DNA from: Gemmatimonadales bacterium
Lineage (GTDB): Bacteria; Gemmatimonadota; Gemmatimonadetes; Gemmatimonadales; GWC2-71-9
NCBI GenBank assembly: GCA_013820855.1
Contig: JACDHV010000007.1
Span: 1-35,593, forward strand
Direction: 5' to 3'
DNA length: 35,593 bases
Shown here: positions 1-35,593 of the stretch, piece after piece
Position numbering within the stretch: the stretch's first letter is position 1
Layout of the letters: every line of letters begins with the position of its first letter
Notes under the pieces: generated by a model
What the model saw: only the letters and a program-made list of their open reading frames with translations
Database searches by the model: none
Told to the model about the DNA's origin: nothing
Position numbers and translations under genes: made by a program

Positions 1-49
1 GCCCTGGGCCGCGCGCCTCGTTTTCGTCGCCCGAGCCTCGGTCGACGAG

Positions 50-765
50 GTGGTTCCAGGTGGGAAGGCCTCGACCCCGCCCCAGCCAGCCCGGCGGCGG
101 CCCCTCAGCAACGGCGTCCTGGAGGTGCTGGAGCGTCGGTGCGGGGCGCTGCGCGGGGCAGTCACCTTGCTCGAGGAGGCGAGCGGGATGCTGGTGGTCG
201 AAGCCGTGCTGGGCTACCCCCGGCTCTCGGGCCGGGTGCGCTACCGGATCGGCGAGGGCGTCACCGGCATGGTCGCCCAGAGCGGCTCGCCGGCCGTGAT
301 CCAGCGGGTGAGCCGCGAGCTCCGTTTCCTGCACCGCGCGGCCGAGCGCGCCGACCGGGAGCACGAGATCACGTTCATCTGCGTGCCCATCGTCCTGGAC
401 TCGGACACGGCGGGCACTCTCGCGATCGAGCAGCGCTACGTCCCGAGGCACGACAGCCAGCGAACGGTGAACGCCCTTCAAATCGCGGCCGGAATGATCG
501 CGCAGGCGCTTCGCATTCAGCGGCTCATCGACGCCGAGCGCCGCAAGCTGGTCGAGGAGAACACGCAGCTGCGCCAGGAGCTGCAGGAGCGCTACGAGTT
601 CACCCGCATGATCGGCAACAGCGGGCCGATGCGGCGGGTCTTCGAGCAGGTGAATCAGGTCGTGGGCACCAACGCGACCGTGCTGATCCGGGGTGAGTCG
701 GGCACCGGCAAGGAGCTGATCGCCCACGCCCTCCACCAGCACTCGCCCGGGCCGGAAAGCCGTTC

Positions 766-775
<10 letters not shown>
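50..775 (+). CDS. NifA-type sigma-54 activator, N-terminal part (GAF + start of AAA+), frameshifted
   Basis: This is the N-terminal part of a NifA-family enhancer-binding protein. Residues about 20-155 resemble the NifA GAF sensor domain ([12 protein letters not shown], then a FICVPI segment). A charged linker follows, then the start of the AAA+ domain with Walker A GESGTGKE at about residues 223-230. The frame fails after HALHQHSP: adding one C in the C/G run at 746-750 restores the family sequence [16 protein letters not shown], which continues in the ORF at 766-1548. A GTG at 50 is the first start, but the frame is open to the window edge, so the true start may lie further left. Seen: an intact domain order broken by one missing base. 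Known: NifA-type proteins activate sigma-54 promoters. The target here is unknown, because no nif genes are in view. Confidence 0.8.
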
Positions 776-1548
<773 letters not shown>

Positions 1549-1754
1549 CGAAATTGTCGGACGCTCGGGGCCGCGGCGGATCCGCCGGCACCTCGATCGC
1601 GGGCTCCAAGTCGTGGCCACGCACTGTATTCCGGCGTTGCGAACCGTGGTTCCCGGGCCGTGCCCTCGACGGGCCGGCTCGTGTCTTAGGAGGGGCGGCA
1701 ACGTGTTACCGAGGCGCGACCTCGTGCTCGCGAACGGACGCCAACCGGCGGCAC

Positions 1755-1797
1755 GTTGCACCCGCGATCCGTCACGGATCGGAGCGGGAACTGCAAC
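1755..1797 (+). promoter_or_regulatory. Long imperfect hairpin just upstream of the secreted protein gene
   Basis: Nested arms can pair in the RNA. GTTGCA (1755-1760) pairs with TGCAAC (1792-1797), CCCGC (1761-1765) with GCGGG (1784-1788), and GATCCGT (1766-1772) with ACGGATC (1774-1780). That is up to 18 pairs with small bulges on the 3' side. The 3' foot is 13 bases before the ATG at 1811. The octamer GATCGGAG occurs in the 3' arm (1777-1784) and again over the ribosome-binding site (1800-1807). No T-run follows, so it is not an ordinary terminator. The rest of 1549-1810 shows only a 14-base palindrome at 1574-1587. Confidence 0.4.
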
Positions 1798-1810
1798 CAG
1801 ATCGGAGTAC

Positions 1811-2401
1811 ATGATGAAGCGCTGGATGCTGGGGCTGGCCTCGGCGGTCCCCCTGACGACTCTCTCGAGCCTGCCAGCGGCGACGCAGGCTGTCGCCTAC
1901 AGGGCGCCGGCTGCGCGGCCGCCCTCGGTGCTGGCCGACGCCTACCACATCAGCCTGGAGAGCGCCTGGCCGCAGCTGGGCACGCCCGACGGCGCCTGCC
2001 GGAACGGTGGGGACGAGATGGTGCGCGGCATGGTGACGCGGCAAGCCGACGGGACCTACGAGGGCACCCTGGACCGGACGACGCTCCTCTACTTCTGCGG
2101 CGCCCACGCCGCCGGGGGCGACTCCTGCGAGCTGGTGCTCGAGGGAGACGGCAGGGTCGCGGTGCGTGGACTGGTCGTGCCCGATCCGGTCAGCCCGAGC
2201 GGCAGCGCTCTCCGGCTCTCGTGGAGGCCAAACGCCCACCACACGGCCGAGGTACGGGGCGCGTGCTCGGCGGACTTCAAGCATTCGATCCGGGAGATGT
2301 ACCTCAGCGTGCGGCACGGAGCGGAATTCGCTCTTCCAGCTGCCGGGGAGGGGCTGCGGGAGCGGCTGGAGAACTACCCCTGGATCGTGGAGATCGAGTG
2401 A
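1811..2401 (+). CDS. Small secreted protein of unknown function
   Basis: A 196-residue protein I do not recognise. The N-terminus (MMKRWMLGLASAVPLTT and the following ATQA) looks like a Sec signal peptide of about 30 residues, so export to the periplasm or outside is likely. The mature part has Cys residues in GACRNGG, LYFCGAH, GDSCEL and GACSAD, which could form two disulfides. It has no membrane segment after the signal. The start was chosen at 1811 (or the ATG at 1814) because GGAG lies at 1804-1807 and the signal peptide begins there; the frame is open further upstream but reads as low-complexity Arg/Pro. It converges with the ligase gene that ends at 2424. Confidence 0.7.
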   Translation: MMKRWMLGLASAVPLTTLSSLPAATQAVAYRAPAARPPSVLADAYHISLESAWPQLGTPDGACRNGGDEMVRGMVTRQADGTYEGTLDRTTLLYFCGAHAAGGDSCELVLEGDGRVAVRGLVVPDPVSPSGSALRLSWRPNAHHTAEVRGACSADFKHSIREMYLSVRHGAEFALPAAGEGLRERLENYPWIVEIE

Positions 2402-2423
2402 ACGGCACGCGGGGCGGCAGGGC

Positions 2424-3431
2424 TCACCCCTCCCGGCGTACGTCCCGCGCGGCCTTGTCGTCGCGCAGCCCGAGAAACCTCGGGTGGCGGAGCAACCCCG
2501 CCCCGGTCCACTCGCCGAAGCCGATCTGGGCGACCAGGTTCGGCGTGACCCATTGCACCGCTCCGCCCGGCACTGGTCCGGGCGCGAACGGTGAGGTGCG
2601 GCGATGGAGGGGAACCAGCTTCCGGTAGAGCATCTCGAGCGCGTCCCGGTCGAAGCCGGTGCCCACCTTGCCCGCGTACCGCAGCTTTCCGTCTCCGTCG
2701 TGGTATCCGACGAGCAGCGCGCCGAGGTGCTCGCGCGTGCCCTGCGGCTCCGTGTATCCGCCGATCACGAATTCCTGCTGCTGCACGCACTTGATCTTGA
2801 GCCAGTCGGCGGACCGCCCGCTCACGTAGCGCGACTCCGCGCGCTTGGCGAGGATCCCTTCCGCCCCCTTGGCGCAGGCATCGCGGTACATCGCCGCGGA
2901 GCCGGTGGTGCGGTACGGCGTGAAGCGGATCGCGCCGTCGTACCAGACCACGTCGCGCAGGACCTTCTTCCGGTCGAGCAGCGGGAGACCGGTCAGGTCG
3001 ATCCCCTCGTAGAAGAGGCAGTCGAACAGGTAGAGCTCCACCGATACACCGGTGCGCGCGGCGCGCTGAACGTCGCGCAGATGCATCCGCTGCTGGAGCC
3101 GCGCGAAGGAGGAGAGGCCGGTCGCGGGGTCGGGTGCCGTGATCTCGCCGTCCAGCACGGCCTCGCCCCGCACCGCGAGCGAGAGCTGCTCCACCAGCTC
3201 GGGGTAACCGCCCTCCACCTGCTTGCGGTTCCGCGAGAAGAGTCGCACCGATCCGCCGGTCACGTAGGCCAGGACCCGGACGCCGTCGAGCTTGGGCTCG
3301 TAGATCCACCCGCCGCCGGCGGGGGCGCGATCGCTCAGGGTGGCCAGCATGGGCGGAATCCAGCCGGGCTGGGCCCGGTATCGGAGCCGACCCCGCGCTC
3401 TCGCGGACAGCGCCTCGCGCGAGGAGCTCAC
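2424..3431 (-). CDS. ligD: Stand-alone ATP-dependent DNA ligase (LigD ligase domain)
   Basis: ATP-dependent DNA ligase that seals double-strand breaks in bacterial non-homologous end joining. The nucleotidyltransferase motif I EPKLDGVR holds the adenylated lysine (about Lys47). It is followed by FSRNRKQ, LDGEI, SSFARLQQRM, the region around VELYLFDCLF, EGILAKR and DWLKIK, and then an OB-fold domain ending with FGEWTGAGLLRHPRFLGLR. At 335 residues it is only the ligase module. The polymerase module is a separate gene whose stop overlaps this start (ATGA at 3428-3431), so the two are translationally coupled. No phosphoesterase (3' end-processing) module is in view. Confidence 0.93.
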   Translation of the reverse strand: MSSSREALSARARGRLRYRAQPGWIPPMLATLSDRAPAGGGWIYEPKLDGVRVLAYVTGGSVRLFSRNRKQVEGGYPELVEQLSLAVRGEAVLDGEITAPDPATGLSSFARLQQRMHLRDVQRAARTGVSVELYLFDCLFYEGIDLTGLPLLDRKKVLRDVVWYDGAIRFTPYRTTGSAAMYRDACAKGAEGILAKRAESRYVSGRSADWLKIKCVQQQEFVIGGYTEPQGTREHLGALLVGYHDGDGKLRYAGKVGTGFDRDALEMLYRKLVPLHRRTSPFAPGPVPGGAVQWVTPNLVAQIGFGEWTGAGLLRHPRFLGLRDDKAARDVRREG

Positions 3432-4522
3432 GCAGCCCCTCCGACGCCGAGGATGGTGCCCAGGTCCTGCTTGGACTCGAGAATGCCGTCCCAGGGGTCG
3501 CCACCGCCCTCGAGCCGGTCGGGCACGGTGCGCAGGGTGAAGTCGGTGGGATAGACCGTCTCCAGCTCTTCCCAGGCCACCGGGGTGGAGACCGTCGCCG
3601 CGCCGTGCCGGCGCGGCGAATAGGGAACGGCGAGCGACTTGCCCCGGCTGTTCTGGTTGTAGTCGAAGAAGATCTTGCCGCGGCGCCGCTCCACCGACCA
3701 GTCGATCGTCACCTCGCGCGGCCGCTCCTTCAGCGCGTGCCGAGCGATCGTCTCCGCCACCTCACGGGCCGCGTCGAAGTCGAGGTCACGGACGATCGGC
3801 AGATAGAGGTGAAGTCCCGTGCGTCCCGACGTCTTCACCCAGGTGGAGAGCCCCAGCCCCTCGAGCTGCTCGCGGACCTGGAGCGCCAGCTCCCGGGTGC
3901 GATTGAACGCGCGGCGGTGCAGCTCCGGCTCGGCACCGCGCGACTCGTGCCCCGAGTAGTCGTAGGGATCGAGATCGAAGACGACGAAGTCGGGATAGTT
4001 GAGCACCGACTTCTCCAGCGCGCCTTCCGAGCCGGTGAATCGGCGCCCCCGGTCCGTGGCATCGGGGGCCGGCTCGATGCGCGAGTACCAGGCGTGCAGC
4101 TCGAGACTCGCCATCTGACCGAGCCAGAGCAGGGTCGCGAGGTTCTCGCAGATGACATAGTCGCCGTCGGTGTCGCCCTGGCTGGAGTAGATCGCGACCG
4201 TGCGGGCGAACGGGGGCGGGCCGTCCCAGTGCTTCTGGTAGAAGCTCTTGCCGCCGATCCCGTTGGGAAAGCGGGTGACGAAGAGCGGACGATCCGAGAG
4301 ATGCGGGAGCATCCATCGTGAGACCCGCGCGAGATACCGCAGCAGGAAGCGCTTGGTGATGGGCTTCCGCTGCGCCACGCCGGGCCAGAGCGCCTTGTCG
4401 AGGTTACTCACCGGAATGTCGTGCCCCTCGACCCGCAGCACGCCCCGGTCTTTCAGGGCGTCGAGCTGCTTCAGCACGTCCTGGACGGTGCCGGCTGCCG
4501 GGCTCCTGCCGGTGGGTGTCAA
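3428..4522 (-). CDS. ligD: Stand-alone LigD polymerase domain (NHEJ primase-polymerase)
   Basis: Archaeo-eukaryotic-primase type polymerase that fills gaps and adds nucleotides at broken ends during NHEJ. Visible motifs are the metal-binding DLDP (Asp183 and Asp185 by my count), the SGRTGLHLYLP segment with the conserved His (about 238), and the later IDWS motif that supplies a third acidic residue. RFPNGIGGKSFYQKHWD near residues 84-100 is also typical of LigD polymerase domains. At 364 residues it is a free-standing module with an N-terminal extension of about 35 residues. It overlaps ku upstream (ATGA at 4519-4522) and the ligase downstream (ATGA at 3428-3431), so the three are one operon read from the minus strand. 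Confidence 0.92.
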   Translation of the reverse strand: MTPTGRSPAAGTVQDVLKQLDALKDRGVLRVEGHDIPVSNLDKALWPGVAQRKPITKRFLLRYLARVSRWMLPHLSDRPLFVTRFPNGIGGKSFYQKHWDGPPPFARTVAIYSSQGDTDGDYVICENLATLLWLGQMASLELHAWYSRIEPAPDATDRGRRFTGSEGALEKSVLNYPDFVVFDLDPYDYSGHESRGAEPELHRRAFNRTRELALQVREQLEGLGLSTWVKTSGRTGLHLYLPIVRDLDFDAAREVAETIARHALKERPREVTIDWSVERRRGKIFFDYNQNSRGKSLAVPYSPRRHGAATVSTPVAWEELETVYPTDFTLRTVPDRLEGGGDPWDGILESKQDLGTILGVGGAA

Positions 4523-5355
4523 CTGACCTTCCGTGTCGCACGCCGTGCCGCCGGCCGGGTGCGGGGCCGGGACGCGCGCTTCGGCTTGTCCTTCTTCGCC
4601 GCCTCCACGCTGCGGCGGAGCGCGTCCGCCAGATCGAGCACCTTGGCCTCACGGGCGGCGGGAGACTTCACCACGTCGCGGCCCTGGAGCTTCGCTTCGA
4701 TGAGCTGCGACAGCGCCTCCCGGTAGTGATCCTTGTACTCCTCCGGCTCGAACGGCTTGCGCAGGAGGTCGATCAGCGCCGCCGCCATGTCGAACTCACG
4801 GTCGCTGATCTTCACACTGCCGAGGTCCATCTCGGGCTGCGAGCGGATCTCGTCCGGATAGTACAGGGTCTCCAGCATCAGCGCGCCGTCCTTAGGGCGG
4901 AGCGCGCAGAGCTGCTCCTTTTTCCGGATCGTGATCGTCGCGATGGCGGTGAGGTTCTTCTTCTCCAGGGTGCGGATCAGCAGCGCATAGGCCTTCTCGC
5001 CCCGCTCGTCCGGCGCGAGGTAGTAGGTCCGCTCGTAGAAGATCGGATCGATCTCGTCCTCCTTCACGAAGGCGCTGAGCTCGATCGTGTGCTTGCTCGG
5101 CAGCGGCAGCTTCTCGAAGTCTTCGTCGGTCAGCGTGACGTACTGATCCTTCGCGTACTGATAGCCCCGCATCGTCTCGCTCCACGACACTTCCTGCTCG
5201 TCCGTGGGGCACCAGCGGACCTGCTTCAGGCGCGTGCCGCAGGTGGCGTGCAGCAGGTTGAACGAGATGTCCTTGCCCTCGGTCGCCCCGAACAGCTTTA
5301 CCGGGATGCTGACCATCCCGAAGCCGATCGAGCCACTCCAGATCGCCCTAGCCAT
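4519..5355 (-). CDS. ku: Ku, DNA end-binding protein of NHEJ
   Basis: Bacterial Ku homodimer that binds broken DNA ends and recruits LigD. The protein (278 residues) opens with the hallmark ARAIWSGSIGFGMVSIPVKLF, has the bridge region LPSKHTIELSAFVKEDEIDPIFYERTYYL, and ends in a Lys/Arg-rich tail (AAKKDKPKRASRPRTRPAAR) of the sort that contacts DNA. The start at 5355 is preferred over an upstream ATG at 5430 because AGGAGG sits six bases before it and the Ku core begins exactly there. It is the first gene of the ku-pol-lig operon. The upstream spacer carries the DnaA-box-like cluster at 5403-5457. Confidence 0.95.
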   Translation of the reverse strand: MARAIWSGSIGFGMVSIPVKLFGATEGKDISFNLLHATCGTRLKQVRWCPTDEQEVSWSETMRGYQYAKDQYVTLTDEDFEKLPLPSKHTIELSAFVKEDEIDPIFYERTYYLAPDERGEKAYALLIRTLEKKNLTAIATITIRKKEQLCALRPKDGALMLETLYYPDEIRSQPEMDLGSVKISDREFDMAAALIDLLRKPFEPEEYKDHYREALSQLIEAKLQGRDVVKSPAAREAKVLDLADALRRSVEAAKKDKPKRASRPRTRPAARRATRKVS

Positions 5356-5402
5356 CACGCCTCCTGGTTGCCCCGAGGTAAGGCCCGAGTTGCCGCGGGG
5401 CT

Positions 5403-5457
5403 TTTTCCACACCGCGGAGGGATTATCCACAGGATTATCAACATAACTTGTTGATAA
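5403..5457. promoter_or_regulatory. Cluster of four DnaA-box-like 9-mers
   Basis: Four 9-mers lie within 55 bp: TTTTCCACA at 5403-5411, TTATCCACA at 5423-5431 (an exact match to the consensus TTATNCACA), TTATCAACA at 5435-5443, and the same TTATCAACA inverted at 5449-5457. The last two form a perfect 9-bp inverted repeat around TAACT. The stretch is conspicuously AT-rich for this genome. It lies between the minus-strand ku start (5355) and the end of the next minus-strand gene (5525), so it covers the likely ku promoter region. It could be a replication origin element, a DnaA-controlled promoter, or an operator for another factor. Confidence 0.55.
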
Positions 5458-5524
5458 CCAATGACTTACGACACTGGAAGTTGCCCGGGGCGGGAGACGA
5501 TCGCTGTGGGATGAGTCACACGGG

Positions 5525-6766
5525 CTACGGTGCCGCCGGCGCGTCCGCCGAATTGGGCCCGTTCAACGCACGGAGGATCTTTTTCATGCCGAGCGTGTCC
5601 TTGGTGGGGGCGGATCGTGCAAGCGAGTCGGCGGCGAGGTCGGGCAGCGCGAGCTCGATCGCGGCAGGGGCCGGCGCGATGGATGCCTGCGCCGGCGCGA
5701 CGGACGCAGGGGCCGGGGCAGGGACCGAGGTGGGCGTCGTCGGGGCCTTCGGCGCGGCGCTGGACTCGCCGGGCCGCGCTGGCACCGACGCCGCGAACGC
5801 CGGCCCGGGAGTCATCGGGACGCGAGCCGGGGCGATCGTCACCCGCGGCGCTTCGCTCGCTCCGGCCTCGCTGGAGGTGATTCCGTCTGTCGGTCTGTCG
5901 GCTTCATGAGGGGTGGGATCGGAGGAGCTCCTGGCGTCATCCATTCGCGCCGTCGGGGGAGCCGCAGGATCCGCGATCGCCGGCGAGGTGGAGGTCACCA
6001 CCAGGTGGGTGCAGATGACGAGCGCCGCGGCTGCGCCCAGCAGCTTCACGGGGCCCCCACCCATCCGGCGCAAGCGGCGCGCGGTGGGCCGCGGAAGCAG
6101 CTCATCGACATGGGAGGCGGGGTGCTCCACCGCCGGCGCGAAGACCTCCATCGGTGCGTGCGCCGCAGGCTCGGCCGCCGCCGGAGCCCGCGCCAGGGCG
6201 CGCATCGTCGCCGCGCTCGCCGGCGGCGGCTGCATCGTGGGCGCGTACGCCTCCGGTGCAGAGATCGCGGGCTCCAGCGCTTCGAGCGTCCGTCCCGTGG
6301 TCCGCGCCGACGGCACGGTCCATGGCAGCGGCTCCGGAACCGAGACCACCGGCAGATCCCGCAGCACTTCGTTCTGCATGGCGACGACCGGCGAATACAC
6401 CGGCGCAGGAATGCCGGGCGCGCCGTACGCGTTCGGTGCGGGGCTCGGGTCGGGGGCCAGTGTGGATGCGGGTATGCGCACCGGCTCCGGCTGGCGGGCG
6501 AGCGGTTGCGCCGTGGGATACGACCTCAGGGCCGACGGAATCGGCAGCGGCGTCGCGGACGTCACCGGTGCGGGAGCGTTGCCGGTAACCGGCATGTCCA
6601 GCGCCCTCTTGTAGTGCGGGTGGAGCCCGATGGGAAGCCACTTCTGCGAGGCGTGATGATAGATCCGGGCACGCGGCGTGATGACGCCGTTCCGGATGCC
6701 GACCGCAAGCTCCTCGATCGTCCGAAAGACGGTTTCCTCGCCGGGAGCGACCTCGATCCGATACAT
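5525..6766 (-). CDS. Pro/Ala-rich single-pass membrane protein with a conserved N-terminal domain
   Basis: Unassigned 413-residue protein. Residues 1-57 form a compact domain (VFRTIEELAVGIRNGVIT, then ARIYHHASQKWLPIGLHPHYKRAL) that resembles small GYF-like 'sensor at the N-terminus' domains. A long Pro/Ala-rich linker of about 170 residues follows, then a basic patch (RPTARRLRRM), one hydrophobic helix at about 239-259, a second Pro/Ala/Thr-rich stretch, and a short C-terminal motif (DTLGMKKILRALNGP). The topology is probably N-terminus inside with a disordered periplasmic tail. The start at 6766 has AGGA seven bases upstream. It is not obviously in an operon. I recall similar architecture in Gemmatimonadota, but that is memory rather than evidence in the sequence. 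Confidence 0.65.
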   Translation of the reverse strand: MYRIEVAPGEETVFRTIEELAVGIRNGVITPRARIYHHASQKWLPIGLHPHYKRALDMPVTGNAPAPVTSATPLPIPSALRSYPTAQPLARQPEPVRIPASTLAPDPSPAPNAYGAPGIPAPVYSPVVAMQNEVLRDLPVVSVPEPLPWTVPSARTTGRTLEALEPAISAPEAYAPTMQPPPASAATMRALARAPAAAEPAAHAPMEVFAPAVEHPASHVDELLPRPTARRLRRMGGGPVKLLGAAAALVICTHLVVTSTSPAIADPAAPPTARMDDARSSSDPTPHEADRPTDGITSSEAGASEAPRVTIAPARVPMTPGPAFAASVPARPGESSAAPKAPTTPTSVPAPAPASVAPAQASIAPAPAAIELALPDLAADSLARSAPTKDTLGMKKILRALNGPNSADAPAAP

Positions 6767-7032
6767 GAGCGCATCCTTGAGCGTGGCGGAAGCCTCAATC
6801 GCACGCCAATTTCATGCTCGGATCGGCTGCATTTTTCTGCATGCGGAATACTTCCGGTCACCCCGGTGACGGGCAGTTTGGTAATCCGCGCGAACCGGCA
6901 TCCTGCGATGGAGTTAAGGGGCGCATGACGCAGCCTAGCACCGCGGCGACAAGGTCACCCGGTATCAGGCCCGGTGCGCGGCGCGGACCCGGCGCCGTCG
7001 CGGCCTCCGGCGGCTCTCGTAGATTGCATGGG

Positions 7033-7395
7033 ATGAGCGGCTTGACCGTAACCACCGTCGCGATGGTGCAGGGCCTGTTCTATCTGGCCACCGGGGTGTG
7101 GGCCCTGGTGGACCTCGACAGCTTCATGGCCGTCACCGGGCCGAAGGTCGACCACTGGCTGGTGAAGACCGTGGGTGCGCTCGTCACCGTGATCGGCGTG
7201 GTGTTCCTGGCGGCGGCCGGGAGTCGCCGGGTGACGCCGGAGATCGTGCTCCTCGGGGTCGGGTGCGCGCTTTCGCTGGCGGCGATCGACGTGATCTACG
7301 TCTCCATCGGCCGGATCTCGTCCATCTACCTCCTGGATGCCGTGGCCGAGGTGGGAGTCGCTGCCGCATGGGCGCTGACCCGGCGCCGCGGGTGA
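7033..7395 (+). CDS. Small four-helix membrane protein, first gene of the ABC operon
   Basis: A 120-residue protein with about four predicted hydrophobic helices (MVQGLFYLATGVWALVDL, LVKTVGALVTVIGVVFLAAAG, IVLLGVGCALSLAAIDVIYV, YLLDAVAEVGVAAAWALT). The conserved-looking loop SFMAVTGPKVDHWLVKTV joins helices one and two. I do not know its function. The ATG at 7033 was chosen because the first helix starts there; upstream in-frame sequence is unstructured. Its stop codon overlaps the GTG of the ABC ATPase (GTGA at 7392-7395), so it is probably co-translated with the transporter. It could be an accessory membrane subunit, or simply an operon neighbour. Confidence 0.7.
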   Translation: MSGLTVTTVAMVQGLFYLATGVWALVDLDSFMAVTGPKVDHWLVKTVGALVTVIGVVFLAAAGSRRVTPEIVLLGVGCALSLAAIDVIYVSIGRISSIYLLDAVAEVGVAAAWALTRRRG

Positions 7396-8123
7396 GTGCG
7401 CTCAGGGCCGAGCGTGTCTCCAAGCGATATGGCGGCGTCGTGGCGCTCGACGGGGTTTCCCTCGAGGTTCGATCGGGGGAGTGCGTCGCGCTGATCGGCG
7501 AGAGCGGCTCGGGGAAGACGACGCTGCTCCGCTGCTTCAACCGGCTCACCGAGCCCGACGAGGGCCGCGTGCTGGTAGATGGGACGGACGTCGCGACCGT
7601 CTCTCCCTTCGAGCTGCGGCGCCGCATCGGCTACGTCCCGCAGGATGGGGGGCTCCTCCCGCACTGGCGGGTCCGGCGCAACGTGGCGCTGGTGCCATGG
7701 CTCCGGCGCGATCGTGATGGTCACCTGTCAGCGGAGCGGGCGCTCCGACTCGTCGGGCTCGAGCCGGAGCGGTTCGGCCTTCGCTGGCCGCGGGAGCTGT
7801 CTGGTGGCCAGCGGCAGCGGGTCGCGGTCGCGAGGGCTCTCGCCGCCCGTCCGGCGCTGATACTGCTCGACGAGCCGTTCGGCGCGCTGGATGCGATCAC
7901 CCGTGCCGAGCTCCAGGACACGTTCCTCGCGCTCCGCCGCGAGCTCGCGCTCTCCGCGGTGCTCGTGACCCACGATCTCGCCGAAGCGTTCCTCCTCGCC
8001 GACCGCGTCGGCGTGCTGCACTCGGGCCGCCTCGAGCAGGTGGCCACTCCGGCCGAGCTGCGCGCCGAGCCGGCCACCGCGTATGTGCGGGACCTGCTGG
8101 AGCGGGCGCGGGTCGCGGGATGA
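7392..8123 (+). CDS. ABC transporter ATPase, quaternary-amine (Opu/Pro) type
   Basis: ATPase subunit of an osmoprotectant-class importer. The 243-residue protein has Walker A GESGSGKTT (residues 36-44), Q-loop YVPQDGGLLP, the signature LSGGQRQRVAVARAL (136 onward), Walker B LILLDEPFGALDA and the H-loop VTHD. It most resembles the ATPases that pair with OpuB/OpuC or ProW permeases. It lacks the C-terminal CBS domains found in ProV and OpuAA, so ionic-strength sensing by CBS is not expected. It starts with GTG at 7392 inside the stop of the small membrane protein, and its own stop overlaps the ATG of the fused permease (ATGA at 8120-8123). Confidence 0.88.
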   Translation: MSALRAERVSKRYGGVVALDGVSLEVRSGECVALIGESGSGKTTLLRCFNRLTEPDEGRVLVDGTDVATVSPFELRRRIGYVPQDGGLLPHWRVRRNVALVPWLRRDRDGHLSAERALRLVGLEPERFGLRWPRELSGGQRQRVAVARALAARPALILLDEPFGALDAITRAELQDTFLALRRELALSAVLVTHDLAEAFLLADRVGVLHSGRLEQVATPAELRAEPATAYVRDLLERARVAG

Positions 8124-9649
8124 ACGGTGCCGCGCTGCTGCTCCTGATGGCGGTTCAAGCCTCCGGTCCGGCGCCGGTCGTGGTGGCCTCCAAGCCGTTC
8201 GGCGAGTCGTATATCCTCGCCGAGATGTTCGCCCAGCTCCTGGAGGCCCGCGGCATCGAAGTGGACCGGCGGCCCGGCCTCGGCGCCACCGAGATCGCCT
8301 TCGGCGCGATTCGCACCGGAGCGGCCGACGTCTATCCCGAGTACACCGGCACCGGGCTCCTCGCGATACTCGGCGAACAGCCCGGGCCCGATCCAGGCAA
8401 GGTGTTCGACCGTGTGAGCCGCGAGTTCCGCCGGCGCTGGGACGCGCGCTGGCTGCCGCCGCTGGGCTTCGAGAACACCTACGCGATGGCGGTGCGGCGT
8501 GAGACCGCCGAGCGGTACGGCCTCGCCACCCTGAGCGACCTGGCACGGGCAGGGCGCACGCTTCGCGCGGGTCTCACGCCGGATTTCATCGGGCGGCCCG
8601 ACGGGCTTCCGGGGCTCGCGCGCGCCTACGGTTTGCGATTCGCCGAGGTGCGCGCGCTCCTCCCGGCGGTCAAGTACCAGGCGCTGGCCGCCGGCCAGGT
8701 GGACGTGATCGACGGCTATTCGACCGACGGGCTGATCGCGCGCTACGATCTGGTGGTCCTGCGGGACGATCGGGGATTCTTTCCGCCCTACGAGGCGGCG
8801 GCGCTGGTGAGTGGCCGGCTGGTCGAGCGGCAGCCGGCGGCGATCGCCGCGCTCACCGAGCTGAGTAGCCGGCTCGACGAGTCGACGATGCGGCGGTTGA
8901 ACCGGAGGCTCGAGGTGGATCGCGAGCCGGTCCGACGCATCGCGGGCGACGCGCTGGCCGAGCTGGGGCTCACCGCGTCGCGACCGCCGCCTCGGGCGGC
9001 CGCGGCGGCGCCGCGGGAGCGGGGAAGCTTCACCCGCTATCTGTGGGAGCGGCGCACGGAGCTGCTGGCGATGGCGCGGCGGCATCTGCTGCTGGTGGCG
9101 GTCTCACTCGCCGCGGCGATCGCCGCGGCGGTGCCGCTCGGCCTCGCGCTCGAGCGGGTGCCGCGCGGCGCCGAGCTGGTGGTGCGCGCGACCGGGGTCC
9201 TGCAGACGTTGCCGGGAATCGCCCTTCTGGCCTTCATGATCCCTCTGCTGGGTATCGGGGTCGTGCCCGCCGTGGTCGCGCTGTTTCTCTATTCGCTCTA
9301 CCCCATCCTGCGGAACACCTACACGGGTGTGCGCGACGCGGCACCGGATGCGGTCGAAGCGGGGCGGGCACTCGGCATGACGCCGCGCCAGATCCTGGGC
9401 CACATCAGGCTGCCGCTCGCGGCCCCGGTCATCATGGCCGGCGTCCGAACGGCGGCGGTGATCAACGTGGGGACCGCGACCCTGGCGGCGTTCATCGGTG
9501 CCGGAGGGTTGGGTGATCCGATCGCGGCGGGCCTGGCGCTCTCGGACACGCGCATGATCCTGGCGGGCGCGATCCCGGCGGCGCTGCTGGCGCTCGGTGT
9601 GGACGGGGTGCTCGGTCTGGTGGAACGGGTGGTGCGGCCGGGAGGATAG
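8120..9649 (+). CDS. Fused substrate-binding protein and permease of an Opu-type ABC importer
   Basis: A 509-residue fusion. After a short signal-like segment (residues 1-17), residues about 20-285 form an OpuC/ProX-type binding protein (VASKPFGESYILAEMFAQLL, then RPGLGATEIAFGAIRTGAADVYPEYTGTG). Residues about 305-505 are a permease with five to six helices and the ATPase-contact EAA loop (GRALGMTPRQILGHIRLPLAAP). The binding domain comes first and the permease second, opposite to the permease-then-binding order I know from OpuABC, ProWX and EgtU fusions. Likely substrates are glycine betaine, choline, carnitine or ergothioneine; the last is worth noting because egtB-egtD-egtA lies about 10 kb downstream. 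The substrate cannot be decided from sequence alone. Confidence 0.87.
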   Translation: MNGAALLLLMAVQASGPAPVVVASKPFGESYILAEMFAQLLEARGIEVDRRPGLGATEIAFGAIRTGAADVYPEYTGTGLLAILGEQPGPDPGKVFDRVSREFRRRWDARWLPPLGFENTYAMAVRRETAERYGLATLSDLARAGRTLRAGLTPDFIGRPDGLPGLARAYGLRFAEVRALLPAVKYQALAAGQVDVIDGYSTDGLIARYDLVVLRDDRGFFPPYEAAALVSGRLVERQPAAIAALTELSSRLDESTMRRLNRRLEVDREPVRRIAGDALAELGLTASRPPPRAAAAAPRERGSFTRYLWERRTELLAMARRHLLLVAVSLAAAIAAAVPLGLALERVPRGAELVVRATGVLQTLPGIALLAFMIPLLGIGVVPAVVALFLYSLYPILRNTYTGVRDAAPDAVEAGRALGMTPRQILGHIRLPLAAPVIMAGVRTAAVINVGTATLAAFIGAGGLGDPIAAGLALSDTRMILAGAIPAALLALGVDGVLGLVERVVRPGG

Positions 9650-9671
9650 GACGGAGTTTACGGGCACCGGC

Positions 9672-9701
9672 TTGACGTTCGCTCGCACCCCCGCGTAGGA
9701 T
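9672..9701 (+). promoter_or_regulatory. Sigma-70-like promoter of the DUF1015-serA-serC operon
   Basis: TTGACG (9672-9677) is followed after 18 bases by TAGGAT (9696-9701). Initiation would fall at about 9708, one to three bases from the ATG at 9711, and no Shine-Dalgarno sequence precedes that ATG, so the mRNA is probably leaderless. Confidence 0.6.
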
Positions 9702-9710
9702 AGGGCCCCC

Positions 9711-10940
9711 ATGCGTCTGAATCCCTTCAGGGCCATCCGCCCACGCCCCGAGCTCGCCGCCCGGGTGGCCTCCGTCCCCTACGATGTGGTGAATCGCACG
9801 GAAGCGGCGGAGCTGGCCAGGGGCAACCCGCACAGCTTCCTGCACGTCGGCCGGTCCGACATCGATCTGCCCGAGGACGTGGACCCATACGACCGCCGCA
9901 TCTATGCGCGCGCCCGCGAGGCGCTGAACCAGCTCCTCGCCGGCGGAATCCTCGTGAAGGACGCGGCGCCGGGGGTCTTCCTCTATCGCCAGATCATGGA
10001 TGGCCGGGCCCAGACCGGCGTCGTCGGCTGCGTGCACGTGGACGACTACGAGCGGAATCTCATCCGGAAGCACGAGAAGACCCGGCAGGACAAGGAGGAC
10101 GACCGCACCCGGCACGTCCTCACACTGAACGCCAACGCCGAGCCGGTGTTTCTCACTTACCGCGGGAGGCCGGAGATCGACGCCGTAGTGGCCGGGATCG
10201 TCTCCGCGCTGCCTCCGCTCTACGATTTCACGGCCCTCGATGGCGTGCGCCATACCGTGTGGGCGGTGCCCGACTCCGAAGGGCTGGCCGAGGCGTTCGG
10301 CGCCGTGCCGCATTCCTACGTGGCCGACGGACACCATCGGTCGGCCAGCGCCTGGCGAGCGGGGAAGGAGCTGCGGGCGAAAAACCCCTCCCACCGGGGC
10401 GACGAGGAGTACAACTGGTTTCTCGCGGTCCTTTTCCCGGCCGATCAGCTCCGGATCCTCCCCTACAACCGCACGGTGCGCGACCTGAAGGGCCGGTCTC
10501 CGCCGGAGGTGCTCGACCGCCTCGCGCACGTGGGGACCTTGACCGCGGCCGGCGATGCGACGCCCGACCGGAGTGGAGTCTTCTGCATCTACCTCGACGG
10601 CGGCTGGCACCGTCTGGAGCTGGACCCCGCGGGAATCGACCGGTCGGACCCGATCGCATCCCTCGACGTCTCGCTGTTGCAGGACCGGGTGCTCTCGCCC
10701 ATTCTCGGCATCGGCGATCCGCGCACCGACAAGCGGATCGACTTCGTGGGCGGCATCCGCGGCACCGAAGAGCTGGAGCGCCGGGTGAGCTCGGGCGAGA
10801 TGGCGATCGCCTTCTCGCTGTTCCCGACCACGCTCGAGCAGCTCATGGCCGTCTCCGACGCCGGACACGTCATGCCGCCCAAGAGCACCTGGTTCGAGCC
10901 CAAGCTGCGAAGCGGGTTGTTCGTGCATGAACTGTCATAG
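9711..10940 (+). CDS. DUF1015 family protein, linked to serine biosynthesis
   Basis: A 409-residue protein of the DUF1015 family (N-terminal NPFRAIRPRPELAARVASVPYDVV, the motif IRKHEKT, and SYVADGHHRSASAW near residue 205). The biochemical function is not established to my knowledge. It is the first gene of an apparent operon with serA (32-base gap) and serC, which ties it to serine or phosphoserine metabolism. No phosphoserine phosphatase (serB) is in the window. The DGHHR motif reminds me of ParB-fold free-serine kinases (SerK, SbnI), but this is an inference that needs a structural comparison. The ATG at 9711 is fixed by the family N-terminus and by the promoter just before it. Confidence 0.85.
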   Translation: MRLNPFRAIRPRPELAARVASVPYDVVNRTEAAELARGNPHSFLHVGRSDIDLPEDVDPYDRRIYARAREALNQLLAGGILVKDAAPGVFLYRQIMDGRAQTGVVGCVHVDDYERNLIRKHEKTRQDKEDDRTRHVLTLNANAEPVFLTYRGRPEIDAVVAGIVSALPPLYDFTALDGVRHTVWAVPDSEGLAEAFGAVPHSYVADGHHRSASAWRAGKELRAKNPSHRGDEEYNWFLAVLFPADQLRILPYNRTVRDLKGRSPPEVLDRLAHVGTLTAAGDATPDRSGVFCIYLDGGWHRLELDPAGIDRSDPIASLDVSLLQDRVLSPILGIGDPRTDKRIDFVGGIRGTEELERRVSSGEMAIAFSLFPTTLEQLMAVSDAGHVMPPKSTWFEPKLRSGLFVHELS

Positions 10941-10972
10941 CTGATCCCTCTTCGCCCACTCGCGGAGCCCGA

Positions 10973-12190
10973 ATGAAAGTTCTCATCGCCGACAAGTTCG
11001 AGAAAGTCGGTACCGACGGTTTGAAGGAGCTCGGCTGTACGGTGGTGTCGCAGCCGGATCTCAAGGCCGAGGCGCTGCCGGCGGCGGTCGGAGAGGTGGA
11101 CCCTCACATCCTGATCGTGCGCGGCACCAAGGTGACCGCCGAGACGCTTCATGCGGGCGCCTCGCTCACCCTGGTGATCCGGGCCGGCGCGGGGATCGAC
11201 ACCATCGACGTGGCGACCGCGTCGGCCCGCGGGATCTTCGTCTCCAACTGCCCCGGCAAGAACTCGATCGCGGTCGCCGAGCTGGTGATGGGGCTGGTGC
11301 TCGCCTGCGACCGGCGGATCCCCGACCAGGTGACCGACCTGCGGCAGGGCAGGTGGAACAAGGCCGAATATGCCAAGGCGCGAGGGCTCTACGGGCGCAC
11401 GCTGGGCATCGTGGGCCTGGGGCAGATCGGGCGAGAGGTGGCGCTGCGCGCCAGGGCCTTCGGGATGCGGGTGCTGGCCTGGTCGCGCACGCTCACGCAC
11501 GACGAGGCGAACCGCCTGGAGGTCGCCTACGCGCAGAGCCCGCTCGAGGTGGCGCGTCTCTCCGACGTGGTGACGATCAACGTCGCCGCCAACGCCGACA
11601 CCAGGCACCTGGTCGACGCCGAGTTTCTGGCGGCCATGCGGCCCGGGGCGTATCTCATCAACACCTCGCGGGGATCGGTGGTGGACGAGGCCGCGCTGGC
11701 ACGGGCCGTCTCCGAGAAGAAGATCCGCGCCGGTCTCGACGTCTTTCAGGACGAGCCGGGCGGCGGTACGGGGGAGTTCGCCGGCGCGATCGCCAGGGCG
11801 CCGGGCGTGTACGGCACCCATCACGTCGGCGCCTCGACCGACCAGGCGCAGGTGGCGATCGCGCACGAGGTGATCCGGATCGTGCAGGCCTTCCGGGAAA
11901 CCGGCGAGGTCCCCAATGTCGTGAACCGTCTGGCACGGAGCTCGGCGAGCCACGTCCTCGTGATCCGGCATCGCAACCGCCCCGGCGTCCTCGCCCACGT
12001 TTTCGGCGTGCTGGCCGGCGCGGCGATCAACGTCGAGGAAGTGGAGAACATCATCTATCACGGCGCGCAGGCTACGCTGGCCAGGATTCACCTGGACGGC
12101 CAGCCCGGCGACGCCGCGCTGGATCGGATCAGGTCCGGCAACGAGGACATCATCAGCGTGGAGCTGAGCAGGATAGACGGCAGGCGGTAG
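10973..12190 (+). CDS. serA: D-3-phosphoglycerate dehydrogenase
   Basis: First enzyme of serine synthesis, oxidising 3-phosphoglycerate to 3-phosphohydroxypyruvate with NAD. The 405-residue protein has the 2-hydroxyacid dehydrogenase fold: Rossmann motif GIVGLGQIG (about 145-153), substrate Arg/Glu region [13 protein letters not shown], and the catalytic His in [11 protein letters not shown]-terminal ACT-like domain (about 326-402: [24 protein letters not shown]) suggests regulation by an amino acid, typically serine. It lies between the DUF1015 gene and serC, all on the plus strand with short gaps, so one transcript is likely. Confidence 0.92.
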
Positions 12191-12245
12191 AAGGTGTCAG
12201 GGTGACATTCGTGGCGAGGCTTTCGACTTCAACCCGGTGACGCGT

Positions 12246-13352
12246 ATGAGCAAGCGAATCTTCAACTTTTCCGCCGGTCCCGCGGTGCTGCCGGAGCCCG
12301 TGCTTCGGAAGGCCCAGGAGGCCATCTGGGACGCCGACGGAAGCGGTATCGGGATCATGGAGCACAGCCACCGCGGCAAGGTGTTCGACCGGGTCCGCGA
12401 CGAGGCCGAGCAGGCCTGTCGCGACCTGGCCGCCATCCCCGACGATTACCGGGTGCTGTTCCTGCAGGGAGGCGCGTCGTTGCAGTTCTCGATGGTGCCC
12501 ATGAATCTGCTGCCCGCGGAGGGCACTGCCGACTATCTGCTGACCGGAGTGTGGGCGCAGAAGGCGGTCAAGGAGGCCAAGATCCTCGGCGCGAAGGTGC
12601 ACATCGCGGCCAGCGGCGAGAGCACCAACTTCGACCGGATTCCCGGGGCCGCGGAGATCGGGTACTCCGAGCGGCCGGCCTACGTGCATCTCACCACGAA
12701 CAATACGATCTACGGCACCCAGTGGCGCTCGGAGCCGTCCGTGCCCGCCGGCGTGCCCCTGGTGGCGGACACGTCCAGCGACATGTACAGCCGCCCGATC
12801 GACGTGCCCAGGTACGGCCTGATCTACGCGGGGGCGCAGAAGAACCTCGGGCCCTCGGGCGTCGTGCTGGTCATCATCCGGCACGACCTGGTCGAGGCCG
12901 GGCCGAAGACGTTGCCCACCATGCTCCAGTATCGGACCCACGCGGCGGAGCAGTCCCTGTACAACACCCCGCCCACGTTCGGGGTCTACGTCATGGGCGA
13001 GGTGTTCAAGTGGATCCAGGCCCAGGGCGGGCTCGCCGCGATGGCGGAGCACAACGAGTCGAAGGCGCGGCTCCTCTACGACTTCATCGACCAGAGCGAC
13101 TTCTTCCGCGGCACCGCGCAGCCCGGCAGCCGATCCTTCATGAACGTCTGCTTCCGGGCCCCGACCGAAGAGCTGGAGAACAAGTTCGTCTCGGAGGCGA
13201 CCAGGCGCGGGCTCGACGGGCTCAAGGGCCACCGGAATGCCGGGGGCATGCGTGCCAGCATCTACAACGCCTGCCCCCGGGAGGCGGTGGAGACGCTGGT
13301 AGAATTCATGAAGGAGTTCGAAAGGGCCAACCGGGCAGCGGCCAGGGCGTAA
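12246..13352 (+). CDS. serC: Phosphoserine aminotransferase
   Basis: PLP enzyme converting 3-phosphohydroxypyruvate and glutamate to phosphoserine and 2-oxoglutarate. The N-terminus [17 protein letters not shown] is diagnostic. [14 protein letters not shown] forms the cofactor phosphate site, VADTSSD carries the PLP-ring Asp (about 175), and [15 protein letters not shown] holds the Schiff-base lysine (about Lys199). The length of 368 residues is normal. ATG at 12246 is preferred to the in-frame GTG at 12237 because the family N-terminus begins there. It follows serA after a 55-base gap. Confidence 0.95.
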
Positions 13353-13354
13353 CG

Positions 13355-13952
13355 ATGACCCTGCCTCCCCCCAATGCGGTGCTGGAGCGCATGTATCGCA
13401 CGGGCCAGGTGGAGGACGGGCAAGGAAATCTCGTCGGCTGTTTCCCCACCTCGATCTCCTACGAGAGTGGCGTTCCGATCCGTGGGCGTGTCGAACATAG
13501 AGCGGGCCGGCCTGGACGATGTGTTCCGCTTTCTTCCGGAGCGATCCTGCGACGTGCTGCCCAGGTTGTACGCCCAGGGTGAGCGCTTCGACTTCGCCTT
13601 CATCGACGGACGTCATCTCTTCGACAGCCTGCTGGTCGACTTCTTCTACGTGGACCTCCTCCTCGAGGTCGGCGGGTCCGTGGCGCTCGACGATTTGTGA
13701 ATGCCCGCGGTGAGGAAAGTGAAGTCCTTCATCCTCCGTAATCGTTCGTACGAGCCGGTGACTCTTCCCGGCATGAAGGTCACCCCGGACTGGCAGCGGA
13801 TGCTGTGGCGGCACGTCCGGAGAGCCGGCCTGTTCCTGCTGCGAGATCGCACGGGTCACGGCGGCCGAACCGGGATCGCTCCCCTCAACATCGCCATCCT
13901 TCGGAAGACCGGCGAGGACGCGCGGCGCTGGGACTTCGACAAACCGTTCTAG
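13355..13952 (+). pseudogene. Decayed class I methyltransferase (internal deletion, frameshift, stop)
   Basis: Three pieces of one protein can be read. Frame A from ATG 13355 gives MTLPPPNAVLERMYRTGQVE and ends near YESG (about 13470). The reading then jumps to another frame, giving SNIERAGLDDVFRFLPE to LEVGGSVALDDL, which stops at TGA 13698-13700. The same frame continues from 13701 (MPAVRKVKSFILRNRSYEPV) to 13952. I recall intact relatives as SAM-dependent methyltransferases with about 60-70 residues, including the glycine-rich SAM site, between the first two pieces; that stretch is absent here. The TGA sits where a Trp codon would be natural (DDL-W-MPAVRK). The gene begins two bases after the serC stop. 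Confidence 0.7.
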
Positions 13953-13979
13953 AATCGTCCGGCCCGTCTGAAACGGAGC

Positions 13980-14008
13980 GTCGCCCGCGCGCGTACGGCT
14001 CGGGCGAC
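13980..14008 (+). terminator. Possible terminator after the serC region
   Basis: The arms GTCGCCCG (13980-13987) and CGGGCGAC (14001-14008) pair perfectly, followed by the pyrimidine-rich CCTTCTTCGTCC. The T-run is weak, so the call is tentative. It lies between the decayed methyltransferase and the amidohydrolase gene. Confidence 0.35.
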
Positions 14009-14032
14009 CCTTCTTCGTCCTCGGGAGCTCCC

Positions 14033-15412
14033 ATGCTGCAGCTCGTCCTCGCCTGCCTCTCAGCGCCGCTGACCGGACCCACCGACCCGCCGGAGGTCGC
14101 GGCCCGGACCGAGTCCGTCACGGCATTCGTGAACGTCACCGTGATTCCGATGGACCGCGAGCGGAGGCTCCCGGGACAGACCGTCGTGATCCGGGGCGAC
14201 GAGATCGTCGAGGTCGGGCCGGCCGCGCGGGTGAGCGTACCGGACGGCGCCGTGCGGGTGGAAGGCCGGGGCAAGTTCCTGATCCCGGGGCTCGCCGAGA
14301 TGCATGCCCACCTGCCGGGCGGCCAGGCGTCGGACACCGTCGTCGAGCGGACGCTCTTCCTGTACGTCGCCGGCGGAATCACCACCGTGCGAGGCATGCT
14401 GGGCCACCCCCGGCATCTCGACCTCCGCGCGCGCGCCGCACGGGGAGATCTGCTGAGCCCGACCATCTACACCTCGGGGCCATCGCTCAACGGCCACAGC
14501 ATCCCGACCGCGGAGGCCGCCGGGAGGGCCGCGGTCGAGCAGAAGGACGCCGGCTACGATTTCCTCAAGATTCATCCCGGGGTCGGCCGCGAGGCGTTCG
14601 ACACGCTCGCGGCGGCTGCGCGGCGGATCGGCATGCCGTTCGCCGGCCACGTGCCCGAGGCCGTCGGGATCGCCCGGGCGCTCGAGGCGCGGTACGCCAC
14701 GATCGACCATCTGGACGGCTACCTCGAGGCGATGCTGCGGGACGGCTCGCCCGTGTCGGCGGAGCAGTCCGCGTTCTTCGGGATGAACCTTGGCGAGCAC
14801 CTCGACGAGTCGAAGCTTGCCGTACTGGTCGAGGCGACCCGGCGCGCCGGCGTCTGGAACGTGCCGACCCAGATTCTGATGGAGAACCTGACCGTGGCGG
14901 GCACCAGCGCGGAGCTGGCGCGGCGGGCGGAGATGCGCTACGTCCCGGCGGAGACCCGGGCGCAGTGGGCCGAGGTGAAGGACGGGATGCTGGCGGAGAC
15001 CGGCTCCACGCCCCGATCGGCCCGGCGCATGATCGAGATGCGCCGCCGCCTGATCAAGGCGCTCCACGCCGCGGGCGCGGGACTGCTCCTGGGCTCGGAC
15101 GCGCCGCAGATCTACAACGTCCCGGGGTTCTCCACCCACCGGGAGCTGGCGTCGCTGGTGGAGGCCGGCCTCACCCCGTTCCAGGCGCTGGAGACGGGCA
15201 CCAGCAACGTCGCGGCCTTCTTCGGCACCGGAAAGGAGACGGGAACGATCGAGCGGGGGAAGCGGGCCGACCTCGTCCTGCTGGCCGCGGACCCGCTGGC
15301 GGACATCCGGAACACGACGCGGCGCGCGGGCGTGATGGTGCGGGGGCGCTGGCTGCCGCAGGCCGAGATCGAGCGGCGCCTGGGCGAGGTGGCGGCGGCG
15401 GTGGGGAACTAG
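14033..15412 (+). CDS. Exported amidohydrolase
   Basis: A 459-residue metal-dependent amidohydrolase (imidazolonepropionase/prolidase-like branch). A short hydrophobic N-terminus (MLQLVLACLSAPL) suggests export, although it is brief for a signal peptide. Metal ligands are visible: HAH at about 91 and 93, a likely carboxylated Lys179 in DFLKIHPG, His206 in FAGHVPE, His226 in TIDHLDG and Asp356 in LLLGSDAP. The C-terminal GTIERGKRADLVLLAADPL is typical of the family. The substrate is unknown; relatives hydrolyse dipeptides or cyclic amides. The frame is open upstream of 14033, but that part looks non-coding. Its TAG stop shares CTAG (15409-15412) with the rho stop on the other strand. Confidence 0.85.
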   Translation: MLQLVLACLSAPLTGPTDPPEVAARTESVTAFVNVTVIPMDRERRLPGQTVVIRGDEIVEVGPAARVSVPDGAVRVEGRGKFLIPGLAEMHAHLPGGQASDTVVERTLFLYVAGGITTVRGMLGHPRHLDLRARAARGDLLSPTIYTSGPSLNGHSIPTAEAAGRAAVEQKDAGYDFLKIHPGVGREAFDTLAAAARRIGMPFAGHVPEAVGIARALEARYATIDHLDGYLEAMLRDGSPVSAEQSAFFGMNLGEHLDESKLAVLVEATRRAGVWNVPTQILMENLTVAGTSAELARRAEMRYVPAETRAQWAEVKDGMLAETGSTPRSARRMIEMRRRLIKALHAAGAGLLLGSDAPQIYNVPGFSTHRELASLVEAGLTPFQALETGTSNVAAFFGTGKETGTIERGKRADLVLLAADPLADIRNTTRRAGVMVRGRWLPQAEIERRLGEVAAAVGN

Positions 15413-16530
15413 TCTCCGTTCAGATTCTTCACCAGCTCCGTATTCGTCGGGTACCGCTTCAGATCCACCAGCAGATCGTTCATCGCGTTGATCGGCGTCA
15501 TGCCCGCGATCCGCTGGCGCAGGGCGCGCGACGCGGTGAGCGTCGGCTCGTCGAACAGCAGCTCCTCCCGCCGGGTCGCGCTCGCCACCAGGTCTATCGC
15601 GGGAAAGACCCGCCGCTCGGCGAGCTCCCGGCTGAGCACCAGCTCGCTGTTCCCGGTGCCCTTGAACTCCTCGAAAATGACCTGGTCCATCTTGCTCCCG
15701 GTGTCCACCAGCGCCGTCGCGATGATGGTGAGCGACCCGCCGCCCTTGGAGGGGTCCACCCTGCGCGCGCTGCCGAGGAAGCGCTTCGGCCGCTCCAGCG
15801 ACTGCGCGTCGAGCCCACCGGAGAGCGTCCGGCCGGTGCCCTTCTCGACGGCGTTGTAGGCGCGGGCGAGCCGGGTGAGCGAGTCCACGATGAGCACCAC
15901 GTCCTCGCCCAGCTCCACCCGGCGCCGGGCCCGCTCCAGCGTGAGCTCCGCGAGCGCCACGTGCTGGGACGCGGGGTTGTCGAAGCTGGACGCGATCACC
16001 TCTCCGACTCCCGCCGCCTCCATCTCGAAGACTTCCTCGGGCCGCTCGTCCACCAGGAGGATGATGAGGTCGGCGTCGGGATAGTTCGCGTTGACCCCTT
16101 CGGCGATTGCCTGAAGCACCATCGTCTTTCCGGCCTTGGCGGGCGCTACGATGAGCGCGCGCTGCCCCTTGCCCAGCGGGCAAAGGAGGTCGATGACCCG
16201 GTTGGTGCTGTCGGGCTGGCCCGGGCGCGCCGCGCGGGTCTCGAGCCGGATCAGCTCGTTCGGATGAACCGCGGAGAGACGGGTGAATTCCGGTCGAGTG
16301 CGGATCTGTTCGGGGGGGCGGCCGTGAATGGAGGTGACGCGCTCGAGCGTCGGCCCCCGTCCCTTGCCGCCCTGGCGGGCCTCGCCGTCGATCTCGTCGC
16401 CGACGCGGAGCCCGTACTGCCGGATGATCCGCTCGCCGACGTGGACGTCGCCGTTGGAGGGGAGATACCCCGCCTCACGGCGCCGGAGGAACCCCGAGCC
16501 CCGGCCGGCGATCTCGAGCACGCCGAGCAT
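15409..16530 (-). CDS. rho: Transcription termination factor Rho, short N-terminus
   Basis: Hexameric RNA-dependent ATPase that ends transcription. The 373-residue protein has the cold-shock-like RNA-binding domain (GVLEIAGRGSGFLR to GDEIDG, about 3-49), P-loop APAKAGKT (129-136), the motif LLVDERPEEVFEME, Walker B VVLIVDSLTRLARAYN and the C-terminal IAGMTPINAMNDLLVDLKRYPTN. It begins at the point that matches about residue 50 of E. coli Rho, so the N-terminal helix bundle is missing; upstream in-frame sequence does not resemble it. The start at 16530 shares a base with the sufE stop (TGATG), which supports this start. Confidence 0.95.
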   Translation of the reverse strand: MLGVLEIAGRGSGFLRRREAGYLPSNGDVHVGERIIRQYGLRVGDEIDGEARQGGKGRGPTLERVTSIHGRPPEQIRTRPEFTRLSAVHPNELIRLETRAARPGQPDSTNRVIDLLCPLGKGQRALIVAPAKAGKTMVLQAIAEGVNANYPDADLIILLVDERPEEVFEMEAAGVGEVIASSFDNPASQHVALAELTLERARRRVELGEDVVLIVDSLTRLARAYNAVEKGTGRTLSGGLDAQSLERPKRFLGSARRVDPSKGGGSLTIIATALVDTGSKMDQVIFEEFKGTGNSELVLSRELAERRVFPAIDLVASATRREELLFDEPTLTASRALRQRIAGMTPINAMNDLLVDLKRYPTNTELVKNLNGD

Positions 16531-16943
16531 CAGGCGGCGGCCACGGAGCGCTTGATACGATGCAGGATGGCGGTGAGTCCCTGGGTCCTGGTCATGCCGA
16601 GCGTCTCGCTCAGGCCGAGCTGGTCGAGGAGATCGTCGGGCACTTCGGCCACGGCTTCCGGCGCGGCGCCGTCCAGCGACCGGGCGAGGAGCGACACGAA
16701 CCCCCGGACCGTCGGCGACTCCCGCGGGACGTCGGCATGGATGTGGACCCGGCCGTCCTCGATCTCGACCCAGAGGAAGACCGGGGTCTGGCACTCGTGC
16801 ACCCGGTGATCGCCGGTGGCCTTCTCCCGCTCGAGCCGCTCGGGGAGCGGGGGGAGCTTGCGGGAGTAGTCGAGCAGCGTCTCCAGCCGGGTGGTGCGGT
16901 CGGCGGCCTTGAAGCGGGGAATGATAGTGTCGATACCTGGCAT
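16530..16943 (-). CDS. sufE: SufE-family sulfur acceptor protein
   Basis: SufE accepts persulfide sulfur from a cysteine desulfurase (SufS) and passes it to Fe-S assembly. The 137-residue protein keeps the acceptor cysteine (about Cys51) in RVHECQTPVFLWVE, the counterpart of the GCQSQVWL motif, and the downstream GFVSLLARSLDG region. Start ATG 16943 gives the standard SufE length. The partner sufS is not in the window. The gene sits upstream of rho with a one-base overlap, so the two are probably co-transcribed from the 16944-17010 region, divergently from cimA. Confidence 0.88.
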   Translation of the reverse strand: MPGIDTIIPRFKAADRTTRLETLLDYSRKLPPLPERLEREKATGDHRVHECQTPVFLWVEIEDGRVHIHADVPRESPTVRGFVSLLARSLDGAAPEAVAEVPDDLLDQLGLSETLGMTRTQGLTAILHRIKRSVAAA

Positions 16944-17011
16944 GGGCGAAAGGTAGCCCGCGGAGGGGCGGGGGGGCAGAGCGGGAGCGAGAGACGCGCG
17001 AGTGCCTCCGC

Positions 17012-17041
17012 TTGACGTCGCACCCTGCGGCAATGTATAGA
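17012..17041 (+). promoter_or_regulatory. Sigma-70-like promoter of the cimA leader
   Basis: TTGACG (17012-17017) and TATAGA (17036-17041) are 18 bases apart. The same -35 hexamer and spacing occur before the DUF1015 gene. Initiation is expected at about 17047-17049, essentially at the ATG of the leader peptide. Confidence 0.65.
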
Positions 17042-17048
17042 TATTCAC

Positions 17049-17129
17049 ATGCCCGGCAGCCCCCGCAGCTCGCTCGCGATTCTTCCGCTCCGACTCTCTC
17101 GGAGAGGCGGCGCGCGGGCTTTCGGGTAG
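17049..17129 (+). CDS. Candidate 26-residue leader peptide of cimA (Leu/Ile codons)
   Basis: A short frame runs from ATG 17049 to TAG 17127-17129 and encodes 26 residues. Its middle holds a cluster of branched-chain codons: Leu9 (CTC), Ile11 (ATT), Leu12 (CTT), Leu14 (CTC) and Leu16 (CTC). ATT and CTT are AT-ending codons, unusual in this GC-rich DNA. The ATG falls at the predicted transcription start and has no Shine-Dalgarno, so translation would be leaderless. A terminator hairpin begins 26 bases after the stop and a branched-chain biosynthetic gene follows. Position, composition and context match a ribosome-mediated attenuator. Expression of the peptide is inferred. Confidence 0.6.
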   Translation: MPGSPRSSLAILPLRLSRRGGARAFG

Positions 17130-17154
17130 CAATCGCCCGATCCAGCAGCGGCTC

Positions 17155-17187
17155 GCGGCCTCTCGATCCGAGAGGCCGCTCTCTTTT
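17155..17187 (+). terminator. Intrinsic terminator in the cimA leader (attenuator)
   Basis: The arms GCGGCCTCTC (17155-17164) and GAGAGGCCGC (17170-17179) form a perfect 10-bp stem with loop GATCC, followed directly by TCTCTTTTTCC. It stands before cimA, not after a gene. An upstream GAGAGGC (17102-17108) is complementary to GCCTCTC (17158-17164) in the 5' arm, and CTCG (17098-17101) can also pair with CGAG (17169-17172). An antiterminator fold is therefore available. Confidence 0.75.
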
Positions 17188-17200
17188 TCCGGGAAGCCAC

Positions 17201-18781
17201 ATGCCCGCATCAACGCCGGCGCCGCCGGTCCGACTGTACGATACCACGCTGCGCGACGGCACCCAGCGCGAGGGACTCTCGCTGTCTGTGGAGGATAAGG
17301 TGAAGATCGCCCGCGCGCTGGACCGGCTCGGTGTGCACTACATCGAGGGCGGCTGGCCGGGCTCCAATCCCAAGGATGCCGAGTTCTTCCGGCGCATGCG
17401 GGTCGCGCCGCCGGCCGGCGCGAGGCTCGCCGCGTTCGGCAGCACCCGCCGGGCCGGCGTGCGCTGCGAGGACGACCCCAGCATCCGGGCGCTGGAGGAG
17501 GCCGCGACGCCGGTCGTCACCCTGGTGGGGAAGACCTCGACGCTGCACGTGGACCGGGTGCTCGAGACCAGCCGGGACGAGAACCTCCGCATGGTGGCGG
17601 ACAGCATCGCCTGGTTCAAGCGCCTCGGCCGGGAGGTCGTCTACGACGCCGAGCACTTCTTCGACGGCTGGCGGCTCGATCCGGGTTACGCCTTCGCGAC
17701 GCTCGAAGCCGCCGCCGCCGCGGGCGCGGACACGCTGGTCCTCTGCGACACCAACGGCGGCGAGCTGCCGGACGTCGTCGCCGAGCGGGTGCACGAGCTG
17801 CGCGCGCGGCTCGGCACCCCCCTCGGCATCCATCCCCACGACGACGCCGGGCTCGCGGTCGCCAACGCGCTCGCCGCCGTCGGCGCGGGCTGCGAGCAGG
17901 TTCAGGGTACCATCAACGGCTACGGCGAGCGCTGCGGCAACCTCGATCTCGTGCCGCTGGTCGCCACCCTCCAGCTCAAGCTCGGGCACCGCCTGCTCTC
18001 GGGAGACGCGCTCGGCAGGCTCAGCGAGATCTCCCACTATGTCGCCGACGTGGCGAACCAGCATCCCGATCCTCACGCACCCTACGTGGGCCGCAGCGCA
18101 TTCGCCCACAAGGGCGGGATCCACGTGGCCGCCATCGCCAAGGTTCCGGAAAGCTACCAGCACGTGGATCCCGCCCTGGTCGGCAACAGCTGCCGCGTGG
18201 TGGTGAGCGAGGTGGCGGGCCGGCGCAACGTCCGGATCCGCGCGCTGGAACTGGGTCTGGCCTCGGGCGGCGAGGAAGGCGCGGTGCTCCAGTTGATCAA
18301 GGAGCTCGAGCACCGGGGCTTTCAGTTCGAGTCGGCCGAGGGGTCGTTCGAGATGCTGCTGCGGCGGAAGGATCCCGCCTATCGCGCCCCGTTCGTCGTG
18401 GACGACTTCACTGTCATCGTGGAGAAGCGCGGGGGAGACGGCATCAGGGCACAGGCCACGGTCAAGCTCCGCGTGGGCGACGAGGTCGTGCACACCGCGG
18501 CGGAGGGAGACGGGCCGGTGAACGCCCTCGACCGGGCGGTACGAAAGGCACTGCTGCCGCACTACCCGGCGCTCGCCCAGGTGCACCTGGTGGACTACAA
18601 GGTGCGCATCGTGGACGAGCACCTGGGCACCGCCGCCCGCCCGAGGGTCATCATCGAGTCAGCGCGCGGGGCGGAGCGGTGGAGCACGGTCGGCTGCTCG
18701 GAAAACATCATCGAGGCGAGCTGGCTCGCCCTCTGCGACGCGCTGGAGCTGGCGCTGCTGAGGCCGGCGGCCGGCGATTGA
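17201..18781 (+). CDS. cimA: (R)-citramalate synthase
   Basis: Condenses pyruvate and acetyl-CoA to citramalate, opening the threonine-independent route to isoleucine. The 526-residue protein has the DRE-TIM metallolyase barrel (YDTTLRDGTQREGLSLSVEDK near 13-33; metal-binding HPHDDAGLAVAN from His211; GTINGYGERCGNLDLVPL) and a C-terminal allosteric dimer domain from about residue 400, as in CimA and isopropylmalate synthase. The early SVEDKVKIA and the GGWPGSNPKDAEFF segment favour the TIGR00977-type citramalate synthase over LeuA. ATG 17201 follows the attenuator; upstream in-frame codons run through the leader and are not coding. Regulation by attenuation in response to Leu/Ile-tRNA charging is inferred. 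Confidence 0.9.
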   Translation: MPASTPAPPVRLYDTTLRDGTQREGLSLSVEDKVKIARALDRLGVHYIEGGWPGSNPKDAEFFRRMRVAPPAGARLAAFGSTRRAGVRCEDDPSIRALEEAATPVVTLVGKTSTLHVDRVLETSRDENLRMVADSIAWFKRLGREVVYDAEHFFDGWRLDPGYAFATLEAAAAAGADTLVLCDTNGGELPDVVAERVHELRARLGTPLGIHPHDDAGLAVANALAAVGAGCEQVQGTINGYGERCGNLDLVPLVATLQLKLGHRLLSGDALGRLSEISHYVADVANQHPDPHAPYVGRSAFAHKGGIHVAAIAKVPESYQHVDPALVGNSCRVVVSEVAGRRNVRIRALELGLASGGEEGAVLQLIKELEHRGFQFESAEGSFEMLLRRKDPAYRAPFVVDDFTVIVEKRGGDGIRAQATVKLRVGDEVVHTAAEGDGPVNALDRAVRKALLPHYPALAQVHLVDYKVRIVDEHLGTAARPRVIIESARGAERWSTVGCSENIIEASWLALCDALELALLRPAAGD

Positions 18782-18788
18782 GGTCGCC

Positions 18789-18804
18789 GCCGGAACCTTC
18801 CGGC
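18789..18804 (+). terminator. Weak hairpin after cimA
   Basis: GCCGGAACCTTCCGGC is a perfect palindrome 8 bases after the cimA stop, followed by TCCTCC. With at most six pairs and no T-run it would be a weak terminator at best. Confidence 0.25.
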
Positions 18805-18859
18805 TCCTCCGCACGTTCCACCGATGTCCGTTCCCAGTACCCATACCCCGACAGGTTTC

Positions 18860-20236
18860 ATGAACACACCCGAGAAGTACAATGCCATCGTCATCGGGGC
18901 GGGTCAGGCGGGCGGGCCGCTGTCCACCACCCTCGCCCGTGCGGGTCGCAGGACCCTCCTGATCGAGCGCGAACACGTCGGGGGCACCTGCATCAACGAG
19001 GGATGCACGCCGACCAAGACGATGGTGGCCAGCGCGCGCGTGGCGTATTTGGCCGGGCGGGCCGGCGATTACGGGGTCGAAACCGGGACCGTGGGGCTGA
19101 ACCTCGGCCGGGTTCGAGAGCGTAAGCGGAACATCGTGAAGAGTTTCCGGGCCGCGAGCCTGCGGCGGATCGAGGCTACCGAGGGGGTGGACCTCGTGTG
19201 CGGGGAGGCCCGGTTCGTGGCACCCCGCACCGTGGCGGTGGACGGGCGGATCTTTCGGGCCGATCTCGTGTTCATCAACACCGGCGGCAGGTGCGCGGGT
19301 CCGGAGATCCCCGGCCTCGAACGCGCCGGGTTCCTCGACTCGACCTCGATAATGGAGCTCGACGCGGTGCCCGAGCACCTGGTCGTGCTGGGCGGCGGAT
19401 ACGTCGGGCTGGAATTCGCCCAGATGTTCCGCCGCTTCGGCAGCCGGGTCACGGTCGTGCAGCGCGCACGTCAGCTCCTGCCGCAGGAGGACGAGGACGT
19501 CGCCGAAGCGGTACTCGGCATTCTGCGCGAGGACGGCATCGACGTCCTCCTCGAGGCCGAGGCGCGTGCCGCCGAGCGGATCGACGAACGCACCCTGCGG
19601 CTCGCCGTCCGGACGTCCGAGGAAGAGCGATGGGTCGAGGGCTCCCACGTGCTTCTCGCCGCGGGCCGAGTGCCCAGCACCGACCGCCTCGGACTCGAGG
19701 CGGCGGCCGTGGAGACCGATGCCAGGGGCTTCGTCCGCGTCAACGAGCGGCTGGAGACCACCGCACCGGGAGTGTACGCCCTGGGCGACGTGAAAGGCGG
19801 CCCCGCCTTCACCCACATCTCATACGACGATTTTCGAATCATCCGGGCCAACCTGCTCGAGCAGGGCGGCAGAACTACCGCGGACCGCCTGGTGCCGTAT
19901 ACCGTGTTCATGGACCCGCAGCTCGGTCGCGTCGGTCTCACGGAGCGAGAGGCCAGAGGGCTGGGACGGCCGTATCGCGTCGCCACGATGCCGATGAGCA
20001 ACGTGGCCCGGGCGCTGGAGATGGACGAAGCACGAGGGATGATGAAGGTGCTGGTGGAGCCGGAGAGCCGGCAGCTCCTGGGGGCGGCGGTTCTCGGCAT
20101 CGAAGGCGGGGAGGTCATGGCGGCGCTGCAACTCGCCATGATGGGAAAGCTGCCGTATGATACGCTTCGCGATGCGGTCTTCGCCCATCCGACGCTGGCG
20201 GAGTCGCTGAACAACCTTTTCGCGACCCTCGACTGA
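18860..20236 (+). CDS. Mercuric-reductase-like pyridine nucleotide-disulfide oxidoreductase
   Basis: FAD flavoprotein of the class I disulfide reductase family, 458 residues. FAD motif VIGAGQAGGP (about 11-20), redox-active CINEGC (Cys44 and Cys49), NAD(P) motif VVLGGGYVGLEFAQ, the second FAD motif TTAPGVYALGDV, and the C-terminal AHPTLAE that carries the catalytic His and Glu are all present. It lacks the N-terminal heavy-metal domain and the C-terminal vicinal cysteines of true MerA, so mercury reduction is not supported. A disulfide reductase for a low-molecular-weight thiol or an unknown substrate is more likely. ATG 18860 fits the family; ATG 18824 is an in-frame alternative. It ends 21 bases before egtB. 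Confidence 0.85.
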   Translation: MNTPEKYNAIVIGAGQAGGPLSTTLARAGRRTLLIEREHVGGTCINEGCTPTKTMVASARVAYLAGRAGDYGVETGTVGLNLGRVRERKRNIVKSFRAASLRRIEATEGVDLVCGEARFVAPRTVAVDGRIFRADLVFINTGGRCAGPEIPGLERAGFLDSTSIMELDAVPEHLVVLGGGYVGLEFAQMFRRFGSRVTVVQRARQLLPQEDEDVAEAVLGILREDGIDVLLEAEARAAERIDERTLRLAVRTSEEERWVEGSHVLLAAGRVPSTDRLGLEAAAVETDARGFVRVNERLETTAPGVYALGDVKGGPAFTHISYDDFRIIRANLLEQGGRTTADRLVPYTVFMDPQLGRVGLTEREARGLGRPYRVATMPMSNVARALEMDEARGMMKVLVEPESRQLLGAAVLGIEGGEVMAALQLAMMGKLPYDTLRDAVFAHPTLAESLNNLFATLD

Positions 20237-20257
20237 GGGTCGGGCGAGGAGTCGCCG

Positions 20258-21577
20258 ATGACGATCGCCGTGGCGCCGGATCGCGCCCTGCTGCAAGCTC
20301 TCGCCGAGCGACTCGGCGAGGCCCGGGCCCGGACCTATCTCCTGGTGGCGCCGCTCAGCGACGAGGAGCTGCACACCCAGCACGATCCGCTGATGAGCCC
20401 CATCCTGTGGGATCTGGGGCACATCGCGCACTTCGAGGAGCTGTGGCTCACCCGCAACCTCGACGGCCCCATCGAGTTCGTCGAGATGCCCGGGATGTAC
20501 AACCCCTTCGAGCATCCCCGGAGCACGCGGGGGGCGCTGCCGCTGCCGGGACTCGCCGAGTGTCGCGCGATCATGGACGAGATCCGGAGTCGGGTCCTCG
20601 CCCGCGTTGCCGCCACCGACCTCGACGGCGCCAATCCTCTCCTTCGCGACGGCTACGTCTACCGCATGGTCCTGCAGCACGAGTACCAGCACAACGAGAC
20701 GATCCTCCAGACGCTCCAGCTCAAGCTCGGCGCACCGTACTCGCCGCCGGTGCGCTTCGACCTTCTCTCGGCGCGGGTCGCGCTTCCGAACGGCGAGATG
20801 GTGCGGTTTCCCGGCGGCGTGGTCGAGATCGGCACCGACGACCGGTCGGAGGCGTACGACAACGAGCGCTCGCGCCACGCGGTCGAAGTCCGGCCCTTCC
20901 TCATCGACGTGAACCCCGTCACCAACGGCGACTTTCTCCGCTTCATCGCGGCGGGCGGGTACACCAGCCCGGAGCACTGGTCCGAGGCCGGACGCCGCTG
21001 GGTCGCCGAGTCGGGCGCGCAGGCGCCGAAATACTGGTTCCCCGGCGAAGGCGGCTGGACGACGCGGGTCATGGACCGGACCGGGCCGGTGGACCCGAGC
21101 CATCCAGTCTGCCACGTGTGCTGGTACGAGGCGGAGGCGTTCGCGCGGTTCGCCGGCAAGCGGCTGCCGACCGAGGTCGAATGGGAGGCCGCCGCCTCCT
21201 GGGATCCCGCGACCGGCCGCAAGCGGCTGTTCCCCTGGGGTGACGAGCCCCCGTCTCCCGAGCTGGCCAACGTAGACCAGCTCGGCTTCGGCACGGCTCC
21301 AGTGGGTGCGTATCCGCGCAACCGTTCGCCGATCGGTTGCCGGGGCATGATCGGCGACGTATGGGAATGGACCGCGAGCGACTTCCGTCCGTGGCCCGGC
21401 TTCCAGGCCTTTCCCTACCAGGAGTATTCGGAGGCCTTCTTCGGCGACGAGTACAAGGTTCTCCGGGGGGGCTCGTGGGCCACCCGGCCCGGAGCGGTGC
21501 GCAACACGTTCCGCAACTGGGACTACCCCATCCGCCGCCAGATCTTCAGCGGCTTCAGGTGCGCCCATGACGCGTAG
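20258..21577 (+). CDS. egtB: Ergothioneine sulfoxide synthase
   Basis: Non-haem iron enzyme that joins hercynine to a cysteine-type thiol with O2. The 439-residue protein has an N-terminal DinB-like domain with the iron ligands (His55 in WDLGHIAHFEE, His141 and His145 in LQHEYQHNET) and a C-terminal formylglycine-generating-enzyme-like domain (KRLPTEVEWEAAA, GDVWEWTASDF, KVLRGGSWATRPGAVR). GAGGAG lies seven bases before the ATG. Its last 11 bases overlap egtD. The nearby GCS2-type egtA suggests gamma-glutamylcysteine as thiol donor, as in mycobacteria, but the missing egtC leaves direct use of cysteine possible. Confidence 0.93.
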   Translation: MTIAVAPDRALLQALAERLGEARARTYLLVAPLSDEELHTQHDPLMSPILWDLGHIAHFEELWLTRNLDGPIEFVEMPGMYNPFEHPRSTRGALPLPGLAECRAIMDEIRSRVLARVAATDLDGANPLLRDGYVYRMVLQHEYQHNETILQTLQLKLGAPYSPPVRFDLLSARVALPNGEMVRFPGGVVEIGTDDRSEAYDNERSRHAVEVRPFLIDVNPVTNGDFLRFIAAGGYTSPEHWSEAGRRWVAESGAQAPKYWFPGEGGWTTRVMDRTGPVDPSHPVCHVCWYEAEAFARFAGKRLPTEVEWEAAASWDPATGRKRLFPWGDEPPSPELANVDQLGFGTAPVGAYPRNRSPIGCRGMIGDVWEWTASDFRPWPGFQAFPYQEYSEAFFGDEYKVLRGGSWATRPGAVRNTFRNWDYPIRRQIFSGFRCAHDA

Positions 21578-22529
21578 ACCGCTCACCCGCGAGACGGCTG
21601 CCGACCCGCGGATGCTCGCGGAGGTGGCGGACGGCCTGTCCTCCCCCCAGAAGGAGCTGTCGCCCAAGTATTTCTACGACCAGCGAGGCTCCGAGCTGTT
21701 CGAGGAGATCACCCGGCTGGACGAGTACTACCCGACCAGAACCGAGCGCGCTCTGCTCGAAGAGTGGATGCCGTCGCTGATCGGGCGGCTCGGCTCCCGG
21801 TCGCTCATCGAGCTCGGCGCGGGCAGCGCCGAGAAGAGCCGCGTGATTCTCGACGCGATGCGGGCCGCGGGGACCGCGGCGCTCTATGTGCCGATCGACG
21901 TCAGCGCGACGTTCCTGAGCCGGACGGCGGCGCGGCTTCGGCGGGAATACCCGCGCCTGGCGGTCGAGCCGGCGATCGCCGATATCTCGGAGGAGTTCGA
22001 CGTTCCGCGCCGGGTGCCCCACCCGGCGCTCTACGCCTTTCTCGGCGGCACCATCGGCAACTTCTATCCACCCGCGGCGACCCGGCTGCTCGGCCGGGTG
22101 CGGGGCGCGATGGAGAGGGGCGACCGGTTCCTCATGGGGGTGGACCTGCGCAAGGACGTCGCCCGGATCGAGGCTGCCTACAACGACGAACGCGGCGTGA
22201 CCGCGGCGTTCAATCGAAACATGCTGCTGGTCCTCAACCACGAGCTGGGCGCCGACTTCGATCCGTCGGCGTTCGACCATCTGGCGTTCTACGAGCCGGT
22301 GGCGCACCGCATCGAGATGCACCTCGTATCCCGCCGGGAGCAGCTGGTGACGGTACCGGGCGTCGGCGCCATCCGGTTCGACGCCGGCGAGTCGCTCCGG
22401 ACCGAGATCAGCTGCAAGCACGACCGTGAGAGCGTCGCGCAGCTCTTCGAGGCCGCGGGGCTCGAGATCGAGGAGTGGCGGACCGATCCCGAGTCGCTCT
22501 TCGCGCTGGTGGTGGGGGCGCCGACGTGA
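21567..22529 (+). CDS. egtD: L-histidine N-alpha-methyltransferase
   Basis: Trimethylates histidine to hercynine using SAM, the first committed step of ergothioneine synthesis. The 320-residue protein shows LSPKYFYDQRGSELFEEIT, LDEYYPTRTE, the SAM-binding ELGAGSAEKS (about 82-91), AFLGGTIGNFYP and LMGVDLRKD, all typical of EgtD. It overlaps egtB by 11 bases and egtA by four (GTGA at 22526-22529), so the three genes are tightly coupled. Confidence 0.94.
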   Translation: MTRRPLTRETAADPRMLAEVADGLSSPQKELSPKYFYDQRGSELFEEITRLDEYYPTRTERALLEEWMPSLIGRLGSRSLIELGAGSAEKSRVILDAMRAAGTAALYVPIDVSATFLSRTAARLRREYPRLAVEPAIADISEEFDVPRRVPHPALYAFLGGTIGNFYPPAATRLLGRVRGAMERGDRFLMGVDLRKDVARIEAAYNDERGVTAAFNRNMLLVLNHELGADFDPSAFDHLAFYEPVAHRIEMHLVSRREQLVTVPGVGAIRFDAGESLRTEISCKHDRESVAQLFEAAGLEIEEWRTDPESLFALVVGAPT

Positions 22530-23782
22530 GTCGGACGCTGAGCGCGGCTCTCGAAGCCGATCTCGCGGAGCATGCTTTCGCCGCGCCGCCGAGCGCCTCG
22601 CTGATGCCCCGGCGGGTGGGCGCGGAGGTGGAGCTCATTCCCGTGGAAGCGTCCACCGGACGGCGATGTCCGCTGGAGAGCGGCGCCGTGCCGGGAACGT
22701 TGCCGCTGCTCCGGCGGTTCGGCGCGAGACAGGGATGGAAGGAGACCCGCACCGCGAAGGGCACGCCATGCTTCGAGCTGCCGGTCGGGGGCACGCTGAC
22801 CTTCGAGCCGGGCGGCCAGCTGGAGTACAGCACTCCCCCCTGCCGCTCGCCGAGCGCGCTGCTGGCGCTGCTGCGATCGGTGGTGCTCCCGCTCCGCGCG
22901 GCCGCCGCCGGCGAGGGCATCGAGCTCATGGCCGTCGGCATCGATCCGCTCAACTCGACCGAGGACGCCCCCCTGCTGCTGCGGACCCGGCGGTATGCAC
23001 GGATGGCGGAGTACCTCGGCCGGATCGGGCCGGCCGGCGCCAGGATGATGCGCCAGACGGCGGCGTTTCAGGTGAGCCTCGATCTAGACGACGAGCCCCG
23101 GCTGCGGTGGTCGGTGTCGAATGCCGCGGCGCCATACGTGACGGCGATCTTCGCGAACTCACCGGTGTACGCCGGCTCTGCCACCGGATGCCGGAGCACC
23201 CGCGCCCAGGTGTGGAGGGCCCTCGATCCCGCGAGAACGGGGCTGCCGTGGAATGGAGCGGCGCCGGTGACGGCGTATCTCGATTTCGCGCTGGGCGCGC
23301 CCGCGATCATGCTGCCGCAGCTGGGGGGCGAGCATCGCCCCTTCGGCGAATGGCTGCGGCACGCGCGACCCACGATGGCCGAGTGGCGCGATCACCTGAC
23401 GACGCTCTTTCCCGAGGTCCGGCCCCGCGGCCACCTGGAGCTGCGATCGTGCGACGCCGTCGCCCCCCGGTGGTACGCGGCCCCGATCGCGCTCGCCGTA
23501 GGGATCACCTACGACACGCGGGCACTTCGGGCGGCGGCCGATCTGCTGGGCCGCCCCGATCTCGGCCTGCTGGACCGCGCCGGCCGCCTCGGCCTCGGCG
23601 ACCCGGCGATCGGCCGCACCGCGGCACAGCTGGTGGACATCGCGCTGGCCGGATGTGAGTCGCTGGGTCCCGCCTACTTTCATCCCGCCGATCTGGAGCA
23701 GGCCCGCACCTTCTTCGACCACTACACCCGCCACGGCCGATCGCCGGGAGACGATCTCATCGGAGCGGAGATCGCGGCGTAG
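22526..23782 (+). CDS. egtA: Glutamate-cysteine ligase of the GCS2/EgtA type
   Basis: Forms gamma-glutamylcysteine, the sulfur donor used by mycobacterial-type EgtB. The 418-residue protein has the GCS2 motifs: [11 protein letters not shown] near residue 35, [16 protein letters not shown] near 95, then [26 protein letters not shown] and the C-terminal helical region. The GTG start at 22526 lies inside the egtD stop; an earlier in-frame start would sit within egtD. As a family member it could also serve glutathione synthesis, but no gshB is in view. The operon partner egtC (the glutaminase-type enzyme that removes Glu) is not seen. Confidence 0.85.
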
Positions 23783-23831
23783 CCGGCTCAGCGGCTGGGT
23801 TCGTGAGGCCATCCAATCCCACGGAGTGCCC

Positions 23832-24821
23832 GTGAAAGCGATTCGCGTCCACCGCACCGGCGGGCCCGAGGTGTTGCGCCTGGAAGACGTTCAGGTCCCT
23901 GAGCCCGGCACGGGCCAGGTCCTGATGCGGGTCGAGGCCGCGGGCGTCAACTTCGTGGACGTCTATCACCGAACGGGCCTCTACCCTGCCGCGCTCCCCT
24001 ACACGCCCGGCCGGGAGGCGGCGGGAATCGTGGAGCGTGTCGGCGACGGCGTCACGATCTGTCGTCCCGGAGACCGAATCGCCTCGGAGAGCCTCACGGG
24101 CGGCTATGCGGAGTTCGCCATCGTCGCGGCGGAGCGCATGGTGCCGCTGCCGGACGAGGTCGGCACCCGGGTCGCCGCCGCCGTCATCCTTCAGGGTCTC
24201 ACCGCGCACTACCTCGCCACGAGCACGTACCCGCTTCATCCCGGCGACACCTGTCTGGTGCACGCGGCGGCGGGTGGCGTGGGCCTGCTTCTCTGCCAGA
24301 TCGCGAGCCGACTCGGCGCCCGGGTGATCGGCACCGTCAGCACGGAAGAGAAGGCTCGCCTCGCGCTGGAGGCCGGGGCACACGAGGTCATCCTGTACGC
24401 CCGCGACGATTTCCAGGCGGAGACCAGGCGGATCACCGGCGGCGCGGGCGTGCAGGTCGTGTACGACTCGGTGGGGCGGACGACGTTCTTCGGGGGACTG
24501 GAGTGCCTCGCGCCGCGCGGTATGATGGTGCTGTACGGGCAGTCGAGCGGGCCGGTCGGCCCGTTCGATCCTCAGGTCCTCAATCAGAAGGGCTCCCTCT
24601 TCCTGACCCGGCCCACCCTGGCGCACTACACCTTCACCCGCGCCGAGCTGCTGCGGCGGACGGAGGAGCTGTTCGAGTGGGTCGCCGAGGGATCGCTCGC
24701 CGTGCGGATCGGCCGGGAATTCCCATTGGCCGCGGCGGCCAAGGCGCACGCCGAGCTCGAGTCGCGGCGCACGACGGGGAAAGTGCTCCTCGACGTTCAG
24801 TCCGGCATGGATGACCGGTGA
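23832..24821 (+). CDS. NADPH:quinone oxidoreductase (zinc-free MDR family)
   Basis: A 329-residue medium-chain reductase of the quinone oxidoreductase branch. Visible are [32 protein letters not shown], and the NADPH-binding [21 protein letters not shown] followed by [12 protein letters not shown]. The zinc ligands of alcohol dehydrogenases are absent. It reduces quinones or small electrophiles and is cytosolic. GTG 23832 was chosen because GGAG (23823-23826) lies five bases upstream and the family N-terminus [15 protein letters not shown] begins there. Its stop overlaps the sulfurtransferase start (GTGA at 24818-24821). Confidence 0.88.
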
Positions 24822-25672
24822 TCGATCGGGCGCTGGTCACGACCGGGTGGCTGGCCGACCGGCTCGGCCATCCGAAGCTCCGGGTGGTGGACGGGTCCAT
24901 GTATCTCCCCGGCAGCGGGAGGGACGCAGCCGCGGAGTACGCGGAGGCGCAGCTGCCGGGTGCCGTCTTCTTCGACCTCGACGCCACCAGCGACCGCGAA
25001 TCGCCCCTGCCGCACATGATGCCCACAGCCGCGAACTTCGCGGAACGGATGAGCGCGCTCGGACTGGATGACGCGGACGACATCGTGGTCTACGATGGTT
25101 CCGGCACCAACCTGAGCGCCGCCCGGGTGTGGTGGATGTTCCGGGTGTTCGGCCACGTCTCGGTCGCGGTACTTGATGGGGGACTCGGGAAGTGGCGGCG
25201 GGAAGGGCGCCCGGTGCAGAGCGGCCTGGTGACGCGACCAGCCGGGCGGTTCACGGCCCGCCGGCCCGCCGACCGAACGGTGCGCGGCCTGGAGGAAGTC
25301 CGCCAGGCAGTCGAGCGCCGCGCCGAGCAGATCGTGGACATGCGATCGGCCGGACGATTCGCAGGCATCCATCCCGAGCCGCGGTCGGGTCTCCGAGGCG
25401 GTCACATCCCCGGCAGTCTCAATCTTCCATACCAGGAGCTGGTCGGCGAAGACGGCACCGTGCTTTCACCCGAAGCGCTGCGGCGGCGCATCGCGGCCGC
25501 CGGCATCGATCCGAGCCGCCCGATCATCGCGACGTGCGGCTCGGGGGTGAGCGCGTGCGCGCTGATCCACGCTCTTCACCTACTGGGCCACGAAGAGCCG
25601 GCCCTGTACGACGGTGCCTGGACCGAGTGGGGCGGTCGCGCCGATACTCCGGTCGAGAGCGGGGATCCCTGA
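24818..25672 (+). CDS. Two-rhodanese-domain sulfurtransferase (thiosulfate/3-mercaptopyruvate type)
   Basis: A 284-residue sulfurtransferase with two rhodanese domains. The inactive N-terminal domain includes [14 protein letters not shown] and [20 protein letters not shown]. The catalytic C-terminal domain has [17 protein letters not shown] and the persulfide cysteine (about Cys240) in [17 protein letters not shown] is close to the CG(S/T)GVTA loop of mercaptopyruvate sulfurtransferases rather than the CRKGVTA loop of thiosulfate enzymes, so 3-mercaptopyruvate is the likelier donor. It is last in the plus-strand redox block and could supply or remove sulfane sulfur for the neighbouring thiol pathway (inference). 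The spacer 25673-25789 has no clear terminator. Confidence 0.88.
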
Positions 25673-25789
25673 ATCGCACCGGCTGGTGCCGACACGGAGC
25701 GAGGCCGGAAAAGGAGATCCGCCTGCCGCGGGTTGGGCGACAGGCGGGAGCCGAGTAGCTGGCGCGGCCGTGCCGGACTCGCTAGCCGG

Positions 25790-26269
25790 CTACCGGCTGG
25801 GTGGAGCCAGGTTCCCGCAGGCGATGATGGTCCGCAGGTTGTTGGCGGACGCGTGGACGCTGATGAAGTATTCGCCGGACCTGGGAACCATCACCGGCAC
25901 GTCGGCCGTGGATTCCGCCCGTCCGTTGCCTCCGACGCGAAGCGGTTTGTAGGCCTCCGCCGGGCCGAAGATTCCGCGATCGCTACCGCAGCGGCCCACG
26001 CGGACATGCCAGGGGTGCTCTCCACCAGGGACCGCGTTCGCGATCGAGACGAAGGCCCGGGTCCGGGAGCTGTCGCCATCCCTCGTCCCCATCCAGCCCA
26101 TGCCCCTCACCTGCAGGGCCCCGGCCATCTGAGGGGAGGGAGCGATGGTCGCATTCCACCGCGTGCCTCCGACGTCCCGGTTGGGGTCGATCTCCACGTT
26201 GCGGCCGCCGCCGCAGGCGACGACGCCGAGCGAACAGACGACGAGTCCCGCTGCCACCAGGTATGTCAT
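25790..26269 (-). CDS. Small lipoprotein with a Cu,Zn-SOD/CHRD-like appearance
   Basis: A 159-residue protein with a lipoprotein signal (hydrophobic MTYLVAAGLVVCSLGVVAC; the lipidated Cys would be residue 19, followed by GGG). The mature part has the repeat-like ARAFVSIANAVPG, EHPWHVRVGRCGSDRGIFGP, SGEYFISVHAS and RTIIACGNLAP. The pair of Cys (GRCG and IACG) and the PWHVRVG segment resemble CHRD or Cu,Zn superoxide dismutase-like beta barrels, but the His ligands of an active SOD are mostly missing. The function is unknown. GGAGG stands just before ATG 26269. Its downstream end converges with the sulfurtransferase gene. Confidence 0.65.
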   Translation of the reverse strand: MTYLVAAGLVVCSLGVVACGGGRNVEIDPNRDVGGTRWNATIAPSPQMAGALQVRGMGWMGTRDGDSSRTRAFVSIANAVPGGEHPWHVRVGRCGSDRGIFGPAEAYKPLRVGGNGRAESTADVPVMVPRSGEYFISVHASANNLRTIIACGNLAPPSR

Positions 26270-26364
26270 TACCCACCTCCCTCGTTGAGTTCCTCAGAGC
26301 CAGCTTTGCTATATGAGACTCGATGGCCACCGAGGCAGTGACGAGGAACACAGGTGGCACATCG

Positions 26365-28014
26365 TCACCCCCGACGACGGCAGCCCCGAAGGAGGACCAG
26401 CGGGGCGGGGTGATTGGGGAAAAGATCACGCGCGCGCTCGGCGTGAGGACGGGCGAGATCGCACCGGTCCGAGACCCGCCACTCCTGCGCGAGGCGCATG
26501 TGAATCCGGTAGCTGCCGGGATCCACCCTCGCGGCGAGCTCCAGCGCCTCCCGACTCCCGACTCCCGAGAGCGCCATCGCCGCGACCTGCGCGAGGCTGT
26601 GGAGCAGCAGCACGCCTCCCACCACGCTCACCGCGACGGCCAGCCTCCTGCGCCCGAGCGCGGTCAAAACCACCTCACGCACCGGCCGCGCGGATGAGGC
26701 CAACGCGCCGACCACCGTCCAGGCAAAGAAGGTCGGCACAGGGAGGAGCATGGCCGCGTCGAACGCGCCCACCACGACGATCGCGATGAGCGTGGCCACG
26801 ATGGTGAGATCGCCGAGCGCGGGCGCGCGGCGGGTGCCGCTCCGCACCCGGATCCAGGCGCCCAGCGCGATGGTCCCTCCCACGGCGAGCAGGAACAACG
26901 AGGCCGGCAATCCGCGCTCGGCGAGCACCGCCATCCAGTCGCTGCTGGGCCACGGATTGGTGGGAATGACATCGCCGGCGGCGAAGGAGGGATCGCTCGG
27001 AGACATGTATTTCGGGTAGTATAGCGGCCAGTTGCCCGGGCCCACGCCCAGCACCGGATGATCCCCGGCCATCCGGAGCGTGTTGCCGTACTGGATCAGC
27101 CGTCCGCGGCCGCTCCCCTCCCTGTAGTTGGCCACGCCGGTGAGCGAGTCGAGGTAGGGGGAGTCCGAGCGCCAGTTCAGTCTGTTGGGCAGCGCGAGGG
27201 CGAGCAGCAATCCACCCAACCCGGTTCCGGCGAGGACGAGCACCCGTTTGCGGAGCCGCTGATCGGTCCAGAGACGTCCGACCCACAGGCCTTCCACGGC
27301 GAGAAAGATTCCGCAGGCCGCCGCGCCGAGCCAGGCGGCGCGAGACCGTGACAGCACCAAGGCCGCCGTCGCGAGCGCCACGCCCGCGGCGCCCAGCGCG
27401 AAGTCCCCACCGCGCCGGGCCTCGACTGTCACCAGGATCAGCACCGGCAGCCCGATCGTGACCAGGTGGGCCATGAAGTTCCGGTTGCCGAAGGTGCCGC
27501 CCGGGGCGCGGGTCAGGCTGGCGAAATCGGTGGTGAGCAGGCCGTACGCCTGGACCAGGCCGGTGCCCGCCCCGAGCACCACCGCGATCGCGAGCGCGCC
27601 GAGCAGCCGGGGGCCGTGGCCCTTGCGGGCAACGGTTCGTGCCGCCCAGAAGAGTCCGGCCCCGGCAAGGGAGACGCCGAGGGCGCGGGCGGCCAGCCAG
27701 CCGTTGGCGGCCAGCATCGCCGAGATCAGTGAGAGCCCCAGAAAGCCGGCCACCAGTGCGTCCACCATGAACACGGTGAGAGTTCGAGCCGAGCCGAGGC
27801 AGAGCAGCACCGCGGCGAGCGCCACGGCGAGCAGCACCAGCTCCTTCACGAACGTGTAGCGGTCGAGCTGGAAGAAGTGGTAGGGGGTGGCGGCGAGCAC
27901 CACCAGGATCGCGCCGGCCTGGAGCGCGAGGAGCGCCCACCTGCCGTCCCATTGCTCGGCGCGCGGCGCGTGGACCGATCGATTGGGTACCGGCCGGAGG
28001 GACTCGGTCTGCAC
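26365..28014 (-). CDS. O-antigen-ligase-like polytopic membrane protein
   Basis: A 549-residue inner-membrane protein of the WaaL/Wzy_C superfamily with about a dozen hydrophobic helices. The signature region is GGTFGNRNFMAHLVTIGLPVL near residue 168 and the periplasmic loop with HPVLGVGPGNWPLYYPKY, which is typical of O-antigen ligases and related polymerases. The C-terminal soluble tail (residues about 487-549) looks like one TPR unit (SYRIHMRLAQEWRVSDRCD, then HAERARDLFPNHPAPLVLL). Its substrate, whether a polysaccharide, glycan or protein, cannot be told. The GTG start at 28014 is nine bases after the M48 protease stop, with GAGGAG between them, so the two are co-transcribed. Confidence 0.8.
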   Translation of the reverse strand: MQTESLRPVPNRSVHAPRAEQWDGRWALLALQAGAILVVLAATPYHFFQLDRYTFVKELVLLAVALAAVLLCLGSARTLTVFMVDALVAGFLGLSLISAMLAANGWLAARALGVSLAGAGLFWAARTVARKGHGPRLLGALAIAVVLGAGTGLVQAYGLLTTDFASLTRAPGGTFGNRNFMAHLVTIGLPVLILVTVEARRGGDFALGAAGVALATAALVLSRSRAAWLGAAACGIFLAVEGLWVGRLWTDQRLRKRVLVLAGTGLGGLLLALALPNRLNWRSDSPYLDSLTGVANYREGSGRGRLIQYGNTLRMAGDHPVLGVGPGNWPLYYPKYMSPSDPSFAAGDVIPTNPWPSSDWMAVLAERGLPASLFLLAVGGTIALGAWIRVRSGTRRAPALGDLTIVATLIAIVVVGAFDAAMLLPVPTFFAWTVVGALASSARPVREVVLTALGRRRLAVAVSVVGGVLLLHSLAQVAAMALSGVGSREALELAARVDPGSYRIHMRLAQEWRVSDRCDLARPHAERARDLFPNHPAPLVLLRGCRRRG

Positions 28015-28023
28015 CTTCTCTCC

Positions 28024-29304
28024 TCAGGGATCGATCGGGAGCGGCTCGGCCGGACGGAAGCGGTCGCCGTAGCGCGGCGGCTCGCCGCTCAGCCAGGGGC
28101 GGTAGCGGTTGGCGAACTCGATCCGGTCGGCCAGATCCGGATGGCTGCCGCGCCACAGCCGGTACAGGAGGCCGGTGCGCGGGACGGCAAGGTTCTCGTC
28201 CTGCAGGCGGACGAACGCCAGGGCGCCCGAGCGGTTGTCGCGGGTGAGCTCGAGCGCGAAGCGGTCGGCCTCCCGCTCCTGCCACCGCGAGAGCGCCAGC
28301 ACTACCGGGGTCGTCGCGAGCATGACCACTCCACCTACCAGCGCCAGCAGCGGCAGCGACGCCACGTCGTCCAGCCGTTCGAATCCGAAGCGGTCGCGGA
28401 ACCGGGCGATCAAGCTCGCGGCCAGACGGTGCACGACGTACAGGGACAGCGTGACGAGGAACGTGGCCCCAAGTATAACAGTGAGCGTGTGCCGCAGGAC
28501 GAAGTGCCCGATCTCGTGGCCCATCACGAAGACCACCTCGTCGGGCTCGAGCTGGTCCACCAGGGTGTCCCAGAGCACGATGCGCTTGGTTTCGCCGAAC
28601 CCGGTGACGTAGGCGTTGACCCGGCGAGTTTCGTCGCTTTTCCGGACCTCGTACACCCGGCTCTCGGGAATGTCGGCGCGGGCCGCCAACTCGTGGATCC
28701 GCGCCTCGAGGCCGCGGTCGCGCATGGGGCCGTACTCGTCGAAGAGGGGAGCGATCCACACCGGGGCCACGATCATCGCGAGCGCCGTGAGCGGGGCGGT
28801 CAGGAGCCCGGTCCAGAGCCACCACTTCCCGGGGCTCACCCGCAGGAGCAGGTACGGAATCCAGAGCACCAGTGCCGCCAGCACGGCTGAGATCGCGACG
28901 CCCTTTGCCCAGTCGCCAAGCCACGCTCCCGCCGTCTCGGTCGAGAGGCCGTAGGCGTGCTGGCGCACGAAGCCGGCATACCACGCGAGCGGGAGAAACA
29001 CGACCGCCTGGATGACGACGTAGGCCGCCCCATAGATCGCGATCGTCGGAAGCTGGCGCCCGCGCGCGATCCGCCGGGCCGCATTCCGCAACCGGGCGGA
29101 GAACCCGGAAAAGAGAATGGCCGCGGGCACCAGCAGCTCGAGAAGGGTGGCACCCGCCCAGATGGCGTGGCCCGTCCGGTAATACCGGATCGCCAGCGCG
29201 CTCGGCTCCGGCACCGGGACGGCCGAGGTGGCGCCGGTGTCGGACGCCTGGACGGGAGACGAGTCGGACTGCCACATGGCGAGGCTCTTGCGCGGCGAGG
29301 TCAC
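28024..29304 (-). CDS. M48-family integral membrane metalloprotease (Ste24/CAAX type)
   Basis: A zinc endopeptidase of the Ste24/CAAX-protease-1 branch. The 426-residue protein has several N-terminal helices, a soluble segment (IPESRVYEVRKSDETRRVNAYVTGFGETKRIVLWDTLV), the zinc motif HEIGH (about 263-267, in VMGHEIGHFVL), two more helices, and the third ligand region EREADRFAL (about 343-351). It probably cleaves membrane-embedded or misfolded proteins at the inner membrane. The longest frame starts at GTG 29304; ATG 29277 (MWQSD) is an alternative. It diverges from eutB with only 41-68 bases between starts. Confidence 0.87.
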   Translation of the reverse strand: MTSPRKSLAMWQSDSSPVQASDTGATSAVPVPEPSALAIRYYRTGHAIWAGATLLELLVPAAILFSGFSARLRNAARRIARGRQLPTIAIYGAAYVVIQAVVFLPLAWYAGFVRQHAYGLSTETAGAWLGDWAKGVAISAVLAALVLWIPYLLLRVSPGKWWLWTGLLTAPLTALAMIVAPVWIAPLFDEYGPMRDRGLEARIHELAARADIPESRVYEVRKSDETRRVNAYVTGFGETKRIVLWDTLVDQLEPDEVVFVMGHEIGHFVLRHTLTVILGATFLVTLSLYVVHRLAASLIARFRDRFGFERLDDVASLPLLALVGGVVMLATTPVVLALSRWQEREADRFALELTRDNRSGALAFVRLQDENLAVPRTGLLYRLWRGSHPDLADRIEFANRYRPWLSGEPPRYGDRFRPAEPLPIDP

Positions 29305-29345
29305 GGTCGCAGGATTCGGTTCGACACGACGTTCGGGAGACCCGC

Positions 29346-30725
29346 ATGTACGGACATACCGTCGGCTCGGTGCGGTACCGGTTCGCCGACCTCCGCACCC
29401 TGCTCGCGAAAGCTACCCCGTTTCGCTCGGGCGACGCGCTCGCCGGCCTCGCGGCCGGCAGCGCGGAGGAGCGGGTGGCGGCGCAGATGGCGCTCGCCGA
29501 TCTCCCGCTCGCCGCCTTCCTGAACGAGGCCGTGGTGCCGTACGAAGACGACGAGGTCACCCGGCTGATCCTCGACACTCACGATCGGGAGGCGTTCCGA
29601 CCGGTCGCCGCGCTGACCGTGGGCGGCTTCCGCGAGTGGCTTCTCTCGCCCGCGGGGACCCCCGAAGCGCTCGCCGCGCTCGCGGCCGGCATCACCCCCG
29701 AGATGGCCGCGGCGGTCTCCAAGCTGATGCGGGTGCAGGACCTCGTCCTCGCGGCGCGGAAATGCCGGGTGGTCACCCGGTTCCGCGGCACGATCGGGCT
29801 GCCGGGCCGCCTGTCCGTTCGGCTCCAGCCCAATCATCCGACGGACGATCCTCGCGGCATCGGCGCCGCGATCGTGGACGGGCTCCTCTACGGCAGCGGC
29901 GACGCCGTGATCGGCATCAACCCCGCCACCGACGATCCCACCGGCGTGGTCCGGCTCCTCGGCATGGTGGACGAGCTGCGCCGCCGGTACGACATCCCGA
30001 CCCAGAGCTGCGTGCTGGCCCACGTCACCACAACGCTCGAGGCGATCCGCCGCGGGGCGCCGGTGGACCTCGTCTTCCAGTCCGTGGCGGGAACCGAGGC
30101 CGCGAACCGGAGCTTCGGAGTACATCTCGCGCTGCTCGCGGAAGCGCACGACGCGGCGCTGTCGCTGGGCCGGGGCACGGTCGGGACCGATGTGATGTAT
30201 TTCGAGACCGGCCAGGGCAGCGCGCTGTCGGCCGAGGCGAACCGCGGCGTGGACCAGCAGACCTGCGAGGCGCGCGCGTACGCCGTCGCCCGCCGCTTCC
30301 GGCCGCTGCTGGTGAACACCGTCGTCGGCTTCATCGGTCCCGAGTACCTCTACGACGGCAAGCAGATCCTTCGCGCGGGACTGGAGGATCACTTCTGCGG
30401 CAAGCTGCTGGGGCTGCCGATGGGGTGCGACGCCTGCTACACCAACCACGCCGAGGCCGACCAGGACGACATGGACGTGCTGCTCACGGCCCTCGGCGCG
30501 GCCGGTGTCACCTACATCATGGGGGTGCCTGGGGCCGACGACGTGATGCTGGGGTATCAGAGCACTTCGTTTCATGACGCACTCTACCTGCGGGAGATCC
30601 TCGGTCTCCGGCCCGCGCCCGAGTTCGAGGCGTGGCTCGAGGCGATGGGCATCGTGGACGATTCGGGGCGGCTGAGACCGGCCACCGGGCGTGCGCTGAG
30701 GCTGCTCGACGGCGTCCGAGGGTGA
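29346..30725 (+). CDS. eutB: Ethanolamine ammonia-lyase large subunit
   Basis: Large subunit of the adenosylcobalamin-dependent enzyme that splits ethanolamine into acetaldehyde and ammonia. The 459-residue protein carries the family segments VPYEDDEVTRLI, LPGRLSVRLQPNHPTDDPRGI, GDAVIGINPATDD, QSVAGTEAANRSFGVHLALL, FETGQGSALSAEAN and LGLPMGCDACYTNHAEADQDD. The length is normal and no frame damage is visible. The small subunit gene eutC, which normally follows directly, is absent: the next gene, 12 bases on, is TerB-like. No other eut or microcompartment gene is in view. A cobalamin-regulated receptor lies about 1 kb downstream, consistent with its cofactor need. Confidence 0.93.
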   Translation: MYGHTVGSVRYRFADLRTLLAKATPFRSGDALAGLAAGSAEERVAAQMALADLPLAAFLNEAVVPYEDDEVTRLILDTHDREAFRPVAALTVGGFREWLLSPAGTPEALAALAAGITPEMAAAVSKLMRVQDLVLAARKCRVVTRFRGTIGLPGRLSVRLQPNHPTDDPRGIGAAIVDGLLYGSGDAVIGINPATDDPTGVVRLLGMVDELRRRYDIPTQSCVLAHVTTTLEAIRRGAPVDLVFQSVAGTEAANRSFGVHLALLAEAHDAALSLGRGTVGTDVMYFETGQGSALSAEANRGVDQQTCEARAYAVARRFRPLLVNTVVGFIGPEYLYDGKQILRAGLEDHFCGKLLGLPMGCDACYTNHAEADQDDMDVLLTALGAAGVTYIMGVPGADDVMLGYQSTSFHDALYLREILGLRPAPEFEAWLEAMGIVDDSGRLRPATGRALRLLDGVRG

Positions 30726-30737
30726 TAGCTTTCCGGC

Positions 30738-31232
30738 GTGCTGGAATCGATTCGCGGTTTCGTCACCCGCCGCATCCTGTCGCGTGCCGAGGCGTCGGCG
30801 GAACCCGGCACATCCGGCCCGCCGGGGGTGCAGCTCGCGGCGTGTGCGCTCCTCCTCGAGCTCGCCCGCGCCGACGGGGTGATGAGCCCCTCCGAGCTGG
30901 CCCACATCGAGGGCGCCATCCAGCGCCACTTCGGTCTCGACGAGGCCACGGCGCGGGAGCTGATCTCGCTCGCCGAGGAGGAGCGCCGCCAGTCCATCGA
31001 CCACTTCCAGTTCACCCGCCTCATCGCCTCCGAGTACGACCTGGGACAGAAGATGGTGCTCGCGGAGGTGATGTGGGGCGTGATCCTGGCCGATGGCGAG
31101 CTCGCCACTCACGAGGCGTGGCTGGTCAGGAAGCTGGCGCATCTGCTCGAGCTGGAGCCGGGCTACTTGTCGGAGGCCCGCAAGTCCGCCGCGACCCGCG
31201 GCCATGGTCATGGGGAGGTCCTAGATGAGTGA
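30738..31232 (+). CDS. TerB-like protein
   Basis: A 164-residue cytosolic helical protein of the TerB (tellurite resistance/DjlA-like N-terminal) family: QLAACALLLELARADGVMSPSELAHIEGAIQRHFGL, then a second helical half with VLAEVMWGVILADGELATHEAWLVRKLAHLLEL. The Asp/Glu-rich loops (ARADGVMSPSE, LADGELATHE) are the twin metal- or ligand-binding turns typical of TerB folds. The function is not established; the name does not prove a role in tellurite resistance. GTG 30738 is 12 bases after eutB, and the last eight bases overlap the next gene. Confidence 0.75.
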   Translation: MLESIRGFVTRRILSRAEASAEPGTSGPPGVQLAACALLLELARADGVMSPSELAHIEGAIQRHFGLDEATARELISLAEEERRQSIDHFQFTRLIASEYDLGQKMVLAEVMWGVILADGELATHEAWLVRKLAHLLELEPGYLSEARKSAATRGHGHGEVLDE

Positions 31233-31698
31233 CGGAAGGGTGAGCACCTATCTCAACGATCATCTGGCGGGGTCGGTCGAAGCGATCGAGCTGATGGAGC
31301 GCGCGATTCAGGAGAACGCCGGCAACCTGCTCGCGCGCCGGCTGGAGGAGATTCTCAGGGAAATCAAGAAGGATCAGGCCGTGGTGCAGGATCTGATCGA
31401 GCGGATCGGGTCGAAGGAGAACCCCTTGAAGAAGGCGGGGGCATGGCTGGTCGAGAAGGCGGGCCGGGTGAAGCTGGGCGGTTCCGACGACCCGAGCGAG
31501 CTGGCGCGCCTGGAGGTGCTGGAGACACTGGCGATGGGGATCCAGGGCAAGCGCGCGCTGTGGCGCGCGCTGCGCGTCGTGGCCGACAGGTATCCGGCCC
31601 TGCAGGAGCTGGACCTGAACCTGCTCGAGCGCCGCGCGGCCGAGCAGCACGACCGCGTCGAAGAGTGGCGGCTCGAGGCCGCGAGAGAAGTGCTCTGA
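31225..31698 (+). CDS. Helical-bundle protein of unknown function
   Basis: A 157-residue soluble, almost entirely helical protein. The first half (SVEAIELMERAIQENAGNLLARRLEEILREIKKDQAVVQDLIERIG) reads as an antiparallel helical hairpin like those of ferritin-like bundles, and the second half (LEVLETLAMGIQGKRALWRALRVVADRYPALQELDLNLLERRAAEQHDRVEEWR) as two further helices. Glu and His occur at spacings that could bind metal (ERRAAEQHDRVEE), but the pattern is not diagnostic. I do not recognise the family firmly. It overlaps the TerB-like gene by eight bases and converges with btuB, with a four-base gap between the two stops. Confidence 0.65.
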   Translation: MSDGRVSTYLNDHLAGSVEAIELMERAIQENAGNLLARRLEEILREIKKDQAVVQDLIERIGSKENPLKKAGAWLVEKAGRVKLGGSDDPSELARLEVLETLAMGIQGKRALWRALRVVADRYPALQELDLNLLERRAAEQHDRVEEWRLEAAREVL

Positions 31699-31702
31699 GC
31701 CG

Positions 31703-33652
31703 CTAATCCACGGTGGTGGAGAGGCCGACGAACATGCCGCGGCCTCGCGCCGGGAACGCCACCGCCTGCTCGTAGTCCTCGGCGAACAGATTCTCGACCC
31801 GCGCCGTGAGATCGAGGCCGGGGGTTCCCCCGCGGCGCTGAAGCACGGTGAGCGTGCCGCTGAGGTCGAGCGTCGTGTATGCGGGAAGCTCCACCCGTGC
31901 GTTGGGCTCGGGAAACTGGCCGAAGCGGGTATCGTCGCGAGAGCCGACCAGCGAGAGCACGGCACCGAGCCGGATGCGGCCGGCGAACGCCGACTCCACG
32001 CGCACCGCCAGCGCGTCGTCGGGCCGCCGCAGCAGGCGCTCCCCTTCCACGAACGTCGCGGCGTCGCCGGAGTCGAATCCGGCATCGGTCACCTTCGATG
32101 CCAGGTGGGTGTACGTGATCGAGCCGGTCACCGGCCACCGCGGCCGCAAATGGAGCACCGCCTCCACTCCGTTCGCGTTGGCCGCGGCGACGTTGAAGTA
32201 GTTGGGCCCGCCGGCCCGCGGCCCCGGGAAGGCGAATTGAATGAGATCGCGGAACCGCTGAGCGAACAGCGTCACGCCGATGCCCACCACCCCGCGGGCG
32301 AGATCCTGCTCCACTCCTCCTTCGACGCTGAACGTTCGCTCCGGCCGGAGGTCGGGATTCCCCAGGGAGAACGGGGTGTCGAAGTTCTCGTAGAAGCCGG
32401 CCTCCTTGAAGCCGGTGCCCACCGAGGCCCGGATCCTCGTGGAGGGTGACGCGAAGGCCAGCGCCGCGGCGCGGTAGGTCCAGAAGCTGCCGAATGTCTC
32501 GTTCTCGTCCAGCCGGCCGCCGGCGGTGAGCTGAACGCGTGACACCGGCAGCACCGTGGCCTGCGCGTACAAGCCCCAGTTGTCACGCGATTCCCGGAAG
32601 GCGCCCGTCACGTCCTGCCGCTGGGTCTCGAAGCTGGCCCCGGCTACACCGCGAATCCCCCTCGGCAGATCGAGCTGCACCCTGGCCTCGGCCGAGGTCC
32701 GGTCGATGCTGGTGTGATCGCTGCTCGCGAAGTCGGGTCCCGGCGGTGGATCGGCCGGGTTCTCGAAGCCGGTCTCGATGTCGCTCCTTCCGAGAAGCAG
32801 TTGCCCTTCCACCGCTCCGGTGAGCCGGTGCCCGAGGTCGAGCGCGAAGGCCGATGTCCGGTCGGTCGTGAACTGGTTTCGATCCACCGGCACGCCGGTG
32901 AAGTCGGTGGGGAAGTTGTACTTGGCGTCGTGGTACCGGCCGGTGACGCTCAGTGTGGTCCGCCCGCCGGCGAGCGCGCGGACGCGCCCGCTCGCCACCG
33001 TGTTCCGGTAATCGTTGTTGAACGCGTAGGTCCCCTCGCTGGTGAGCCGCGAGAGCGACGCGGACCAGCCGAGCGCCCTGGCACCGCCCACTGCGGACGC
33101 CTCCCACCGCGCGCTGCCGAAGCTGCCCGCCTCGCCGGCGGCGCCGAGCCGAAGCCCGTCGCCGCCCTGCCGGGTGACGATCTGGATCACGCCTGCGATG
33201 GCGTCCGAGCCGTAGAGCACGCTGCCGGGTCCCCGCAGCACCTCGATCCGCTCGACGTTGTCCGTGGTGAGCGAGGCGAAGTCGTAGAAGCCGCCGGGCT
33301 GATTCACCGGGACGCCGTCCACCAGCACTTTCACATAGTCACTCTCCCCGCCGCGCACGAACAGCGAGGCGGCCGCGCCATACGGGCCGCCCTGGACGAC
33401 GTGGGCTCCGGGGACCTGCCGCAGGGCATCCCCGACGAAATGAATGCCCTGGGCGCGCAGGTCGTCCCCCCTGAGCACCGTGACGGTCGCCGCGACCGAG
33501 TCCGGTGCCATGGGATAGCGGGTGGCCGTGACCACGATCTCGGGAAGCGAGACCGTGTCTCTTGTCTCCTGGGCATCCAGGCCGCCGGCGGTGAAGAGGA
33601 GCGGCGCGAGCGCGAGCAGGACGGGCGCCGCGCCCCGGTAAAGGCGAGTCAT
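31703..33652 (-). CDS. btuB: TonB-dependent outer-membrane receptor, BtuB type
   Basis: Outer-membrane receptor of about 649 residues for cobalamin. A signal peptide (MTRLYRGAAPVLLALAPLLF, then GGLDAQ) precedes a TonB-box-like LPEIVVTATRYP, the plug domain (VTVLRGDDLRAQG, LFVRGGESDYVKVLVDGVPVNQPGG, VERIEVLRGPGSVLYGSDAIAGVIQI) and a beta barrel to the end. The cobalamin riboswitch upstream supports B12 as substrate. ATG 33652 was chosen because AGGAG lies just before it and the signal begins there; the frame is open further upstream but runs into the riboswitch leader. Loss of the C-terminal aromatic residue (it ends TTVD) is slightly unusual for a barrel. Confidence 0.9.
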   Translation of the reverse strand: MTRLYRGAAPVLLALAPLLFTAGGLDAQETRDTVSLPEIVVTATRYPMAPDSVAATVTVLRGDDLRAQGIHFVGDALRQVPGAHVVQGGPYGAAASLFVRGGESDYVKVLVDGVPVNQPGGFYDFASLTTDNVERIEVLRGPGSVLYGSDAIAGVIQIVTRQGGDGLRLGAAGEAGSFGSARWEASAVGGARALGWSASLSRLTSEGTYAFNNDYRNTVASGRVRALAGGRTTLSVTGRYHDAKYNFPTDFTGVPVDRNQFTTDRTSAFALDLGHRLTGAVEGQLLLGRSDIETGFENPADPPPGPDFASSDHTSIDRTSAEARVQLDLPRGIRGVAGASFETQRQDVTGAFRESRDNWGLYAQATVLPVSRVQLTAGGRLDENETFGSFWTYRAAALAFASPSTRIRASVGTGFKEAGFYENFDTPFSLGNPDLRPERTFSVEGGVEQDLARGVVGIGVTLFAQRFRDLIQFAFPGPRAGGPNYFNVAAANANGVEAVLHLRPRWPVTGSITYTHLASKVTDAGFDSGDAATFVEGERLLRRPDDALAVRVESAFAGRIRLGAVLSLVGSRDDTRFGQFPEPNARVELPAYTTLDLSGTLTVLQRRGGTPGLDLTARVENLFAEDYEQAVAFPARGRGMFVGLSTTVD

Positions 33653-33772
33653 CGTGGATCTCCTGACCCTGAAACCGCGTGTGGCGGGCGTGGGCGACCC
33701 CGCCGCCGGGCGGGCGGCGAGGCTGCCGGGGATGAGCGGAGGCGCGGGAAGCCAGGGCCTTTCAAGCACGCC

Positions 33773-33802
33773 GCCCATCCTCGGGGTGTCGAAGATGGGC
33801 GA
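33773..33802 (-). promoter_or_regulatory. Hairpin in the btuB leader, possible expression platform
   Basis: CGCCCATC (33773-33780) and GATGGGCG (33795-33802) pair perfectly, then after one mismatch TCG pairs with CGA, leaving a six-base loop. It lies between the riboswitch aptamer and the btuB start, about 120 bases from the ribosome-binding site. No T-run follows in the btuB direction, so if regulatory it is not a plain intrinsic terminator. The rest of 33653-33861 shows nothing I can name. Confidence 0.4.
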
Positions 33803-33861
33803 ATGCGGGCCGCGATCGCGGGGCCGGAATCGCCACCGTTCCCTCCCCCGAGGGTGTAGTG

Positions 33862-34016
33862 GTGGCACGAGCGAGAGGTCTCCTGGCTTCGGGCCCTCGC
33901 TCGCCTTCCCGGTTTCCCAGTGGCGTTGCTGAGCGAGGTAGGCTGCCCGTTACAGTGGCGGGGCCGCGCCGGATTCACACCGGCTTCCATGGATCTCGAC
34001 TCGCGTGGATCGGTTG
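33862..34016 (-). ncRNA. Cobalamin riboswitch (AdoCbl type)
   Basis: Read on the minus strand, the region contains the conserved core of the cobalamin riboswitch: GGAAGCCGGTGTGAATCC (about 33971-33988), then GCGGCCCCGCCACTGTAACG with the B12 box GCCACTGTAA (33950-33959), and the 3' element AAGCCAGGAGACC (33877-33889). The terminal paired element is formed by GCGAG/CTCGC near the ends. It precedes btuB and points at it. B12 binding would lower receptor expression. The outer boundaries are approximate. The adjoining stem at 34020-34048 (GACGGAGC/GCTCCGTC) may be part of the peripheral structure. Confidence 0.93.
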
Positions 34017-34210
34017 TAGGACGGAGCCATTTTAGGCCCCGCTCCGTCGGTACGCAAGTGCGGGGGCGTGATACCGGCGGGGCGGGGGTCGTGACGGGGC
34101 GCACCGCCTTATGGGTTGGCTGGCCGCATACTGCTGTTCCCTGTCCCCGTTTATGTCGAGCCGGCTCATCGTCGAGGCGCCTCACGGGGACGTCGCAGTC
34201 GGAGGAGGAA

Positions 34211-34813
34211 ATCATGACCATGCCAGACACACGGAGCGGGGGTCGCGAGGGCGCGGCTTTCGGCGACGAGCAGGCATTGCCGGGATCAGGGAGCGCAGGG
34301 GAGGCCGGTGCCGGCTCGGAAAACGGCGCCCGCGAACAGATCCGCCAGGCCCGCGACAAGGTCGTCGACCAGGCGAAGTCCACCCTGCGCGACGCCCGCG
34401 ATCGTGCCGGCTCGGGCTTGAACGAAGGCCGGCGCCGCGCGGCCGAGCAGATCGGCGGAATCGGTGGGGCGTTTCACCGCACCAGCGAGCAGCTGCGCAA
34501 CGAGGACCAGGCGAAGTTTGCCGATGTGGCCGACACGGTCGGGCGCCAGATCGACCGGGTGGCCGATTACCTCCGCGACGCGGACGGCCGGACCATGGCC
34601 CGCGACATCGAGAACCTGGCCCGGCGGCAGCCCGCCCTGGTCTTCGCGGGAGCCTTCGCGCTGGGTGTCGTGGCGGCCCGCTTCCTCAAGAGCTCCGAGC
34701 CGGAGTACGACTCGGACGACGTGGGCTACGGGCGGATCCAGCCCGGTGGTCAGCCCGCCGGCCTCGGCTCGAACTTCGATCCGGGGGTGGGAGGGTTCGA
34801 TGCACCAGCTTAG
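34211..34813 (+). CDS. YqjD/ElaB-like tail-anchored membrane protein
   Basis: A 200-residue protein. A Gly/Ala-rich N-terminus is followed by an amphipathic, charged helical stretch (REQIRQARDKVVDQAKSTLRDARDRAGS to the ADYLRDADGR region) like the apolipoprotein-type repeats of YqjD and ElaB. A single hydrophobic helix (PALVFAGAFALGVVAARFLKSS, about residues 155-175) and a Gly/Pro-rich polar tail complete it. The charged amphipathic part resembles proteins that bind ribosomes or membranes under stress; that is family analogy. GGAGGA lies four to six bases before ATG 34211. It overlaps the next gene by 14 bases. Confidence 0.7.
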   Translation: MMTMPDTRSGGREGAAFGDEQALPGSGSAGEAGAGSENGAREQIRQARDKVVDQAKSTLRDARDRAGSGLNEGRRRAAEQIGGIGGAFHRTSEQLRNEDQAKFADVADTVGRQIDRVADYLRDADGRTMARDIENLARRQPALVFAGAFALGVVAARFLKSSEPEYDSDDVGYGRIQPGGQPAGLGSNFDPGVGGFDAPA

Positions 34814-35198
34814 GCAGGATCGGTCGGTCGGCGAGCTGTTCGGGCAACTGACCCAGGATCTTTCCCTGCTCCTTCGGCAGGAGACACAGCTAGCCAAGTC
34901 CGAGATTCAGGAGAAGATTTCCCGGGCGAGCCGGGACGTGATCTCACTCGCCGCCGGAGGGGTGGTCGCGCTCATCGGAGTCTTCGCGCTGACCGCCGCC
35001 GTCATCCTGTTGCTGGTGGACCCCGTCGGGCTCGAGCCCTGGCTCGCCGCCCTGCTGGTCGGACTGCTGCTCGCAGGAGGCGGATACATGATGCTCCGTG
35101 GCGGCCTGCGCGAGCTCAAGCAAATGGACCCGGCTCCCCGCCGCGCGGTGGAGAGCATCAAGGAAGACATCCAGATGGTTAAGGAGCGGCGGCCATGA
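34800..35198 (+). CDS. DUF1469 / holin-X-like membrane protein (YqjE type)
   Basis: A 132-residue protein: an N-terminal amphipathic helix (SVGELFGQLTQDLSLLLRQETQLAKSEIQEK), two transmembrane helices (DVISLAAGGVVALIGVFALTAAVILLLVD and WLAALLVGLLLAGGGYMML), then a short charged tail. This matches the DUF1469 family, listed as putative holin-X superfamily III in Actinobacteria and YqjE in Proteobacteria; the 'holin' label does not imply phage origin. It sits between the YqjD-like and DUF3618 genes, overlapping both (14 bases and ATGA at 35195-35198), so it belongs to one operon. Confidence 0.8.
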   Translation: MHQLRQDRSVGELFGQLTQDLSLLLRQETQLAKSEIQEKISRASRDVISLAAGGVVALIGVFALTAAVILLLVDPVGLEPWLAALLVGLLLAGGGYMMLRGGLRELKQMDPAPRRAVESIKEDIQMVKERRP

Positions 35199-35593
35199 AT
35201 GAATACGAGCGGCACATCGAGGGCACGGCGGGCAACGGTGATCCCCAGAACCGCGGCAAGTCTCCCCAGGAGATCGAGCGCGAGATCGAGGCTACCCGTG
35301 AGCGGATGGGTCAGAACATCGACGAGCTGGGAGAGCGTCTGAGCCCGGCCAATCTCAAGCGGCAGGCGAAGGATGCGATCACCGGCAAGGCGCAGGATAT
35401 CGCGCACAACGTCGGTGAAACGGCGCGTGAAAAGGGCTTCTGGATGATGGACTTCATTCACGAGAACACGTCGCTCGTGGCCGCGATGGGCCTGGGCGCG
35501 GTGTGGCTGATCCAGCAGCGGAACAAGAGCGAGATCTCCGGCGATCGCATGGCGCGATTCGCCTACACCGGCCCCGAGCGCCCCGGCGAGGGC
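35195..35593 (+). CDS. DUF3618 family protein, partial at the window edge
   Basis: Open to the end of the window, 133 codons with no stop. The N-terminal part carries the DUF3618 motif (SPQEIEREIEATRERMGQNIDELGERLSP), followed by an amphipathic stretch and a hydrophobic segment (TSLVAAMGLGAVWLIQQR). Such proteins usually accompany DUF1469 and YqjD-like proteins at the cell envelope. It starts inside the stop of the preceding gene (ATGA). The C-terminal extent is unknown. Confidence 0.8.
   Translation, partial: MNEYERHIEGTAGNGDPQNRGKSPQEIEREIEATRERMGQNIDELGERLSPANLKRQAKDAITGKAQDIAHNVGETAREKGFWMMDFIHENTSLVAAMGLGAVWLIQQRNKSEISGDRMARFAYTGPERPGEG

Follow-up and report, generated by a model that had tools for sequence, protein, structure and literature searches.

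The cimA gene (citramalate synthase) of the window, i.e. the whole 35,593-nucleotide stretch of Gemmatimonadales DNA analysed here, is very probably preceded by a ribosome-mediated transcription attenuator, which would switch cimA on when isoleucine is short. On the pyruvate route to isoleucine, citramalate synthase catalyses the first committed step. The case is built on the parts of the leader (Table 1), their conservation in relatives, the matching changes in its stems, the placement of its codons and its folding under simulated ribosome positions. The neighbour on the 5' side of the leader, which we take to be a sufE-like gene starting near 16941, is divergent from cimA, which leaves the terminator without an upstream gene that it could serve. 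The promoter, the 26-codon frame, the terminator and the GAGAGGC motif upstream of it had been pointed out in the original prediction, and all of them were found again at the same positions, the terminator being counted here as 11 pairs.

Table 1. Features of the cimA leader in the window, and genes preceded by similar leaders (R1, model built from the cimA leaders).
Feature	Position	Strand	Sequence or leader	Basis
Promoter: -35 box 17012-17017, 18-nt spacer, -10 box 17036-17041	17012..17041	+	TTGACG, TATAGA	sequence reading; kept in relatives
Leader peptide frame, 26 codons, ATG 17049, stop TAG (17127)	17049..17129	+		sequence; frame-specific Ile conservation
Sensor codons	17073..17096	+	CTC GCG ATT CTT CCG CTC CGA CTC	alignment of relatives
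Segment 1, 5' arm of protector, overlapping sensor codons	17090..17098	+	CCGACTCTC	85.8% of cells paired, 22 sequences
Segment 2, pairs with segment 1 (protector) or segment 3 (antiterminator)	17102..17112	+	GAGAGGCGGCG	alignment, folding
Segment 3, 5' arm of terminator and partner of segment 2	17155..17165	+	GCGGCCTCTCG	pairing
Segment 4, 3' arm of terminator, then T-tract	17169..17188	+	CGAGAGGCCGC, then TCTCTTTTT	pairing
Possible ribosome site of cimA	17191-17196	+	GGGAAG	sequence
cimA, citramalate synthase, start ATG 17201	17201..18781	+		TIGR00977 profile match, 639.5 bits versus cut-off of 450
leuC			Leu leader, MPSLPLIALLLPALRARGGARAHA	R1; gene by family scan
leuA			Leu leader	R1; gene by family scan
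hisG			several leaders, with as many as six consecutive His	R1; gene by family scan
Aspartokinase (thrA) and thrB			Thr leaders (TTTMTIIT)	R1; aspartokinase by family scan, thrB presumed from reading of N-terminus
thrS			Thr leader	R1; gene presumed from reading of N-terminus
aroF, DAHP synthase			Tyr leader	R1; gene by family scan
phhA, phenylalanine hydroxylase			Tyr leader	R1; gene by family scan
pheA, prephenate dehydratase			Phe leader	R1; gene by family scan
metY			Met leader	R1; gene by family scan
asnB, asparagine synthetase			Asn leader (NNN)	R1; gene presumed from reading of N-terminus
ROK-type (Mlc/NagC-like) regulator			Gln codons	R1; gene by family scan

The terminator (17155-17179) comprises 11 pairs, 9 of them G-C, around a loop of 3, and is followed by the T-tract TCTCTTTTT; GAGAGGC at 17102-17108 is complementary to 17158-17164. 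In the window, the protector hairpin is made of 5 + 3 bp with a single A.G mismatch between them. Segment 2 is located within the reading frame and precedes the stop by 15-25 nt. It repeats segment 4 imperfectly (GAGAGGCGGC versus GAGAGGCCGC), and the antiterminator therefore contains a G.G mismatch at a place where the terminator is fully paired. Among 20,000 dinucleotide shuffles of the stretch 17049-17189, 12 gave a perfect stem of 10 bp or more followed by a T-tail, and none combined it with a 7-nt upstream complement; the conservation seen among the relatives weighs far more than these shuffles. An Rfam search at the attenuator site gave nothing at the gathering score and only chance matches up to E = 10. 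Elsewhere in the window, the Rfam search identified a cobalamin riboswitch (33878-33988, minus strand, 72 bits).

We propose that the switch works as follows. First, transcription would start at the leader ATG or no more than a few bases away from it, so that the first ribosome would load on the bare 5' end. Second, when charged tRNA-Ile is scarce, the ribosome would stall at the core Ile codon (ATT, 17079-17081, about 24 nt before segment 2) and hide segment 1 under its leading edge, thereby leaving segment 2 free for segment 3 as the latter emerges. Third, once segments 2 and 3 are paired, segment 4 would be left without a partner, no terminator would form and cimA would be transcribed. Fourth, when isoleucine is ample, the ribosome would reach the stop codon (17127) and segments 1 and 2 would close into the protector behind it; with the protector closed, segments 3 and 4 would form the terminator, and RNA polymerase would stop before cimA. 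When the ribosome footprint (its sizes being assumed from E. coli) was masked at a core Ile codon and the RNA folded up to segment 3, the 2:3 pairing formed in 22 of 22 leaders, which supports, at the level of modelled structures, the earlier proposal that stalling leads to the antiterminator; with the ribosome at the stop codon, the protector formed in 19 of the 22. That proposal had seen a gap in the partial covering of segment 2 by a ribosome at the stop codon. The gap is closed by 17090-17098: this segment pairs with segment 2 behind the ribosome, so that segment 2 need not be covered there. As long as segment 4 has not been transcribed, the free RNA of roughly half of the relatives prefers the 2:3 pairing even with no ribosome stalled on it, and for this reason basal readthrough may be high and may differ between species.

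The start of the leader peptide is predicted to be leaderless or near-leaderless, and this is well supported by the position of the promoter. The gap between the -10 box and the leader ATG (17049) is 7 nt in the window. A TTGAC element and a TA-type -10 box are kept at the same site in 16 cimA leaders of one family (f1), where the end of the -10 hexamer lies 3-11 nt (median 7) from the start codon and no Shine-Dalgarno-like motif was found. A consensus promoter scan missed TTGACG-18-TATAGA solely through its rule requiring a T at the last -10 position. One study treats a TA-like signal some 10 nt upstream as the mark of leaderless genes (PMC3160421). These distances support the original prediction, which had placed the ATG at the predicted transcription start and read the peptide as probably leaderless; and since the median distance between -10 box and leader start is 7 nt across the 16 relatives, a transcription start well downstream of 17049 is unlikely. 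Leaders of other lineages begin in other ways. In family f2 (g55), the promoter lies about 48 nt 5' of the leader frame, and the 5' leader, roughly 40-48 nt long, contains a GGAG motif. In genus g15 (L096, L097, L115), the cimA attenuator follows gltB; the leader peptide begins at the stop codon of gltB or across it, and these three leaders have no promoter of their own in sight. Both cases would suit a conventional 5' leader in the window as well, with transcription beginning upstream of 17049 or from another promoter; yet we consider this unlikely, in view of the promoter spacing and the lack of Shine-Dalgarno-like motifs in the 16 leaders of f1. What f2 and g15 indicate is that a leaderless start is not needed for function, and that the switch has been kept while its start mode has not.

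The amino acid sensed is predicted to be isoleucine, rather than leucine and isoleucine equally, as judged from the following lines of evidence. First, each of the 22 leaders has Ile codons 30 to 14 nt 5' of segment 2, usually as an Ile-Ile pair or a short distance apart. Second, Ile makes up 54 of the 149 codons of the sensor stretch in frame, the counts for the two alternative frames being 1 and 0, whereas Leu is hardly enriched (24 of 149 in frame versus 20 of 149 in a neighbouring frame). Third, ATT, which is rare in the genes of the window (8 ATT, 106 ATC and 5 ATA in seven of them), is preferred among the Ile codons of the sensor stretch (35 ATT, 19 ATC). The original prediction had counted Leu and Ile together as the sensed residues; the Ile part stands, and an equal role of Leu is not supported. 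That the same attenuator senses leucine, or both amino acids alike, appears quite improbable, although the leader peptide of the window, MPGSPRSSLAILPLRLSRRGGARAFG, has four Leu (codons 9, 12, 14 and 16) and one Ile (codon 11), several relatives have 4-6 Leu, and a stall at Leu codons 12 or 14 would mask segment 1 too: besides the codon counts, the commonest Leu codon (at -9) sits inside segment 1, where a stalled ribosome would cover part of segment 2, the g15 leaders have no Leu at all in the sensor stretch, and CimA serves isoleucine. Returning to isoleucine as the signal, most relatives of the same genus have Ile-Ile (tandem ATT ATT) where the leader of the window has Ile-Leu; because one of the two Ile codons is thus a Leu codon (CTT), a shortage of leucine might also relieve termination in this genome.

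The window belongs to a family of Gemmatimonadales other than that of Gemmatirosa, since a genome assigned to the same order but to a different family agrees at 100% with a Gemmatirosa kalamazoonensis plasmid along the full query. A CimA of the window's type occurs in 26 of the 288 genomes of the order, and 23 of these 26 have the leader; 22 leaders, from two families of Gemmatimonadales, were aligned. As for the three genomes without it, a close relative (L091) has its promoter directly before cimA, a natural loss of the attenuator; in L116 cimA adjoins gltB directly and the attenuator is absent; and the locus of L095 is incomplete. Two genomes of the window's genus lack both a CimA of this type and the leader. 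In the aligned leaders, 99.1% of the cells of the terminator are paired, with 3 pairs changed on both sides, and 94.1% of those of the antiterminator, where A-U was replaced by G-C at two pairs in separate lineages; these counts overstate independence, since the sequences are related and two or three events account for most of the double changes. Because the changes in the antiterminator recur in the terminator, segments 2, 3 and 4 move together, segment 2 tracking segment 4. The covarying stems that had been suggested as a check were found as matching changes in the terminator and the antiterminator, but the protector showed no significant covariation among the 22 sequences. Segment 2 is weakened in L085, and in L092 and L117 it is kept though read in another frame, so that in these two leaders the RNA, and not the end of the peptide, is conserved. 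Both the small frame and the complementary segments, whose conservation upstream of cimA had been proposed as a check, are thus kept in the relatives. The model R1 found nothing at E below 0.04 in 80 CimA loci, mostly of other phyla, and the attenuator is therefore not a general companion of CimA. A plain terminator beside a fortuitous small frame, with a hairpin that merely lowers cimA expression and no response to amino acids, would indeed cut readthrough, but is extremely improbable, as there is no upstream gene on the cimA strand to terminate (the presumed sufE-like gene being divergent), segment 2 follows segment 3 through its changes, the Ile codons are kept in frame and position, and leaders of other genes share the architecture with a matching amino acid.

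These other leaders were found with R1, which, although built from cimA leaders only, also detects leaders whose repeated codons match the amino acid of the downstream gene (Table 1). The best R1 scores are 44-68 bits, versus 20-30 bits for terminators alone; the many matches of 20-30 bits, which include the palindrome on the opposite strand, were left uncounted as terminators alone. The leaders of leuA, leuC, hisG, one aroF and pheA start 6-9 nt after a -10 box. With the cimA-trained R1, the leaders of thrB, leuC and the ROK-type regulator reach 8e-17 to 1e-13 per genome, and these scores suggest a shared ancestry of some leaders of the set. We regard as evenly balanced the broader proposal of a phylum-wide, often leaderless attenuator set with a shared RNA core (GGCTCTC..GAGAGGCGGCG...GCGGCC..GGCCGC-T), parts of which would be related by descent and not convergent. 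Its members would have been retargeted by exchange of the codon block: Ile for cimA, Leu for leuA/leuC, Thr for thrA/thrB/thrS, His for hisG, Tyr for aroF/phhA, Phe for pheA, Met for metY, Asn for asnB and perhaps Gln for the ROK-type regulator. In the window's genus, the cimA element is the only attenuator of the set found, and a broader model (R2) gave no second convincing one there. This genus showed no His-rich leader close to hisG; in the one locus with a located start, hisG presumably follows a hisZ-like gene.

Several leaders deserve separate mention. Asn-rich leaders with the same terminator architecture (NRQNSNNP, NRNNNSRNP and LNGNNSLNP, in L238, L243 and L244) precede an asparagine synthetase-like gene and are a candidate Asn-responsive attenuator. 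Attenuator-like leaders, most of them with tandem Gln codons, stand before a ROK-type regulator in L154, L157, L160 and L177, where glutamine control of a sugar regulator is possible. Tyr-rich leaders (L161, L165) precede phenylalanine 4-monooxygenase, which converts phenylalanine into tyrosine. In L166, an OsmC-like gene is preceded by a terminator and by a short frame containing three consecutive Cys (MCPSISICCCLAK); this leader, the gltB leaders (L173, L236, L242) and L191 (one of two metY leaders) are not claimed as amino-acid-matched.

The sequence and the folding together reveal a short frame with codons for the end product, an intrinsic terminator, an exclusive antiterminator and a protector with stalling geometry. 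As these are all the testable defining features of a ribosome-mediated attenuator, the cimA switch belongs to a known kind. The -10 box, moreover, is close to the spacing of about 10 nt expected of leaderless genes (gap of 7 nt here and of 3-11 nt among the f1 leaders), and there is no Shine-Dalgarno motif. Similarly to the enteric trp, his, thr, leu and ilv attenuators, it has control codons in a leader peptide, mutually exclusive protector, antiterminator and terminator, and a T-tract before the first gene; unlike them, it targets cimA, its start codon coincides with the predicted 5' end of the transcript or adjoins it, its segment 2 is part of the reading frame (15-25 nt ahead of the stop) and no Rfam family matches it. 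As far as they are described in PMC13236596, which cites Canestrari 2020, the leaderless polycysteine frames of mycobacteria resemble the cimA leader in being short leaderless frames that act as amino-acid-responsive attenuators, but they read cysteine and belong to Actinobacteria, whereas the cimA leader has a strong conserved terminator; the cys leaders surveyed in PMC1262725 had no obvious intrinsic terminator. The ilvB leader peptides of Corynebacterium, Mycobacterium and Streptomyces (PMC1262725, PMC11857589) likewise have a short frame that carries codons for branched-chain amino acids and is followed by a terminator, and differ, in a comparison made by description and not by sequence, in target gene and phylum. 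In 2010, leader-peptide systems were known from Proteobacteria and Actinobacteria only, to which Firmicutes were then added (PMC2965389). In the literature searched, which was covered in part, we found leader-peptide attenuation neither for Gemmatimonadota nor for cimA, and the phylum, the gene and the breadth of the set appear to be new.

Together, these data place ribosome-mediated attenuation with leaderless initiation, as predicted here, in Gemmatimonadota and on cimA. The Ile codons of the leader provide independent support for the view that the TIGR00977 enzymes serve isoleucine synthesis in these organisms. The three start modes of one and the same attenuator, namely leaderless, with a Shine-Dalgarno-like leader and coupled to an upstream stop codon, amount to a natural experiment on what attenuation requires of initiation, and the wider set would offer a sequence-only map of amino-acid regulation for a little-studied phylum.
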